DNA of 64,000 nt. Origin: Oceanotoga teriensis (GTDB lineage: Bacteria; Thermotogota; Thermotogae; Petrotogales; Petrotogaceae). This document shows positions 1-64,000 of the stretch, piece by piece. The DNA lies in contig NZ_QGGI01000005.1 in assembly GCF_003148465.1 (NCBI RefSeq), positions 62,001-126,000 on the forward strand, given 5' to 3'. Numbering within the stretch: the stretch's first letter is position 1; each line of letters opens with the position of its first letter. Made by a program: the position numbers and the translations under genes. Below the pieces are notes generated by a model. The model was not told where the DNA came from, ran no database searches, and saw nothing but the letters and a program-made list of their open reading frames with translations.

Positions 1-1174
1 CTATAGTTTCAAAATCTGTTTCTGGAAAATCTATATCTAATTCTCTTTCTATATCATTTATAGGAGTAGAACCATTAACAAGTATAATATTTTCATCAAT
101 CCTTGTTATATTAGATTCTTCAATTATATCATCATATTCATCAAGAATTTCTCCTGTGAGTTCTTCTATTACATCTTCAAGTGTTACCAATCCTGCAGTT
201 CCTCCATATTCATCAACAACTATAGCCATATGAGTATGATTTGTAAGAAACATCTTGAGAATATCTTTAACTTTCATGGTAATCGGTACAAAAAAAGGCT
301 TATGTGAGATCTTTAAAACACTCATATTTCTTAGTTTATCTGAATCACTAACCTCATCCATGAGTTTAAAAATATCTTTTGCATAACATATTCCAACTAT
401 AGTATCAAGACTTTCTCTATAAATAGGAATTCTTGAATAACCATCATCATTTATAATTTTAATCAAATCATTTATTTTTTCATCATCTTCAAGTGAGACC
501 ATTTCAACTCTTGGGGTCATTATTTCTTTTACAGAAGTTTCACGTATTTCAAGACTTCTTTGCATGAGATATTTCTCATACTTTTCAATTACCCCTTCTT
601 CATGTCCCATATCAAGATAAGTCATTATTTCACTTTCTGTCACAAAAGGAGGTGTCTGACCAAATCCCTTTCCACCAAATATTTTTATTACTACATTTGA
701 CAAATTAACAAGTATCCATACAACAGGAGTTAAAATATAATTTAAAACATTTACTATTCTAAATGAGAATTTAAAAAATTTTTCTTTATTTTCTCTTGCA
801 TATACTTTAGGGGTTATTTCACCAAATATTAAAATCATTAATGTCATAAAACCCGTTGCAATACCAACAGCAACTCCTTTAGAGTTTGGAAGAAGATTTG
901 CAACAAACAATGTAGTAAGTGATGATGCCAAAATATTTACTACATTATTTAAGATTAAAATAGTCGTTAAATATTGATTTGGACTATTCATAAACTTTTG
1001 AAGCATACTTTTTTTCTTTTCATCTTCTTCATTTTCGAGATAATCCTTAAGTTTTCCTCTTCCCATAGAGGTGAATGCTGTTTCAGAACCTGAAAAAAGT
1101 GCCGATAACATGAGTAAAACAAATATAAACATAAGTGAAAATATCAGCTGCGAGCTACTTTGGGGGTCGTCCAA
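1..1174 (-). CDS. CorC/HlyC-type membrane protein (DUF21 + CBS pair), 3' end beyond window
   Basis: About 391 codons are visible and the reading frame runs off the left edge. The proposed start is a TTG at 1174 preceded by an AGGTAGG ribosome site; the first Met is only about 14 codons on, inside the first membrane segment. The N-terminal part (about residues 8-190) is hydrophobic with the SGSETAF motif of DUF21/CNNM proteins. A CBS pair follows, with EIMTPRVEM near residue 218 and the typical MAIVVDEYGGTAGLVTLED stretch near residue 315, and the CorC_HlyC domain is cut off. The family is linked to Mg/Co efflux or divalent-cation homeostasis; the haemolysin label is historical. It is the last visible gene of the hrcA-grpE-dnaJ-yitT transcript direction. 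Confidence 0.9.
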   Translation of the reverse strand, partial: MDDPQSSSQLIFSLMFIFVLLMLSALFSGSETAFTSMGRGKLKDYLENEEDEKKKSMLQKFMNSPNQYLTTILILNNVVNILASSLTTLFVANLLPNSKGVAVGIATGFMTLMILIFGEITPKVYARENKEKFFKFSFRIVNVLNYILTPVVWILVNLSNVVIKIFGGKGFGQTPPFVTESEIMTYLDMGHEEGVIEKYEKYLMQRSLEIRETSVKEIMTPRVEMVSLEDDEKINDLIKIINDDGYSRIPIYRESLDTIVGICYAKDIFKLMDEVSDSDKLRNMSVLKISHKPFFVPITMKVKDILKMFLTNHTHMAIVVDEYGGTAGLVTLEDVIEELTGEILDEYDDIIEESNITRIDENIILVNGSTPINDIERELDIDFPETDFETI

Positions 1175-1197
1175 TTCCCACACCTACCTTTTAATTT

Positions 1198-2094
1198 TTA
1201 AGTTATTTTTTTAAATCCATACCCAATAGCTTCACTATTGGGTAGAACTATTATAAATGCATTTGAATCTATTTCTTTTATCAAAGATTTAAGTCTTCCA
1301 ATCTCAGATCTCGTTATTGTAACCATTAAAATATCTTTATCTTTTTTAGTGTAACCACCTACACCTTTAATATATGTAATTCCTCTATCTAAATCATTAA
1401 ATATACTTTCTTTAATTTTATCATGATATTCACTTATAATCAAAAAAGTTTTTGATGAAGATAAACCATTAACTATACCATCTATTGTCTTTGCTGCTAT
1501 AAAAATAGTTATTATACCATACATTGGTAATATAGGATTTATAAAAATAGAAGATGCCGTTATCAAACTATCTGATATTAAAAGTCCCGTACCAACAGAT
1601 ACAGAAAAATACTTGTTGAATATCATTGCAAGAATATCAGTACCACCAGTAGTTGCACCTCTCCATATAACAAGTCCCATTCCAAATCCCGATATAACTC
1701 CTCCATAAACAGCTGACATCAATATTATATCTATATTATAACTTTGACTTTGGGCTATTAAATTCGGTATCATTTGATCCATCTCAAAAAACTGTTGTAA
1801 TACATCAGTAAAAACAGACAAAGTAATCGCTGAAAATATACTTTTCATCCCAAATCCAAGTCCTAACAACCAAAAACCGAGTGCAAAGAGAATTACATTA
1901 AAAACTAACATTTGTAATCCAATCCACCAACCGAACAATGAATTCAATACTATAGCCAATCCACTAACTCCACCAGCCACAATATTGTATGGAACAAAAA
2001 ACAGTACAATTCCAATTGCTGTTATCAGCGTACCTATAGAAATTATCACATAATCAACTATCGTTTTTTTGAGATTATCATTCAACCGAATCAA
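1198..2094 (-). CDS. YitT family membrane protein (DUF161 + DUF2179)
   Basis: The 298-residue protein has about five or six hydrophobic segments in its first 200 residues, including the conserved VPYNIVAGGVSGLAIVL stretch of YitT/YpjC proteins, followed by a soluble C-terminal DUF2179-type domain (about residues 215-298). The role of this family is not established; transport or sensing has been suggested. The start is uncertain. TTG at 2094 lies only 4 bases from AAAGG, and a second TTG at 2085 has better spacing from the CAGG motif. The gene begins 7 bases after the dnaJ stop and is probably cotranscribed with the heat-shock genes. Confidence 0.88.
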   Translation of the reverse strand: MIRLNDNLKKTIVDYVIISIGTLITAIGIVLFFVPYNIVAGGVSGLAIVLNSLFGWWIGLQMLVFNVILFALGFWLLGLGFGMKSIFSAITLSVFTDVLQQFFEMDQMIPNLIAQSQSYNIDIILMSAVYGGVISGFGMGLVIWRGATTGGTDILAMIFNKYFSVSVGTGLLISDSLITASSIFINPILPMYGIITIFIAAKTIDGIVNGLSSSKTFLIISEYHDKIKESIFNDLDRGITYIKGVGGYTKKDKDILMVTITRSEIGRLKSLIKEIDSNAFIIVLPNSEAIGYGFKKIT

Positions 2095-2101
2095 CCTGCC
2101 T

Positions 2102-3247
2102 TTATATATCTAATTTTTTTATTTTGGCTATCTCTTTAAGATATTTTTTTTCTCTCATAGAAGGTTTATTTATCTCCACATTAAGTTTAACATAAATATC
2201 CCCTCTTTTTTTACCTGTAAAATTAGGAAGGCCAAGATTTTTTAATCTTATTATGGTTCCGGGATTAGTACCTTCAGAAATTTTTTCTGTAATATTACCT
2301 TCTAATGTAGGTATTTTAATAGTTCCACCCAAAGCAGCAGTTATATAATCAACTTTTATCTCTGTTTCAAGATCTGCTCCATTTCTTCTAAATTTAGGAT
2401 TATTTATAACTTTTATATGAACTATTAAATCTCCATTAGGTCCTCCATTTAATCCATTATTACCTTTCCCAGTTATCTTTAATACATAACCATCTTCTAT
2501 ACCGGCAGGTATTTTAACACTAAGTCTTTCTTTTTTATAATTTTTTCCACTTCCACCACAAACACTACACTTTTTACTTATTATCTTGCCTTGTCCATTA
2601 CAAGTAGGACAAGTATAATTCTTTACAAAAGTTCCAAAAAAAGTTCTTTGTTCTTCAGCTATTTGTCCTCTACCATTACATCTTGGGCATGTACTAAAAG
2701 CAGTTCCTCCCTCAGCACCTGTACCATTACATGATGTACAATTTTCATATCTACTATATTCTATTACTTTTTCTACATCATATAAAAGTTCTTCAAGTTC
2801 AAGCGTAACAGTTGCGTGAATATCTTGACCTTTAGAAGCTCTCTGAGTTCTCGTTCCTCTCGAACTTCCGCCTCTTTCATTTCCAAAAAACATATCAAAA
2901 AAATCTGAAAATGGTCCTCCAGCATCTCCAAAATTGCCAGATCCACCTCCAAAAAAATCTTTAAATATGTCTTCTACACCACCTGTATAAGAACCATTTC
3001 CACCATTTGGCATACCACCCTCAGGTACAAATCCAAATCTATCATAAAGTTTTCTTTTTTCAGGATTAGATAAAACTTCATAAGCTTCTTGAACTTCCTT
3101 AAATTTTTCTTCGGCAACCTTTTTATTTTCTAAATGTCTATCTGGATGCCATTTTTTAACAAGTACTCTATACGCTTTTTTTATGTCTTCTTGAGAAGCA
3201 TCTCTTGAAACCTCAAGAATCCCATAATAATCTTTTTTTTGAGGCAT
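2102..3247 (-). CDS. dnaJ: Chaperone protein DnaJ
   Basis: DnaJ stimulates the DnaK ATPase and delivers unfolded clients in the cytosol. All standard domains are present in 381 residues: the J domain (1-70) with the HPD motif (KKWHPDRH), a Gly/Phe-rich linker (about 75-135), a zinc-finger region with four CxxCxGxG repeats ([32 protein letters not shown]), and the C-terminal substrate-binding/dimerisation region. The ATG overlaps the grpE stop by one base (TAATG), which suggests translational coupling. No dnaK is present in this operon; it must lie elsewhere. Confidence 0.97.
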
Positions 3248-3921
3248 TAATTTTCACCTTCTTCTTTTTTAGGATTATCTTCTTCAGCCTCTTCTTTAAC
3301 TGAAATAACAACTTTTGGTTTAATTGCAACAACAACTCTAGCTGGCTCTATGACTCTACCATTAAGTTTATATCCTGGATTTTCTGTTTTATAAACATGG
3401 TACTCTTTAATTTCATCAGTTTCATATTTATCAGACACTTCATGTTCAAAAGGATCAAAAATATCTCCAGATGATGGTTTTATAAATTCTAATCCAGCAT
3501 TTTCAAAGGATTTATTCATATCTTTTTCTACCATTTCTATTGCTTTTGGAAATTGTTCATCTTCTTTATAATTTAAAGAAATTAACAATTTTTCATATGG
3601 TACTAAAAAACTCCTTATCAATTTTTCTTTTTCTTTTAGTTTTATATCTTTTTTTTCTTTTTCAACGAGTTCTTTAAAAGTTTCAAAATCACTTTTTAAA
3701 TCAAAAGCATAATTTTTTAATTTATCATTTTCAATTTTAATTTTTTCAAGATCTTTTTTTAATTCTTCATTTTCTTTCAATACTTCTTCAATGTTTAAAA
3801 TATCCTCTTTCTTTTCTTCCTCAACGACTTCATTAAGTTCTTCTTCTATCTGTTCAACAATTTTCTCATCTATCTTTTTATTCACTTTATTTTCAATTTT
3901 TTTATTTTCCTTTTTGCTCAT
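3247..3921 (-). CDS. grpE: Nucleotide exchange factor GrpE
   Basis: GrpE is the ADP/ATP exchange factor for DnaK. The start is placed at the ATG (MSKKENKK) because GGAGGTG sits 6 bases upstream; a longer frame from GTG at 3939 would put the ribosome site inside the coding sequence. The 224-residue protein opens with an acidic/basic low-complexity segment and a long coiled coil (to about residue 100). The GrpE head follows, recognisable by the [21 protein letters not shown] region and by [17 protein letters not shown]. The N-terminal tail is long and charged. It lies between hrcA and dnaJ, with 33 bases from the hrcA stop. Confidence 0.95.
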
Positions 3922-3954
3922 TAAAAGCACCTCCAACACATATAATTTTATAAA

Positions 3955-4962
3955 CTAAAGATTTTTTGATATAATTTCAGAGAACCTAGAAGTATATTCT
4001 TTGATTGTATTATAAATTTTTTCATAATCAGAATATTTTTCAGTGATAAATAGAAGTCTACCTATAGAATTCGATGACATACAATAAGATGTATAAAAAA
4101 AAGCAAAATTTCTTAAAGACCTAAAACCTATATCATTTCCAAAAAAAACTTTTATATCTCTTGAATAGTCGAGATCTTTAAATATCTCATCTTTTATTTC
4201 ATCATTTTCTATTATCATACTCAAACTTTTTATACTATCATAACCGGGTTTGTGAAAAGAAATTATCTTTTCAAGCCCATTAATTATATATTTATTTCTT
4301 GAAAATTCATTTAATAGAACCTCAATTAGATTATACATATTTATTACTCTTATATCATCAGTTTGAAAATTTTGATTTTTTATGGCCTCAAAAACAGAAT
4401 TAAAAGATTTTCCTTTTAGCCCTATATTCAACATCTCTTCTAATTCTTTATAATGAGGGAGACCATATATATCAACAGTTCTTGTTATAGTCATTCCAAG
4501 ATTTGTCATAAGATTTACAACATAATTATAATCTGTAAGAGGTGTAACAACCGCTCTTGTTATGTAAATATATTTGGGATTTGGATATTCAAAAAGAACC
4601 ATTCCGTTAAGAATATCTGATATCATTTTAGATATATTTTCATACATGAGATTTAAATCATAAAATTTATAATCTTTTGGCATTTCCATATATGTTCCAT
4701 TTTTTGAATAAGCTTCATCTATAATATTAAAATAAAGAAACAATGCAGCATCTGTGGGAATTCTTCCTCCACTTGTATGCTGTTGATATATATACTTTAA
4801 ATGTTGTAGTTTTTGCATATCATTTCTTATAGTTGCACTACTGGCTTTTATACTAGAATTACTCAAAACATCATCTGAACTAACAGGCTTATGTTCTTTA
4901 ATATAAATCTTAACTATACTTAATAGAACTTCTTTTTGCCTGCTCGTTAATTCCATTCCCAT
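3955..4962 (-). CDS. hrcA: Heat-inducible transcription repressor HrcA
   Basis: HrcA represses chaperone operons by binding CIRCE. The N-terminal winged helix begins MELTSRQKEVLLSIVKIYIKEHKPVSSDDVL, followed by the conserved SSATIRNDM and SGGRIPTDAALFLYF segments, then the GAF-like and dimerisation parts, giving 335 residues. The ATG at 4962 is preferred over the GTG at 4974 because AGGAG (4974-4978) overlaps that GTG and lies 11 bases upstream of the ATG. A CIRCE element covers this ribosome site, so the gene is very likely autoregulated. It is the first gene of hrcA-grpE-dnaJ. Confidence 0.95.
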   Translation of the reverse strand: MGMELTSRQKEVLLSIVKIYIKEHKPVSSDDVLSNSSIKASSATIRNDMQKLQHLKYIYQQHTSGGRIPTDAALFLYFNIIDEAYSKNGTYMEMPKDYKFYDLNLMYENISKMISDILNGMVLFEYPNPKYIYITRAVVTPLTDYNYVVNLMTNLGMTITRTVDIYGLPHYKELEEMLNIGLKGKSFNSVFEAIKNQNFQTDDIRVINMYNLIEVLLNEFSRNKYIINGLEKIISFHKPGYDSIKSLSMIIENDEIKDEIFKDLDYSRDIKVFFGNDIGFRSLRNFAFFYTSYCMSSNSIGRLLFITEKYSDYEKIYNTIKEYTSRFSEIISKNL

Positions 4963-4967
4963 ACTTT

Positions 4968-4994
4968 TTATCACTCCTTTTTTATGAGTGCTAA
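4968..4994. promoter_or_regulatory. CIRCE operator (HrcA binding site)
   Basis: The sequence reads TTATCACTC-N9-GAGTGCTAA, one mismatch from the CIRCE consensus TTAGCACTC-N9-GAGTGCTAA. It lies just downstream of the hrcA -10 box, in the leader, and covers the hrcA ribosome-binding site. Confidence 0.95.
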
Positions 4995-4998
4995 TTAT

Positions 4999-5027
4999 AT
5001 GATATCAATAAATTTATTTATTGTCAA
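4999..5027 (-). promoter_or_regulatory. Promoter of hrcA-grpE-dnaJ operon
   Basis: On the minus strand TTGACA (5022-5027) is followed by 17 bases and TATCAT (4999-5004), a good housekeeping-sigma promoter immediately upstream of CIRCE. Its -35 hexamer overlaps that of the divergent murE promoter. Confidence 0.85.
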
Positions 5028-5049
5028 ATAGAAAAATAAGAGTTAAAAT
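5021..5049 (+). promoter_or_regulatory. Promoter of the mur cluster
   Basis: TTGTCA (5021-5026), 17 bases, then TAAAAT (5044-5049), 34 bases before the murE ATG, which has AGGGGGT as its ribosome site. The -35 box shares five base pairs with the divergent hrcA -35 box. Confidence 0.72.
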
Positions 5050-5083
5050 AATATAGATAAAAGAATTTTAGGGGGTATTAAAT

Positions 5084-6583
5084 ATGAGAGTTGAAAACGT
5101 ATTAGAAAAACTTTCAGATATTATCTTAGAAAAGAGTGATAAATTAATTTTATCTAAAGAGCTCAATTCTGTAACAGATAATAGCGAAAATATTAACAAA
5201 AACGATGTTTTTGTTGCAATTAAAGGTTACAAATTTGATGGTCATAATTTTATAAAACCGGCAATCAAAAAAGGATGTTCTTTAGTTATAATAGAAAATA
5301 AAAGCTATATATCTGATTTGGATTTTCCTTATATACTGGTTTCAGACTCACGTGTTGCCCTCGCCAGACTATCTCATCTTTCAAATGAAATAGACTCAAA
5401 CGAGTTTAAAATATTTGGTGTTACCGGGACAAATGGAAAATCTACAAGTGTTAATATACTTCATCATTTATTAAGAGAATCAAAGATAAATTCTTCTTTA
5501 TTGAGTACAGTTGAAATTAAAATAAATGATTTGCTAATTGAAGAACCATACAATACAACACCCAGCATAATTAAAATATCAAATTTACTTAAACAAAGTA
5601 AAGACAAAGATGTAAACTTTATAAATCTTGAAGTATCATCACATGCAATTTCTCAAAAAAGAATTGAAGATATTTATTTTGATATTATATCATTCACAAA
5701 CATAACAAGGGATCATCTCGATTATCATTCATCTTTTAATGAATATGAAAAAATAAAACTTTCTCTTGCAAATAATTTAAAACCTGATGGGAAAGTGATA
5801 ATAAATTATGATAATTTTGATATGAAGAAATTCGAATTTATAGATTCTAAAAAAATTATAACTTATGGTTTTTCAGATGATGCTGATTATGTTATTAAGG
5901 AATTAAATCAAAGTATATACCAAATGAATTTCAAATTGATCACACCTGATGAAGGGGAAATTTCTATATATTCTTCCATAATAGGAAGTTTTAATGCTTA
6001 TAATATAGTAAATTCCTTGATAGCGGCAAGACAGTTTGGACTCAGCTATGAACAAATAAAACATGGCATAATTACTTTTAAAGGAGTTAGAGGTAGATTT
6101 GAAATAATTCCAAGTTCAAAAGCATTGGGTTTTTCTGTTGTTATTGATTTTGCTCATACTCCAGATGCACTTGAAAATGTTTTAAAAAATGCAAGATCAT
6201 TAACAGAAGGAAGAATAATCGTTGTATTTGGTGCTGGTGGTAATGCAGATAAAGGTAAAAGAAAGATAATGGGACAAATAGCGAGTGAATTATCCGACAT
6301 AGTTGTCATAACCAATGATGATCCAAAAGATGAAGATCCAGATAAAATAATTGAACAGGTAAAAGAAGGAGTAAATAAAGAAAAAAATTTCATAGTCATT
6401 CCAGACAGAAAAACTGCTATAAATGCAGCTATTAACTTTGCAAATCGTGAAGATATAGTAATAATAGCTGGAAGAGGACATGAAAAATTCCAACTTTTTG
6501 GTGGTGGAAAACAAATTAAATTCTCTGATTACGATGTAGCAGCAGAAGCCATAGATGGCTTGAGAAGGAGTATGAAAAAATGA
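5084..6583 (+). CDS. murE: UDP-N-acetylmuramyl-tripeptide synthetase MurE
   Basis: MurE adds the third stem-peptide amino acid to UDP-MurNAc-L-Ala-D-Glu in the cytosol, using ATP. The 499-residue protein shows the Mur ligase P-loop GVTGTNGKST (about 112-121), the central NITRDHLDYH motif, and the C-terminal domain with the amino-acid selectivity motif read as DDPKDEDP (about 410). Meso-DAP enzymes carry DNPR at this position. Thermotoga maritima MurE, which adds lysine, has a DDPR-type sequence, so lysine is the likelier substrate here. It is the first gene of the cluster, and its TGA overlaps the murF ATG (ATGA). Confidence 0.95.
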   Translation: MRVENVLEKLSDIILEKSDKLILSKELNSVTDNSENINKNDVFVAIKGYKFDGHNFIKPAIKKGCSLVIIENKSYISDLDFPYILVSDSRVALARLSHLSNEIDSNEFKIFGVTGTNGKSTSVNILHHLLRESKINSSLLSTVEIKINDLLIEEPYNTTPSIIKISNLLKQSKDKDVNFINLEVSSHAISQKRIEDIYFDIISFTNITRDHLDYHSSFNEYEKIKLSLANNLKPDGKVIINYDNFDMKKFEFIDSKKIITYGFSDDADYVIKELNQSIYQMNFKLITPDEGEISIYSSIIGSFNAYNIVNSLIAARQFGLSYEQIKHGIITFKGVRGRFEIIPSSKALGFSVVIDFAHTPDALENVLKNARSLTEGRIIVVFGAGGNADKGKRKIMGQIASELSDIVVITNDDPKDEDPDKIIEQVKEGVNKEKNFIVIPDRKTAINAAINFANREDIVIIAGRGHEKFQLFGGGKQIKFSDYDVAAEAIDGLRRSMKK

Positions 6584-7848
6584 ACTTGATAGAATTAAAA
6601 AATAAAAAATATTTTTTTCAAACAAATTCAAAAGATATAAAAAAAGATGATGTTTTTATAGCTTTAAAAGGCGAAAAAAATGATGGTCATAACTATTTAA
6701 ATGATGCGTTCCAAAGGGGCGCATCTTTTGCTGTTGTTGAAAAAGATATACCATTTAAAAATATTTTAAAAGTTGATAATGTGTTAATTCATATATTAAA
6801 AGAGACTTCAAAATTAGTAAATAATAATAGTAAATTAAAAATTGGTATAACGGGATCAACTGGGAAAACTACAACTAAAGAATGTTTACATCAAATTTTG
6901 TCAAATACTCTAAGTATATTTTCTACTCATGAAAACTATAATACAGAAATAGGAATTCCTTTAAGTATATTAAATTATTATAATAATGAAGATGTAGCAA
7001 TACTTGAAATGGGTCTTCAGAAAAAAGATGATCTTAAGTTTTTATCTAATTTTTATGATTTAGATGTAGCATTTATAACTAATATAGGTACATCTCATAT
7101 AGAATTTTTAGAATCTAAAGAAAATATTGCTTATCAAAAATCTTTGATAACTAAAAATATGAAAAAAGGTCTTGTAGTTTTGAATGGAGATTATGAAAAA
7201 TTATTGGATTTTATACCAAAAAATTTAAATATTATAAAATTTGGTAAAAAAGATTCTAATGATTCTGTATTAAAAGATTTTGAATACTCAGAAAATAAAA
7301 CAAAAGTACTCTATAAAATATTTGGTAAAGACGTATTTTTGACTTTGAATAATATTTGGTCTGAAGGTCAATTAATAGATTTATTGGCGGTTATTTCATT
7401 TTGTATATTCATTCAAATCCCTATAGATCCTTATTTTATATCTAATATAGAGTTACCATCAAGTAGATTTGAAATAATTAAAACTGATAATTGTACTATA
7501 ATAAATGATTCATATAATGCCTCTTTCGAATCTTTTAAAAGTGGTTTTGAATCTATAAAAAAATATACTTCTAAAGATAAAAAAATATTAATAATGTCAG
7601 AAATTAAAGAATCTGGTGAATATTCAAAAGAAATTCATATAAAAACAATAAAACTGGCTCAAAATATATTCAATGAGATTTATTTTTTAGATCCCGAAAA
7701 TAAATTTAATTATTTAAATAATATAAATTTTATAAAAAATATAGAAGAAGTTAAAGAACTTATAAATAACACTAAAGGTATCATATACATAAAAGGTTCT
7801 AATTCTACAGGCCTTTATAAATTCATGAAGGAAAGGAGTTATTTATGA
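6580..7848 (+). CDS. murF: UDP-MurNAc-tripeptide:D-Ala-D-Ala ligase MurF
   Basis: MurF attaches D-Ala-D-Ala to complete the UDP-MurNAc-pentapeptide. The N-terminal domain carries the DDVFIALKGEKNDGHNYL signature shared with MurE, the ATP-binding loop GITGSTGKTTTKE lies at about residues 90-100, ITNIGTSHIEFLES is the central-domain motif, and INDSYNASFES near residue 307 marks the C-terminal domain. At 422 residues it is slightly short for the family. It overlaps murE and mraY by four bases each, so the three are translationally coupled. Confidence 0.94.
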   Translation: MNLIELKNKKYFFQTNSKDIKKDDVFIALKGEKNDGHNYLNDAFQRGASFAVVEKDIPFKNILKVDNVLIHILKETSKLVNNNSKLKIGITGSTGKTTTKECLHQILSNTLSIFSTHENYNTEIGIPLSILNYYNNEDVAILEMGLQKKDDLKFLSNFYDLDVAFITNIGTSHIEFLESKENIAYQKSLITKNMKKGLVVLNGDYEKLLDFIPKNLNIIKFGKKDSNDSVLKDFEYSENKTKVLYKIFGKDVFLTLNNIWSEGQLIDLLAVISFCIFIQIPIDPYFISNIELPSSRFEIIKTDNCTIINDSYNASFESFKSGFESIKKYTSKDKKILIMSEIKESGEYSKEIHIKTIKLAQNIFNEIYFLDPENKFNYLNNINFIKNIEEVKELINNTKGIIYIKGSNSTGLYKFMKERSYL

Positions 7849-8774
7849 TAGAGATATTATCTATTATAAGTTTTTTTGTTTTGATCTCACTTTATCCAAA
7901 ATATATAAATTGGTCAAAGAAAAAACAATATGGTCAATACATTAGACAAGAAGGTCCTGATTTGCATAATTATAAACAGGGTACTCCCACTGCAGGTGGA
8001 ATTTTATTTTTATTTTTTATTTCAATATTGAATCTAATTTCTTATTATTTATCTTCAAATCCAATATATTTAATAGTATTTTTCAGTTCAATTTTATTTG
8101 GATTTGTAGGTTTTATAGATGATTTTTTAAGCATATTCAAAAAGAATTCTTTGGGCCTTAGATCTTATCAAAAATTATTACTGCAAATAATTTTTTCTTT
8201 GATAATTTTTTATATAGTAAATAAATTTAATCCTCATACTTATTTAAAAATACCTTATATAGATAAAACTTTAGATTTGGGATTTTTTTACCCTATTTGG
8301 GCTGTTTTATTTTTAAGTGGTTTATCTAATTCAACTAATCTTTCAGATGGATTAGATGGATTATCTTCTGGACTATTTATAATTTCAACTATAATGACAG
8401 TAATAGTAAGCAAAGCACCTATTAATCTAATATATACAATAGTTTTACCTGTAATTGCGTTTATGATGTTTAATATTAAACCGGCAAAAATATTCATGGG
8501 AGATACAGGTTCTTTAGCTTTAGGAGGAATATTAGCCTCTATTTCAATATATTATTCCACAGAAATTTTTGCAATATTTACATGCTTTGTATTCATTGCT
8601 GAGATGTTTTCTGTAATAATTCAAGTTTTGAGTTATAAAATAAGAAAAAAGAGAGTCTTTTTAATGGCACCTGTTCATCATCATTTTGAAATGAAAGGGT
8701 GGCATGAAGAGAGAGTAGTCATGAATTTTTGGATTATAAATATATTATTTGGAATTTTAATAATCGGAGGTTAA
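7845..8774 (+). CDS. mraY: Phospho-N-acetylmuramoyl-pentapeptide transferase MraY
   Basis: MraY transfers phospho-MurNAc-pentapeptide to undecaprenyl phosphate, making lipid I in the inner membrane. The 309-residue protein has about ten membrane segments. Visible motifs are GTPTAGGILF near residue 46, GFIDDFLSIFKKNSLGL with the aspartate pair, NLSDGLDGLSSGL (about 165), GDTGSLALGG (about 218) and the histidine-rich MAPVHHHFEMKGW (about 275). It is a little shorter than typical MraY (320-360) but keeps all catalytic motifs. It starts inside the murF stop (ATGA). Confidence 0.95.
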   Translation: MIEILSIISFFVLISLYPKYINWSKKKQYGQYIRQEGPDLHNYKQGTPTAGGILFLFFISILNLISYYLSSNPIYLIVFFSSILFGFVGFIDDFLSIFKKNSLGLRSYQKLLLQIIFSLIIFYIVNKFNPHTYLKIPYIDKTLDLGFFYPIWAVLFLSGLSNSTNLSDGLDGLSSGLFIISTIMTVIVSKAPINLIYTIVLPVIAFMMFNIKPAKIFMGDTGSLALGGILASISIYYSTEIFAIFTCFVFIAEMFSVIIQVLSYKIRKKRVFLMAPVHHHFEMKGWHEERVVMNFWIINILFGILIIGG

Positions 8775-8775
8775 C

Positions 8776-10059
8776 ATGAAAATTTGTCTCGTTGGATTTG
8801 GAAAAAGTAATAAACAATTAGTAAATATATTATTAGATCAAGGACATGAAATATATATCAGTCAAGATAATAAATTAACTGAAGAAGATATATTTTTATT
8901 AAAAAAATATGATATTCCATATGAAGAATCTCATGATAAGATGTTAAAAAATTGTGATTTAGCTATAATAAGTCCAGGGGTGAACCCTTACGGAAAAGCT
9001 GGAAAAATAATCTTTGAAAATAACATAAATTATACTACAGAAATAGAGTATTCATGGAATTTTATAAAAAAAGCAAATCCTAAAAGTATTTTTGTCGGTA
9101 TAACTGGAACAAATGGCAAAACAACAACAACGAGTTTATTAGGTCATATATTACATTGTAATAATTCTGAAGTTTTTGTTGGAGGAAATATTGGTGTTCC
9201 ACTTGCAAGCGCACCTATAAATGCTAAGTACTATATTCTTGAAGTGAGCTCTTTTCAACTTTTTTGGTCTAAAAACTTTTCTCCAGAAATTTCAATACTT
9301 TTAAATCTTGCTCCAGATCATTTAAACTGGCATAAAGACTTAGATGAATATTATGATAGCAAATTTAAAATGCTCAAAAATACTCAAAAAATAAATGGTT
9401 TAAGTATAATAAATAAAGATATACAAAAAAATATAAACGGCAATAATATATATGCTTTTTCTAAAGATTTTTTAAAAAATTCAAATATAATCATAAATAA
9501 TAAAACAATAAAAGTAGAAAATGAGTTTTTAAACTTTGATATTTATAAAGAAAATACTGTGGCCGCAACCATTGCTGCTTATAATTTGAATATTCCAATT
9601 AGTAACATAGAATTTGGTCTTAGATCTTTTAAAAATTTAAATCATAGAATTGAGTTTATAAAAACTTTAAAAGGCGTTTCTTTTTATAATGATTCAAAAG
9701 CTACAAATGTACATGCTGCTGTAAATGCATTTAAAAGCTTTAGAAATAAAGTTTATACAGCATTTTTATGTGGAATACCAAAAAATGAAGATATGAGTTC
9801 TTTAATAGAAGAACTTGAAAAAAATTCAAAAAACATTTATGTTTTTGGAGATATGATATCAGAAATTAAAAAATACAATTTATCTGATAAATTTATATTT
9901 ACAGAAAATGTAGATAAAGCTTTATATATGGCTTTCAAAAATTCAATTCAAAATGAAAATATAATTCTATCTCCAGCTGGTGCAAGTTTTGATCAATTTA
10001 AAAATTATGAAGATAGAGGAGATTATTTTAAAAAAATAGTTAACTCTTTGGAGGGATAA
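8776..10059 (+). CDS. murD: UDP-N-acetylmuramoylalanine--D-glutamate ligase MurD
   Basis: MurD adds D-glutamate to UDP-MurNAc-L-Ala. The N-terminal Rossmann domain opens KICLVGFGKSNKQLV, the P-loop GITGTNGKTTTTSLL lies at about 109-122, NLAPDHLNWHKDLDEY is the central motif, and FYNDSKATNVHAAVNA starts the C-terminal ligase domain. The 427-residue length is normal. It begins one base after the mraY stop, with a GGAGG ribosome site inside the mraY end. Confidence 0.94.
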   Translation: MKICLVGFGKSNKQLVNILLDQGHEIYISQDNKLTEEDIFLLKKYDIPYEESHDKMLKNCDLAIISPGVNPYGKAGKIIFENNINYTTEIEYSWNFIKKANPKSIFVGITGTNGKTTTTSLLGHILHCNNSEVFVGGNIGVPLASAPINAKYYILEVSSFQLFWSKNFSPEISILLNLAPDHLNWHKDLDEYYDSKFKMLKNTQKINGLSIINKDIQKNINGNNIYAFSKDFLKNSNIIINNKTIKVENEFLNFDIYKENTVAATIAAYNLNIPISNIEFGLRSFKNLNHRIEFIKTLKGVSFYNDSKATNVHAAVNAFKSFRNKVYTAFLCGIPKNEDMSSLIEELEKNSKNIYVFGDMISEIKKYNLSDKFIFTENVDKALYMAFKNSIQNENIILSPAGASFDQFKNYEDRGDYFKKIVNSLEG

Positions 10060-10061
10060 CT

Positions 10062-11168
10062 ATGAAAGAAAATCAAAAATCATTTGTTTTTTATTTTATT
10101 TTACTTGGTATAACCCTTATGTTGGGTGTTTTTTTCGTATATAGTGCCTTATATGCTATGGAAGATGCAAAAGGATTTGATCCAGATAGAAAACTAACGA
10201 TGTATATCATATCTATGGGTATAGGTTTTATAGGTGGTTCTATAGCTTTTATATTTGGTAATAAATTGATAAAAATCCCCATATTCATGATAAGTATGTA
10301 TACAATAATGCTGGGAGCTCTTTTTGCAGTCATGTTTACTTCTCCAATTGCTGGAGTTAGAAGATGGATTACACTGGCTGGTTTTCAATTTCAGCCGAGT
10401 GAACTTGCAAAATTTTTATTGCCAGCATTTTTAATATTTTATTATGATTTTATAAGAGATTCAAAAGAAACAATTTTTAAAAATATTTTAGTTCCTATCT
10501 TTATATCTTTACCTGTAATACTTTTAATAATGCAAGAACCTGATTTAAGTACTGCTATAATAGTTTCTTTTATAGCTTTTTTAACTATGTTAATATCTAT
10601 TAGAAATAAAAAATTAATAGTTATATTATTAATAATTGCTATAATATTTGGAATAACGGCAATATATTTTAAAGATATATTATTAACAGATTATCAATTA
10701 AAAAGATTGGATAAAGAAGATAATTTCCAAACCTTGCAATCATTAAATGCCATTAAAAGTGGAGGTCTTTTCGGGAAAACGCCTTTTGCTGGAGATTTTA
10801 AATATATGGTTCCTGAATCTTACAGTGATTTTATAATGTCAATAATAGGAGAAGAGTGGGGTAAAGTAGGAATAATAATAGTGCTAACTTTATTTTATTT
10901 TCTATCAAGAGAATTAATAATGATGTCTTATAAAACAAAATCATATATTGCTTTTTCATTTTCAACTATAATAGCCATATGGCTTTTTATACAGGTCACT
11001 ATAAATGCACTTGTAGGACTTGGTGTACCTGGTGTTCCAGTAACAGGAGTAACCCTTCCTTTGATGAGCTATGGAAATTCTTCATTAATAATTACTTTAA
11101 CATCTATAGGTCTATCTTTAGGACTCATATATTTTAATTCCGGAGGAAAAAGTAATGAAAAAAATTAA
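10062..11168 (+). CDS. ftsW: FtsW/RodA/SpoVE family peptidoglycan glycosyltransferase (probable FtsW)
   Basis: SEDS proteins polymerise lipid II at the septum or lateral wall. The 368-residue polytopic protein has about ten membrane segments and SEDS motifs: GVRRWITLAGFQFQPSELAKF near residue 90, QEPDLSTAIIV, and the C-terminal GVPGVPVTGVTLPLMSYGNSSLIITL. Its position between murD and murG argues for FtsW rather than RodA. The gene ends 14 bases inside murG. Confidence 0.9.
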   Translation: MKENQKSFVFYFILLGITLMLGVFFVYSALYAMEDAKGFDPDRKLTMYIISMGIGFIGGSIAFIFGNKLIKIPIFMISMYTIMLGALFAVMFTSPIAGVRRWITLAGFQFQPSELAKFLLPAFLIFYYDFIRDSKETIFKNILVPIFISLPVILLIMQEPDLSTAIIVSFIAFLTMLISIRNKKLIVILLIIAIIFGITAIYFKDILLTDYQLKRLDKEDNFQTLQSLNAIKSGGLFGKTPFAGDFKYMVPESYSDFIMSIIGEEWGKVGIIIVLTLFYFLSRELIMMSYKTKSYIAFSFSTIIAIWLFIQVTINALVGLGVPGVPVTGVTLPLMSYGNSSLIITLTSIGLSLGLIYFNSGGKSNEKN

Positions 11169-12186
11169 AGTTGTAGTTGCCGGTGGAGGAACTGGTGGTC
11201 ATTATTATCCAGCATTGGCTGTACTAAAAGAACTTAAAAAGAAAAATGATTTAGAAATTTTATACTTTGTAACTGATGGTAGAATAGAAGAAAAGAAACT
11301 TCCTAAAGATATTCCAGATGCAAATATTATAAAAATAAATATGAAAGGTTTGATAAGACCTATTTATAATCCTAAAAATATTCAAAGATTATTTCATGCT
11401 TATAAAAAATATATAGAAATTAAAGATGAAATCAAAAAATTTAGTCCAGATTTTGGTTTTTTAACTGGTGGATATATTTGTGGACCTGTTGGCTACTCAT
11501 TAAAGAAATTAAATATTCCTTTTTATGTTCATGAGCAAAATTCAATAATGGGAATAACCAATAAAAGACTTTCTAAATGGGCAAAAAAAATTTTCACTTC
11601 TTTTTATTTTAAGGAATTTATACAAACCGGAAATCCCGTAAGAATATCTGATCATGATATTAAAAGAGAAAATCTAAAAAAATATGGTATAGAAAATATA
11701 TCTAATAAAATATTACTTGTATTTGGTGGAAGTTTGGGTTCAAATAAAGTTGATGATATAATGTATGAAGTATATAAAAAATCTTCAATAAATACAAAAT
11801 TTATTCATATTACAGAAAATGATAATAAATTCAAAAATTTTAAAAATGTTTTTTGTTTTAAATATATAGATGAATTATATGAAATAATATCTGTTTGCGA
11901 TGGAATAGTATCAAGAGCTGGTGCTACAAGTATTGCTGAGATCAAATTTTATGATCAGAAAGCTATATTAATACCTTGGAGTGGTGCTTCAGAAAACCAT
12001 CAATATTATAATGCTCTTGAACTACAAAAAAATGGTAAAGCAATAATAATAGATGAAAAAAAACCAAATATAGAAGATATTTTAAATTTTATAAATAAAA
12101 TAAATATCAAAAATATAAATTATACATGGCATACAAAAAAAGATGTTTCAACAAATGAAATTATAAATAATATAGATGAAATTTAG
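11155..12186 (+). CDS. murG: UDP-N-acetylglucosamine--lipid I GlcNAc transferase MurG
   Basis: MurG, a peripheral membrane GT28 enzyme, adds GlcNAc to lipid I to form lipid II. The N-terminal GGGTGGHYYPALAV loop is present, with TGGYICGPVGYS and VHEQNSIMGITNK at the acceptor side, and the C-terminal UDP-GlcNAc site shows VFGGSLGSNKV and SRAGATSIAEI. The 343-residue length is normal. Translation probably uses GGAGG inside the end of ftsW, with which it overlaps by 14 bases. Confidence 0.94.
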   Translation: MKKIKVVVAGGGTGGHYYPALAVLKELKKKNDLEILYFVTDGRIEEKKLPKDIPDANIIKINMKGLIRPIYNPKNIQRLFHAYKKYIEIKDEIKKFSPDFGFLTGGYICGPVGYSLKKLNIPFYVHEQNSIMGITNKRLSKWAKKIFTSFYFKEFIQTGNPVRISDHDIKRENLKKYGIENISNKILLVFGGSLGSNKVDDIMYEVYKKSSINTKFIHITENDNKFKNFKNVFCFKYIDELYEIISVCDGIVSRAGATSIAEIKFYDQKAILIPWSGASENHQYYNALELQKNGKAIIIDEKKPNIEDILNFINKINIKNINYTWHTKKDVSTNEIINNIDEI

Positions 12187-12195
12187 GAGGTTCTC

Positions 12196-13548
12196 ATGAA
12201 GTATTACTTTTCAGGAATTGGCGGGATAGGTATGAGTTCTCTCGCTTTATATGCAAAATATACAGGTCATACAGTATATGGTTCTAATAATGAAGAAAAT
12301 GAAAGAACGAATTATCTTCAAAATCAAAATATAAATATAAAATTTGAACAAAATAAAGATATACCCGATGTAGATCTATTTATAAAATCAACTGCTATAA
12401 AAAATGATAACCCTGAAATAATAGCGGCTAAAGAAAAAAATATAAAAATATTATCGAGAATGGAATTTTTAAATACAATTCTTAAAGAAAATCATAGCAT
12501 AGGTATAACGGGTACAGATGGAAAAACAACAACTACTGCTATGACAGCAAATATATTTATAAATGCTAAAAAATCTCCAACAGTTTTTTTAGGCGGTTTG
12601 CATAAATCTCTAAAAGATGGAAACTTTAACTTTGGGAAAAATATTTTAATATCTGAAGTAGATGAAAGTGATGGGTATATAAAATATGCCTCTTCAAATA
12701 CAATACTTGTAAATAATTTAAGACCTGATCATTTAGAACATTATGATAATGATTTTGAAAATTTAAAAAAATCTATAAAAAATTATTGTAAAACTTCAAA
12801 TAAATTTTTATTCTTTAATTACGATGATCCAATTTTAAAAAAATGGAAGAATGAATTCCAAAATATTATTTATTTTGGAATAGACGAAGATGCCGATTAT
12901 ATAATGAAAAATAGAAAGCAAATAAATTCTCATCAAGAATTCGATATGTATAAAAAAGATATATATCTTGGAAAAATAACTTTATCTATGCCAGGTATCC
13001 ATTATGCTTATGACGCTTTGGCAGCTGCTTCCATTTCTTTAGAATATGGAATAAAATTTGAAGATATTCAAAGATCTTTAAAAAAATTTGAATCTGTTGG
13101 TAGAAGATTTAATATACTATATTCTAATTCTAATAAATATGTAATAGATGATTATGCTCATACTCCTGAAGAAATTTTTCATACTATTGAAGGTGCTAAA
13201 GAATATTTCCCAAATAAAAAAATAATAACAATATTTCAACCCCATAGATATACAAGACTTCATAGACATAAAAATGATTTTGTAAATGTTCTCAAAAATT
13301 CTGATGAAATAATCGTTTACAGAATATATTCAGCCTTTGAAGATCCCATAGATGGGATAGATGAAAATTATATTTGTCGTTTATTGAAAGAAAATGGAAA
13401 AAATTGTTTATTTTTTGATATTGACAATGATATGATCGATTATCTAAAAGCAATTAAAGAATCTGTCTTTTTATTTGTTGGTGCTGGTGATATAACAAAA
13501 GTAGCTTATAAACTGTCTTCTGAACTTTTAAATTCACATATAAAATAA
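12196..13548 (+). CDS. murC: UDP-N-acetylmuramate--L-alanine ligase MurC
   Basis: MurC begins stem-peptide synthesis by joining L-Ala to UDP-MurNAc. The N-terminal domain has the FSGIGGIGMSSLALYA nucleotide-binding loop, GITGTDGKTTTTA (about 103-115) binds ATP, NNLRPDHLEHYDN is the central motif and IDDYAHTPEEI starts the ligase domain. The 450 residues are complete. AGGAGG lies nine bases from the murG stop. This is the last gene of the cluster; murB, ddl and ftsQAZ do not follow, and tRNA genes come next. Confidence 0.95.
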   Translation: MKYYFSGIGGIGMSSLALYAKYTGHTVYGSNNEENERTNYLQNQNINIKFEQNKDIPDVDLFIKSTAIKNDNPEIIAAKEKNIKILSRMEFLNTILKENHSIGITGTDGKTTTTAMTANIFINAKKSPTVFLGGLHKSLKDGNFNFGKNILISEVDESDGYIKYASSNTILVNNLRPDHLEHYDNDFENLKKSIKNYCKTSNKFLFFNYDDPILKKWKNEFQNIIYFGIDEDADYIMKNRKQINSHQEFDMYKKDIYLGKITLSMPGIHYAYDALAAASISLEYGIKFEDIQRSLKKFESVGRRFNILYSNSNKYVIDDYAHTPEEIFHTIEGAKEYFPNKKIITIFQPHRYTRLHRHKNDFVNVLKNSDEIIVYRIYSAFEDPIDGIDENYICRLLKENGKNCLFFDIDNDMIDYLKAIKESVFLFVGAGDITKVAYKLSSELLNSHIK

Positions 13549-13610
13549 AACCGAATAAAATTATCGCATTTATGTATTTTTTTGTAATATTTTAGTTTCC
13601 TTTTGTTTTC

Positions 13611-13639
13611 TTGACACTTTATAATAAATATGTTATTAT
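13611..13639 (+). promoter_or_regulatory. Promoter of the tRNA operon
   Basis: TTGACA (13611-13616), 17 bases, TATTAT (13634-13639), with the first tRNA 32 bases further on. The hexamers are close to consensus. Confidence 0.88.
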
Positions 13640-13671
13640 ATATTTCGGTTGGCGAAACAAAAACAACAAAA

Positions 13672-13747
13672 GCCCCCATCGTCTAGCGGCCTAGGACATT
13701 GGCCTTTCACGCCAAAGACACCAGTTCAAATCTGGTTGGGGGCGCCA
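13672..13747 (+). tRNA. tRNA-Glu (anticodon UUC)
   Basis: The acceptor GCCCCCA pairs with TGGGGGC, the anticodon loop reads CTTTCAC giving TTC, the T arm contains GTTCAAATC, and CCA is encoded. Length 76. Confidence 0.95.
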
Positions 13748-13753
13748 TCAACC

Positions 13754-13828
13754 GGGCGCTTAGCTCAGCGGGAGAGCATCTGCCTTACAAGCAGAGGGTC
13801 GTAGGTTCAAATCCTGCAGCGCCCACCA
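13754..13828 (+). tRNA. tRNA-Val (anticodon UAC)
   Basis: The acceptor GGGCGCT pairs with AGCGCCC, the anticodon stem TCTGC/GCAGA encloses the loop CTTACAA (anticodon TAC), the T loop is GTTCAAATC, and CCA is encoded. Length 75; it starts six bases after tRNA-Glu. Confidence 0.95.
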
Positions 13829-13852
13829 TTTTTTATAAATTTATAAACGAGT

Positions 13853-13928
<76 letters not shown>

Positions 13929-13933
13929 TAAAA

Positions 13934-13964
13934 AAACAGATGATTTTTTATCATCTGTTTTTTT
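13934..13964 (+). terminator. Rho-independent terminator of the tRNA operon
   Basis: AAACAGATGA and TCATCTGTTT form a 10-bp stem around a T-rich loop, followed by a run of T. It lies just after tRNA-Phe and may also stop the convergent gene at 13986. Confidence 0.88.
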
Positions 13965-13985
13965 ATTTATATTTAAATATTTTTA

Positions 13986-14669
13986 TTAAAAAGAAAATCT
14001 CAATTTAATATAATCTATAATTATAACCATCAATAAAGCAGGCAAAAAATTTCCAACTTTTATATCTTTTAAATCAAGAAGTCTTATTCCAAGTCCAAGT
14101 ATCATAATACCTCCAACAGCTGTAAAATCATTTAAATATACTTCATCCATCAAAAAATATAAATTTTTTGAAAATATGATTAAAATAGTTTCAACAAAAA
14201 AAACGCTGATCGCCGATAGTATAACACTATATCCATAAATAGATGCAAATATTATAGAAGATATTCCATCGAGAATACTTTTTAAATTTAAAAGAGTATT
14301 ATCTTGTGAAAGACCCGCTTTCATAGCTCCCAATATAGTCATAGGACCTACAACAAATAAGATAGTCGTAGTCAAAAAACCCTTAGAAACTGTTTCTTTA
14401 TTATTCTTAAAAAAACTGGTAAGTGATTCAATTTGTTTTTCTATATTCAAAAATTCTCCTATTACTCCTCCAATTGCTAAAGAAATCAATACGATTATCA
14501 TATTATTTGATTTTAATCCCATAGAAATACCGATTATTATAGTTGTTAAGCCTATAGAATCGAATAGAATATTTCTAATTTTTGAATTAAAAAAACTTCC
14601 AAGCCATTTTCCAATCAGTGTTCCTATGATTATAGCACAAGAATTAAATATAACTGCATAATTCAACAA
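13986..14669 (-). CDS. DUF554 family membrane protein (YdfK/YqgA-like)
   Basis: This 227-residue protein has about six or seven hydrophobic segments and the DUF554 features FNSCAIIIGTLIGKWLG at the N terminus, IGLTTIIIGISMGL, a GGVIGEFLNIEKQIE segment and GGIMILGLGIRLLDLK at the C terminus. The family is conserved and possibly a transporter, but its function is unknown. The start is TTG with GAGGTGAT upstream. It lies nine bases after the 578-residue secreted hypothetical and is probably cotranscribed with it. Confidence 0.85.
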   Translation of the reverse strand: MLNYAVIFNSCAIIIGTLIGKWLGSFFNSKIRNILFDSIGLTTIIIGISMGLKSNNMIIVLISLAIGGVIGEFLNIEKQIESLTSFFKNNKETVSKGFLTTTILFVVGPMTILGAMKAGLSQDNTLLNLKSILDGISSIIFASIYGYSVILSAISVFFVETILIIFSKNLYFLMDEVYLNDFTAVGGIMILGLGIRLLDLKDIKVGNFLPALLMVIIIDYIKLRFSF

Positions 14670-14678
14670 CAGATCACC

Positions 14679-16415
14679 TCAATTTACTCTCAAAATATAA
14701 ATATCCTTTTCAGAAGAAATTATCATATAATCATCTAAAACAAAATTATATTTCATACCTTCTGAAATACTTATATTATGAAACTCTTGATCATCAAATT
14801 TTATGTAAATATTTTTTTCTTTCCAAAAATATGAATTATTATTATTATTTATATAAATAATATCCTCTTCAGTTTCAAATAATAATTCATATGATCCTTC
14901 AGTACTAATTTTATATACTTTTTTATCTTCTAAAGAAACGAATATATTTTTATCATTAAAAAATATATTTTTTACCAAAGAATCAAATTTAATTTCTTTT
15001 ACAATTTTTCCATTTTCATTTAAAATATAGATCTTGTTTTCTGTATATAATATTATTTTATTTTTGAATATTTCGATATTATTTTTATCTATATTTATTT
15101 TAAAATCCCAATTTAAATCATTTTCAGAATTATAAAAAGAAATTCCCTCATAATCAAGAATTAAATATCCTTCATTATAAGAATATATATTTCTAAAATA
15201 ATCTTCAAGATTTATTCTCTTAATAAAAGAATAATTTTCATTATATATTTCATAGTATTTTTCTAAAAAATATCCTATATAATAATTATTATTTATTTTA
15301 GTTGCTATTATATCTTTACTTGATTTTCTTATTTTTTTTAATATTTGCATATTTTTCGAATTTATAAAATAAAAATAATCCGATGATTCTGTTATCAATA
15401 TTCCATTGAAGCATTCAATATATCTTTTTGGTTTATAAGAACTTTCTATTAAAATTTGATCATTTAAAAAACCATCATATGAATATTTATATAAATTTCC
15501 AAATGTATCTATAATATATATATTATCAGAATCACTATATATATTGCTTATATTATTAAATTCATTTATTTCATCATATACCTTTATATACTCTATTGAA
15601 TTTATACTGGGATTTATTATTTCAAAATTATCTCCAATTATTTTGTTATTTCTAAATATTAAAGAATTTGTATAAAATAAATCATCATCATTATTTATTC
15701 TATATATTCCATAATTTTTTTCTTCAAAACCTTCATATTTTAGTACTTGTGAAGTATTTTTTTTATTTGAATTTTTATTTATCAAAAATAATGAATTTAT
15801 ATTTTTAAACTTTAAATGAGGAAATGTATCAAAAACTATGCCATTTTCTTTGAATATTAATTCATTTGAAAATAAAATAAATTCTTCTTCATAAAAAACA
15901 TAGTTTTTATTTTTAGATGAAAATCGATTTAAATCATTTAAATCGATTTTTATAATTCCATTTTCCAATATTATTTCAAAATTATCTGAATTTAATAAAA
16001 TTTTGTTGAATTTAATAAAAGTATCTTTTATGTTTATAATATTTTCTTTACTTTCCTCATTATAAATAGAAAAACTACTTAAAAATTCTTTTTTTATAAT
16101 AAGTTTATCATAATCATTTTTAAAATAAAAAAAATCATCTTTAACTTTGTAAAGATTTAATTTTTTATTTATAATTATTTCATTTTTTAAATGTAATCCT
16201 TTTTTAAACTCTGTTATTTTTTCTTCATAAGATAGATAAGAAAGATTATCAGCTGAATAAACATGAACTTTACCTTCGCTAATTATTTTTAAAACATTTT
16301 GTTCTAAACTTTGTATATCTCCTATTATCATATTACCATTCTTTAAAAGAATATATCCTCCAAAAACATACAAAAAGTTAATTAAAATTAATAATAATAA
16401 AAATAATTTTTTCAT
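14679..16415 (-). CDS. Secreted or membrane-anchored hypothetical protein, beta-propeller-like
   Basis: I do not recognise a family. The 578 residues begin with a signal-like segment (MKKLFLLLLILINFLYVFGG) without a lipobox Cys. The rest is extremely rich in Asn, Ile, Lys, Tyr and Glu and consists of short alternating beta-strand patterns such as ILIESSYKPKRYIECFNG and YLILDYEGISFYNSE. The spacing suggests irregular PQQ/WD-like propeller blades (about residues 240-570). The first 60 residues contain a small motif about storing a value and its display (KNGNMIIGDIQSLEQNVLKI), resembling short SH3-like folds. A GGAGTGG ribosome site precedes the ATG. Confidence 0.6.
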   Translation of the reverse strand: MKKLFLLLLILINFLYVFGGYILLKNGNMIIGDIQSLEQNVLKIISEGKVHVYSADNLSYLSYEEKITEFKKGLHLKNEIIINKKLNLYKVKDDFFYFKNDYDKLIIKKEFLSSFSIYNEESKENIINIKDTFIKFNKILLNSDNFEIILENGIIKIDLNDLNRFSSKNKNYVFYEEEFILFSNELIFKENGIVFDTFPHLKFKNINSLFLINKNSNKKNTSQVLKYEGFEEKNYGIYRINNDDDLFYTNSLIFRNNKIIGDNFEIINPSINSIEYIKVYDEINEFNNISNIYSDSDNIYIIDTFGNLYKYSYDGFLNDQILIESSYKPKRYIECFNGILITESSDYFYFINSKNMQILKKIRKSSKDIIATKINNNYYIGYFLEKYYEIYNENYSFIKRINLEDYFRNIYSYNEGYLILDYEGISFYNSENDLNWDFKINIDKNNIEIFKNKIILYTENKIYILNENGKIVKEIKFDSLVKNIFFNDKNIFVSLEDKKVYKISTEGSYELLFETEEDIIYINNNNNSYFWKEKNIYIKFDDQEFHNISISEGMKYNFVLDDYMIISSEKDIYILRVN

Positions 16416-16504
16416 AAATCCACTCCTAAACTCTTATGATACTTTAATTATAGCATTTTAAGTTTTTCTATATTATAAAATTTGGGTCATATATTCTTTC
16501 TTTC

Positions 16505-16550
16505 AAGTAAATTATTTAATTAACTGATATATTAATTAAATAATTTACTT
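16505..16550. repeat. Perfect 19-bp inverted repeat
   Basis: Arms 16505-16523 and 16532-16550 are exactly complementary, all A/T apart from one G/C pair near each outer end, around an 8-base centre (CTGATATA). No T-run follows, so it is not a clear terminator. It lies in the 193-base gap between two minus-strand genes, 15 bases beyond the terminator at 16566-16593. Confidence 0.8.
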
Positions 16551-16565
16551 TTAAAATGAAAAAAT

Positions 16566-16593
16566 CCAGTAATTAATAAAATTTAATTACTGG
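16566..16593 (-). terminator. Terminator after the CoA-disulfide reductase-like gene
   Basis: CCAGTAATTAA and TTAATTACTGG form an 11-bp stem around a 6-base loop. On the minus strand it is followed by ATTTTTTCATTTT. Confidence 0.8.
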
Positions 16594-16608
16594 AAGTATA
16601 TATTATTT

Positions 16609-17958
16609 TTATTTTACTTTTTTCATAGCCTTAGATGCAGCTATTAAAGTTATATCCCAAACTGGAGAAAATGGTGGCGAATATGGTAAATCCATATTAT
16701 ATAATTCTTGTACCGTTCCACAAGAATATATTAGAGAGACTATGATATTAACTCTTGAATGAATTTCTTTACCCACAAAATGACCTCCAAGTATTTTACC
16801 AGTTGATCTATCAAAAATCATTTTAAATGATATATTACCTGCATTCTCATAATATCCTGCTCTGGCTTTTGCTTTTATATATACACTGCCAACATTATAA
16901 TCAAGCTCTTTTGCTTTTTCATAAGTCAAACCAGTCTTAGCATATTCCATATCTAAAAACTTTGTTATAAGTGAACCAATTACCCCTTTAAACTCTTCTA
17001 CATTTCCTTTTACTGCATTTTTACCAGCTATTTTACCCTGTTTATTAGAAGTTGTTCCCAAAGGTATATATTCATCTTCACCACTTAATATATTATAAGC
17101 CGTAGCACAGTCTCCGGCAGCATATACATCTTCTATATTAGTTCTCATATAATTATCTACTATAATTGCTTTATTCTTTAACATATTAACATTTTTATTT
17201 AATAAAAAATCTGTATTAGGTTTTACACCTATAGAAATAATAATCATATCTGTTTCTATACTTTCTTTTTCTGTTTTAACTATAAATCTTTCTTTTTTTA
17301 ATATATTCTCTACCATACTTTCAGTTTTTAAATCGACTCCATTTTTTATCATATATTCAGAAAATTCATCATGAATCTCTGGTTCTATATCTCCAAGTAT
17401 ATTTTCTTTAGCCTCTATTAAAGTAACTTTTATTCCACTTTCGATAAGTACTTCAGCAACTTCAACACCTATAAAACCTCCACCTATAATAGTTGCATGA
17501 GATGGTTTGTTTTTTTCAATAAAGTTTAATATTTCTTCATCATCAGAAGGATTTCTCATTTTGAATATTCCTTCTTGACCCCAAACATCAAATTTTGGAA
17601 TTATCGGTGATGCTCCAGTACTTATTATTAATTTATCATAAAATATCTTTCTTCTATCCATATTGCCTTTTACTAAAACATATTTTTGTTCAAAATCAAC
17701 ATCAATAGCTTCATAATTGGTATAAACTTCAGCACCTTTTTTCTCTTGAAATTTTTCTGAAGTAAAAGCAAATAGATCATCTACTTCTTTTACTTTACCA
17801 TTTAAAACATATGGCAAACCACAACCACCATATGAAATATAAGGCTCTTTTTGAAATATTGCCACATTTAAACTTGGATTTTCTCTTAAAGCACTTGCAG
17901 CAGCACTTGTTCCAGCTGCAACTCCTCCTATTATCAAAATATCATACTTGTTCTTCAA
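16609..17958 (-). CDS. FAD-dependent pyridine nucleotide-disulfide oxidoreductase (CoA-disulfide reductase / NADH oxidase type)
   Basis: The enzyme is predicted to use NAD(P)H to reduce CoA-disulfide or oxygen through a single active cysteine. GGVAAGTSAAAS near residue 11 binds FAD, S42-x3-C46 (in YISYGGCGLPY) is the redox cysteine motif of CoA-disulfide reductases, GGGFIGVEVAE binds NAD(P)H, and VYAAGDCATA is the second FAD motif. The C-terminal dimerisation domain ends LPYSPPFSPVWD, with the tyrosine expected near the active site. I place the start at TTG 17958, 6 bases from GGAGGTG; the frame upstream would contain that ribosome site. It overlaps the comF end by 17 bases. Confidence 0.88.
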   Translation of the reverse strand: MKNKYDILIIGGVAAGTSAAASALRENPSLNVAIFQKEPYISYGGCGLPYVLNGKVKEVDDLFAFTSEKFQEKKGAEVYTNYEAIDVDFEQKYVLVKGNMDRRKIFYDKLIISTGASPIIPKFDVWGQEGIFKMRNPSDDEEILNFIEKNKPSHATIIGGGFIGVEVAEVLIESGIKVTLIEAKENILGDIEPEIHDEFSEYMIKNGVDLKTESMVENILKKERFIVKTEKESIETDMIIISIGVKPNTDFLLNKNVNMLKNKAIIVDNYMRTNIEDVYAAGDCATAYNILSGEDEYIPLGTTSNKQGKIAGKNAVKGNVEEFKGVIGSLITKFLDMEYAKTGLTYEKAKELDYNVGSVYIKAKARAGYYENAGNISFKMIFDRSTGKILGGHFVGKEIHSRVNIIVSLIYSCGTVQELYNMDLPYSPPFSPVWDITLIAASKAMKKVK

Positions 17959-18598
17959 AAGAATCACCTCCATAATGAGCTTTCGCCAAAGTAAGACCCA
18001 AACAAAAATCCACATTTTTCTTAATGATATTCATACACTCAAACATACTAGCACCAGTAGTATAAACATCATCTACTATTATAAGGTATTTAGGTATAGA
18101 GGTTGTGATTTTTATCTTTTTTTGTATATTTTTATGTCTTTCATTCAAAGATAATGATGCCTGTCTTTTATAAGATTTAGATTTAAAGAGATTTATAACT
18201 TTTAATCCAAAATTTTTAGCAAATCTATCAGCTATGATTTTGGCAGGTATAAATCCTTTATTATAGATACTAAAATAATTAGATGGTACATAAGAAACAT
18301 AATAATCATGATTTTCTATATCTATACTTCTAAAATATTCACAAAGTATATCTGTTAAATATTTACCTATTTTAAGATTCTTATTATACTTAAATTCTTT
18401 TATCAAAATTGCCAATGAATCTTTATAATATCCCATATGATAAATATCATAAATGCTTTTTGTATGTGAAGGTTCATATATAAACATTGAACAATTATCA
18501 CATATAAATTCTCCAAAATTAACTTTTGCACCACAATTCAAGCATCTATGTTCAAACATATCATTTAAAATATTATAAATCTGTAACCATCTCCGCAT
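17942..18598 (-). CDS. comF: ComF family phosphoribosyltransferase-like protein
   Basis: ComF proteins are needed for DNA uptake in competent bacteria. The N terminus has a four-cysteine zinc ribbon (CLNCGAK ... CDNCS), and the C terminus has the type I phosphoribosyltransferase loop LIIVDDVYTTGASM. The 218-residue length is normal. No strong ribosome site is visible; the ATG at 18598 lies inside the end of the HEAT-repeat gene, and a Met 13 codons later is an alternative. It is in a tight operon with a prepilin-like gene two genes upstream, which fits a competence link. Confidence 0.87.
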   Translation of the reverse strand: MRRWLQIYNILNDMFEHRCLNCGAKVNFGEFICDNCSMFIYEPSHTKSIYDIYHMGYYKDSLAILIKEFKYNKNLKIGKYLTDILCEYFRSIDIENHDYYVSYVPSNYFSIYNKGFIPAKIIADRFAKNFGLKVINLFKSKSYKRQASLSLNERHKNIQKKIKITTSIPKYLIIVDDVYTTGASMFECMNIIKKNVDFCLGLTLAKAHYGGDSFEEQV

Positions 18599-19841
18599 TA
18601 AGTCTTAATAATGCATTTAAAGCTGCAAGTTTAAGTCTACCTTTTTCTGTTGGATCTTTAAGAATATTATAAGGTATTTCCCAATATTGTTTAGCTTTAA
18701 AATATTTGAGAAGATTTATAGCGCTTCTTCTAACGCTTATAGGATATTTTTTGTTCATACTTATATCGGATATTTCAGAAAGATAATTCTCAAGTTTTAA
18801 TTTTTTTATTATTTTTAAACCAGTTAAAATTCTTTTTGTAGATAATGAATTCAAAAAATCAGGAACATAATCACTTAATTTATAATCTTGAAAAAAAACT
18901 AAGTAATCAGCAGCTCCTATAACATAATCATCATCTATTTTATCAAGAAGTCCTCTAGAAAAATCCACATATGCCATATCATCTTTATCAGTTGCAAGTT
19001 TTAAACCATATTTAATATACTTAGGTTCATCCTTATTTATAAATGCATCGACTATCCAAGAAGGTATCAAATCATTTCCACAAACTTTTTTTATAGTTCT
19101 TGTGATTTGCATTAAAATTTCATCATCTTTCTCATCTGAAAGTTCTTTTTCCATAAATTCTTTTATTATATCACAAGGAAGACCTGCTAAAAATTTTATG
19201 ATCAATAATTTTGTTTTTTTATCACAATTATAATAATTATTTTTTAAAACATTAAAAAATGTCATAGAATCATTTTTTTCATAGTATCTTGAAAGAGCTA
19301 TTTTTTTTACACTCATTTCTATTGTTTCTGAAATAAGCGTTTCCCCTATATTTTCAAGTGCATATATTAAATGTTGTATTTTTTGATATGGGTCTTCTTT
19401 CATCAATTCTATCAATTTTTCTGAATCTTCTGGATAAAATTCTAAAACAGAAGTTAAAAGTTGATATCTAACCGTTGGATCTGGATCTTTTACATAATCC
19501 AATATAAACTCCATTGGTTCAAATCCATAACTTGTAAATATTATTAAAGCTTCTTTTCTTATAGAAGCCGAAAGATCTTTTAAGGCTTTTTTTGTTTCTT
19601 CTTCATCAATTGTGCCCAATTTTTCCATATGTTTCAATGCAGAAAATCTAACTTCAGCATCTGAATCATCGAGATATTCTTTTATTATAGGTGAATCTAT
19701 TTTTTGTTTCATGAGTTCGTTTATAGCTTTAGCTTTAAATGCCGGAAAAGGCGAATCAAGCATTTCAAAAAATATTTTAGCATTTTCAGATTTAATTCTT
19801 TCTTCCATGAGTTTATAAGTTTCTATTATTTCATTTGCCAT
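18573..19841 (-). CDS. HEAT-repeat protein
   Basis: This 422-residue soluble protein has no signal or membrane segment. It is built of repeated helix pairs. AFKAKAINELMKQKIDSPIIKEYLDDSDAEVRFSALKHMEKLG and SASIRKEALIIFTSYGFEPMEFILDYVKDPDPTVRYQLLTSVLE show the HEAT pattern with D-x-x-V/x-R-x-x-A/L, and further degenerate repeats follow. It is probably a cytosolic protein-binding scaffold with unknown partner. It overlaps the prepilin-like gene by 11 bases and comF by 26 bases, so it is translated from the same messenger. Confidence 0.8.
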   Translation of the reverse strand: MANEIIETYKLMEERIKSENAKIFFEMLDSPFPAFKAKAINELMKQKIDSPIIKEYLDDSDAEVRFSALKHMEKLGTIDEEETKKALKDLSASIRKEALIIFTSYGFEPMEFILDYVKDPDPTVRYQLLTSVLEFYPEDSEKLIELMKEDPYQKIQHLIYALENIGETLISETIEMSVKKIALSRYYEKNDSMTFFNVLKNNYYNCDKKTKLLIIKFLAGLPCDIIKEFMEKELSDEKDDEILMQITRTIKKVCGNDLIPSWIVDAFINKDEPKYIKYGLKLATDKDDMAYVDFSRGLLDKIDDDYVIGAADYLVFFQDYKLSDYVPDFLNSLSTKRILTGLKIIKKLKLENYLSEISDISMNKKYPISVRRSAINLLKYFKAKQYWEIPYNILKDPTEKGRLKLAALNALLRLNAEMVTDL

Positions 19842-20274
19842 TATTTTCCTCCCTATATTTGTTCAAAATCAATCTATATTCATTATGAAATTCTATTTGC
19901 AATATATTATTATCATATATAAAATCAGTAACATTATTGCCGATATAAGTTTTTCCTATATCATACATATTTCTTTTTTTTCTGTATATTTTATCATAAT
20001 AAGCTGAATATTCTATAGACAAATATTTCCACTCATGACCATAATTACATCTTATAGAATCTTTATAAGTTGTTGTTATATCTCCCAATTCAAATTCTAC
20101 TGTATTTATTATAATAATCATTGAATTAATCATTAAATTTCTTTCAATCATTTCATTGATATTTTGATTCAAAACAAACACAGTCCTTGCAAAAGTTGCA
20201 AGGACTGTTAATATTATTAAACTTATTATAAATAATTCGAATACACTTTCTAACAACAAAAATCCTTTTTTCAT
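19831..20274 (-). CDS. Prepilin-like protein with N-terminal methylation motif
   Basis: The protein starts MKKGFLLLESVFELFIISLII: a short basic leader ending in Gly, a Phe at +1, Glu at +5 and a hydrophobic helix, the type IV prepilin/type II pseudopilin signature. The remaining 120 residues are soluble with no recognised domain. I chose the ATG at 20274 because it gives the normal short leader; the TTG at 20283 adds only three residues. There is no good ribosome site, and it follows the preceding gene by 12 bases. A minor pseudopilin for competence or secretion is likely. Confidence 0.75.
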   Translation of the reverse strand: MKKGFLLLESVFELFIISLIILTVLATFARTVFVLNQNINEMIERNLMINSMIIIINTVEFELGDITTTYKDSIRCNYGHEWKYLSIEYSAYYDKIYRKKRNMYDIGKTYIGNNVTDFIYDNNILQIEFHNEYRLILNKYREENNGK

Positions 20275-20286
20275 ACCTATCAAAAA

Positions 20287-20841
20287 TTAAAATATCGGAT
20301 ATGATATGAACAATGAAAAATCTTTTCTATAATTTGCAAATCTAAAACTTATTTTTAAATCATCAACAAATTCTGCAGGTTTCGGAATGGTATATTCTAT
20401 ATTAAAGATCAAATAATCAGAGATGTTTGTAGTAGGTTTAAATTCATTTGAAATAGGATATCCAAGTGCCAATCCTGCATATAAATTTTCTATGCTATAA
20501 CCTATCCCCATATATCCATAGAGTATATTTCTATTCTTATCTTGAAATTCACTATTAGGTCTATCATTTAACCACAAAAGACCCCCTCTCACCTGTGAAT
20601 TCTCATTTATATCAAGAATTTTAAGTGAAAGATCTGTGATAGTTATCAAATAAAAATTTTCTCCAAAATTAGGATTGAAATCAAATGAAAAATTAAAATA
20701 TTCAGATTCATACCCTGTTTTTAAAGCCAATCTAAAAGGATTGTCATCTGTTAAAACTGTAAATCCCATTTTGAAATTATTATAAGCAAAGATACTTATA
20801 GAAAGTACAATCATCATTAAAAAAACTATATATTTTTTCAT
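20287..20841 (-). CDS. Small secreted protein, probable outer-membrane barrel-type
   Basis: I recognise no family. The 184 residues begin with a signal peptide (MKKYIVFLMMIVLSISIFA). Alternating amphipathic strands rich in Tyr, Phe and Asn follow, for example SEYFNFSFDFNP, NILYGYMGIGYSIENLYAGLALGYPIS and ISFRFANYRKDFSLFISYPIF, with a terminal aromatic Phe. This resembles small beta-barrel outer-membrane proteins. The ATG at 20841 has GAAGTG upstream and lies 5 bases beyond the rpoZ stop. Its place between rpoZ and the prepilin-like gene suggests cotranscription rather than shared function. Confidence 0.65.
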   Translation of the reverse strand: MKKYIVFLMMIVLSISIFAYNNFKMGFTVLTDDNPFRLALKTGYESEYFNFSFDFNPNFGENFYLITITDLSLKILDINENSQVRGGLLWLNDRPNSEFQDKNRNILYGYMGIGYSIENLYAGLALGYPISNEFKPTTNISDYLIFNIEYTIPKPAEFVDDLKISFRFANYRKDFSLFISYPIF

Positions 20842-20846
20842 ACAAA

Positions 20847-21083
20847 TCACTTCGTATCTGTTTTTATCATCTCAAGCTTATCTACATCTTTAACATTAGT
20901 CTTTCCTTCTTCAATTTCTTTAAATGCATCATTAACAAAATTTCTATTGCTTATAAAATTATCAGTATTTTTCATCTCGAAATTGTCTTTTAATTTTTCA
21001 GCTCTCTTAGCAGCAATAATAGGTACAGCATATTTAAAATCTATATTTTTCATGATTTTATCATGATTAAAACCTACGTCCAT
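20847..21083 (-). CDS. rpoZ: RNA polymerase omega subunit
   Basis: Omega helps assemble the beta' subunit. The 78-residue protein has FKYAVPIIAAKRAEKL, the conserved omega core, and its place directly after gmk is the usual one. The start ATG has GAGAGGTGA upstream. The C-terminal acidic tail (EIEEGKTNVKD) also matches omega. Confidence 0.88.
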   Translation of the reverse strand: MDVGFNHDKIMKNIDFKYAVPIIAAKRAEKLKDNFEMKNTDNFISNRNFVNDAFKEIEEGKTNVKDVDKLEMIKTDTK

Positions 21084-21091
21084 CGATTATT

Positions 21092-21727
21092 TCACCTCTC
21101 AAATTCTTTTTTAAAAAATGTATCAACTCTATTTTCTAAACCATTTTCAATTCTACAAACTCTCAATTGTTCAGCTATGATAATGGATATGAGTTGATTA
21201 ACAGACTCATTAACATCACGATTAACTATGACATAATTAAATTCATTAATTTTTGAAACTTCCCATCTTGAATCTTCTAATCTTTTTGCAAGATCCCTTT
21301 CACTTTCTGTACCCCTTCCAACAAGCCTTTTTTCAAGTTCTGTATAAGAAGGAGGCAAAACAAATATTAAAACAGGATTCTCTTCTTGGATAGAAGTTTT
21401 TATATTAAGAGAACCTTGAACATCCACATCTAAAACTATATTATATCCTTGTTCAAGTTTTTCATGGATAAATGTTTTAGAAGTTCCATAATAATAGCCA
21501 TGTACTTTAGCATATTCAAGAAATTCATCTTTTTCTTTTAATTCCATAAATTTATCTTCATCTACAAAGAAATAATCTACTCCATCTATTTCTCCAGGTC
21601 TTCTTTCTCTTGTTGTATAAGATACCGAGAATGTAAACCCATCTACTGTTTTCAATGCTTTTTTTATTAATGTGGATTTTCCAGCTCCCGATGGTCCACT
21701 TACTATGTATAATATTCCTTTTTTCAT
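21092..21727 (-). CDS. gmk: Guanylate kinase
   Basis: Gmk phosphorylates GMP to GDP. The P-loop [13 protein letters not shown] lies at residues 8-20, the GMP-binding segment is [21 protein letters not shown], and the lid region [16 protein letters not shown] follows. The 211-residue length is normal. The ATG overlaps the remA stop by four bases. Confidence 0.96.
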
Positions 21728-22017
21728 CCCTGGCGCGCCTCATTACGTATTCTTTCAAGTGCTTTTTCAATATCATAGAAATTTTGAGAAAATCTATTTG
21801 TAATAGTTTCTGGTTGAATTGCGGAAGCTATTACATGACCAGAGTCAGTTATTATAAAAGCTCTTGTTTTTCTACCATGGTTTACTTCTAATAATTTACC
21901 TTGAGTTTCAGCAACATCTCTTAATCTTTTTAAAGGCTGTGAGCCAGGATTAACTATCGCTATTACTCTATCCCCAACAACAACATTCCCAAAACCTATA
22001 TTTATAAGTCCGTACAT
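21724..22017 (-). CDS. remA: RemA-like DNA-binding regulator (DUF370)
   Basis: RemA is a small DNA-binding protein that activates biofilm matrix genes in Bacillus. The 97 residues begin [26 protein letters not shown] and contain [21 protein letters not shown], typical of DUF370. The start is the ATG at 22017, with GGAGGTG 7 bases upstream. The conserved order yicC-remA-gmk-rpoZ supports the call. Its target genes here are unknown, though the envelope and pilin-like genes downstream are cotranscribed. Confidence 0.9.
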
Positions 22018-22049
22018 AAAAAACACCTCCAGGATTTATATTTATAAAA

Positions 22050-22928
22050 TCAATGAACATTCTGAACTTGTTCTCTAATCTTATTAACAAGCCCTCTTCC
22101 CTCTACTGAAAGATTGGTAAGCTCTATCAATTTAGATTTTGAAGCAATTGTATTGAACTCTCTATGCATTTCTTGAGATAAAAAATCAAGATTTTGACCC
22201 ATCAATTCATCCTCTGAATTAACTATATCCCTGAATTTTTTAATATGACTTTTAAGCCTTTCTATTTCTTCTGAAATATCAGCTCTTTCTGCTAAAAGTG
22301 CGACTTCAAGCTCAAGTCTTCCTTCATTTATGAGTTCAGAATTGTTTAATAATTCTTTTAAATTATTTTCAAGTCTTTCCTTAAAAGTATCTTTCATGTC
22401 AACAGCAGCATTTTGTATATCATTTACTATTTTTTCTATATCATCTATATAACCAAGTAAAACAGTTTTAAGTTTTTCTCCTTCTTCTATTTGAAAAACT
22501 TTAACTTTTTCTATTGTTTCCAACAATATTTCTTCAAGACCTTTCCATATCTTATTCATAGCTTCTTCTTCAACTTTTATTTTAATTATTTCTCTAAATT
22601 TCGTTAAAACATCTAAAGATACATCATCAGACATATGTAATTCACTTGTCATTTGTTGTAATGCACTATGATAAGATTTTGCCAAACCAAGATCTATATC
22701 TACAAAATTTTGAGGATTTAAAAATCTAATATCGATGTAAACACTTATATTTCCTCTTTTGAAATATTTTTTTACAAGATTTTGTACTTCTATTTCTAAT
22801 GGCGAAAATATACCCGCAATAGAAGTTTTTAAATTAGAATACTTTCCATTCAAACTTTTTATCTCAACAGAATAATTATAATCGTTTATTATCTTCTCTA
22901 TTCTGCCATAACCAGTCATACTTCTCAT
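22050..22928 (-). CDS. yicC: YicC/YloC family endoribonuclease
   Basis: YicC proteins are endoribonucleases implicated in small-RNA and mRNA decay. The N terminus MRSMTGYGRIEK is diagnostic, and the C terminus has GQNLDFLSQEMHREFNTIASKS, the conserved DUF1732 motif, giving 292 residues. The start is placed at the ATG 22928 with GGAGGAG five bases before it; the frame open to 22958 has no ribosome site. It precedes remA by 32 bases. Confidence 0.92.
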   Translation of the reverse strand: MRSMTGYGRIEKIINDYNYSVEIKSLNGKYSNLKTSIAGIFSPLEIEVQNLVKKYFKRGNISVYIDIRFLNPQNFVDIDLGLAKSYHSALQQMTSELHMSDDVSLDVLTKFREIIKIKVEEEAMNKIWKGLEEILLETIEKVKVFQIEEGEKLKTVLLGYIDDIEKIVNDIQNAAVDMKDTFKERLENNLKELLNNSELINEGRLELEVALLAERADISEEIERLKSHIKKFRDIVNSEDELMGQNLDFLSQEMHREFNTIASKSKLIELTNLSVEGRGLVNKIREQVQNVH

Positions 22929-22963
22929 AATATCTCCTCCAATGATATTATACACCAAATAAG

Positions 22964-24097
22964 CTAAAAATTCAAAAAAACAAGGATATTTTTCAACTTA
23001 TTTAGGAAAATTTCCGTTTCTTCACGATTATTCAGGTAAGAAAGGCTTATTCTTATCATTCCTTTTGATTGTTCATTATCATAGCCAAGTGCCTTCATGA
23101 CTTTACTTCCAGATACTCCTTTTGAAGAGCATGCTGCAGATGTAGAAACAAATATTTCTTCATCTGAGAGTGCATTAACTATAATATCACCTCTAACACC
23201 TTCAAAAAAAACAGCCAATGTATTTGGCACACTTTTTTCACTAATAGGCGTTAATATCTTACCACCCATTTTTTCTATTTCTAAAGCCATAAAATCCCTT
23301 AAATTTCTTATTTCTTTCATATATTCAAGATGTTCAAAAGATTTTTCTAATGCCAATGCCGTTCCTATTATACCAGGGACATTCTGTGTTCCTCCCCTCA
23401 TACCACGTTCTTGAGAACCACCTGTTATGAATGGGAATATTCTTGTTCTTTCTTTTTTAAATAAAATACCAACACCTTTTGGTCCATGAAATTTATGTGA
23501 AGAAAAAGAAGCTAAATCACATTTCATCTCTTTCAAAGAAAAATTTATTTTTCCAGCAATTTGAACAGCATCAACATGAAAATAACAATTTTTATTTTTT
23601 TCTTTTATTATTTGAGACATACCTTTAATATCTTGAATAGTTCCTATTTCATTATTGGCAGCCATAATACTTACAAGAATTGTATCTTCTCTAATAACTT
23701 TTGATAATTTTTCTAATGAGATTTCACCATTCTGATCTGCTTGAATATATGTAACTTCAAAACCTTCAGATTCAAGTGATTTTAAAGTGTTTAAAGTGGC
23801 TGAATGTTCTATATTAGAACTTACAATATGCTTTCCATATTTAGTGTTTGCCTTACAAACACCTCTTAAAGCCCAATTAATAGATTCGGTGGCACAAGAA
23901 GTAAAATAAATCTCGAAAGGCATACAACCTAAAGATTTTGCAATTCTAAATCTTGCTTCTTCTATCTTTGCATCCATTTTTACTCCAAATTCATGTAAAG
24001 AATTTGGATTTGCATACTCTTCACACATATACTTTAAAACTACTTCTGCAACATCTTTATCCAATGGAGTAGAAGCATTATTATCAAAATATATCAT
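22964..24097 (-). CDS. Cysteine desulfurase (NifS/IscS family)
   Basis: The enzyme removes sulfur from cysteine for Fe-S cluster or tRNA thiolation. It starts MIYFDNNASTPLD. The PLP lysine is in SSHKFHGPKG near residue 205, the Asp/Gln PLP contacts are in HVDAVQIAGK, and the catalytic cysteine is in STSAACSSK near residue 322, followed by ISLSYLNNREE. The 377 residues are complete. No iscU-type scaffold gene lies next to it. It begins the long minus-strand operon leading to yicC, with 35 bases between them. Confidence 0.93.
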   Translation of the reverse strand: MIYFDNNASTPLDKDVAEVVLKYMCEEYANPNSLHEFGVKMDAKIEEARFRIAKSLGCMPFEIYFTSCATESINWALRGVCKANTKYGKHIVSSNIEHSATLNTLKSLESEGFEVTYIQADQNGEISLEKLSKVIREDTILVSIMAANNEIGTIQDIKGMSQIIKEKNKNCYFHVDAVQIAGKINFSLKEMKCDLASFSSHKFHGPKGVGILFKKERTRIFPFITGGSQERGMRGGTQNVPGIIGTALALEKSFEHLEYMKEIRNLRDFMALEIEKMGGKILTPISEKSVPNTLAVFFEGVRGDIIVNALSDEEIFVSTSAACSSKGVSGSKVMKALGYDNEQSKGMIRISLSYLNNREETEIFLNKLKNILVFLNF

Positions 24098-24127
24098 ATT
24101 ATTTTTTAAAAACCTCCCATCAAACTA

Positions 24128-24166
24128 TTATAACAAATGGCCGACAAATACGGCCATTTGTTATAA
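24128..24166 (-). terminator. Strong hairpin downstream of the two-component operon
   Basis: A perfect 16-bp stem (24128-24143 with 24151-24166) contains a GC-rich core, GGCCG/CGGCC. The T-run on the minus strand is short, so termination is likely but not certain. Confidence 0.65.
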
Positions 24167-24226
24167 AAATTCTATATGAAATATATTAAATTAAAATGTT
24201 AATTTATTTAAATTAAAAACAATGTA

Positions 24227-25567
24227 TTATACATCATTTTTAAACTGCAATATAAAAGAACTACCTTCATTTAACTTTGATTCTACTTCTATGTTTATAT
24301 TCAATTTATCACCAAGTTTTTTCGCAATCGATAATCCAAGTCCATGACTTTTTGTAGTTCTTGCACTATCTTCTTTATAAAATCTTTCAAATATTTTTTC
24401 TTTTTTATCTTCTGCTATTCCAATTCCATTATCTTTTATAATTATAGAATAATCCTTCATTATGATATCTATATTTTTGTTCTCTGGAGAATATTTCATG
24501 GCATTTTCAATAAAAATCTTAAAAATTATGGACAAATATTCTTTAGAAGATTTAACCTTAAAATCTTCTCCTCGTATATAAAAATTATAATCCGAATTAT
24601 CATAAAGCTTTAAAACTTTTTCTACCACTCTTTTTATATTGAACTCTTCAAATTCTATTTCAGTTTCAGGTTCATTTAAAATCAACAGTTTTTCTATCAT
24701 ATCTTTCAAATAATTTGTTGATCTTTCTATACTTTCAATAGACTCTATTAAAACACCCTCATCTCTTGTCCCCCATCTTTTCAACATTTTAACATATCCA
24801 CTTATAGATGTTAAAGGTGTTCTCAATTCATGGGAAACATCTGATATAAATTGTTTTTGAATTTCATACCCATATTGAATTCTATCCAACATGGAATTAA
24901 TTTTATTAGAAATTATTTCATACTCTATAGTTTTTTGTTCTGGTATCCTATGTTCAAGATTGTTTATATTTATTTCAGAAATATGTTTTGAAATAGATAT
25001 AACAGGCCTAAGTATATTCCTTGATAGAAAATATGATATGAATAAAGAACTTAAAGAAGCTAAAAATATTGTTATTATAGCTATTCTATCGAATGTTTTT
25101 ATAAAAGCTGTAAATTCAAAAGCTGGACCTCCAACTATCATAAGTTTAGAGCCAAGTATCTGTATCGCAACAAATATATAATAATAATCTTGATGTTTAT
25201 ATAAAAAAGGAAGTTTATTGATTGTAAAACCATCGTATATCAAATTATACGGATCAGATAAAACTTTTCCGTCTATTATAACTATCTTATTTGCAAGTAA
25301 AGACTTTTTTATAACATCATTATCATTCAAAAGTCTATCTATTATATCTTGATTATCAAGTTCTGAAGTACCTTTCAAGATAGAACCACTTGGACTGACT
25401 TCATTTATAAACATATGTGCATAAGTATCTATACTCGTATCAATAACAATTATTCTTAAAGCAAGTATCATTATAGATAAAAGTAAAAAAGTAGTAAATG
25501 TTATTATAAAAGTCTGATTAAATACAGCACTTTTTTTATTCTTCTCCTTCTCTGATAACGTAGCCAA
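24227..25567 (-). CDS. Sensor histidine kinase
   Basis: The 446-residue membrane kinase has a first membrane segment near residues 17-35, an extracytoplasmic sensor region to about 160, and a second segment before a HAMP domain (ILRPVISISKHISEI). The HisKA box is SDVSHELRTPLTSISGY, with the phospho-accepting His near 246. ATP-binding boxes are N (ENAMKYSPEN), G1 (DNGIGIAED), F (FERFYKED) and G2 (GLGLSIAK). It overlaps the regulator gene by 32 bases if TTG 25567 is the start; a later start is possible, but no better codon follows. It pairs with the OmpR-type regulator. Confidence 0.92.
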   Translation of the reverse strand: MATLSEKEKNKKSAVFNQTFIITFTTFLLLSIMILALRIIVIDTSIDTYAHMFINEVSPSGSILKGTSELDNQDIIDRLLNDNDVIKKSLLANKIVIIDGKVLSDPYNLIYDGFTINKLPFLYKHQDYYYIFVAIQILGSKLMIVGGPAFEFTAFIKTFDRIAIITIFLASLSSLFISYFLSRNILRPVISISKHISEININNLEHRIPEQKTIEYEIISNKINSMLDRIQYGYEIQKQFISDVSHELRTPLTSISGYVKMLKRWGTRDEGVLIESIESIERSTNYLKDMIEKLLILNEPETEIEFEEFNIKRVVEKVLKLYDNSDYNFYIRGEDFKVKSSKEYLSIIFKIFIENAMKYSPENKNIDIIMKDYSIIIKDNGIGIAEDKKEKIFERFYKEDSARTTKSHGLGLSIAKKLGDKLNINIEVESKLNEGSSFILQFKNDV

Positions 25568-26204
25568 CGCCTCTCACCGTCTTTATTAGTTTTGAAGATT
25601 TACCCAACTTTTTTCTTAAATAGTTCATGTAAACTTCTACAATATTTTTATTATCTTCTTCCGAATATCCCCAAACTTCTTCCATTATTTTTTCTTTTGA
25701 AACAACTATATTTTTGTTTATTAGAAGAGTCTTCAAAATATTAAATTCAGTAAGACTTAAATGAATTTCTTCATCATCTACAAAAACTTGCATTCTTTCA
25801 ACAAAAAGCTCTATATTATCGGCTTTTAAATTATCTCTTGTTTTTCCAAGTCTTCTCAAAAGCGATTCTATTCTTGCAAATATTTCTTCTATTTCAAATG
25901 GTTTAACTATATAATCATCTGCATGTTTGAGCCCTCTTACTCTTTCCTCAAGTTCTCCTTTTGCAGTTAACATTATAATCCCAACCTCTTTATCATAATT
26001 TCTTATTATCTCAGCAATTTCAAAACCATCTCTTATGGGCAACATTATATCTAGCAATATTATATCTGGTTTAAAACTTTCATAAAGCTCTAGTGCTTCA
26101 TCACCATCATATGCAACTGCAACTTCATAATTTTCATGTTCCATTTCTAATTCTAATAATCTCGCTATTGATTTATCATCTTCAACAATTAAAATCTTAT
26201 GCAT
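25536..26204 (-). CDS. OmpR/PhoB-family response regulator
   Basis: The receiver domain (1-118) has the acidic pair E8/D9 region (VEDD), phospho-acceptor D52 (ILLDIMLP), a conserved Thr (MLTAKG) and Lys (YIVKPFE). The C-terminal winged helix contains LSLTEFNILKTLL and VEVYMNYLRKKLGKSSKLIKTVRGVGYVI. The 222 residues are complete. It lies 18 bases after a gene for a secreted STN-domain protein and overlaps its kinase gene, so envelope status is a plausible input. Confidence 0.94.
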   Translation of the reverse strand: MHKILIVEDDKSIARLLELEMEHENYEVAVAYDGDEALELYESFKPDIILLDIMLPIRDGFEIAEIIRNYDKEVGIIMLTAKGELEERVRGLKHADDYIVKPFEIEEIFARIESLLRRLGKTRDNLKADNIELFVERMQVFVDDEEIHLSLTEFNILKTLLINKNIVVSKEKIMEEVWGYSEEDNKNIVEVYMNYLRKKLGKSSKLIKTVRGVGYVIREGEE

Positions 26205-26222
26205 TTAAGCACCTCCAAGTAA

Positions 26223-27434
26223 CTATATCAATTCAAATTTTATAATTATTTTAGAAAATTTATTAAAAGTCATTTCAATTTTTATTTTTTTATCTTTCAT
26301 CATAAAAATAGGATCTATAAAAAATTCTTTTTGAAAATCATTTTCAAATCTAGTTCCAACAGAAAAAATATCATTTAAAGTATATAATAAATATCCTTCA
26401 AATCCAAAAATTATATCTTTAAATTTAAAATCATTTACATCTGAACCAGCTTTTATAATAAAATTTGAATTAAAATGATCAAAATCAAATAAAAATCGTC
26501 CTTCTACCCCAAATAAAGACATTTCATCCCATTTATAAAAAAGACCATATCCAAAATTTCTATCTACAAAAGCTCCACCGGATACAAAAAAATTTTTATC
26601 AATACCCCATATAAAGTTTATATAATTTTTATCATTATATACATCACCATAAAAATTTATATTTCTTTCAAAAGAAATTCCATAATCAAAATCATAATTT
26701 AAATTATTTTTATTTATAAATTTTTTTCTTTCAAAAATACCATATACATAAAAAAAATCTTTATCCGTATTTATATAAAAATTTTCTTTTTTTATATTTT
26801 TTTCATCATACTCATCGATATTATCAAAAAAATCATATTCTATATCATATAATTCAGAAAATTTATAATTATATTTATAAAAAAAGTTTATATCTTTAAT
26901 ATATTTTTCATCAATATCTTTAAAATTTAATAAATATTTATTTTTTATGATAAAATATCTTGAATTATCATAACTTATATTATTAAAAAAATCCTTAATT
27001 TTATCTTCTAAATCTCCATTGTTTTTAAAAATTATATATTTAGAATTATTTATAAAATAAATATTATTTCTGTACATTTCTAAAAAAGGATTTAAAAGAT
27101 TTGTATCCGTATTTATCAACTCTATTTTTTGTACAAATTCATTTTTTATGGGATAATGCCCTTTTATTTTCATAATGACATAAACAGAATCAGAATATTT
27201 TTCATATTTAATACCCTTGGAATAAAACAATATATCCATTAAAGTTTCTACACTATCAGTAGATGATTTAAATGTAAAATTTTCATCTATATCATCTAAA
27301 AATATAAACTCAACTCCATAAATGTTTTCAAGGTCTATAAAAAGTGTTTTAATATCGATATTATTATAAATAAGATCATGAGAATAAGCAAAAAAAGATA
27401 TCATAACAAAAAATAAAATAATAAGTTTTTTCAT
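26223..27434 (-). CDS. Secreted STN/secretin-N-like protein with C-terminal barrel-like region
   Basis: After a signal peptide (MKKLIILFFVMISFFAYS) the protein has a segment NIDIKTLFIDLENIYGVEFIFLDDI ... SVETLMDILFYSKGIKYEKYSDSVYVI, which fits an STN (secretin/TonB short N-terminal) domain. A second small domain around QKIELINTDTNLLNPFLE to NDFFNNI resembles a secretin N1 repeat. The second half (about 200-403) consists of alternating strands rich in Phe, Tyr, Asp and Asn, for example GVEGRFLFDFDHFNSNFIIKAG and GFEGYLLYTLND, typical of a beta barrel. It is too short and lacks the secretin core motifs. The start ATG 27434 follows a GGGGG site. It is cotranscribed with the two-component genes. 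Confidence 0.62.
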   Translation of the reverse strand: MKKLIILFFVMISFFAYSHDLIYNNIDIKTLFIDLENIYGVEFIFLDDIDENFTFKSSTDSVETLMDILFYSKGIKYEKYSDSVYVIMKIKGHYPIKNEFVQKIELINTDTNLLNPFLEMYRNNIYFINNSKYIIFKNNGDLEDKIKDFFNNISYDNSRYFIIKNKYLLNFKDIDEKYIKDINFFYKYNYKFSELYDIEYDFFDNIDEYDEKNIKKENFYINTDKDFFYVYGIFERKKFINKNNLNYDFDYGISFERNINFYGDVYNDKNYINFIWGIDKNFFVSGGAFVDRNFGYGLFYKWDEMSLFGVEGRFLFDFDHFNSNFIIKAGSDVNDFKFKDIIFGFEGYLLYTLNDIFSVGTRFENDFQKEFFIDPIFMMKDKKIKIEMTFNKFSKIIIKFELI

Positions 27435-27501
27435 ATAAATCCCCCACAATAATATATTATATAATATAATTATACATTAAAAAATAAAAATGAGGTGTAA
27501 A

Positions 27502-28293
27502 ATGAAAACATCAGATTATCTGAAGAAATATGATATAAGATTAAAAAAAATGTTTGGACAAAATTTTCTCGCAAGTGATATATATCCAAAAAAGATAGTT
27601 GAAGCTTCACAAATAGAAGATGAGATTATAATAGAAATTGGACCTGGTGCGGGTACTTTAACAGATGAATTGATTAAGACTAAAAATGAAATATATGCAT
27701 ATGAAATCGATAAAACCTTAGAAAGACTGTTAAAAGAAAGGTTTAAAAATAAAAAAAATTTTCATTTAAAAATAATGGATTTTTTAGATGTAGATCTCTC
27801 TGAATTCAAGGGGAAAAATATAAGTTATATAGCAAATATTCCATATAATATATCTTCTCCAATAATGGAAAAAATATTTATTGAAACACCATATTTTAAA
27901 AAAGCAATTTTAATGGTTCAAAAAGAGTTTGGAGAAAGAATAACTGCAAAAAGTGGGAAAAATTATAGTCCTTTGAGTATATTCGTTCAATATTATTGTG
28001 ATGTAGAAAATGTATTGAATATACCCAAGAATGAATTTATACCCAAACCTAAAATAGATTCTACTGTTATAAAACTCACACCCAAAAATAGGAATGAAGA
28101 TATAAATCTTTCAAAATTCTTTAAATTCATACATATTTGTTTTTCTCAAAGAAGAAAAACCATAAAAAATAATTTAAAACATATAAATAATATAGAAAAA
28201 ATATTAGAAGATTTAAAAATAGATACAAAAACTCGTCCAGAACAAATAAGTATAGAAAATTTTTTGAGCTTATTCAAAATGATAAACAAATAA
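27502..28293 (+). CDS. rsmA: 16S rRNA A1518/A1519 dimethyltransferase RsmA (KsgA)
   Basis: RsmA dimethylates two adjacent adenines near the 3' end of 16S rRNA. It starts MKTSDYLKKYDIRLKKMFGQNFL. The SAM-binding motif is IEIGPGAGTLTDEL, the catalytic NIPY motif is in YIANIPYNISSPI, and the C-terminal region has FSQRRKTIKNNLK. The ATG 27502 is used because GAGGTG lies between it and an upstream in-frame ATG at 27490, giving 263 residues. Confidence 0.95.
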   Translation: MKTSDYLKKYDIRLKKMFGQNFLASDIYPKKIVEASQIEDEIIIEIGPGAGTLTDELIKTKNEIYAYEIDKTLERLLKERFKNKKNFHLKIMDFLDVDLSEFKGKNISYIANIPYNISSPIMEKIFIETPYFKKAILMVQKEFGERITAKSGKNYSPLSIFVQYYCDVENVLNIPKNEFIPKPKIDSTVIKLTPKNRNEDINLSKFFKFIHICFSQRRKTIKNNLKHINNIEKILEDLKIDTKTRPEQISIENFLSLFKMINK

Positions 28294-28321
28294 AAAATGC
28301 GACTTTAAAGTCGCATTTTTT
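28292..28321. terminator. Bidirectional terminator between rsmA and pyrG
   Basis: A 30-base perfect palindrome, A6-TGCGACTTT and its complement, is flanked by A and T runs, so it works in both directions for the convergent genes. Confidence 0.92.
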
Positions 28322-29897
28322 ATTTGTTTTTTAACTTTTCTATTGCTTGTACAAATCCTATAAAAACGGGATTAGGATCTCCTACTTTAGATTTAAATTC
28401 AGGATGATACTGAACACCCATATAAAAAGGATGATCTTCGAGTTCAACAGCTTCTACAAAATCTGATTTAGCTGATATTATTAATTTCTCTCCTTCTTCT
28501 CCAGGCATTTTAAATAATTCTGAAAAATCTTGAGAATTAGCTTCATATCTATGTCTATGTCTTTCATATATTATATCTTCATTATGTAATTCAAATAATT
28601 TAGATCCTCTTATCAATTCAGTTCTTTGAGAACCTAATCTCATAGTACCACCCATATTTATTATTTTTTTCTGTTCTTCCATTATATCTATTACCGCATA
28701 AGGAGTGTTCTCATCGAATTCTCTTGAATTAGCATTTTCAAGATTTTTTACATTTCTTGCATATTCTATAACCATCAATTGCATTCCAAGACATATACCT
28801 AAAAGAGGAACATCATTGACTCTTGCATATTTCAAAGCTTTTATCTTACCCTCAATTCCTCTCTTACCAAAACCACCTGGAATTATTAAACCATCATAAT
28901 TCGATAATAAAGCCTTTACCCCTTCATCATCAAGTTCTTCAAGTCTTTCGGAATCTATTAGTTCAGGCTTTTTTACTCCACATAAAAATATACTCTCCAT
29001 AATACTCTTATATGCATCATCAGTACCAAGATATTTTCCTATTATTGCTATTTTATCTCTTCTAAAACTCTTAGGACAATTCCATTTCATATCAGTTTTG
29101 ATATCAAATGAAAGTTTATCTGCAATGAGTTTTTGAACATTCATTTTATAAAGTCCCTCAGGAACTTCATATATATTTCCCAAATCTGGAAGATTTATAA
29201 CATATTTGCTATCAAGTCCTCCAAATAAAGCTACTTTTTCAAGACTTTCTGTATCTATTTCCATTTCTGTTCTAACAACAAGCATATCAGGATGTATACC
29301 TATTCTTCTCAATAATTGAACAGATTGTTGAGTTGGTTTTGTTTTAAATTCATTTGTAACCCTCAAATAAGGTACAAATGTAACATGAACAAACATGAAA
29401 TTTTCTCTTCCTTTTTCTGTGGATAATTGTCTAACCGCTTCTAAAAATATTTCTCCTTCAATATCTCCTACAGTTCCTCCAATTTCTATAAGAAGAACAT
29501 CTGCCTCAACAGCTTCTATTCTATTTTTTATTTCTTGAGTTACATGAGGAACCATTTGAACAGTTCCACCGAGATATTTTCCTTCTCTCTCTTTTTCTAT
29601 GACTGTCTTATAGATCTGTCCAGCAGTCATATTATTAAATCTCTTCATTTCTATCCCTAAAAACCTTTCATAATGCCCAAGATCTAAGTCTGCTTCATAC
29701 CCATCATCAGTTACAAAAACTTCTCCATGTTGATTAGGATTCATAGTTCCAGCATCAACATTTAAATATGGATCAACTTTCAAAGAATTTACTTTTATAC
29801 CCGATTCTTTCATGAGTCTACCAATAGAGGCAGAAACAACTCCCTTTCCTATTCCACTTAAAACTCCACCTGTTACTATTATATATTTCCTCGCCAT
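28320..29897 (-). CDS. pyrG: CTP synthase
   Basis: PyrG aminates UTP to CTP using glutamine. The N-terminal synthetase domain opens KYIIVTGGVLSGIGKGVVSAS, with the VDPYLNVDAGTMNP nucleotide-binding segment. The glutaminase domain shows the PGGFGKRG oxyanion strand, the catalytic cysteine in GICLGMQ and His in GVQYHPEF. The 525 residues are complete. Start ATG with GGAGG upstream. Confidence 0.97.
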   Translation of the reverse strand: MARKYIIVTGGVLSGIGKGVVSASIGRLMKESGIKVNSLKVDPYLNVDAGTMNPNQHGEVFVTDDGYEADLDLGHYERFLGIEMKRFNNMTAGQIYKTVIEKEREGKYLGGTVQMVPHVTQEIKNRIEAVEADVLLIEIGGTVGDIEGEIFLEAVRQLSTEKGRENFMFVHVTFVPYLRVTNEFKTKPTQQSVQLLRRIGIHPDMLVVRTEMEIDTESLEKVALFGGLDSKYVINLPDLGNIYEVPEGLYKMNVQKLIADKLSFDIKTDMKWNCPKSFRRDKIAIIGKYLGTDDAYKSIMESIFLCGVKKPELIDSERLEELDDEGVKALLSNYDGLIIPGGFGKRGIEGKIKALKYARVNDVPLLGICLGMQLMVIEYARNVKNLENANSREFDENTPYAVIDIMEEQKKIINMGGTMRLGSQRTELIRGSKLFELHNEDIIYERHRHRYEANSQDFSELFKMPGEEGEKLIISAKSDFVEAVELEDHPFYMGVQYHPEFKSKVGDPNPVFIGFVQAIEKLKNK

Positions 29898-29964
29898 TTT
29901 ATAAAAAACCTCCTGCCTTTATAATTTAAATATTCAATTATTTTTAACTTTTTTAATATAAAAA

Positions 29965-29984
29965 AGGGGAGCAAACGCTCCCCC
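29965..29984 (-). terminator. Terminator of acpP
   Basis: GGGGAGC and GCTCCCC form a 7-bp GC-rich stem around a four-base loop. On the minus strand it is followed by TTTTT. Confidence 0.92.
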
Positions 29985-29994
29985 TTATTTCAGG

Positions 29995-30252
29995 TTAATC
30001 TTCGTCGTCAATATTTAACTTTTCCGCAATAGCATCGACAGCATTTTCAACAGTCTTTATTGTTTCAACTTCATCATCTTCTATAGTTATTCCAAGTTCA
30101 GATTCAAAAGCCATAGTTAAATCAACCAATTCTAAAGAATCTGCATCTAAGTCATCTGTAAAAGATGAATCGATTGTTATGTCTGCCTCATCTACACTTA
30201 AAGTCTCTGCTATTATTTCTTTTACTTTTTCAATAAGTTCTTCTCTTGTCAT
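29995..30252 (-). CDS. acpP: Acyl carrier protein
   Basis: ACP carries fatty-acyl intermediates on 4'-phosphopantetheine. The 85-residue acidic protein has the attachment motif LDADSLELVD with S39, followed by the helix-2 stretch LTMAFESELGI. It stands alone between its own promoter and terminator, not in a fab cluster. Confidence 0.97.
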   Translation of the reverse strand: MTREELIEKVKEIIAETLSVDEADITIDSSFTDDLDADSLELVDLTMAFESELGITIEDDEVETIKTVENAVDAIAEKLNIDDED

Positions 30253-30330
30253 TATTTCAACCTCCCGGATAACACTATATTTCTACATAACCTTGCTGAA
30301 ATAAATGCTAAAATAACAAAATTCTTATTA

Positions 30331-30359
30331 ATTATAATTTCTTAAAGTTGTATTGTCAA
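30331..30359 (-). promoter_or_regulatory. Promoter of acpP
   Basis: On the minus strand TTGACA (30354-30359), 17 bases, TATAAT (30331-30336): both hexamers match consensus. The expected leader is about 70 bases. Confidence 0.92.
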
Positions 30360-30360
30360 G

Positions 30361-31590
30361 TCAAAATCCTAAAGATAGGTTAACTTTTGCTGAAATTCCT
30401 CTTAAATCTAAAATTTTAGTGATATCCGTACTTACAGAAGCCACTGATAGATCTAATTCTAAGATATGAAGATTTATACCAGTTCCAATGCTAACTTTCC
30501 ATAATTTATTTATATTTTCAAATCCTATAGAATAAGGAATTACAAATAAATCTCCTCTGGCAAACACTCCCCAATCTATTCTGGACAATGTAGGATAATA
30601 TTCGATATATGGAATCCAATCTATCAATAAATTTTGTTTATAAAAACCCGTTAATTTTAAAGGTTTAGAAATTTTTTCATTCACATTTTGAATATCTTCT
30701 AATTTTATATCCCCTTTAACTTCAAATTTATTTTCAAAGATTAAATTTGTAGAATCTATAGTATAATTTCCCACAGCTTTTATTCCCTTATTTGCAAGAG
30801 CTGGTGAAAGAGTTATATTACCAACAGAAATTCCAAACCATGGTTCTTCATCTGCATACCTTATATAACCTATATCAATACTTTGTCCTCTATTACTATT
30901 TATTCTATCAAAAACAGTGTTTACATTTAAATTCTCTATTTCAGATGAATTAAACACTGAATAAAAAGGAGCTTCAACGTTTAAATTTGCATTGATGGAT
31001 GATGTTTGATTCGAAGTCACAAATTCATAATCATATCCGGAATTTTTATCAGAAACAAGTACTGGAACAAACCAACCATACTTTATTCCTAATAAATTAT
31101 CTGAATATTTATATGAAAGATATGCTCCAACTTCTGCAGTACTGAAAGAATTCAAATCTCCTTTACCTTTATATGTTTTATTAATCTCATTTCCTTCAAC
31201 TATTAATTTTAAAAGTTCGTTTGGAACTTTAGCTTCGGCTTCAACAGTTGCATTTGCATAAACTGAAAGGCCTAAATCAAAAATATTGATCGCAAAATTT
31301 GTATTAATATAATCATCTGTACTCAATTCAAAATCATTACCATTTAATCCTTCATAAAAATCATTTAAATCTATAGTTATTTCTTTTTTATTCAAATTAT
31401 CAAATATAAAAGAATTTTTAACAAGATTTTGATAAATATTGATGTCTGGAGTCACATTTAATTCAAAAATACTTCTTCTTCTTGCATTTATTAAGGCTGG
31501 GTTTATATTATGTTCCCAAGAATAAAGCCCCTGAGAAAATGTTAAAGCGCCTAAAATTAAAACAATAATTAATAATATAGTCTTTTTCAT
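30361..31590 (-). CDS. Secreted outer-membrane protein of unknown family, probable beta barrel
   Basis: The 409 residues start with a signal peptide (MKKTILLIIVLILGALTFSQG). The mature N terminus LYSWEHNINPALINARRRSIFELNVTPDINIY resembles the opening of outer-membrane proteins of the DUF5723/PorV-like type, which I name only as a resemblance. The rest is amphipathic strands ending in SAKVNLSLGF with a terminal Phe, as expected for barrel insertion. ATG 31590 lies 5 bases after the lipoprotein stop and uses AGGAGTGA inside the lipoprotein end. The pair is translationally linked and probably works together at the cell surface. Confidence 0.65.
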   Translation of the reverse strand: MKKTILLIIVLILGALTFSQGLYSWEHNINPALINARRRSIFELNVTPDINIYQNLVKNSFIFDNLNKKEITIDLNDFYEGLNGNDFELSTDDYINTNFAINIFDLGLSVYANATVEAEAKVPNELLKLIVEGNEINKTYKGKGDLNSFSTAEVGAYLSYKYSDNLLGIKYGWFVPVLVSDKNSGYDYEFVTSNQTSSINANLNVEAPFYSVFNSSEIENLNVNTVFDRINSNRGQSIDIGYIRYADEEPWFGISVGNITLSPALANKGIKAVGNYTIDSTNLIFENKFEVKGDIKLEDIQNVNEKISKPLKLTGFYKQNLLIDWIPYIEYYPTLSRIDWGVFARGDLFVIPYSIGFENINKLWKVSIGTGINLHILELDLSVASVSTDITKILDLRGISAKVNLSLGF

Positions 31591-31595
31591 ATAAA

Positions 31596-33458
31596 TCACT
31601 CCTGTCCTTTAAGTTTAATAGGAATGTTTAGATCAGTATCAAGAGCTGCCCATAGATTTATGTCCATCTTTCCATCAGAGTTCAAACTGTAATCTCCTAT
31701 AGGAAGCGCTACATCAACTTTAACTTTATAAACATCTGATTCGACTATATTTTTTGCTATATTACCAAGATCTATACTTTGTATATTTCCTGAAGAAAAA
31801 TCGATTTGATATTTACTACCATTAAAATCTATAGAAACTTTTGCTGTAATTCCAGTACTATTTTCAAGTTGAAAAAACACTTTAAGATTATCAACCATAT
31901 TCAAAGCTTCATTTATACTTTCTCTATTTTCATCGTTCCTTCCAAGCATGTCCCCTTCAGACTCATATGAAAACAAAGTTGATTCTTTTGTAACATCGAA
32001 AGCAAAAGGAATATCTATTTTTATATTTCCTGAAATAGAACTACCACTTTCTATGGTGAGTCCATCTGATTGAATTGAATAAAGCATCTCGAGATTATCT
32101 GGTTTTTCATTAAAAACTGAGCTGAAATCACCTATAAATTCATTTCCAGAAGATCCGGTTGAAATAATAGGTGTACTATTACCAGTATAAGATGCAGATA
32201 ATGTAATATCTAGATTTCCTGTTATATTTTCTTTATTTATAGTCAAAGTTGCAGGTAATGTTTTAAAATTAACATTATTCAAAATACCAAGATCATCTCC
32301 AAAATTTAAAAATCCAGAAGATAATTTTCCACTAAAAGTAGTATTCTTAGTCTTTATAGATTCAATAATTATATCTTTAAATCCAAGTGAAAAATCAAAT
32401 GAAAGATTATCCCCCTGTTTTATTAATCCATTTAAAGTCACTTCATCATTTAAATATCCTGCTGGCTCTACATCGAAATCAAGATTTATTTTGCCAGAAG
32501 AAACATCTATATACTTATTAGAAAGATCTATAACAGATGTCGAATAATCAGTATTTTTAGTAAATACTTGATTAGAGTTCAAAGGAGTATCTGTTCCAGA
32601 AGCTTTTATACTTGTTGAAGATATATTGGCATTAAAATCAACATTCATACCATTCAACCATCTAAATTCGAGTTCCCCCGAAGAGAGATTTATTCTATCA
32701 ACGAGTTCTTTAATTTCCTCAGGAACTATAATCTCATTAGACCCAGAATTATTAAAGTTTAAACCTTCTTTTTTAAACACGATCTGCTTAAACTCTGTAT
32801 CAGAACTTACAGAAACATTTATACTAAAAGAATTAGTTGATGAATTATAATCAAATTCATTTAAAGATACCGTATTTGTACCATTTAAAACTTGGTCTTT
32901 TAAGTTCACATGAATATTCCCATCTATGATACTCGTGTTAACATCATTCGAATTGAATGTAACTGTTGCATCTGAAAAAGTCAAATTATCTGCACTCAAT
33001 ATAAGGGTTCCTTCATTTATAGTTGCAGAAACAAGATCATTTGGATTATCAAAAGTTATTTCAATTGGAATTGCTGAAGACCCAGCACCTGGAAATATTG
33101 GTATTCCATCTAAAGAAACTTCAGGAATACTTGGAATACTTACAGAAATATTTTGATTGAAATCAAACTGTGAAAAATCCATATCGCCAGTCGTAAAAAG
33201 TTCATCAGTAGAAATGTTTATTATATCCGTAGCATATCTATAAGTTAAAGGATTAGAATTAACTTTTAATAAACCAGGAAGAGCTTTTTCAAGTTCATCT
33301 TCAAAAGTCCCTATAAAATCGTTTATAGATAAAGATGTAGCCCCCACAGGCGCCTGTACCTTAGGATTTGCTTTTACATTGATTTTTTCTACATTACATG
33401 CAGATAAAACAATCAGAATAGATATAATCATAAGTCCAAAAATAAAAATCTTTCTCAT
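31596..33458 (-). CDS. Large lipoprotein of unknown function
   Basis: The protein begins with a lipoprotein signal, MRKIFIFGLMIISILIVLSAC; the lipobox is LSAC with Cys21. The mature 600 residues are Ser-, Asn- and Ile-rich, with repeated long beta-strand units that read like bactericidal/permeability-type or LEA-like extended sheets, for instance SISGNIKIDIPFAF, SGKINLDFDVEPAG and GNLDITLSASYTGNS. I see no catalytic motif. It is complete, with GAGGTGAT upstream of the ATG. It precedes the barrel-like gene at 30361 and follows the membrane-sensor-like gene, ten bases away. Confidence 0.7.
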   Translation of the reverse strand: MRKIFIFGLMIISILIVLSACNVEKINVKANPKVQAPVGATSLSINDFIGTFEDELEKALPGLLKVNSNPLTYRYATDIINISTDELFTTGDMDFSQFDFNQNISVSIPSIPEVSLDGIPIFPGAGSSAIPIEITFDNPNDLVSATINEGTLILSADNLTFSDATVTFNSNDVNTSIIDGNIHVNLKDQVLNGTNTVSLNEFDYNSSTNSFSINVSVSSDTEFKQIVFKKEGLNFNNSGSNEIIVPEEIKELVDRINLSSGELEFRWLNGMNVDFNANISSTSIKASGTDTPLNSNQVFTKNTDYSTSVIDLSNKYIDVSSGKINLDFDVEPAGYLNDEVTLNGLIKQGDNLSFDFSLGFKDIIIESIKTKNTTFSGKLSSGFLNFGDDLGILNNVNFKTLPATLTINKENITGNLDITLSASYTGNSTPIISTGSSGNEFIGDFSSVFNEKPDNLEMLYSIQSDGLTIESGSSISGNIKIDIPFAFDVTKESTLFSYESEGDMLGRNDENRESINEALNMVDNLKVFFQLENSTGITAKVSIDFNGSKYQIDFSSGNIQSIDLGNIAKNIVESDVYKVKVDVALPIGDYSLNSDGKMDINLWAALDTDLNIPIKLKGQE

Positions 33459-33467
33459 AATATCACC

Positions 33468-35063
33468 TCACAAATGGATGTAAAAATCCTCAAATTCCCT
33501 ATATAAAAGTTCAAACATATAAATCATTTCATCGCTTAAAAATTCTTTAATACTTTTTTTTATATCTTTAAAGTCAGAAAAGTCAGATTTTTCAAAACTT
33601 ATTTCAATAATGGAAATCAAAAAAGCAATTTGATAAATTTCATTCATATTTTTTATTTTTTCTTTTTCACCCCCCTCAACAAAATATTCATTATATATAT
33701 AGTTCATACAAATAAAAATATCCAATGTTTTCATATTCTCTATTCTTCGTTCAAAAACATATTCTTTTTTCACATTTATATTTATATTATCGTAGTATTT
33801 TATAAACAATATTATACCAGATGTAACATTAAAAATTATTTCATCATCATACTTTTGATTAAAAAATAATTTCAAAATATTGCTTATTCTATCAAAAATA
33901 TTCTTTCTATAATCCAAACTTTCATAAATATCTATTTCTTTTTTATTCTCAAGATCTTTTATTTTAAATTTAAAATTCTCAACTTTTTTGTATATAAGAC
34001 CCACATCATTTTTTATGATATTGAAAAATTCTTCATCTATTTCCTTATATTTTTTACTTTTTTCTATATCATTCAATTTCAAATCTATATCTTCTCTTTT
34101 AAAATCTTCATCAAAAAATTCCTGAATAAAACTTATAATTTCTATTAAAAGAGAGTTATGCTGTATAGAAACTTCATAAAGATAGTAAAATTCATCATTT
34201 GTCAAAATTTTTTCTTTCAATGCATAAAATGATTTCTTTTTTTCATTAAAGAAATTTTCCAGTGGAATGTCTAATTCATCATATGTTTTGATTAAATCAT
34301 ACTTTCTATTTTTATCAAAGCTTTTATTCATATCTTTAATTTTTTCATTGAACATATTTTTTATTCCAGAAGATATTATATAATTAAAAAAAGTTGTGAT
34401 AATAAAAGATATGAATATAAATAATATAAAAAGTAAAAAATATCTTTTTATGAACAAATATAATCCAGCTTTTTTATAAAATAAAAAATTAATACCCAAA
34501 TTTTCAAAAGTATTATAAACTATATAACCATTTTTATACTCATCAAGAGAAAGTTCACTGAACGTTAACTTATCTTTCTTTACATTATTATAAAAACTCA
34601 TATCTCCTGAAAGAAATTCTCCATAATCATCTACAAAGGCATAATTTTCACTCAAATCCATACTGAATATAATTTCTTTTAAAATATAATTTAAATCAAA
34701 TTCAAAATAATAAAAAATATTGTTTTTAAGATAATATACATTCAGAATGCTTTCATTTTGCACTTTTTCATACTCCATAAATCCATCTTCTAAAAAAGTA
34801 TCTTGAATATCAGTATCCATACTAAAATTAATTATTGGTCCAAGACCCACTCCCTCATTTAAAGATAGATTTACATATTCTTTTATTTTTGAATCAAAAT
34901 TTAAAGATAAATTTGATATTATTAATTTTGTATAAGATTTTATATTTTCATAATCAGAAATATATTTGGATTTATTAAAAACCATCAAACCAACTACTAA
35001 AAATAGTATAATCATCATAAAAGAATAAAAGTTTAAAGTTTTAAAAATAGATTTATTTTTCAA
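33468..35063 (-). CDS. Two-pass membrane protein with extracytoplasmic domain and large helical cytoplasmic part, hypothetical
   Basis: I recognise no family. The 531 residues have a membrane segment near 15-30, an extracytoplasmic region to about 200 (including LSENYAFVDDYGEFLSGD, which is like a small-ligand-binding PAS/Cache strand), a second membrane segment (YFLLFILFIFISFIITTFFNYII), and about 300 residues of charged helix rich in Lys, Asp, Glu and Ile. The layout matches sensor receptors, but no kinase, GGDEF or methyl-accepting motif is visible. The start is TTG 35063, six bases from GAGGTG. It is first in an operon with the lipoprotein and barrel genes. Confidence 0.6.
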   Translation of the reverse strand: MKNKSIFKTLNFYSFMMIILFLVVGLMVFNKSKYISDYENIKSYTKLIISNLSLNFDSKIKEYVNLSLNEGVGLGPIINFSMDTDIQDTFLEDGFMEYEKVQNESILNVYYLKNNIFYYFEFDLNYILKEIIFSMDLSENYAFVDDYGEFLSGDMSFYNNVKKDKLTFSELSLDEYKNGYIVYNTFENLGINFLFYKKAGLYLFIKRYFLLFILFIFISFIITTFFNYIISSGIKNMFNEKIKDMNKSFDKNRKYDLIKTYDELDIPLENFFNEKKKSFYALKEKILTNDEFYYLYEVSIQHNSLLIEIISFIQEFFDEDFKREDIDLKLNDIEKSKKYKEIDEEFFNIIKNDVGLIYKKVENFKFKIKDLENKKEIDIYESLDYRKNIFDRISNILKLFFNQKYDDEIIFNVTSGIILFIKYYDNININVKKEYVFERRIENMKTLDIFICMNYIYNEYFVEGGEKEKIKNMNEIYQIAFLISIIEISFEKSDFSDFKDIKKSIKEFLSDEMIYMFELLYREFEDFYIHL

Positions 35064-35125
35064 AATATTCACCTCAAAATAATCAAAATATCTTTTTTTT
35101 AATTATACCAGAAGGAGGAATAATT

Positions 35126-36574
35126 ATGATTTTTTATGAACTTTATTTACGTTCTTTCTATGATTCAAATGGCGATGGAATTGGTGATTTTAAAGGACTT
35201 GAAAAAAAATTAGATTATTTACAAAATATTGGAATCGATTCCATATGGCTTTTACCAATAATGAAATCTCCGGCATTTCATGGTTATACAATTACTGATT
35301 TTTATAAAACCAATTCTTTATATGGAAATATTGATGAATTAAAACAATTATTAAATGAAGCACATAAAAGAAATATAAAAATTGTTTTAGATCTGCCAAT
35401 AAACCATGTCTCTGTATCATCTGAATGGTTTCAAAAAGCTTTAAATGATGAAAAGCCGTATAAAAATTGGTTTATATGGTCAAATAATAAAACGAATACT
35501 GATGAAAGACGACATTGGGGAAATGATAAAATATGGCATAAAATAAATGATAAATATTTTTATGGGTTATTTGGACCTGGTTCGCCCGATTTAAACTTTG
35601 AAAACAAAGAACTCTGGGATGAAATAAAAAAAATATTTAAACATTGGTTAAATATCGGATTTGATGGGTTTAGATTAGATGCAGCTAAGCATATATTTGA
35701 TTATGATAAAAAAAATATGAAATTCAAATATCAACATGATAAAAATATAAAATTTTGGATTGAAATGTTAGAATACATAAAAAGTATAAAAAAAGATGCC
35801 ATAATAATAAGTGAAGTTTGGGATGAAAAAGAAATAGTAAAAAAATACGATGGAATATTCGAAATAGGATTTAATTTTCCACTTTCATATATCATTAAAG
35901 ATTCCATAAAATTAAATGATGCAGAAAAATTTGTCAAAGATTTAAAAGAAGTAATGCCTGCATATTTCAAAAAAAAGCCCATAAAAACTAAATCGGGAAA
36001 TTTTTTAACAAATCACGATATGACAAGGCTCAGAAGTGAGTTAAAATCTATAAAAAAATCAAATTTTGCTTTAAATATACTTTTAACTCTACCCGGAATA
36101 CCTTTCATATATTATGGCGAAGAATTATCTATGAAAGGTAAACTTAAAAATGTTAACTTCACAGAAGATGGTGAAGAACCAATTCAATGGTCAGAAATTG
36201 GTTTTGGACCAGGTCAAACAGAATGGAAAGGCTATAAATTCAACACACCTTACAGTAAAATTTCTGTCGAAGAACAGCATAAAAATCCTAAATCCACTTT
36301 AAATAGGGTCAAAAAACTTATTAAGTTTAGAAAAGAAAATAGTTGGATAGAAAATTCAAAAATTAATATTTTAGAAAATGATAAAAATATGGTAAAATTA
36401 AGTATCAATAATGAAATAAACTCAATTATTATTCATTATAACTTTAAATCTTCAAAAACAAAAATTAATATAAATGAAGATAAAATTTTATATTATTCTG
36501 ATAATGTTAAATGCACAGAAAATAAAACTGAGATCCCTGGATATTCTATTTTGATAACAAAGGGGGATCTATAA
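35126..36574 (+). CDS. Alpha-amylase family glycoside hydrolase (GH13)
   Basis: The 482-residue protein lacks a signal peptide, so it should act on oligosaccharides inside the cell. GH13 regions are clear: DSIWLLPIMKSP, DLPINHVS (region I), GFDGFRLDAAKH with the nucleophile Asp near 185 (region II), IISEVWDE with the acid/base Glu near 229 (region III), and FLTNHDMTR with the third Asp near 297 (region IV). The tail (about 400-482) is a short beta domain. Related to alpha-glucosidases and cyclomaltodextrinases; the precise substrate is not evident. It is followed 15 bases later by a lytic transglycosylase gene. Confidence 0.88.
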   Translation: MIFYELYLRSFYDSNGDGIGDFKGLEKKLDYLQNIGIDSIWLLPIMKSPAFHGYTITDFYKTNSLYGNIDELKQLLNEAHKRNIKIVLDLPINHVSVSSEWFQKALNDEKPYKNWFIWSNNKTNTDERRHWGNDKIWHKINDKYFYGLFGPGSPDLNFENKELWDEIKKIFKHWLNIGFDGFRLDAAKHIFDYDKKNMKFKYQHDKNIKFWIEMLEYIKSIKKDAIIISEVWDEKEIVKKYDGIFEIGFNFPLSYIIKDSIKLNDAEKFVKDLKEVMPAYFKKKPIKTKSGNFLTNHDMTRLRSELKSIKKSNFALNILLTLPGIPFIYYGEELSMKGKLKNVNFTEDGEEPIQWSEIGFGPGQTEWKGYKFNTPYSKISVEEQHKNPKSTLNRVKKLIKFRKENSWIENSKINILENDKNMVKLSINNEINSIIIHYNFKSSKTKININEDKILYYSDNVKCTENKTEIPGYSILITKGDL

Positions 36575-36589
36575 TAATGAGGTGATAAA

Positions 36590-37195
36590 GTGAAAAAAAC
36601 TTTATTAATATTAATAGCTGTATCACTCATAACTACCTTGACATTCAGTCAAAGTCTATTCAGTTATACTAACTCTGAAGATACAAAACAAGATTTAAAA
36701 TTTAAAACATTTTTAACAGACTATGTATCAAGTCAATATAAAATAGCAAGTGGAAAAGATTTAGCTCCAGAAAGATTATATGATATTATAGATGGTATAA
36801 TGAATGCCTCAAAAACCTTTGAAATATCTCCACTTCTAATAGCGGCTATAATAGACACAGAAACAAATTTCAGAAATATAATAGGTAGTTATGGAGAAGT
36901 TGGTTATATGCAATTAAGACCTACAACAGCAAAATATGTCATAGACATGTATCCAGAAATATTTAAGAATGCAGGATATGATGATTTTACAGTAGATTGG
37001 ATACAAAAAAGATTGTTAATAGACCCACAATACAATATATTAGTAGGTACAGCCTATTTAAAACATTTAATGAATAATCATGAAGAAGATATTTATAAAG
37101 CTGTAGGTTGGTATAATGGTGGAGGAAATGAGTATTACGCAAAAAAAGTAATATATAAAATAGCAGAAATATCTGTATCATATCCAACAATTTAA
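36590..37195 (+). CDS. Secreted lytic transglycosylase (SLT-like)
   Basis: This enzyme would cleave the MurNAc-GlcNAc bond of peptidoglycan. The start is GTG with GAGGTGAT just upstream. A signal peptide (MKKTLLILIAVSLITTLTFSQ) is followed by an SLT domain: the catalytic Glu is in AAIIDTETNFRN near residue 91, then GEVGYMQLRPTTA, and WYNGGGNEYYAKKV at the end. The 201 residues are compact, without LysM domains. Confidence 0.88.
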   Translation: MKKTLLILIAVSLITTLTFSQSLFSYTNSEDTKQDLKFKTFLTDYVSSQYKIASGKDLAPERLYDIIDGIMNASKTFEISPLLIAAIIDTETNFRNIIGSYGEVGYMQLRPTTAKYVIDMYPEIFKNAGYDDFTVDWIQKRLLIDPQYNILVGTAYLKHLMNNHEEDIYKAVGWYNGGGNEYYAKKVIYKIAEISVSYPTI

Positions 37196-37200
37196 ATTAA

Positions 37201-37233
37201 AACATCAGCATGACAAATGCTGATGTTTTTTTA
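37201..37233 (+). terminator. Terminator after the lytic transglycosylase gene
   Basis: AACATCAGCAT and ATGCTGATGTT form an 11-bp stem with a 5-base loop, followed by seven T residues and an A. Confidence 0.92.
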
Positions 37234-37244
37234 TAATAAAAATT

Positions 37245-37272
37245 TTGATCTTTTTATTTTTTATGTTATAAT
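37245..37272 (+). promoter_or_regulatory. Promoter of the nucleotide-sugar operon
   Basis: TTGATC (37245-37250), 16 bases, TATAAT (37267-37272). The start of transcription should fall inside or just after the palindrome at 37271-37285. Confidence 0.8.
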
Positions 37273-37285
37273 TCACTTAGTGAAT
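37271..37285. promoter_or_regulatory. Candidate operator palindrome
   Basis: ATTCACT-T-AGTGAAT is a perfect 7-bp inverted repeat beginning in the last two bases of the -10 box, where repressor binding would block the promoter. The first gene downstream encodes a winged-helix regulator, so autoregulation is the simplest reading. Confidence 0.65.
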
Positions 37286-37306
37286 GAATGATTTAGGAGT
37301 GATAAA

Positions 37307-37963
37307 ATGTTTGATACAGAAGAGTACATGTTTTTTAATCCCTCACCCAATTATCGTGAGATGATGATATTAAAAATCATTTCAAAAAATTCTGATACTT
37401 CTCAAGAATCTCTTGCAAAAAAAGTTGGAATAGTTCCTTCTATGGTAAATCGTTATTTAAAAGATTTTGAGGATAAAGACTTAATTATAAAATCTGGAGA
37501 AAACAGAAGAAGGATGTCATATCAATTAACTAAAAATGGACAAAAAAGACTACAATTTTTGATGGTTTCTTATATAAACGAAGTTTCAAAACTTTATACC
37601 GATACAAGAGATTCTTTTGAAGAACTCATAAAAGCTTTAAAAAAACATAATCTAAAAAATATATTTCTTTATGGTGCTGGTGTTGTAGGAACTATAGTAT
37701 TAAAAGTCTTAAATATAGAAGATATAAATGTTCTTGGATTTATAGATGACTCTATATCAAAACAAGGAGATAAAATTCATGGTATAGATATATTAAATCC
37801 AAAAGAAGTTGACCAATTTGATTATGATGCTATAATAATAGCTTCATTTAGGCATTCTGAAGAAATAAAAGAAAATGCTCTAAAAGAAAAGCTTAAAAAT
37901 TTATTCATTTTTAAAATAGATGAAAATGGAAATGTGTCTTTAAATGAGGAGGAAATAATATGA
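37307..37963 (+). CDS. Winged-helix regulator fused to a Rossmann-type nucleotide-sugar sensing domain
   Basis: Residues about 18-85 form a MarR-like winged helix (SQESLAKKVGIVPSMVNRYLKDFEDKDLI ... YQLTKNGQKRL). Residues about 115-200 form a CoA/NAD-binding-like domain starting IFLYGAGVVGTIVLKVL and continuing VLGFIDDSISKQGDKIHGI, as in PglD- or nucleoside-diphosphate-sugar-type proteins. This suggests a regulator that senses a sugar nucleotide or dinucleotide. It is the first gene of a sugar-nucleotide operon; its TGA overlaps the aminotransferase ATG. Start ATG with AGGAGTGAT upstream. Confidence 0.82.
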   Translation: MFDTEEYMFFNPSPNYREMMILKIISKNSDTSQESLAKKVGIVPSMVNRYLKDFEDKDLIIKSGENRRRMSYQLTKNGQKRLQFLMVSYINEVSKLYTDTRDSFEELIKALKKHNLKNIFLYGAGVVGTIVLKVLNIEDINVLGFIDDSISKQGDKIHGIDILNPKEVDQFDYDAIIIASFRHSEEIKENALKEKLKNLFIFKIDENGNVSLNEEEII

Positions 37964-39108
37964 ATATACCATTATTCGATTTAACAAGACAATATCAAGA
38001 CATAAAAAAAGACGTATTAGAATCTTTAGATAATATATTTTCATCAGGAAAAGTTATTCTTGGTGAAAATGTTAAAAAGCTCGAATCAGATCTTTCAAAA
38101 AAAATTGAATCTAAGTATGCCTGTGGTGTCGCAAATGGTTCAGATGCATTATTAATTGCTTTACATGCTTTAGACATAAAAAATGGAGATTATGTAATAA
38201 CTACTCCTTTCACTTTTTTTGCTACAGCAAGTTCTATAACAAGAAACAATGCAACACCAATATTTGTAGATGTAGAAGAAAAATATTATAATATTGATTT
38301 AGAAAAAGTTGAAACAATATTAAAAACACATCCAGAAAAAGAAAAAATAAAAGCAATAATTCCAGTACATTTATTTGGAAAAACTCTTGATATGGAAAAA
38401 TTAAAATACTTAAAAAATAAATATAATATAAAAATAATAGAAGATTGTGCACAATCAATAGGTTCCATATGGAAATCAAAAGATGGAAATAAAATTTATT
38501 CTGGTACTGTTGGAGATTTTGGTACAACTTCATTCTTTCCAACCAAAAATCTTGGTGGATATGGAGATGGTGGAATGATATTCACACAAGAAGAAAACTT
38601 ACAAAAAAGGGTTAAAAAACTCAGAGTCCATGGAGCTGCAAAAAAATATTTTCATGATGAAATAGGTTATAATTCAAGATTAGATGAAGTTCAAGCTGCA
38701 ATACTAAATATAAAATTGAATATGTTAGATGAATTTACAGAAAAAAGAATAGAAAAAGCCAAAAGATATGATCAACTATTTAAAGATTTAAACTTAACCG
38801 ATAAAATAATATATCCAGATTATATTAATGATAAAACTCATGTATACCATCAATATGTAATAACCTTAAAAAAAGGAAATAGAAATGAACTTGCACAATA
38901 TCTAAGTAAAAATGGGATTGGAAACTCTAAATATTACCCAGAATGTCTTCACAGACAAAAATGCTTTGAATATTTGGGATATAAAACAGGTGATTTTCCA
39001 ATAGCTGAAAAAGCTACAGAAAATACAATTGCCATACCTATATTTCCAGAATTAACTGATGAAGAACAAGAATATATAGTAAATAAAATAAAAGAATTTT
39101 ATAATTAA
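37960..39108 (+). CDS. DegT/DnrJ/EryC1/StrS-family sugar aminotransferase (WbpE-like)
   Basis: A PLP enzyme that transaminates 3-keto or 4-keto nucleotide sugars. The 382 residues begin MNIPLFDLTRQYQDIK, with the PLP-binding segment VANGSDALLIALHAL, IIEDCAQSIGS, and the Schiff-base lysine in SFFPTKNLGGYGDGGMI near residue 196. It sits immediately before a UDP-sugar 6-dehydrogenase and an NAD-dependent sugar oxidoreductase, which points to the WbpE-type reaction (3-keto to 3-amino on UDP-GlcNAcA). Substrate is inferred from the cluster. Confidence 0.9.
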   Translation: MNIPLFDLTRQYQDIKKDVLESLDNIFSSGKVILGENVKKLESDLSKKIESKYACGVANGSDALLIALHALDIKNGDYVITTPFTFFATASSITRNNATPIFVDVEEKYYNIDLEKVETILKTHPEKEKIKAIIPVHLFGKTLDMEKLKYLKNKYNIKIIEDCAQSIGSIWKSKDGNKIYSGTVGDFGTTSFFPTKNLGGYGDGGMIFTQEENLQKRVKKLRVHGAAKKYFHDEIGYNSRLDEVQAAILNIKLNMLDEFTEKRIEKAKRYDQLFKDLNLTDKIIYPDYINDKTHVYHQYVITLKKGNRNELAQYLSKNGIGNSKYYPECLHRQKCFEYLGYKTGDFPIAEKATENTIAIPIFPELTDEEQEYIVNKIKEFYN

Positions 39109-39119
39109 GGGGGATAAAT

Positions 39120-40430
39120 ATGAATTTATTAGAAAAAATATCAAATAAAACGGCAAAAATAGGTGTAATTGGGCTTGGTTATGTTGGGTTACCACTTGCA
39201 GTAGAAAAAGCTAAAGCAGGATATGAAGTATTGGGTTTTGATATACAAGAAGATAAAGTAGAAAAAGTGAATGATGGAATAAATTATATAGGTGATGTTG
39301 TAAATGAAGAATTAGAAGAAATTGTAAAAAACAAAAAATTATCTGCAACATCTGATTATGACAGAATAAAAGAATGCGATGCAGTTATGATATGTGTTCC
39401 AACTCCTTTAGATAAATTCAAACAACCAGATTTAACTTATGTTGAAATGTCCACAAAAGAAGTCTCAAAAAGATTACACAAAGAAATGTTGATAGTTCTT
39501 GAAAGTACTACTTATCCTGGAACAACAGAAGAAGTAATGCTTCCTCTTTTAGAAAGAGATGATTTAAAAGTTGGTATAGATTTTTATCTCGCATTTTCTC
39601 CTGAAAGAGTAGATCCAGGAAATATAAGTTATAAAACAAAGAATACTCCAAAAGTAGTTGGTGGAGTAACCTCAAAATGTACAGAACATGCAAAAGTTTT
39701 ATATGAGAATGTTCTCGATGCAAATGTATTTACAGTATCTTCACCAAAAGAAGCAGAAATGTCTAAAATATTAGAAAATAGTTTTAGAATTGTAAATATA
39801 GCTTTCATAAACGAAATGGCTATAGTTGCAAAAAAAATGGGAATAAACATCTGGGAAGTTATAGATGCAGCTGCTACAAAACCATTTGGTTTCATGCCAT
39901 TTTATCCTGGACCTGGTGTTGGGGGACATTGTATACCAATAGATCCATTCTATTTAACATATAAAGCAAGAGCATATGATTATCATACAAGATTGATAGA
40001 ACTTGCAGGAGAAATAAATGATTTTATGCCAGAATATGTTGTTGAAAGATTAATGGATGAGATGAATAAACAAAAAAAATGTTTAAATGGTGCAAAAGTA
40101 TTAATCGTTGGTGTTGCATACAAAAATGATATAGATGATTTAAGAGAATCTCCCGCATTAAAAGTAATAGAAAATCTTGAAAACAAATATGCCGATATAA
40201 AAGTAACAGATCCATATATAGATACTTTTATGTTGAAAGGTAAAGAATATAAAACTGTAAAATTAACAAAAGAATTGATTGAAACTTCTGATGCTGTAAT
40301 AATAACAACAGGACACAAACATAATGTGGACTATGATTTAATACTACAAAATTCAAAAATAATATTTGATACAAAAAATGTTTTAAAAGATAAAAGAGAA
40401 AAATACTCTGAAAAAATAATATTATTATAA
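39120..40430 (+). CDS. UDP-sugar 6-dehydrogenase (WbpA/WecC-like)
   Basis: The enzyme oxidises UDP-N-acetylhexosamine C6 to the uronic acid with two NAD+. The N-terminal Rossmann motif is IGVIGLGYVGLPLAVEKAKAGYEVLGFD, the catalytic cysteine is in PGVGGHCIPIDPFYL near residue 271, and the C-terminal UDP-binding domain has GVAYKNDIDDLRESPAL. The 436 residues are complete. The neighbours favour UDP-GlcNAc as substrate over UDP-Glc. AGGGGG ribosome site upstream. Confidence 0.92.
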   Translation: MNLLEKISNKTAKIGVIGLGYVGLPLAVEKAKAGYEVLGFDIQEDKVEKVNDGINYIGDVVNEELEEIVKNKKLSATSDYDRIKECDAVMICVPTPLDKFKQPDLTYVEMSTKEVSKRLHKEMLIVLESTTYPGTTEEVMLPLLERDDLKVGIDFYLAFSPERVDPGNISYKTKNTPKVVGGVTSKCTEHAKVLYENVLDANVFTVSSPKEAEMSKILENSFRIVNIAFINEMAIVAKKMGINIWEVIDAAATKPFGFMPFYPGPGVGGHCIPIDPFYLTYKARAYDYHTRLIELAGEINDFMPEYVVERLMDEMNKQKKCLNGAKVLIVGVAYKNDIDDLRESPALKVIENLENKYADIKVTDPYIDTFMLKGKEYKTVKLTKELIETSDAVIITTGHKHNVDYDLILQNSKIIFDTKNVLKDKREKYSEKIILL

Positions 40431-40447
40431 AAGCAGAGGTGTATAGA

Positions 40448-41521
40448 ATGTTAAATCATGCTTTAATAGGTTGTGGAAGAATAGCTCAAAAAAAACATAC
40501 AGAAGCAATAATAAAAAACAAAGACAAAATTAAAACAATAGCTGTATGTGATATAGTTAAAGAAAATGCTGAAAAAGTAAGAAATATATTGAATGAAAAT
40601 GGAATAAAGGATATAAAAATCTATACAGATTATAAAGAGATGATTCAAAATGAAAATTTAAATGCTGTAAGTATAGCTACTGAATCTGGAAAACATCATG
40701 AAATAAGCATGTATGCTATGAAAAATGATATAAATGTTCTCGTTGAAAAACCAATGGCTTTATCAATAAAAGATATGGATGAAATGATAGAATTATCAGA
40801 AAAAAAGAATTTAAAACTTGAAATTTGTTTTCAAAATAGATTTAATCCTCCAATACAAGAATTAAGAAAAAAATTAACAAATGATGATTTTGGTAAATTA
40901 TTTCATTCACAGGCCTCTATAAGATGGAATAGAAACAAGAATTACTATGATCAAGCAAATTGGAGAGGTACTTGGGAAATGGATGGCGGTACTCTTATGA
41001 ATCAATGTACCCATAACATAGATTTATTGATATGGAATAGTTTATCTGAAGTTGAAGAAGTTTACGGAAAAACAGTGAATTATAACCATGATTATATAGA
41101 TGCTGAAGATTTTGGAACTGCAATAATAAAATTTAAAAATGGAATGATCGGAATAATAGAAGGAACAGCAAATGTATATCCAAAAAATCTTGAAGAAACC
41201 CTATCTATATTTGGTGAAAAAGGAACAGTTGTAATAGGTGGTCTTGCTGTAAATAAAATAGAAACTTGGAACTTTGAAAACGAAAATGAACACCCATTTC
41301 AAAAACTTCCAGATCCAGATACTGTGTATGGCTTTGGACATATACCACTTTATCAAGATTTTTATGAATCAATAATTCAAGATAAAAAACCTTTGATAGA
41401 TGGAAAAGAAGGAAAAAAAGCTGTAGAAGTAGTACTTGCCATATATAAATCTTGTAAAGAAAACAAACCTATAAAATTTCCATTTGAATTCTCAACATTA
41501 GAAATGAAAAATTGTTTATAA
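40448..41521 (+). CDS. Gfo/Idh/MocA-family oxidoreductase (WbpB-like)
   Basis: An NAD-dependent sugar oxidoreductase of 357 residues. It starts MLNHALIGCGRIAQKKHTEAI with the dinucleotide loop, then VLVEKPMALSIKDMDEMI with the catalytic Lys-Pro, and a C-terminal alpha/beta domain including GGTLMNQCTHNIDLLIW with the active-site His. WbpB oxidises C3 of UDP-GlcNAcA. The ATG 40448 is chosen because GAGGTG lies 6 bases upstream; an earlier GTG at 40439 falls inside that site. This is the last gene of the operon; a terminator follows. Confidence 0.9.
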   Translation: MLNHALIGCGRIAQKKHTEAIIKNKDKIKTIAVCDIVKENAEKVRNILNENGIKDIKIYTDYKEMIQNENLNAVSIATESGKHHEISMYAMKNDINVLVEKPMALSIKDMDEMIELSEKKNLKLEICFQNRFNPPIQELRKKLTNDDFGKLFHSQASIRWNRNKNYYDQANWRGTWEMDGGTLMNQCTHNIDLLIWNSLSEVEEVYGKTVNYNHDYIDAEDFGTAIIKFKNGMIGIIEGTANVYPKNLEETLSIFGEKGTVVIGGLAVNKIETWNFENENEHPFQKLPDPDTVYGFGHIPLYQDFYESIIQDKKPLIDGKEGKKAVEVVLAIYKSCKENKPIKFPFEFSTLEMKNCL

Positions 41522-41530
41522 AATTAAATT

Positions 41531-41562
41531 AAGCAGCCAAAAAATAATTGGCTGCTTTTAAA
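41531..41562 (+). terminator. Terminator of the nucleotide-sugar operon
   Basis: AAGCAGCC and GGCTGCTT form an 8-bp stem around an 11-base A-rich loop, followed by a short T-run and further A/T. Confidence 0.82.
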
Positions 41563-41581
41563 TTTTAAAATACATAATTAA

Positions 41582-41597
41582 TCTAACAATAATTAGA
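41582..41597. promoter_or_regulatory. Inverted repeat TCTAA-N6-TTAGA, distal copy
   Basis: TCTAACAATAATTAGA lies 191 bases before the XRE regulator ATG and matches the arms and spacing of the copy at 41688-41703. Confidence 0.6.
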
Positions 41598-41687
41598 CTA
41601 TAAAAATACTATTTATAATAAAATAATCCCGCTTATTTATATTATATAACAAAAATTATACAAAAGCAACTTAAGAAGTGGTTAAAG

Positions 41688-41703
41688 TCTAATTAAAATT
41701 AGA
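41688..41703. promoter_or_regulatory. Inverted repeat TCTAA-N6-TTAGA, promoter-proximal copy
   Basis: TCTAATTAAAATTAGA abuts the -35 box of the regulator promoter. Together with the identical arms 106 bases upstream it is a good candidate binding site for the XRE regulator, allowing looping. Confidence 0.65.
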
Positions 41704-41731
41704 TTGACTTATAATCAATCTCCAATATAAT
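41704..41731 (+). promoter_or_regulatory. Promoter of the XRE regulator gene
   Basis: TTGACT (41704-41709), 16 bases, TATAAT (41726-41731), 41 bases before the ATG. Confidence 0.82.
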
Positions 41732-41772
41732 ATTACCATAGTGATATAAAAATACTATATTGGAGAAATAAA

Positions 41773-42303
41773 ATGTCAAATATAAAAATTGGTGAAAAGT
41801 TAAGATTCTTTAGAGAAAAATGTGGATATTCTATGCAAGAACTCGCTGATGAAGTATTAATATCTAAAATGTCCATATATTATTATGAAAAAAACATGAA
41901 AATCCCAGGTGCCGATATTTTATTTCGAATATGCCAAAAATTAAATATCACCCCAAATGACCTTTTTTATAATAAAGAAAATATCATATTAGAAGAACAG
42001 CTCAAAGAATACAATGAAAAAATATTTAGTTTAAAAATCCAAATAACAGATGATTCTAACTATCCTATTCTAAAGAAAGATGAAATAGCTTTAATAAAAA
42101 AAGATGAAAAAATAACAAATAAAGTTCTATTCTTAATAGAAGATTCAAATAAAAATCTAATCATACGCTACATGATAAAAACAGAAAATACTATACAATT
42201 AATACCTCAAAATTTAAACTATTCTATAATAGAATATGATGAAAAAAATCATAAAATTATTGGAAAAGTCATAGGAAAAATTACATACTTCGATCAAAAA
42301 TAA
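41773..42303 (+). CDS. XRE-family regulator with degenerate S24 (LexA/CI-like) C-terminal domain
   Basis: The N-terminal helix-turn-helix (about 5-65) reads KIGEKLRFFREKCGYSMQELADEVLISKMSIYYYEKN. A short linker precedes a C-terminal S24-like fold (about 92-176) with TDDSNYPILKKDEIALIKKDE, which keeps the D-S-x-x-P serine motif, and LIPQNLNYS at the end. Where LexA/CI have the catalytic Lys, this protein reads NLIIRYMI, an Arg, so self-cleavage is doubtful and ligand or dimer control is likelier. It stands alone with its own promoter, a candidate operator pair and a terminator. TTGGAG is the ribosome site. Confidence 0.85.
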   Translation: MSNIKIGEKLRFFREKCGYSMQELADEVLISKMSIYYYEKNMKIPGADILFRICQKLNITPNDLFYNKENIILEEQLKEYNEKIFSLKIQITDDSNYPILKKDEIALIKKDEKITNKVLFLIEDSNKNLIIRYMIKTENTIQLIPQNLNYSIIEYDEKNHKIIGKVIGKITYFDQK

Positions 42304-42331
42304 AAATCCGGAAAATTAATTTTCCGGATTT
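42304..42331. terminator. Bidirectional terminator, XRE gene and WD40-like gene
   Basis: AAATCCGGAAAA and TTTTCCGGATTT form a 12-bp stem around TTAA; T-rich stretches lie on both sides. It overlaps the last codons of the minus-strand gene. Confidence 0.85.
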
Positions 42332-44721
42332 ATTTTCATCATAAAAGCCTTATTTACATAACCTCTTTTACCTCTGTACTCTATAAAATATCTATCTTTA
42401 TCCAAATCTATTAGATCAACAACTATTCCTCTGGATAAAACAGATATTATTTTTCCTTCTTCATTCCTTATAACAGCTTGATTTGAAATAACTTGTAGTT
42501 TAATATCTTTAAAATTCAGAGAAACATTTTTGGCAGAATAATTACCAGAATCATCGTATGCTTCTATAAGAAGATTTTTACCATATAATCTTTCCAAATT
42601 TATTTTATAATTTATATTAAAAACTTTATTATTAACAGGAATATTTTCATCAAGAATTCTTATATTTTTTACAATTCCATTATCTATAACATTTATCATT
42701 ATATAAGAATTATTAACAGTATAAGATAATTCATCTACAACATTTATAACTGGAGGTTCTTTTTCTTTTAAAGACAAAGAATCTATCTTTTTAAAGTTAA
42801 GACTTTCGAATAAACTTATAGGATTATATTTCAAGAAGTATTTTTTTTCAAACTCTTCAGATATATTGGTAATATAATCGCCATTATCTTTAAAAGAAAC
42901 ATATTTACCATCTGAAAATATCATTATATTTGCAACATTTTTTTTCTCTTGAATATCCCAAATCCTAATAATATTTTCATTACTTATAGAAACTAAATAC
43001 CTTCCTCCTGAGTCGAAAGAAACATCAAAAACACTTTCATTATTAGCAGTTAATATACTGTTCAAAGAAGAATCTTTAGAATTCCACAAATAAATACTAC
43101 CGTCTTCAGAACCTGAAGATATCAAAGCTCCATCTTTAGACCAATCAAGTATATTTATAGCTCCAGTTGAAATTCCAGTTCTACTGATTATATTTGAAAA
43201 ATAAGGATCCCAAATTTCCATTATCCCATCAAATCCCCCAAGAGCAAGTAAATTACTTGAATTAGACCATTCGACAGACCATATATTATATTTAAAATCG
43301 TTCAAATATCTGACATTGCTTTTATCAAAAGGATATTGTATTAAACTAACTTTCTTATCCAATCCACTAACAGCCATAATATTACTATCCTTGTTAAAAT
43401 CTATATCTTTAATCCAATTTGAATGAAGCTTATCAATTTTTTTGAATAATTTCATGTCTGGATAGGAATATATGTATAAATTCGAATCCCAACCTCCAAC
43501 AGCTATATAGCTATTATCTTTAGATACTTTTACAACATTTAAATTAGAATCAGAAACTTTCAATTTATTAATTATACTACCATTATCAAGATCATAAACA
43601 TATAAAAATCCTTCTCTATCAACACCAATGAGTTTAAAATCATAAGTTATATCAAATGATGTAAACAATATAGGTGTTTTAAAAAACTTCTCTATTCTTG
43701 CAGTGGAAGAATTTATTATTGCAAGATTTGATCTCTGATCCATATAAACTATCTTATCATCTATCCACAAAACTCCTGATGGTTCACTGGCAAAATTTTC
43801 AAATACTTTTTTTAATATTCCAGTTGTTATATCAACGATGTATATATTTTCTCCATCTGAAATATATATAAATTTCCAATCATAAGACCACTCTATCGCT
43901 TTTATTTTATAATCAAGATTTTTCAAATTCAAAGTTGAAAACATGGTATCAAAACTATAAACTTTCAAATCATTATTTGAAAATAAAACTGAAAAATAAT
44001 TATTATTTGGAGAAAATATAACTTTTGAAATAGAATTTTGAAGATATATAGTATTTCTATGAATAAAATTCATATCAAATATACTTATTCTACCATCTAC
44101 AGAAAAAACTATTATTTCATCATTAACCTTAAAAATATCTCTTATAAGGCTATTAGAAACTTTTTTATTTTGATTATGACCATCATTTATATTTATAAAA
44201 AATATATTTCCTTCAGAATCACCAATAGATATCTCATCTGAATTTAAAAAAGAAATCGAATGAATAGAATTTTCCATAATTTTTTTATAAACAAGTCTTC
44301 TTTTTTGATAATTATAAACATAAAAGCCTCTATCCATAGAAGAAAAAGCTATAAAATTCCCATAACTTTTAATAGATATTATATTATCAGAAGCTTCATT
44401 TATTTGAAAATTCAAAATGGATGATTCTCTATTAAAAACATCTATAGTACCATTATAATTACCACTAAAAAAATATTTTTCATCTTCCGACCAAACACCA
44501 TTAAAAGGTTTTGAAGATGTTTCAAAATAATTCATAATACTAAAATCCTTGGAATCATAGACCTTTATATAATCTTCATAAATGAAAGATATAAAATTAT
44601 TATAAGGACTTTTTATAAGTACCTTTATATCTGAAGTATCGTATGAACTTAAAACAACATCAACAGCAAATGAAAGAGCTAATTGAATAATAAAAACAAA
44701 AATAAAAATATATTTTTTCAT
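42316..44721 (-). CDS. Secreted WD40-like repeat protein with C-terminal SH3-like domain
   Basis: After a signal peptide (MKKYIFIFVFIIQLALSFA) there are about two seven-bladed propellers' worth of WD40-like repeats (about residues 25-620). Clear blades are GVWSEDEKYFFSGNYNGTIDVFN, NILDWSKDGALISSGSEDGSIYLWN and DVSFDSGGRYLVSISNENIIRIWD. A linker and an Ig-like segment (about 655-735) lead to a bacterial SH3-like domain, from about LQVISNQAVIRNEEGKIISVL to RYFIEYRGKRGYVNKAFM. The 801 residues are complete. It probably sits in the periplasm and binds wall or protein partners. Its role is unknown. Confidence 0.78.
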   Translation of the reverse strand: MKKYIFIFVFIIQLALSFAVDVVLSSYDTSDIKVLIKSPYNNFISFIYEDYIKVYDSKDFSIMNYFETSSKPFNGVWSEDEKYFFSGNYNGTIDVFNRESSILNFQINEASDNIISIKSYGNFIAFSSMDRGFYVYNYQKRRLVYKKIMENSIHSISFLNSDEISIGDSEGNIFFININDGHNQNKKVSNSLIRDIFKVNDEIIVFSVDGRISIFDMNFIHRNTIYLQNSISKVIFSPNNNYFSVLFSNNDLKVYSFDTMFSTLNLKNLDYKIKAIEWSYDWKFIYISDGENIYIVDITTGILKKVFENFASEPSGVLWIDDKIVYMDQRSNLAIINSSTARIEKFFKTPILFTSFDITYDFKLIGVDREGFLYVYDLDNGSIINKLKVSDSNLNVVKVSKDNSYIAVGGWDSNLYIYSYPDMKLFKKIDKLHSNWIKDIDFNKDSNIMAVSGLDKKVSLIQYPFDKSNVRYLNDFKYNIWSVEWSNSSNLLALGGFDGIMEIWDPYFSNIISRTGISTGAINILDWSKDGALISSGSEDGSIYLWNSKDSSLNSILTANNESVFDVSFDSGGRYLVSISNENIIRIWDIQEKKNVANIMIFSDGKYVSFKDNGDYITNISEEFEKKYFLKYNPISLFESLNFKKIDSLSLKEKEPPVINVVDELSYTVNNSYIMINVIDNGIVKNIRILDENIPVNNKVFNINYKINLERLYGKNLLIEAYDDSGNYSAKNVSLNFKDIKLQVISNQAVIRNEEGKIISVLSRGIVVDLIDLDKDRYFIEYRGKRGYVNKAFMMKINPEN

Positions 44722-44788
44722 ATAATAACCTCACATTCAAATATCATATATATTATACCATAAATCAATGTTTAGAAATTGCTTTTTG

Positions 44789-44817
44789 TTGTTTTTTAGG
44801 CGTTTTTGTTGTAAAAT
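44789..44817 (+). promoter_or_regulatory. Promoter of dnaN
   Basis: TTGTTT (44789-44794), 17 bases, TAAAAT (44812-44817), 40 bases before the dnaN ATG. Confidence 0.6.
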
Positions 44818-44857
44818 AGAAATATGAAAAAAACAAATATAATGAGGAGGATGAAAA

Positions 44858-45970
44858 ATGACTTTCGAAATAGAAAAAAAGGGTTTAAATAACGCCTTAG
44901 AAATGGCAAGTAATGCCGTTGCCAGAAAAACAACAAACCCCGTCTTAGCAGGAATAAAAATGCATGCAACCAAAGATAAGTTACATATATATGCAACAGA
45001 CTTACAAACTGGATTTCATATATCTCTTGATTCAAAAAATAATGATGAAGAATTTTCATGTGTTGTAGATCAAAAAGTTTTTTCTGAAATAGTAAAAACA
45101 TTACCAGATGGACTCATAAAAATAACTTATAATGAAATACTTGAAGTTGAATCTGGAAACTCCAGTTTCAAAATTCCCACTATGGGTGCAGAAGAATTTC
45201 CAAAAGTTATACCAGATGTAATGGGAAGTACATTAGAACTTGAAAAAGATACTATATTAAAAATGATAGAAAAAGTAATATTTTGTGCTTTAAAAGACTC
45301 AGACCCATTATCAAAAAATTTAAATGGTGTTTATTGGGATTTCAGAGAAGGAGGATACTTAACCTTAGTTGCATCAGATAGTTATAGACTCGCATTATCT
45401 GAAAACAAAATTCAAGAAGATACAATTCCTTCATCTTTTCTTCTTTCATTAAAAAGTATGGAAGAATTGAAAATCGTACTCTCTAATTCCAAAACAGAAA
45501 AAATAAAATTAAATTTTGATGGTTCAAGAGCTTTATTTCATTTTGATGATGAAAATATAGAACTCGTTTTAAATGTTGTAGATGCAAAATATCCTAATTA
45601 CACCGATATAATTCCACAAGCTTTTAAAACAAAGATGACTATATCAAATTCACAGTTCATGAGCTCTTTAAAAAGAGTATCAATTGCTGCTGGAAAAACA
45701 GAACAAATAAAAATGCAAATAGAAGAAGACTCTATAACCTTTACTGCAAACTCTCCGGATGTAGGAGAAGCAACAGAAACTCTTCCTATAGAAAAAGATG
45801 GAGAAGACATGTTAATAGCTTATTCACCAAGATTTTTAAGAGAAGCAATTGAAAAAATTGAAACAACAGAAATAGAATTCAATATATCTGGAGATATAAA
45901 TCCCACTATATTAAAACCAATTCAAGATAATAGCTATATGTATATAGTTATGCCTACAAGGTGGGCATGA
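44858..45970 (+). CDS. dnaN: DNA polymerase III beta subunit (sliding clamp)
   Basis: The clamp tethers polymerase to DNA. The 370 residues follow the three-domain layout: NPVLAGIKMHATKDKLHIYATDLQTGFHISL in domain I, LNGVYWDFREGGYLTLVASDSYRLALSE in domain II, and the terminal YMYIVMPTRW in domain III. dnaA is not adjacent, so the usual dnaA-dnaN origin arrangement is absent here. It overlaps ispF (ATGATG at its stop). Confidence 0.96.
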   Translation: MTFEIEKKGLNNALEMASNAVARKTTNPVLAGIKMHATKDKLHIYATDLQTGFHISLDSKNNDEEFSCVVDQKVFSEIVKTLPDGLIKITYNEILEVESGNSSFKIPTMGAEEFPKVIPDVMGSTLELEKDTILKMIEKVIFCALKDSDPLSKNLNGVYWDFREGGYLTLVASDSYRLALSENKIQEDTIPSSFLLSLKSMEELKIVLSNSKTEKIKLNFDGSRALFHFDDENIELVLNVVDAKYPNYTDIIPQAFKTKMTISNSQFMSSLKRVSIAAGKTEQIKMQIEEDSITFTANSPDVGEATETLPIEKDGEDMLIAYSPRFLREAIEKIETTEIEFNISGDINPTILKPIQDNSYMYIVMPTRWA

Positions 45971-46470
45971 TGTTAAAAGTAGGTTTTGGATATGATGTTC
46001 ATGCATTGGTAAAAGGAAGAAAATTAATATTGGGTGGTTTAGATATTAAACATCCGAATGATCTTGGTCTTTCAGGTCATTCGGATGCTGATGTATTATT
46101 ACATGCTTTGATAGACTCATTAATAAGTATTTCTAATTACGGTTCAATAGGAGAACTCTTTCCAGAAAATAAAGAAAATAAAGATATAAGTAGTCTTATC
46201 TTGCTGGAAAAAACTGTTAAAAAATTGAATAATGATTATATTTTAAAAATAAACAATATAGATATAACTGTAATAAGTAAAAGTATAAGAATAACTGAAA
46301 TAAGAAATGATATATCAAAAAAAATAGAAAAAATATTAAAAATAAAAAAAGACCAGATAAACATAAAGGGGAAAAGCGGTAACTCCATAGGAAATGCTGG
46401 AAATGATAAAGCTATTGAAACTTACTGTGTAATTCTTGCTGAAATACAAAGAAGGGATAAAAATGAATGA
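45970..46470 (+). CDS. ispF: 2-C-methyl-D-erythritol 2,4-cyclodiphosphate synthase IspF
   Basis: IspF cyclises CDP-ME-2-phosphate in the non-mevalonate isoprenoid pathway, with a metal held by D9, H11 and a later His. It reads KVGFGYDVHALVKGRKLILGG, then LGLSGHSDADVLLHALIDSL, with GNAGNDKAIETYCVIL at the C terminus. Two adjacent ATGs (45967, 45970) follow AAGGTG; the second has better spacing. The 166-residue length is normal. Confidence 0.93.
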   Translation: MLKVGFGYDVHALVKGRKLILGGLDIKHPNDLGLSGHSDADVLLHALIDSLISISNYGSIGELFPENKENKDISSLILLEKTVKKLNNDYILKINNIDITVISKSIRITEIRNDISKKIEKILKIKKDQINIKGKSGNSIGNAGNDKAIETYCVILAEIQRRDKNE

Positions 46471-47581
46471 AAAAACTTCTCGAAACTTTACATTATTAAC
46501 AATGTTCATATTATCCTTAATTTCAAATACAGTTGCCCCACTCATGACAACAATACAAGACACCTTTTCAATAACAGTTGCAACATCATCCATGATCCCA
46601 GTAATGACTACCGTTGGTGTATTAATATCTAATTTGAGTGGAAGTCTATTAATAGCTCAATTGGGATTAAAAACATTTTTAAATATTTCATTGATAGAAG
46701 CCTTAATCGGAAGCATTATTTTTTTAATTTCAAAAAATTTTACAATGGTATTAATAGCAGTTTTCTTTATAGGAGCTTCTACAGGTAGTGGATTCATGAG
46801 CTTGAGCAGTATAACAGCTCATCTTTCAGAAAAATACAAAAATTTTGGTACATTGAATGGTTTTTTTGGAGTTGGAGGAATAGTTGCTCCATTTCTTGCT
46901 GGAATATTTATAAAAAATAATATAAATTTTAGAACTATATATATATCATACATAGTAATATTAATAATTATGATGTTCTCATTAAACACAAGAAAAATAA
47001 TAAAAAATATAAAATATGAGCCAATAAATATAATAGAAGCTTCAACAATAATAAGCAAAAAAACAGTCATATTACCTTTATTATTATTCTTACTTTATTC
47101 TGGAACAGAAATAAGTGTAATAACTTGGTCTGGAAATTTTTTAAACACTGAAATAGGCTTAACAAAATCAAATTCATCTATATACTTGAGTATATTCTGG
47201 ATATTATTTACTTTCGCAAGATTTGTAACAAATTATTTGAATAAAAAGATAACTTCTTTAAAAACTATACAATATTTTTCTATTCTCTTCATAATAAACT
47301 TAATACTACTATTAACAACCAAAAATCCTATATTTTTTATACTAATAGGTCTATCATTTGGTCCAATATTTCCTTCAGCTCAAAACTATTCTTCAAATAT
47401 ATTAAATGGTAGAGAACTTGGACTATTCAATGGCCTAACCTTCGCAGCAACGGGATTGGGAGCTTTAATAATATCACCAATAATGGGAATAATAGGAGAA
47501 AGCAATCTCTATATGTCATTTTCAGTACCATTTTTAACCTTTGCAATAATAGTAATATTAACTAAAATTCTACATAAATAA
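46463..47581 (+). CDS. Major facilitator superfamily transporter
   Basis: The 372-residue protein has about twelve hydrophobic segments and short loops, fitting MFS; SLSSITAHLSEKYKNFGTLNGFFGVGGIVAPFLAG is an MFS-like loop/helix region, and FGPIFPSAQNYSSNILNGRELGLFNG is the matching later half. I see no substrate signature; sugar- or drug-type efflux are options. The ATG 46463 is favoured by an AAGGG site; it overlaps the ispF stop by 8 bases. ComM follows. Confidence 0.82.
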   Translation: MNEKTSRNFTLLTMFILSLISNTVAPLMTTIQDTFSITVATSSMIPVMTTVGVLISNLSGSLLIAQLGLKTFLNISLIEALIGSIIFLISKNFTMVLIAVFFIGASTGSGFMSLSSITAHLSEKYKNFGTLNGFFGVGGIVAPFLAGIFIKNNINFRTIYISYIVILIIMMFSLNTRKIIKNIKYEPINIIEASTIISKKTVILPLLLFLLYSGTEISVITWSGNFLNTEIGLTKSNSSIYLSIFWILFTFARFVTNYLNKKITSLKTIQYFSILFIINLILLLTTKNPIFFILIGLSFGPIFPSAQNYSSNILNGRELGLFNGLTFAATGLGALIISPIMGIIGESNLYMSFSVPFLTFAIIVILTKILHK

Positions 47582-47601
47582 TCTGGGAGGGGGATATCCT
47601 G

Positions 47602-49101
47602 GTGAAATATTCAAGATTAAAGACAGGAGCAATAAATGGATTTAATGTTGAAGAAATACTTGTAGAAATAGATATAAACTCAAGATCAACAATTCAAAAC
47701 TTTAAAATAGTTGGCATGCCAGCAACATCAATAAAAGAAAGTGAAAAAAGAATATTAAGTTCAATTAGAAATAGTAATTATAGAGTGCCAAATGGCTCAA
47801 TAATAGCAAATCTATCACCAAGTTCAATAAAAAAGGAAGGTTCACATTTTGACCTTCCTGTTGCATTATCTATTCTTGAAGCATCTAAACAAATAAAATC
47901 AATACCAGAAAATTTATATACTTTTGGTGAACTTGGTTTAAACGGAGAAATAAGACCTGTAAATGGTATAACTCTTTATTTAATGGAAATAAAAAATAAA
48001 ATAAAAAATAGCAAATTCATAATACCGAGAGAAAATCAAGATGAAAGTCAATTCATAAAAAAAGAAGATATATTTGTAATAGATCATATAAAAGACATAG
48101 AAAAAATATTATTGGGAAAAACAGAAAATTATAAACCAAAAATAGATAAAATAATAGAAGAAATATCAGATTTAGATTTTTCAGAAATAAAAGGTCAATT
48201 TCTAACAAAAAGGGCCATAGAAATAGCCGCCTGTGGATTTCATAATATAATAATGAATGGACCTCCAGGTTCAGGTAAAACAATGATAGCCAGAAGAATT
48301 CCAACGATACTCCCAAACATGACTAAAGAAGAAATAATAGAAACAACAAAGATATACTCTATTTCTGGAATGATAAACAAAATCATAGAAAAAAGACCTT
48401 TTAGAGCACCTCATCATACAGCTTCATCAGCTTCAGTTATTGGTGGGGGTTCAAATCCAAGACCAGGTGAAATAAGTCTTGCGCATAATGGAGTACTTTT
48501 TATGGATGAATTTCCTGAATATAAAACAGATGTAATAGAAGCCTTAAGACAACCTTTAGAAGATGGAAAAGTTACAATTGCAAGATCAAAGGCTTATGCA
48601 GAATATCCTGCAAAATTTATGCTCGTAGCAGCTCAAAATCCTTGTCCTTGTGGATATTATGGTGACAAAGAAAAAGAATGCACATGCTCTATGGTGCAAA
48701 TAATGAATTATAATAAAAAAATATCCGGACCCATATTAGATAGAATCGATATAAGAATATCAGTTCCAAGAGTAAAAATAGATGAATTAATGTCAAAAGA
48801 TCCTGCTGAAAAATCTGAAAACATAAAAGAAAGAGTTTCTAAAAGTGCTCTTATTCAATTAAAAAGACAAAATAAATTGAATGGGAAATTAAATAATAAA
48901 GAATTAAAAAAATTTTCTAACATGTCGGATAAAACAGAAGAATTTCTAAAAAACACTTCAAAAAAATTAAATTTAACTGCAAGATCTGTAAACAGAATAA
49001 TAAAAGTATCTAGAACAATCGCTGATATGGATGAAAAAAAAGATATACAAATAAAACATTTAGCAGAAGCTTTTAATTATAGAGGAAAAGATTTATTTTA
49101 A
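47602..49101 (+). CDS. comM: YifB/ComM-type magnesium chelatase-like AAA+ protein
   Basis: ComM is a hexameric helicase that promotes branch migration during transformation. The 499 residues have a ChlI-like N-terminal domain (about 20-170, including GMPATSIKESEKRI), the Walker A GPPGSGKTMIARR, Walker B LFMDEFPEY, and RPFRAPHHTASSASVIGGG. A cysteine cluster, NPCPCGYYGDKEKECTCS, and the C-terminal helical ChlI domain complete it. It starts with GTG, preceded by GGGAGGGGG. Confidence 0.93.
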   Translation: MKYSRLKTGAINGFNVEEILVEIDINSRSTIQNFKIVGMPATSIKESEKRILSSIRNSNYRVPNGSIIANLSPSSIKKEGSHFDLPVALSILEASKQIKSIPENLYTFGELGLNGEIRPVNGITLYLMEIKNKIKNSKFIIPRENQDESQFIKKEDIFVIDHIKDIEKILLGKTENYKPKIDKIIEEISDLDFSEIKGQFLTKRAIEIAACGFHNIIMNGPPGSGKTMIARRIPTILPNMTKEEIIETTKIYSISGMINKIIEKRPFRAPHHTASSASVIGGGSNPRPGEISLAHNGVLFMDEFPEYKTDVIEALRQPLEDGKVTIARSKAYAEYPAKFMLVAAQNPCPCGYYGDKEKECTCSMVQIMNYNKKISGPILDRIDIRISVPRVKIDELMSKDPAEKSENIKERVSKSALIQLKRQNKLNGKLNNKELKKFSNMSDKTEEFLKNTSKKLNLTARSVNRIIKVSRTIADMDEKKDIQIKHLAEAFNYRGKDLF

Positions 49102-49118
49102 ATATAGGGGGAATAAAA

Positions 49119-50003
49119 TTGAAAAACTTTGATGATTTAATTTTAAAAGCAAAAAAGGGTGGAAAAAAAAGAGTTGTTGTTGTTGGGGCTGAAGATATCG
49201 AAGCAATAAAAGCTGTTTCAGAAGCAGAACAAGAAGGATTTGCAGAACCTATTCTTGTTGGGAACAAAGAAAAAATTGAAGAAAACTTAAAAATAATAGA
49301 AAAAAACTATCAAATAATAGAAGCAGATTCAGTAGAAGATGCTGCTGGAAAAGGCGTAAGATTAGTTTCTTCATCGACAGCTGATGTACTTATGAAAGGT
49401 AATATAAAAACATCAACATTATTAAAAGCTGTCTTAAATAAAGAATGGGGATTAAGAACTGGAAATGTTTTATCTCACTGTGCAGTAATAGAAACTGAAC
49501 ACTTACAAAAATTAATAATGGTAACAGATGGTGGAATGATAATAAATCCAACACTGAAAGAAAAAATTTCGATAATAGATAATTCAGTTTCACTCGCCCA
49601 TTCAATTGGTATAGATATCCCAAAAGTTGCATTAATAGCTGCTGTAGAGGTTGTAAACCCAGATATGCAAGCTACTATGGATGCTGCAATACTAACTCAA
49701 ATGAATAAAAGACATCAAATAAAAAATTGTATTATAGATGGTCCTCTTGGTATAGATAATGCGCTTGATATGATGGCAGCTAAAATAAAGAAAGTAGATG
49801 GTGATGTAGCGGGAAAAGCAGACATATTAGTTGTTCCCGATATACACTCTGGAAACTTCTTAGGAAAATCCGCAATATACTTTGCAGGTGGTAAAATAGC
49901 TGGCTTAATTTTAGGAGCAAAAGCTCCAATAATAGTCGTATCAAGAGCAAATGATTCAAAATCTAAATTAGCCTCTCTAGCGCTTGGAGTTTTGAATGCT
50001 TAA
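49119..50003 (+). CDS. Phosphate butyryltransferase/acetyltransferase family enzyme
   Basis: The 294 residues carry the phosphate acyltransferase fold: KKRVVVVGAEDIEAIKAVSEAEQEGFAEPILVGN, then SSSTADVLMKGNIKTSTLLKAVLNKEWGLRTGNVLSHCAV, and CIIDGPLGIDNALD with an IYFAGGKIAGLILGAKAPI ending. It would interconvert acyl-CoA and acyl phosphate. It resembles phosphate butyryltransferase (Ptb) in size, but no butyrate kinase gene is adjacent, and the chain length is not shown by sequence. Start TTG with AGGGGG. It overlaps the ComEC-like gene by 8 bases. Confidence 0.85.
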   Translation: MKNFDDLILKAKKGGKKRVVVVGAEDIEAIKAVSEAEQEGFAEPILVGNKEKIEENLKIIEKNYQIIEADSVEDAAGKGVRLVSSSTADVLMKGNIKTSTLLKAVLNKEWGLRTGNVLSHCAVIETEHLQKLIMVTDGGMIINPTLKEKISIIDNSVSLAHSIGIDIPKVALIAAVEVVNPDMQATMDAAILTQMNKRHQIKNCIIDGPLGIDNALDMMAAKIKKVDGDVAGKADILVVPDIHSGNFLGKSAIYFAGGKIAGLILGAKAPIIVVSRANDSKSKLASLALGVLNA

Positions 50004-51279
50004 AAAAGAATTCAAAATACCTTATTTTTTTGAACTCTTCATAATAACAATAATAACTATTTCAATTTCAAAAATAAATGCAATTGCAGGTATTTTATCT
50101 GCAATTGCATTTATTATTTTATATTTAATAAAAAAAAATTACACAAAATCAATATTGATAATACCCATAATATTAAATATGTTTTTAATTTCAGATATTC
50201 CAAATAAATCATTGGGAATGCTTGGAACAATAATAGACAAAGATGATGGTAAATATAAAATAATGATAAACAAATTCTATGATGAAAATTGGAAAAAAAC
50301 AAACAAAATTTATATAACTTATTATTCAAAATTCTCAGTTGAACCATTAAAAAATGGACAAAAAATCTATCTATATGGTAAAAAACAAAATAATAACATA
50401 ATAAAAACAGATTACATTGCAACTAAAGGAAATAAATCAATACTTCAAATAAAAGATCTAATAATAAATCAATTAAAAAATAGACTAAAAGATCCTAATA
50501 CTTTCGACATAGTAAAATCAAGTATTATGGGAAATATACAAAATAAAGAAAAATTTAAAAAAACAGGAACATTACATCTATTTGCTGTATCTGGATTTCA
50601 TGTATATATAATATACTTTATCATATCTAAAATAATAAATTTATTAATATACAAAAAAAACATACGATTAATACTTTCAACAATAATAATAAATTTCTAT
50701 TTAATACTAACAGGATTTTCTGCAAGTTCATTAAGAGCTGTATTATTATTAAGCATAATAAACATATTTAAGATATTAGATCTACAATATGATAGTCTAA
50801 ACATATTATCTTTAATAGGATATATAAATCTCATAATAATCCCAGAAAACCTACAAAACATAGGATTTTTAATGAGTTATTCAGCTACATTTATGATACT
50901 GTACACAAATAAAAAGCTGTATAAGTCAAAAATAAAAAATATAATAATACCCATATCAGCTTATATAGGTATATTTCCAATTTCTTTATATTCGTTTGGA
51001 GAAATATCATTATCAGGAATAATAATAACTCCAATAATTTCTCCTATAATAGGACTATTAATATTATTAGGTTTTTTTAATATATTAATAAATTCTGTAA
51101 TTTTACAATCATTCACAAATACAATAAGTAGTGGAATATTAAACTTTCTAAAAATATTTGAAAATATTCCGCTATTAAAAATTGAAAATAACTTTTTAAT
51201 ATTTATAATATGGTGCATAATATTCATTTTTTATATTATAATTTTAAATCATTTAATAAAACCAAGACCTTTAAGATAA
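49996..51279 (+). CDS. ComEC/Rec2-family membrane protein lacking the C-terminal hydrolase domain
   Basis: ComEC forms the inner-membrane channel for incoming single-stranded DNA. The protein (427 residues) has N-terminal membrane segments, an OB-like DUF4131-type region (about 75-140) and a Competence domain with the diagnostic HLFAVSGFHVYIIYFII near residue 195 and TGFSASSLRAVLLLS. About six further membrane segments lead to the end. The beta-lactamase-fold domain of long ComEC proteins is absent, as in some shorter family members. It overlaps the convergent gene at 51249 by 31 bases tail to tail. Confidence 0.85.
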   Translation: MLKKEFKIPYFFELFIITIITISISKINAIAGILSAIAFIILYLIKKNYTKSILIIPIILNMFLISDIPNKSLGMLGTIIDKDDGKYKIMINKFYDENWKKTNKIYITYYSKFSVEPLKNGQKIYLYGKKQNNNIIKTDYIATKGNKSILQIKDLIINQLKNRLKDPNTFDIVKSSIMGNIQNKEKFKKTGTLHLFAVSGFHVYIIYFIISKIINLLIYKKNIRLILSTIIINFYLILTGFSASSLRAVLLLSIINIFKILDLQYDSLNILSLIGYINLIIIPENLQNIGFLMSYSATFMILYTNKKLYKSKIKNIIIPISAYIGIFPISLYSFGEISLSGIIITPIISPIIGLLILLGFFNILINSVILQSFTNTISSGILNFLKIFENIPLLKIENNFLIFIIWCIIFIFYIIILNHLIKPRPLR

Positions 51280-52133
51280 TTTTGAGCAACAACTTTTGGT
51301 TCATATCCTTCAACATCAACTAAATAATTAAGCCTTATCATTATATCTTCATTCAAATACCTTTTTAAAGGTTTTAAAATATCTTTGATTTCAGGATATT
51401 TATCCAATATTTCTTTTCGAACCATAACAGACGGATAATATGCTGGAAAAAAGTTTTTATCATCATTTAAAACAATTAAATCATATTTTAAAATTAAAGC
51501 ATCTGTAGAATAAACCATTGAAACATCTATTTTTTTACTATTAAGAGCTGTATAAGTCAAACCAGCTTCCATAGTTTTAATATTCACTCTTGGAACATCC
51601 ATCTCATAATAACTTAAAACAGAAAAAATACCATCTGCTCTTTGATAATATTCTGGATTAACACCAAAAATAATATCTTTATTTTCTTTCAAATATTCAG
51701 AAAGATCACTCAAAGAATAAATATTATTCTTTTCTGAAAACTCTCTTCTAACAGCCATTCCATAAGTATTATTAAAATTTATCATATCTAACCAAACTAT
51801 AGAATTTTTTTCTAAATCTTCTTTTGCCACTAGTTCAAATAATTTAACTGGATCATAAATTCTTTCATCTTTCTTAAAATATGCAGCCCAAGCTGTTCCT
51901 GTATATTCTGGATATATATCAACTTGACCTGTTTCAATTGCCTTTCTCAATGGAAATGAAGAAAGACCAAAATTTTCTTTTATTTCAAAACCATTTTCTT
52001 TCAAAAGTTCGGATACTAAATTTGATACAATATACCCTTCTGTAAACATCTTTGCTCCAATGATCAATTCTTTAGTAGCAAATAAATTTAATATTAAAAT
52101 CATAAACAAAAAAATAGTTAACTTTTTCTTCAT
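51249..52133 (-). CDS. Glycine betaine/choline-type ABC substrate-binding protein (OpuAC/OsmF family), orphan
   Basis: The 294 residues begin with a signal-like segment (MKKKLTIFLFMILILNLFA) that lacks a lipobox Cys. The OpuAC domain is shown by KELIIGAKMFTEGYIVSNLVSELLKENGFEIK, DIYPEYTGTAW and SVMVRKEILDKYPEIKDIL. The final LVDVEGYEPKVVAQNYLKGLG also fits. No permease or ATPase gene is adjacent. ATG 52133 follows GGAGGTG by six bases. Substrate by family: quaternary ammonium osmolytes or similar. Confidence 0.85.
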   Translation of the reverse strand: MKKKLTIFLFMILILNLFATKELIIGAKMFTEGYIVSNLVSELLKENGFEIKENFGLSSFPLRKAIETGQVDIYPEYTGTAWAAYFKKDERIYDPVKLFELVAKEDLEKNSIVWLDMINFNNTYGMAVRREFSEKNNIYSLSDLSEYLKENKDIIFGVNPEYYQRADGIFSVLSYYEMDVPRVNIKTMEAGLTYTALNSKKIDVSMVYSTDALILKYDLIVLNDDKNFFPAYYPSVMVRKEILDKYPEIKDILKPLKRYLNEDIMIRLNYLVDVEGYEPKVVAQNYLKGLGFIK

Positions 52134-52210
52134 CAAAAACACCTCCTATTTTTATATTTAAATAATATCATATTTTTAAATTATTTTAAAATTTAACATT
52201 TTTATACCAT

Positions 52211-52239
52211 TTGACTTTAAAGAAAATAAATATTATAAT
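52211..52239 (+). promoter_or_regulatory. Promoter of the glutathione peroxidase gene
   Basis: TTGACT (52211-52216), 17 bases, TATAAT (52234-52239), 46 bases before the ATG. Confidence 0.85.
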
Positions 52240-52285
52240 TGATTTATATAGATTAAATCTAAAAAAATTAAAAAGAGGTGGTAAA

Positions 52286-52768
52286 ATGTCATTTTATGAA
52301 TTATCAGCAAAGACTAATATGGGTATAAACAAAAACATGAGTGAGTATAAAGGAAAAGTCCTATTAATAGTAAACACTGCGAGTAAATGTGGTTTTACTC
52401 CACAATATGAAGAATTACAAGAACTTTATGAAAAATATAAAGGAAAAGATTTTGAAATACTTGCATTTCCATGTAATCAATTTGGCGAGCAAGAACCTGG
52501 CTCAAATGAAGAAATTAGAAGTTTCTGTAAATTAAATTATAATGTAACTTTCCAACTATTTGATAAAATAGATGTAAATGGAGAAAATACTCATCCAATA
52601 TACAAATACTTAAAATCTGAAGTAAAGGGTCTTTTAAATAGTGAAGATATAAAATGGAATTTCACAAAATTTCTTTTAGATAAACAGGGCAATGTAGTAA
52701 AAAGATATGCTCCTATAAAAAAGCCACTTTCTCTATCAAAAGATATTGAAAAATATTTAAATAAATAA
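52286..52768 (+). CDS. Glutathione peroxidase family protein (cysteine type)
   Basis: The enzyme reduces peroxides with thioredoxin or a similar thiol donor. The 160 residues contain VNTASKCGFTPQY with the peroxidatic C35 (cysteine rather than selenocysteine), AFPCNQFGEQEPGS with the Gln, and KWNFTKFLLDKQGNVV with the Trp-Asn pair. The start is the ATG at 52286, with GAGGTGG four to five bases upstream; an open frame to 52211 runs through the promoter. Confidence 0.93.
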   Translation: MSFYELSAKTNMGINKNMSEYKGKVLLIVNTASKCGFTPQYEELQELYEKYKGKDFEILAFPCNQFGEQEPGSNEEIRSFCKLNYNVTFQLFDKIDVNGENTHPIYKYLKSEVKGLLNSEDIKWNFTKFLLDKQGNVVKRYAPIKKPLSLSKDIEKYLNK

Positions 52769-52770
52769 AA

Positions 52771-52810
52771 AATAAACGAGTAGATTTAATTCTGCTCGTT
52801 TATTTTTTAT
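52771..52810 (+). terminator. Terminator after the glutathione peroxidase gene
   Basis: AATAAACGAG and CTCGTTTATT pair, extended inward by a TAGA/TCTG pairing, and are followed by TTTTTA. Confidence 0.88.
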
Positions 52811-52870
52811 GCAAAAGTTTTAAAATGAATATGATAAAATATATAAAAAGTGATTAAAAAGGAGAAACAA

Positions 52871-53593
52871 ATGATAGATATAATATCTGTATCTGATGAA
52901 GAAGTCACATTAAAAAACAGAGAAAACAAAAATTATGATCTATTGATTGGATGTGGAGACCTTTCACCTGGATATATGGACTATGTAAATAATGAATTCA
53001 AGCCTTCATTGAGTATAATGGTACATGGAAATCATGATAAAAAATACTTCCCAGAAGTATACAAAGAAGAAAATGAAAAATATTCTGATATATATAAAGG
53101 TTTTCTTGTTCTAAATAAAAGTCTCATAAACCTAAAAAGATACATAAAAAAAGATATCAATATAATGGCCTTTTCAGGAGCTTTATCATATGGAATAAAA
53201 CCATTTCATATATCTGAAAAAGACACTGCAAAATTCAAAAGAGATATTAACATAAAAATGCTTCTAAAAAGAATTAAAAATATAGACATAGTAGCGACAC
53301 ATAATCCGCCTCTAATAGAAAACACAATAAAAAAATTTGATAGATATCATATACCTTCAAAAAATTTCGGTGATATGTACAAACAAATATTTCCTAAATT
53401 ATGGTTATATGGACATATACACAGAGCTTATACTATAAATCAACTTGATTTTAAATTAAGAAAAGAAAATATGATATCCTATATGATAAATTCAGTTCCT
53501 TATCAAAAAATAAAATATGATGAAGAGAAAAAAATTATTCTTGAAATAAAAAGATTAAAAGCTACAAAAACTAAAGAGATAGTTTTAAAATAA
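52871..53593 (+). CDS. Metallophosphoesterase-like protein with an altered first metal motif
   Basis: The calcineurin-like fold shows LIGCGDLSPGYMDY (GD box), MVHGNHDKKYF (GNHD box), DIVATHNPP and LWLYGHIHRA (GHxH box). The first box, normally D-x-H, reads VSDEEV, so one metal ligand is changed and the activity may be lost or altered. The 240 residues have no signal peptide. ATG 52871 has AAGGAG upstream. It lies 15 bases before the ParB/BMP fusion, so the two are cotranscribed. Confidence 0.78.
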   Translation: MIDIISVSDEEVTLKNRENKNYDLLIGCGDLSPGYMDYVNNEFKPSLSIMVHGNHDKKYFPEVYKEENEKYSDIYKGFLVLNKSLINLKRYIKKDINIMAFSGALSYGIKPFHISEKDTAKFKRDINIKMLLKRIKNIDIVATHNPPLIENTIKKFDRYHIPSKNFGDMYKQIFPKLWLYGHIHRAYTINQLDFKLRKENMISYMINSVPYQKIKYDEEKKIILEIKRLKATKTKEIVLK

Positions 53594-53608
53594 TTTGGGG
53601 GATTAAAA

Positions 53609-55486
53609 ATGTACAATAATAGAAATAAACTAACAGATGAATATTTAAAAGCCAAAAAAATTGGAAAAAAAGACTTTATAAGTAAAATTAGTTCTGGAAA
53701 AGAAGGTTATTTACCATCCTTAGAAAACATAATAGAAAATGTTGATATAATAAGGGAAGAAGATCTCGGATTAGTTGATATACCTTTAGAAAAAATTCAA
53801 GGTACTTACTATCATTCAAGAGCTTTATCCTTTGCAAATAATTTTTACCCAATATTCGATGAAAAAACAGAATTTTCTATAAAATGGATAAATCTATTAC
53901 AAATTCAATATGAAGAAGGTATAAGAGATCCAATAGAAGTTTATGAATATCTAAACTGGTTCTACGTTGTAGAAGGTAATAAAAGAGTCAGTGTTTTAAA
54001 ATATGTAAATGCCTATTCAATACAAGCAAAAGTGAAAAGACTCGTTCCAAAATGGGATCCAGATGATCAAGAAATAAAAATATACTATGAATTCTTAAAA
54101 TTTTATAAAAAAACAAAAATTAATGAGTTATGGTTTACAGAAGAAGGAAAATTTGCTCAAATGTATGACATAATAAAAACTCACAAAACTCAAAATTCTC
54201 TTATAAATGATAAATATAAAGATTTCATAACAACTTATTTCATACCTTTTAAAAAAACTTATAATATAATTGGTGGACAAAAATTAAAAAAATCTGCCGG
54301 CGATGCTTTTTTAAAATATATAGAAACATATGGATTAATAATAGATTCAGACAATAAAATATTCAAAAATAAGGTAAAAGAAATAATAAAAGAAATAGAA
54401 AGAGAATCTGGTACAGAAGGATTAAATATATGGCAATTACCAAGAATATTATTCACAGGTGAAACAAAAATAAAAGTAGCTTTCATATATAATACTGGAA
54501 TAAATGAATCTGCATGGACTTATTCGCATGAAATAGGCAGAAAATACGTTCAAGAAAAATTTAAAAATGAAATAGAAACAAAATCTTTTGAAAATATAGA
54601 TAATATAAAAAAATTCAAAGAATTAATGGAAAAAATTGAAAAAGAAGATTATAAACTAACTTTCTCAACAAGTTTTGACTACTTAAATGAACATAAACAA
54701 TCTCAATTTCAAAATGTAAAATTCCAACATTTTTCTGGATATCAAACACAAGAAAATATAAACACCTACTTTGGAAGAATGTATGAACCAAGATATTTAA
54801 CTGGAATAATAGCCGGATTAAAAACAAAAACAAATGTAATAGGCTATGTAGCTCCTTTTGGCATACCTGAAGTAATAATGGGAATAAATGCTTTCGCCCT
54901 TGGTGTAAAATCAGTAAACCCTGAAGCAAAAATTTGGATTGGATGGACAAACTCTTGGGCAAATAAAGAATATGAAAAAAGAACAACAGAATATCTTATA
55001 AACATGAAAAATTCTGATATTTTAACTCATCATCAAGACAGTGCAGAAGTCATGAAAATTGGAGAAAAATATGGAGTTTATACTATAGGATATCATTTTG
55101 ATATGAGAGAATTCGCACCAAAAACCTATTTAACTTCAGTAATATGGAAATGGGGAAAATATTATTCAAATATAATACAAGATATAATCAAAGGCTCTAA
55201 TTTTTCTTTCTTTGATTTATTTGGAGGATCCGAAGAAATTGAAAAATTCTGGGGTGGATTAAAATCTGGTATAGTGGACATAGCTCCTATGAGTAATAAT
55301 ATAAAACCTCAAACACAAAATTTAATAAACATAATAAAAGAACAAATAAAATCCGATGATAATATGATATTCAAAGGCCCTATATATGACTCAAAAAGTA
55401 ATCTTAAGATCCCAAGAAATGTACAAATAAATGATGAACAACTTATAAAAATGAATTGGTTCTTAGATAATATTTTATTTGAATAA
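53609..55486 (+). CDS. Cytoplasmic fusion of a ParB/sulfiredoxin-like domain and a BMP/PnrA nucleoside-binding domain
   Basis: No signal peptide or lipobox is present. Residues about 50-145 look like a ParB-N/sulfiredoxin fold: DLGLVDIPLEKIQGTYYHSRALSFANNFYPI and YLNWFYVVEGNKRVSVLKYVNA. A helical linker (about 150-290) follows. Residues about 290-590 form a PnrA/BMP-type periplasmic-binding-protein fold: KVAFIYNTGINESAWTYSHEIGRKYV, TGIIAGLKTKTNVIGYVAPFGIPEVIMGINAFALGVKSVNP and SDILTHHQDSAEVMKIGEKYGVYTIGYHFDM. Normal BMP proteins are exported lipoproteins; this one should work in the cytosol, perhaps sensing nucleosides. The 625 residues are complete. I have no function to give. Confidence 0.75.
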   Translation: MYNNRNKLTDEYLKAKKIGKKDFISKISSGKEGYLPSLENIIENVDIIREEDLGLVDIPLEKIQGTYYHSRALSFANNFYPIFDEKTEFSIKWINLLQIQYEEGIRDPIEVYEYLNWFYVVEGNKRVSVLKYVNAYSIQAKVKRLVPKWDPDDQEIKIYYEFLKFYKKTKINELWFTEEGKFAQMYDIIKTHKTQNSLINDKYKDFITTYFIPFKKTYNIIGGQKLKKSAGDAFLKYIETYGLIIDSDNKIFKNKVKEIIKEIERESGTEGLNIWQLPRILFTGETKIKVAFIYNTGINESAWTYSHEIGRKYVQEKFKNEIETKSFENIDNIKKFKELMEKIEKEDYKLTFSTSFDYLNEHKQSQFQNVKFQHFSGYQTQENINTYFGRMYEPRYLTGIIAGLKTKTNVIGYVAPFGIPEVIMGINAFALGVKSVNPEAKIWIGWTNSWANKEYEKRTTEYLINMKNSDILTHHQDSAEVMKIGEKYGVYTIGYHFDMREFAPKTYLTSVIWKWGKYYSNIIQDIIKGSNFSFFDLFGGSEEIEKFWGGLKSGIVDIAPMSNNIKPQTQNLINIIKEQIKSDDNMIFKGPIYDSKSNLKIPRNVQINDEQLIKMNWFLDNILFE

Positions 55487-55497
55487 TGAAAATATAA

Positions 55498-55540
55498 AAA
55501 AGAGAAGATATATCTATTAAAAATATCTTCTCTTTTAATG
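55498..55540. terminator. Bidirectional terminator between the ParB/BMP gene and the ABC operon
   Basis: AAAAGAGAAGATAT pairs with ATATCTTCTCTTTT around an 11-base loop; T-runs follow on either strand. Confidence 0.85.
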
Positions 55541-55549
55541 TTAAAAAAA

Positions 55550-56359
55550 TTAAAAAGGACTAAAACCTTTATTTTCTTTCAAATAAGCCAATGAAATTTC
55601 TTTAAATGTTGCATATCTTCCAACATCCTCATCAGTTTCGATCAATATCTCTTCATTTATATTAGCAACAACTTTACCATTAGGAACTGTTTCACCCTTA
55701 TTAATAATCCTATGCTTAGATTTTGCATCATCTATAGTATCAGAATATAAAACTTTTCCTTCTTTTATTATAGCAAAAGAAGTCGAAATCTCTTCAAGTT
55801 CATATATTTCATGAGATGAAATAATAATAGTTTTATTTCTATCTATTGCAAAATTTCTAATTATATCCAAAATTTCATGTCTAATAACTGGATCAAGATT
55901 TTGAGTAGGTTCATCCAAAATTAAAAGATCTGCTCCACTTGAAATAGTCAAAGCAAGATGAAACAAAGTTTTCTGCCCCATAGACATAGTTGAAACTTTC
56001 TGATTTAAATCATATCTATAATGAAGAATAAAATTAGAAAAAACTTCTTCATCAAAATTCGGATATAACATTTTCCATAATTTAAAATAATCTTCGCCTT
56101 TAAATCTTTTAAAAGTCAATCTATCTTCAGACATAACAGCTATATTAGTCTTAAGCTTTGCACTAAATTTTTCACCAAATATACTTATATTACCACTATC
56201 TGGTTTAAGATCTCCATAAAGACATCTCATCGTAGTAGTTTTACCCGCTCCATTAGGACCTATTAAAGAAAAAACTTCTCCTTCTGGAACTTCAAAAGAT
56301 ACTCTATTCAAAATAGTTTTAGAACCAAAACTTCTAACCAAATTATTAACAGAAATCAT
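55550..56359 (-). CDS. ABC transporter ATP-binding protein
   Basis: The 269 residues show Walker A GPNGAGKTTTMR, the signature VSTMSMGQKTLFHLALTIS (a MSMGQ form of the LSGGQ motif), Walker B LLILDEPTQNLDP, and the H-loop IISSHEIYELEE. A C-terminal extension of about 60 residues follows. It is the last gene in the GntR-led operon and overlaps the membrane-protein gene by one base, making an export-type transporter. Substrate unknown; GntR-YtrA-type systems often handle antibiotics or envelope stress. Confidence 0.92.
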   Translation of the reverse strand: MISVNNLVRSFGSKTILNRVSFEVPEGEVFSLIGPNGAGKTTTMRCLYGDLKPDSGNISIFGEKFSAKLKTNIAVMSEDRLTFKRFKGEDYFKLWKMLYPNFDEEVFSNFILHYRYDLNQKVSTMSMGQKTLFHLALTISSGADLLILDEPTQNLDPVIRHEILDIIRNFAIDRNKTIIISSHEIYELEEISTSFAIIKEGKVLYSDTIDDAKSKHRIINKGETVPNGKVVANINEEILIETDEDVGRYATFKEISLAYLKENKGFSPF

Positions 56360-56943
56360 TATTTCTGAACCCCCTTTCTACAAAAAAATATAAAGGCAGA
56401 AATAAATAAAATAATACTAAAAATTCCAGATAATAATAAAGATTTTTGAAAAATAGGTGAAAAAAGTTTATATGGATTCATATTTGGAATATCAAATCCG
56501 CCTATAATACCAACAAAAAAGTCTATTGCAAGTACTAACAAAGGTATTCCAAAATTATCCATTCCAAAAGTAACGCTTAAAATAGAAACAGAGTAATAAA
56601 AAGTTATAAATATTAATTGTTTAATAAATAAACTCCAAATCATAAAATTAGGTACTTGATAAAAAGCAATTCCCGCAAAAGTCGTTATGGTAGTGATAAA
56701 AATTAAAAATAAATATGAATTCAAAAAGATATCTCTATATGAAAAAGGAAGAGCTATCAAAGTTGAAAATTTTCCATTATGTATATCAGAAGCCAACATA
56801 AAAGTTATAAAAATAAAAGAAAAAATCATCTTTGTATAAATTTCAGGAATCATTAAAAAAAGTGAAAATATTGCAATTCTTCCAGCTTTTTCAGTAAATT
56901 CTTTCATAAAATAAGCTTCAGTTTTTTTAAGAAAATCAGTCAT
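56359..56943 (-). CDS. ABC transporter membrane subunit, small
   Basis: The 194-residue protein has about six hydrophobic segments (for example GRIAIFSLFLMIPEIYTKMIFSFIFITFMLA and IFSIILFISAFIFFCR) and a short N-terminal cytoplasmic part. I recognise no named family; by gene order it is the permease partner of the ATPase. It overlaps the GntR gene by 8 bases and the ATPase gene by one base. Confidence 0.78.
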   Translation of the reverse strand: MTDFLKKTEAYFMKEFTEKAGRIAIFSLFLMIPEIYTKMIFSFIFITFMLASDIHNGKFSTLIALPFSYRDIFLNSYLFLIFITTITTFAGIAFYQVPNFMIWSLFIKQLIFITFYYSVSILSVTFGMDNFGIPLLVLAIDFFVGIIGGFDIPNMNPYKLFSPIFQKSLLLSGIFSIILFISAFIFFCRKGVQK

Positions 56944-57292
56944 CTTTCCATACCTCCTCCAACAAAAGCATACTCATCTGTAAATCAATATTACAATTTT
57001 TGAGTGCCTTAACAGCATCTCTTATTATATTAATTGCCTTATCACTCACAGAACTGTCCTCCATTATAAAATAACCAACTCCATGTTGAGCTTCAATAAG
57101 GCCTTCATTAGATAATTTTTCCAAAGACCTCGTTACTGTATTTATATTAACACCAAAAATTTTTTGCATTTCTCTAACAGGTGGAAGTTGATCTCCACTC
57201 TTCAAGTTTCCCATTATAGTTTCCTTACGAATTTGATTCATAATCTGAATATATGCAGGGATTCCACTATGTTTATCGACCTTCCCAAGCAT
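56936..57292 (-). CDS. GntR-family regulator (YtrA-like)
   Basis: The 118 residues have a GntR winged helix (PAYIQIMNQIRKETIMGNLKSGDQLPPVREMQKIFGVNINTVTRSLEKLSNEGLIEAQHGVGYFI) and only a short helical tail, as in the YtrA subfamily that controls ABC operons. The ATG 57292 follows AAGGATG; an earlier GTG at 57301 overlaps that site. It is the second gene in its operon, and a 24-bp palindrome at the operon promoter is the likely binding site. Confidence 0.92.
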   Translation of the reverse strand: MLGKVDKHSGIPAYIQIMNQIRKETIMGNLKSGDQLPPVREMQKIFGVNINTVTRSLEKLSNEGLIEAQHGVGYFIMEDSSVSDKAINIIRDAVKALKNCNIDLQMSMLLLEEVWKDD

Positions 57293-57307
57293 TAAAATCA
57301 CATCCTT

Positions 57308-58345
57308 CTAATCAATTCTATTAATAAGAATACCCTTATCATTTCTTATATCAAACTCACCTTTATTATCTTTTCTTGTTATTATTTCAACATCCCCTAT
57401 TTCTCCATACAACTTAATACTTCTTTTATCCTCTTCCCAATTATCAAGATATTCAAGACTACCATTTATAGTAGTACCAGAAGAATAAAAATTTTCTGTT
57501 TCATGAAGCTTTAAATCGAAATTAATAGAAGTACCTTCAAAGTTTAATTTCTTTACATAAAATTCACCAGAAATATCTAAGACATCAGATTTAATATTAA
57601 ATGTTTCTGAATCTATAAGAAAATTATTTAATTTAACAGAAACTCCATCGATATCTATAAAATCAGAATTAAAAAAAGACGTCAAATAAACAACATTGCT
57701 ATTTATATGAATATTTTTAGAATTAATGCCATTAAAAACTTTTAGATTAACGACATCTAAATCAATATATTTAGACGAAAAAGAAGAACCTTTCATTTCT
57801 AAATAAGATGCATCGACAAAAAGAGATGTATAATCATTATTCTTAGTCCCTATAATTATCTTCATCTTAGCATTCAAATAATCTCTTGAATCAAAAATAA
57901 GTTTATTTCCATCATAATAATAAGTTAATTCAGAAGGTATGGAAATCTTATTAGACTCTTCATCAAAAACCAGTTCAAATGCACTTCCTCTAAAAGAAAT
58001 TTGATTAGAACTCTTTATTTCCATATCTGGAATATAAACCCTTGAAAAATCATATTTCCAAATTTTTTTATATTCATTATCATTGTATAAATACATCCAA
58101 AAATTAGAAAAATCTCTTTCAAAATTCCTACTTTTATAAACAGCTATAGAAACTCCAGGCAATAGAAAAAATATAGCTACAAAAATAATTAAAAAGACAG
58201 TAAACTTTCTAAAATTCAAAGCTAACATAAAAATTGTCAAAAAAGCAAATATAACCTTAAAGACTGCCGAAGGAATAAAAACCCCTAAAATTGCAAATAA
58301 AACTGCAATAACAGCTCGAAATATATATTGATATTTCTTGGTCAT
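57308..58345 (-). CDS. Membrane-anchored beta-rich hypothetical protein (adhesin-like), first gene of the GntR operon
   Basis: The 345 residues open with three hydrophobic segments (about 8-75), followed by a region rich in short parallel strands, for example FDASYLEMKGSSFSSKYIDLDVVNLKVFNGINSK-type repeats in pieces, typical of DUF4097/putative-adhesin beta-helix proteins. I see no enzyme motif. It is the first gene under the GntR promoter, 6 bases before the GntR frame. GGGAGGT precedes the ATG. It may be an envelope sensor or a transport-linked protein. Confidence 0.65.
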   Translation of the reverse strand: MTKKYQYIFRAVIAVLFAILGVFIPSAVFKVIFAFLTIFMLALNFRKFTVFLIIFVAIFFLLPGVSIAVYKSRNFERDFSNFWMYLYNDNEYKKIWKYDFSRVYIPDMEIKSSNQISFRGSAFELVFDEESNKISIPSELTYYYDGNKLIFDSRDYLNAKMKIIIGTKNNDYTSLFVDASYLEMKGSSFSSKYIDLDVVNLKVFNGINSKNIHINSNVVYLTSFFNSDFIDIDGVSVKLNNFLIDSETFNIKSDVLDISGEFYVKKLNFEGTSINFDLKLHETENFYSSGTTINGSLEYLDNWEEDKRSIKLYGEIGDVEIITRKDNKGEFDIRNDKGILINRID

Positions 58346-58376
58346 TAAAATACCTCCCGATAAAAATTATTTATTT

Positions 58377-58400
58377 AGTGTTATATTAAAGTATAACACT
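58377..58400. promoter_or_regulatory. Palindrome over the GntR-operon -10 box (probable GntR operator)
   Basis: AGTGTTATA-N6-TATAACACT: perfect 9-bp arms. It covers the minus-strand -10 TTATAC (58391-58396), the standard place for a GntR/YtrA repressor. Confidence 0.8.
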
Positions 58401-58419
58401 TAAGTTTAAAGTTTGTCAA
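58391..58419 (-). promoter_or_regulatory. Promoter of the GntR-ABC operon
   Basis: Minus strand TTGACA (58414-58419), 17 bases, TTATAC (58391-58396). Inverted repeats overlap both hexamers. Confidence 0.85.
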
Positions 58420-58432
58420 GCTCACAAACTTT
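58408..58432. repeat. Second inverted repeat over the GntR-operon -35 box
   Basis: AAAGTTTGT-N7-ACAAACTTT: 9-bp perfect arms of a sequence unrelated to the palindrome at 58377-58400. It covers the -35 hexamer and may bind a second regulator. Confidence 0.65.
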
Positions 58433-58480
58433 TTTTAGAAAAACTTAACGTATAATTCCGATAATTTTGATAGAAATTAG

Positions 58481-58509
58481 TTTAATCGAAATAGATTATA
58501 TGTTATAAT
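58481..58509 (+). promoter_or_regulatory. Candidate promoter of the oxoacid oxidoreductase operon
   Basis: TTTAAT (58481-58486), 17 bases, TATAAT (58504-58509). The -10 is consensus, the -35 is weak. Confidence 0.55.
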
Positions 58510-58587
58510 ATATATAAAAGAACTTTAAAAAACAAAAATAAAAATTAACAATTATTTTTATAATTAGACAATCGAGGAGGGACACAA

Positions 58588-60294
58588 ATGGGAAAAATAT
58601 TCAAAGATGATGTCTCAATAGTTTTATCTGGAGAAGCAGGTCAAGGAATTCAAACAATAGAAAAAATACTGACAAAAATACTAAAAGAAGAAGGTTTTAA
58701 TGTATTTGCAACCAAAGAATACATGTCAAGAATAAGAGGTGGTAGTAATTCTACAGAAATAAGAGTTGGATCTGATACAGTTAGAACACATATAAACAAA
58801 ATAGATCTATTATTACCCCTAACAAAAAAATCAGTAGATCATTTAGAAAATCGTATAGATACTGAAACGATAATAATAGCTGAAAAAGAAACTCTAAACC
58901 TTGATAATAAAAACTTAATAGATATTCCTATTTTTAAAATTGCCAATGAAATTGGAAGTAAAATATATTCAAATATAGTTGCTGTTGGTTTTGTTTTATC
59001 ATTATTTGGAATAGAAAAAGAGCAACTGAAAAAACATATGGAAAATTATTTTGCAAAAAAATCAAAAGATATAATACAAAAAAATATTCAAGCGATTGAA
59101 AAAGGTTATGATGAAGGTAAAAAACTTTATTCATCAGAAGATCTAAAAATTCAAATAAAAAATAATGAAGAAACAAAAGATAATCTATTAATAAATGGAA
59201 ATGATGCCGTGGCCCTTGGAGCTTTAGCTGGAGGTTGTGATTCTATATTTTCATATCCTATGACTCCTGGTACAGGTGTTTTATTATCTCTTGCAAATTT
59301 TTCACAAAAATTTGATGATATACTCGTTGAACAAGCAGAAGATGAAATAGCTGCAATAAATATGGCCATAGGTGGATGGTATGCTGGAGCGAGATCTATG
59401 GTGACAACATCTGGTGGAGGGTTTTCTTTGATGGAAGAAGGAGTTTCTCTTGCTGGAATGCTTGAATCGCCCATGGTAATTCATATAGCTCAAAGACCTG
59501 GACCCGCAACAGGATTGCCAACAAGAACCGCACAAGAAGATTTAAATTTGGCTTTGTATTCAGGTCATGGTGAATTTCCAAGAATAATATATGCTCCAGG
59601 TAATATTGAAGATGCATTCTTTATTTCTCAAAAAGCTTTCAATGAAGCAGATAAGTATCAAGTGCCAGTATTTCTATTAACTGATCAATATTTTGTTGAC
59701 TCTTATTATAATGTTAAAAAATTTAATTTAGATAATATAAAAATAGAGAAATATTTTATAAAAACTGATAAAAATTATAAAAGATATAAAATAACTGAAA
59801 ATGGTATATCACCAAGAGGTATACCAAATTACGGTGAAGGAATAGTTGGAGTTGATTCAGATGAACATGACGAATATGGACACATAACAGAAGATTTAGA
59901 TATAAGAATCAAAATGATGGATAAGAGAATGGGTAAATTAGATCTATTAAAAGAAAATGCCATAATGCCTGAAATAATAGGTTCTGAAGATTTTAAAAAT
60001 CTCATAATATCTTGGGGCTCTAATTATAATTCTGTAAAAGAAGCTTTAAAAAAATCAAAAATCAAAAACACATCTATGCTTCATTTCACACAATTATATC
60101 CTCTAAATAACAAAGTAAAAGACTTATTAAAAAAAGCTGAAAAAATAATAGTAGTTGAAAACAATGCAACTGGACAATTCGCAAATTTATTGAAATTAGA
60201 GACAAATATAAATATTGATAATAGAATTTTAAAATATGATGGAATGCCATTTTCAGTTGAAGAATTGATTAAAAAAATAGAAGAAATAATATAA
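58588..60294 (+). CDS. korA: 2-oxoacid:ferredoxin oxidoreductase subunit alpha (gamma-alpha fusion)
   Basis: The enzyme decarboxylates a 2-oxoacid to acyl-CoA and reduces ferredoxin. The N-terminal third (about 1-185) is the gamma-type domain, opening [24 protein letters not shown]. The pyrimidine-binding alpha domain has [70 protein letters not shown] and [19 protein letters not shown]. The C-terminal domain ends [36 protein letters not shown]. The 568 residues fit KorA-type (2-oxoglutarate) enzymes; the exact 2-oxoacid is not fixed by sequence. The GGAGGG site is strong. Confidence 0.9.
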
Positions 60295-60306
60295 GGAGGT
60301 ATTAAC

Positions 60307-61182
60307 ATGAATGAAACAAAAACTTTCTCACTCGATTATGAAGATAATTTAGATATAGCTTGGTGCCCTGGATGTGGAAATTTTGGTATATTAAACTTAT
60401 TGAAAAAAACTCTTGAAGAGATCGAAAACCTAAATCCTGAAAATTTTGTTTTAGTTTCTGGAATAGGACAAGCAGCCAAAATACCTCATTATTTTAAAAC
60501 AAATTTTTTCAATGGTCTTCATGGAAGAGCTTTACCAGCAGCAACAGCTATAAAAGCAACAAGACCTGATTTAACAGTTATAGCTGAAAGTGGTGAAGGA
60601 GATATGTATGGTGAAGGCGGAAATCATTTCATACACACTATAAGAAGAAATATAAATATAACAAATATAGTACATGATAATATGATATACGGATTAACAA
60701 AAGGTCAAGCTTCACCAACAACTCAAACTGGCATGACAACTCCTGTACAAGTAAATGGCGTAATATTAAAACCATTTAATCCAATAGCTGTTGCAATAGC
60801 AACTGGTGCAACTTTTGTCGCAAGAGGAAGTGTAACAGACCCTAAAACAACTACTGAAATAATAAAAGAAGCGATAAAACACCCAGGTTATGCCCTAGTA
60901 GATATATATCAACCTTGTGTGACTTTTAATAAAATAAATACTTTTAAATGGTTCAAAGATCATACATATAAATTAGATGAAAAATACGATTACACAAACA
61001 AAGAAGAAGCTATCAAATTAGCTTTAAAAGAAGATGAATTTCCACTTGGAATAATATATAAAAATACTGAAAGAAAACCTTTTGATGAACAGTTAAGCAT
61101 ATATAAAAATACAAAAGAACCTCTGTATAAAAGGCAAAGAAATTTAAAAAGAATTGAGGAATTCATTAATTCCAAAAAATAA
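60307..61182 (+). CDS. korB: 2-oxoacid:ferredoxin oxidoreductase subunit beta
   Basis: The TPP-binding beta subunit starts with IAWCPGCGNFGILNLL. The TPP/metal motif here reads AESGEGDMYGEGGNHFIHTIRRNINI, followed by MIYGLTKGQASPTTQTG and YALVDIYQPCVTFNKINTF. The 291 residues are normal. It forms a two-subunit enzyme with the preceding gene, 12 bases apart, with AAGGAGG upstream. Confidence 0.92.
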   Translation: MNETKTFSLDYEDNLDIAWCPGCGNFGILNLLKKTLEEIENLNPENFVLVSGIGQAAKIPHYFKTNFFNGLHGRALPAATAIKATRPDLTVIAESGEGDMYGEGGNHFIHTIRRNINITNIVHDNMIYGLTKGQASPTTQTGMTTPVQVNGVILKPFNPIAVAIATGATFVARGSVTDPKTTTEIIKEAIKHPGYALVDIYQPCVTFNKINTFKWFKDHTYKLDEKYDYTNKEEAIKLALKEDEFPLGIIYKNTERKPFDEQLSIYKNTKEPLYKRQRNLKRIEEFINSKK

Positions 61183-61197
61183 AAAGGGGGAAATATT

Positions 61198-61653
61198 ATG
61201 GAATTGAAAATTGGAGAAAAAGCACCAAATTTTAAAATTTTAGATCAGGATGAAAAAATTTTTGAATTAAATGATTTCAAAGGAAAAAAAATATTACTTT
61301 CTTTTCATCCATTTGCTTGGACACCTGTATGTGAAACACAGATGAAAAACTTGGACATAAAACATGATGAATTTGAAAACTACAATGTAATTCCAATTGG
61401 AATAAGTGTAGACTCAGCACCTTGTAAAGCTGCTTGGGGAAAAGAATTAAAATTAAAAAAATTGAAATTAGGCTCTGACTTCTGGCCTCATGGTAAAATA
61501 GGAAAAGATTATAATCTATTTTTCGATGAAAAAGGATTTGACAAAAGGGCAAATGTTTTAATAGATGAAGATGGAAAAGTAATATGGATGAAAGAATATG
61601 AACTTTTAGAACAACCTAACTTAAGTGAAATATTTGATTTCTTAAAAAAATAA
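61198..61653 (+). CDS. Peroxiredoxin (AhpC/TSA family)
   Basis: The 151 residues have the peroxidatic cysteine in FAWTPVCETQMKNL (C45), with T42 and P43 in place, and a second cysteine, C76, in VDSAPCKAAW, which could be the resolving one. It is cotranscribed with korAB (15 bases), an oxygen-sensitive enzyme, which gives a protective role some sense. A terminator follows. Confidence 0.92.
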   Translation: MELKIGEKAPNFKILDQDEKIFELNDFKGKKILLSFHPFAWTPVCETQMKNLDIKHDEFENYNVIPIGISVDSAPCKAAWGKELKLKKLKLGSDFWPHGKIGKDYNLFFDEKGFDKRANVLIDEDGKVIWMKEYELLEQPNLSEIFDFLKK

Positions 61654-61659
61654 AAATTT

Positions 61660-61690
61660 AACCGAGAGTTCAAAACTCTCGGTTTCTGTT
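61660..61690 (+). terminator. Terminator after the peroxiredoxin gene
   Basis: AACCGAGAGTT and AACTCTCGGTT form an 11-bp stem with a 3-base loop, followed by TCTGTTT. Confidence 0.85.
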
Positions 61691-61704
61691 TATACTCTTA
61701 AACA

Positions 61705-61713
61705 TGATATAAT
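61705..61713 (+). promoter_or_regulatory. Extended -10 promoter of the alpha/beta hydrolase gene
   Basis: TGATATAAT gives a TGn-TATAAT extended -10. No good -35 box is seen upstream, only the terminator's T-rich end. Confidence 0.5.
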
Positions 61714-61746
61714 ACTATGAAGATAAAAAATAAAACGGGATGTGAA

Positions 61747-62469
61747 ATGATGAAAAAATTTTTAAAAATAATAATCTTATCTTTTATTATAGTATTTATA
61801 TTATTCAGTATATGGTCATTAAATCCATTAGGACCGATGAAAGAAGCCAAAGAAATTTTAAATTCAAATAATGAAGGAATACAAATAGAAAATACTTCTA
61901 ATATAGTATTCAAACCTCAAAAGTATGAAACTGGATTAATATTTTATCCTGGAGGAAGAGTAGATCCAAAATCTTATTCAATATTTGCAGAAAAATTGGC
62001 AGAAGAAGACATATTAGTAATAATAGCAAAAATGCCTTTCAATCTTGCAATATTCAATTCATATAAAGCTGATAAGATAATACAAGATTATCCAGAAGTA
62101 AAAAATTGGTATATATCTGGTCATTCACTTGGCGGAGCAATGGCAGCAAAATATGTCTATGAAAATCCAGATAAAATAAAAAATCTCATATTATACGCAG
62201 CATACCCAGCCGAAAACAATGACCTTTCAAATTCAAATATAAATGTATTATCCATTTATGCTGAAAATGATGGACTTGCAAATCAAGAAAAGATAAAAAA
62301 TAATAAACAATATTTACCAGATTCAACAAAATATGTTGAAATAATTGGAGGAAACCACGCACAATTTGGATATTATGGAGAACAAGAAGGCGATAATCCA
62401 TCCCAAATAAGCCGAGAAGAACAAACAAAAATAATTATACAAAATACCCTAAACTTCATAAAAAAATAA
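61747..62469 (+). CDS. Membrane-anchored alpha/beta hydrolase
   Basis: An N-terminal membrane anchor (residues about 5-25) precedes a hydrolase domain with the nucleophile elbow SGHSLGGAMA near residue 128, an Asp in SIYAENDGLANQ and the catalytic His in GGNHAQFGYYGEQEGDN. The 240 residues should act on the outer face of the inner membrane. Substrate unknown; the family includes esterases and acylglycerol hydrolases. Two adjacent ATGs, 61747 and 61750, both fit the GGGATGTGA site. Confidence 0.85.
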   Translation: MMKKFLKIIILSFIIVFILFSIWSLNPLGPMKEAKEILNSNNEGIQIENTSNIVFKPQKYETGLIFYPGGRVDPKSYSIFAEKLAEEDILVIIAKMPFNLAIFNSYKADKIIQDYPEVKNWYISGHSLGGAMAAKYVYENPDKIKNLILYAAYPAENNDLSNSNINVLSIYAENDGLANQEKIKNNKQYLPDSTKYVEIIGGNHAQFGYYGEQEGDNPSQISREEQTKIIIQNTLNFIKK

Positions 62470-62495
62470 GACCTTAAAAAGGTCTTATTTTTTAT
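62464..62495. terminator. Bidirectional terminator, hydrolase gene and gcvH
   Basis: AAATAAGACCTT and AAGGTCTTATTT form a 12-bp stem with a three-base loop; T-runs on both strands serve the convergent genes. Confidence 0.92.
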
Positions 62496-62496
62496 A

Positions 62497-62838
62497 TCAA
62501 TCCTCGTCCTTTAATGAGTCAAGTTCAGATTCATCAGAAAGTTCTATTTTATAAATCCAACCTTCACCTTCAGCATCTTCATTTATTTTTTCTGGAGCGT
62601 CTTCAAGATCAGAATTTACTTCTATAATTTTTCCGCTAACAGGTGAATAAATATCTCCTGCTGATTTAACAGATTCAACTGAACAAACGGCGTCACCTTT
62701 CTTTATTTCTTTTCCAACTTCTGGAAGATCTACATATGTTATATCTCCCAATTCGTCAGCTGCACCAACCGAAATTCCAACTGTTCCAACATTGCCTTCA
62801 ACAATCACATATTCATGAGATTCAGCAAACTTCTTCAT
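62497..62838 (-). CDS. gcvH: Glycine cleavage system H protein (GcvH family)
   Basis: A lipoyl-carrier protein of 113 residues. It has HEYVIVEGNVGTVGISVGAADELGDITYVDLPEVG and the lipoylation site CSVESVKSAGDIYSP with K58. It is a little shorter than E. coli GcvH (about 129). The neighbouring upstream gene is a dihydrolipoyl dehydrogenase. No gcvT or gcvP is in the window, so whether it serves glycine cleavage or another lipoyl pathway is open. GGAGGG precedes the ATG. Confidence 0.92.
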   Translation of the reverse strand: MKKFAESHEYVIVEGNVGTVGISVGAADELGDITYVDLPEVGKEIKKGDAVCSVESVKSAGDIYSPVSGKIIEVNSDLEDAPEKINEDAEGEGWIYKIELSDESELDSLKDED

Positions 62839-62859
62839 AAAATCCCTCCTACCGAAAAA

Positions 62860-64000
62860 TTATAAATGTATAGCTTTACCTTCAGCACCTTCTATGGCAC
62901 CGAGGAATGATTCCGTTAAAGTTGGATGAGGATGTATCATATCTGCCAATTTATCAACTGTCAAACCTTCTTTAACAGCAATTACCCCCTCCATAATCAT
63001 ATCAGTTGCATTAGGAGAAACAGCAGATACACCCAAAACTTTGCCACTTGATTTATCAGCAATTATTTTGATAAATCCATCTTTTTCTTCCATGGTTCTC
63101 GCTCTACCATTAGCAGAAACTGGAAATTTTGAAATAATAACTTTTTCTAAATCCACATCTGATTCTCTCAAACCAGTTGAAGCAACTTCTGGACTTGAAA
63201 AAATAATAGACGGAACTGCTGAATAATCCATAGTTTTAATTTCTCCAGCAATATTATGTGCTGCAACAATACCTTCCATACTTGCAACATGAGCAAGCAT
63301 TATTTGAGCTCTCAAATCTCCAATAGCATAAATATTATCTATATTAGTTTTAAGAGTTTTATCTGTAACTACACCTTTTTCTATTTCTAATCCAAGATCT
63401 CTCAAATCTTGAGGAATATTAGGTTTTCTTCCAACAGCCATTAAAACCTTAGAACTTTCAAAAGAAATCTCTTCATTCTTTTCTACATCGAGAACTTTAG
63501 TTATAAAAGAATCATCATTTTTTTCAACTCCAAGAACCTTATGCTTTTCTAATATCTTAACACCTTTTTTCTTCAAAGACTTCTTGACTTCATTTGCAAC
63601 ATCTACATCCTCATAAGGAAGTATATGATCAAACAACTCAACAAGTATTACCTTTTTACCAAGAGTTGCAAAAAAAGTTGAAAATTCTACTCCTATTACT
63701 CCCCCACCCATAATCAAAATAGATTCAGGTAATTCATCCATCATAAAAACATCATTACTTGTCCAAATTCCTTCAACTTCAGAAAATGGTGGAAACATAA
63801 CAGGAACAGAACCATGTGCTAAAATGATATTAGAAGACTCTACAACTTCTTCTGTTTCTTTTATCATAATATGATTCTTATCTTTAACAATTGCGGTACC
63901 TTTGAGCACTTCTATATTATTTTTTTTCATCAAGAACTCTACACCTTTTCTTGACATTGTGATAGATTTATTCATATGTTTCATGATACCTTTTACATCA
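62860..64000 (-). CDS. Dihydrolipoyl dehydrogenase, N-terminal part beyond window
   Basis: The frame is open to the right edge, so the FAD-binding N terminus and the redox cysteine pair are outside the window; the Met at 63984 is internal. Visible are the NAD-binding ILIMGGGVIGVEFSTFFATLGKKVILVE, the FAD motif IYAIGDL, the interface motif PSIIFSSPEVASTG and the C-terminal MIHPHPTLTES with the His-Glu pair. It reoxidises lipoyl carriers and is expected to work with the adjacent gcvH, 21 bases downstream. Confidence 0.9.
   Translation of the reverse strand, partial: DVKGIMKHMNKSITMSRKGVEFLMKKNNIEVLKGTAIVKDKNHIMIKETEEVVESSNIILAHGSVPVMFPPFSEVEGIWTSNDVFMMDELPESILIMGGGVIGVEFSTFFATLGKKVILVELFDHILPYEDVDVANEVKKSLKKKGVKILEKHKVLGVEKNDDSFITKVLDVEKNEEISFESSKVLMAVGRKPNIPQDLRDLGLEIEKGVVTDKTLKTNIDNIYAIGDLRAQIMLAHVASMEGIVAAHNIAGEIKTMDYSAVPSIIFSSPEVASTGLRESDVDLEKVIISKFPVSANGRARTMEEKDGFIKIIADKSSGKVLGVSAVSPNATDMIMEGVIAVKEGLTVDKLADMIHPHPTLTESFLGAIEGAEGKAIHL

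Follow-up and report, generated by a model that had tools for sequence, protein, structure and literature searches.

A ParB/sulfiredoxin-fold protein with exchangeable C-terminal parts is near-obligately co-inherited with a metallophosphoesterase in three bacterial phyla

In the purine-nucleobase subgroup of the BMP/PnrA proteins, represented by the Brucella BMP lipoprotein 3s99 and by AtzT (6pi5), the guanine bound by AtzT lies sandwiched between Tyr45 and Trp194, with bonds to Ser97, Glu165, Asn218 and Asn220 (PMC6834077). Recognition of the ParB fold as a general NTP-binding switch is recent; the arginine of its GxxR P-motif is required for NTP binding, and 17 of the 28 ParB-fold proteins tested showed no NTP binding in vitro (PMC12704722). 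That survey was based on PF02195, and BMP/PnrA domains and phosphoesterases go unmentioned in its main text (PMC12704722). Here we describe a locus in a window of 64,000 nucleotides (the whole stretch of Oceanotoga teriensis DNA analysed) in which a ParB/sulfiredoxin (Srx)-BMP fusion gene follows the gene of a metallophosphoesterase (MPE). Each of these domains is known; their partnership and the domain swapping described below appear undescribed, and no published account of an MPE-ParB/Srx pair was found in the literature searched, outside which most subscription papers lay. The features of the locus are as follows.

52861-52864, forward strand: ribosome-binding site of the MPE gene, GGAG, read from the sequence
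52871-53593, forward strand: MPE gene, 240 aa, the constant partner (PF00149 E=1.7e-9; best start ATG at 52871)
52895-52903, forward strand: MPE motif I, D9-x-E11 replacing D-x-H (Glu in 96% of 91 partner MPEs)
53027-53038, forward strand: MPE metal-binding motif GNHD (G53, N54 and H55 invariant in 53 sequences)
53411-53422, forward strand: MPE metal-binding motif GHIH (G181, H182 and H184 invariant in 53 sequences)
53597-53601, forward strand: ribosome-binding site of the fusion gene, GGGGG, read from the sequence, inside the 15 bp that separate the MPE stop from the fusion start
53609-55486, forward strand: ParB/Srx-BMP fusion gene, 625 aa, ATG start, no signal peptide
53747-54049, forward strand: ParB/sulfiredoxin-fold core, roughly aa 47-147 (from the AlphaFold2 model and its Foldseek comparison with the PDB)
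53975-53986, forward strand: G123-N-K-R126, the ParB-fold P-motif (GxxR), invariant in 70 sequences
54068-54409, forward strand: helical extension, aa 154-267 (secondary structure; profile-aligned with the DUF4032-scoring region of 4Fe-4S relatives)
54470-55468, forward strand: BMP/PnrA domain, aa 288-620 (PF02608 E=2e-42; 3s99, 6pi5)
54515-54517, forward strand: W303, which aligns with AtzT Tyr45 on one side of the purine sandwich (Trp in 97 of 100 homologues)
54869-54871, forward strand: E421, equivalent of AtzT Glu165, a guanine contact (Glu in 58 of 100 homologues; the others have G, D, L or S)
54944-54946, forward strand: W446, equivalent of AtzT Trp194, the other side of the purine sandwich (Trp in 94 of 100 homologues)

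The fusion gene encodes a two-part protein, with a ParB/sulfiredoxin fold at residues 1-275 followed by a BMP/PnrA domain of the purine-nucleobase subgroup at residues 288-620. Its open reading frame is not a product of chance, because full-length identities of 41% to 61% are kept in 19 other Petrotogaceae species, and one more species has a frameshifted copy. In Marinitoga lauensis (L025/G020) the domains seem to be separated, but separate proteins were ruled out: a frameshift at an A-rich run (positions 10750-10850 of L025), a sequencing error or the mark of a pseudogene, splits the fusion gene, and its BMP part has no signal peptide. The fusion protein is, judged from its sequence, cytosolic. 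A hydrophobic-window scan of its first 70 residues found no signal peptide, the best 15-residue window scoring 0.57, against 2.0-3.6 for the N-terminal hydrophobic segments of 33 stand-alone BMP proteins of relatives. The 625 residues include no cysteine, so the protein lacks a lipobox and is not a sulfiredoxin. A first-pass annotation of this DNA had placed the fusion at 53609-55486, with the phosphoesterase 15 bases upstream, and had described a nucleoside-binding fold that stays inside the cell, joined to a ParB/sulfiredoxin-like domain. Both positions are correct, the gap being exactly 15 bp; the lack of a hydrophobic N-terminus and of cysteine bears out the intracellular location, and the two folds are upheld by the PF02608, 3s99 and 6pi5 matches on the C-terminal side and by structural modelling on the N-terminal side.

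The C-terminal half resembles the exported purine-binding proteins closely. Pfam Bmp (PF02608, E=2e-42) covers residues 288-581 and profile positions 2-291 of 301, and phmmer matches residues 284-621 to 3s99 (2.8e-57) and AtzT (6pi5; 1e-55). The closest structural relatives of the domain bind adenine and guanine (PMC6834077). Sequence alignment to AtzT assigns W303, W446, S355 and E421 as pocket equivalents and places D477 near the position of Asn220. The aromatic sandwich is kept, and S355, the counterpart of Ser97, is serine in most of the 100 homologues; position 421 is glycine in 19 of 78 clostridial and spirochaetal homologues and leucine or serine in part of the Petrotogaceae. A planar heteroaromatic ligand in this pocket is likely, and the predicted ligand may differ between subgroups or may not be a plain purine, because the hydrogen-bonding residues vary. 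The protein departs from other BMP/PnrA proteins in lacking a signal peptide and lipobox, in standing behind a ParB/Srx domain and in having no recurring ABC transporter beside it; its BMP domain also belongs to a clade of its own. All fused BMP domains form this one clade, apart from exported copies (FastTree support 0.998), which rules out independent fusions in Thermotogota and Clostridia and makes a single origin of the architecture, followed by transfer between phyla, the most likely history. Exported BMP copies belonging to this subgroup persist in other Thermotogota families.

The N-terminal half has no sequence match in Pfam or the PDB. Its AlphaFold2 model, built from an alignment of 70 sequences, is confident (pLDDT 93, pTM 0.87), and among the Foldseek matches listed against the PDB are proteins of the Noc, ParB, sulfiredoxin, PadC, SbnI and SerK types, the remaining entries being unannotated structural-genomics structures and nothing else. 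Only the Srx core agrees with these structures: the model superposes on sulfiredoxin with an rmsd of 2.7 over 88 columns, as against 15-20 for whole ParB chains. The helical part, residues 154-267, is something else; in two 4Fe-4S relatives (L105 and L109) the corresponding region scores with DUF4032 at E=1.5e-5 and 1.7e-5. Twenty-two N-domain residues are invariant in the 70 sequences, including G65-T66, R71 and E122-G-N-K-R126. With the ParB-CTPase-fold proteins (ParB, Noc and the fusions of PMC12704722) the protein shares the fold, the GxxR P-motif and fusion to another domain. It differs from them in that PF02195 yields no match above its curated cut-off (one of the 70 members scores, at E=0.11), in the absence of an HTH domain by Pfam sequence search, in carrying a BMP domain where canonical ParB and Noc have a C-terminal dimerisation domain, and in having an MPE as partner. 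Since PF02195 does not detect this N-domain family, the survey built on it would miss it (PMC12704722). SbnI, SerK and sulfiredoxin likewise share the core fold, to which the fusion adds its helical and BMP domains. SerK and SbnI are free amino-acid kinases, marked by a catalytic glutamate and an xGxHR loop.

The partner is a member of the calcineurin-like fold (Metallophos PF00149, E=1.7e-9, above cut-off) related to MPPED1/2, Dbr1/CWF19L1 and YfcE-type proteins. Its model (pLDDT 94) matches MPPED2 (E=3e-8) and Dbr1 (1e-6) by Foldseek, and its profile finds the same two among PDB sequences (Dbr1 6e-8, MPPED2 8e-7). Unlike these proteins, it is tied to a ParB/Srx protein and has D-x-E in motif I instead of D-x-H. 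Motifs II-V are invariant, with GD, GNHD, H and GHxH intact; motif I alone is altered and has lost its usual histidine. In the partners of 4Fe-4S and spirochaetal relatives the motif reads D-x-V or D-x-E, occasionally with another residue at that position. The other O. teriensis MPEs, read locus by locus, mostly have D-x-H where motif I is recognisable. An altered metal site is expected from this substitution, and the protein could be a weakened or non-catalytic enzyme, as in VPS29. The partner has 240 residues in Petrotogaceae and about 195 in Clostridia, with identity of only ~25% between Thermotogota and Clostridia. That these MPEs are not orthologous was ruled out by a profile built without Petrotogaceae members: among the 12 Pfam Metallophos matches in O. 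teriensis it ranked the partner first (8.5e-19), the next scoring 1.5e-3. Profile searches of seven genomes gave one strong match each (1e-72 or better), other MPEs scoring 1e-6 or worse.

The two genes are near-obligately co-inherited. The 103 Thermotogota genomes comprise 21 with both genes, none with the ParB/Srx gene only, none with the MPE only and 82 with neither; the carriers are all 21 of the Petrotogaceae genomes, as against none of the 82 others. In Spirochaetota, with MPE matches counted when better than 1e-35, 48 of 149 sampled genomes have both genes, 1 the N-domain only, 4 the MPE only and 96 neither (Fisher test, P=4e-33, shared ancestry ignored); in 38 of the 48 the two genes lie within about 0.5 kb, as read from the coordinates. 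A sample of 139 Bacillota genomes around G103 follows suit, with 10 having both, none the ParB/Srx gene only, 1 the MPE only and 128 neither (P=2e-14, Fisher test, shared ancestry again ignored). Across Clostridia and Spirochaetota the distance matrices of the N-domain and the MPE are correlated at r=0.84. An MPE with no detectable ParB/Srx gene occurs in G110 (contig C122, L112), G272, G284, G366 and G378, where the ParB/Srx partners are possibly unlinked or diverged.

The MPE lies directly upstream of the fusion in every Petrotogaceae locus examined. Genome contigs yielded at least 471 relatives of the N-domain, mostly from Clostridia; the 80 that were kept are nearly all clostridial, with two from Spirochaetota, and, gene fragments apart, each of these carries a fused BMP domain. 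The only recurrent neighbour is the MPE, which adjoins the fusion in 67 of 78 non-redundant loci; every other gene family recurs in 15 loci at most, and none holds a constant position in the majority. In 96 loci, the MPE is within 300 bp of the fusion in 83, but its placement differs from lineage to lineage: it precedes the fusion on the same strand in 23 loci, follows it on the same strand in 16 and is convergent with it in 48, four of the convergent pairs being more widely spaced. That the linkage persists in three arrangements speaks for a functional cause and against mere inheritance of gene order. In two Spirochaetota with a BMP-type fusion (L039/G107 and G398) the MPE is unlinked yet present, either about 20 kb from the fusion on one contig or on a separate contig. 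Upstream of the MPE in the window, at 52286-52768, is a glutathione peroxidase-like gene (PF00255, E=2.3e-45) that does not recur as a neighbour in relatives.

These results bear on the remaining proposals of the first-pass annotation. Conservation of the gene pair, on which its suggestion of a functional link between phosphoesterase and fusion depended, is strict in three phyla, so the link stands on firmer ground than the sequence of one locus could have given it. The arrangement is real but not peculiar to O. teriensis, given the hundreds of mostly clostridial relatives. The notion of a nucleotide-responsive module remains a reasonable one, with the GxxR motif invariant and the aromatic sandwich kept; its DNA-linked variant is not supported, there being no HTH by sequence and a Foldseek agreement confined to the Srx core.

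The constant core of the system is the MPE with the ParB/Srx protein, and the C-terminal part varies by lineage: BMP in Petrotogaceae and Clostridia, a 4Fe-4S domain in other Bacillota, and an OPRT-like domain or nothing in Spirochaetota. Specifically, in eight Bacillota genomes the MPE adjoins a ParB/Srx protein of 310-360 aa with a cysteine-rich C-terminal part, in which Pfam recognises a 4Fe-4S domain in three of five tested (L105, L106 and L109), L102 and L103 having a shorter cysteine set. In most Spirochaetota examined the ParB/Srx protein is bare, with nothing attached, and about 310 aa long. An OPRT-like domain is fused to the ParB/Srx protein in L165 (933-2759, Spirochaetota), and an OPRT-like gene lies directly downstream of the ParB/Srx gene in L182 (628-1473, Spirochaetota). 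The domain is probably a diverged phosphoribosyltransferase, a label that rests partly on motif reading (phmmer to OPRT E=0.023, no Pfam match). The P-motif loop reads EGNKR in BMP-type members and DGNHR in the 4Fe-4S type and in spirochaetal relatives. Replacement of the C-terminal domain while the MPE stays fits a sensor role for that domain.

The reading we favour, with a little less than even confidence, is that the ParB/Srx protein is an NTP-binding switch acting with the MPE, and that BMP is its purine sensor. The two genes would form a cytosolic module for signalling or metabolic control in which the fusion protein is sensor and switch: the GxxR loop of its ParB/Srx-fold domain would bind an NTP, and the BMP domain would close on a purine nucleobase (adenine or guanine class) or something closely related. 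The MPE would be the effector, hydrolysing a nucleotide-type phosphoester, and whether the fusion is liganded would govern the activity or location of the MPE, probably through direct contact. Elsewhere the ParB/Srx-MPE core would read another signal through an exchanged C-terminal part, be it a 4Fe-4S cluster, an OPRT-like domain or no such part at all. We infer NTP binding, purine binding, physical contact, direction of control and MPE substrate alike. The strict pairing offers a phosphoesterase as the obvious candidate effector for a ParB-fold switch and makes the role of orphan ParB-fold proteins directly testable. If the reading is right, an extracytoplasmic solute-binding protein has been re-used in the cytosol as a nucleobase sensor and exchanged for an Fe-S or OPRT-like domain elsewhere. 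The co-inheritance across three phyla points to an undescribed two-protein system for intracellular nucleotide or nucleobase sensing. There is a real chance that the module represents a new class. More tentatively, this class may be widespread, combining a ParB/Srx NTP switch and interchangeable sensors that gate a dedicated D-x-E/D-x-V MPE, the MPE possibly acting on an unknown nucleotide messenger.

Two other readings are serious rivals. The first, on balance unlikely, is a kinase with an opposing phosphatase: a small-molecule kinase of the SerK/SbnI type, with either the acceptor or an allosteric purine bound in its BMP domain, and an MPE that removes the phosphate. SbnI (5ujd, rmsd 4.1 over 91 columns) and SerK (5x0k) are indeed among the Foldseek matches, such pairs commonly co-occur, and the DGNHR loop of the 4Fe-4S and spirochaetal relatives resembles xGxHR, the loop motif of Srx/SerK-type enzymes; however, ParB and Noc match at least as well, and BMP-type members, with EGNKR, have no histidine there. 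The second, to which we give rather little weight, is nucleotide salvage or repair with no signalling, in which an MPPED2/Dbr1-like MPE would break a nucleotide that is damaged or comes from RNA, and the fusion would capture the released base or nucleoside as enzyme or carrier. MPPED2 and Dbr1 are the nearest relatives of the MPE by structure and profile, and the OPRT-like and BMP attachments are both nucleobase-related, but base capture can hardly be the shared function, because the 4Fe-4S and bare ParB/Srx versions leave this step no place.

Readings built on DNA binding or transport are not favoured. A DNA-binding ParB-like regulator that has BMP as its effector-binding part and autoregulates the MPE is improbable. 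In its favour, the fold is matched best by ParB and Noc, and LacI-type repressors use a solute-binding fold as their effector domain; against it stand the missing HTH and the core-only structural agreement already noted, and the convergent order of the pair in half of the loci is awkward for operon autoregulation. The least probable reading is a role in the cytosol as acceptor or accessory protein of a nucleoside or nucleobase ABC importer, for although BMP domains otherwise serve ABC importers and exported copies of this subgroup persist in other Thermotogota, no transporter gene recurs in the neighbourhoods of relatives, co-inheritance is with the MPE only and the fused BMP domains branch apart from the exported copies.

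A phage origin of the fusion was rejected: a scan of viral contigs with the N-domain found nothing, and the single BFVD match, A0A8S5LUW4, which seems to have this fusion too, may derive from a host. A defence system was likewise rejected. The fusion has no PADLOC match, and that of the MPE to the phage-defence candidate PDC-S10 is weak (2.8e-11) and generic, a family-level resemblance only; the MPE-fusion pair is kept in all sampled Petrotogaceae.

Some loci have further peculiarities. L170 and L172 encode tandem pairs of ParB/Srx-like proteins of ~415 aa with no adjoining MPE, the MPE pair being located elsewhere in the same genomes. In the spirochaetal loci L171 and L173 the MPE-ParB/Srx pair lies between a nadA-like gene and a NAD kinase gene (NAD_kinase_C, E=5.7e-31), so that a link to NAD is possible there.
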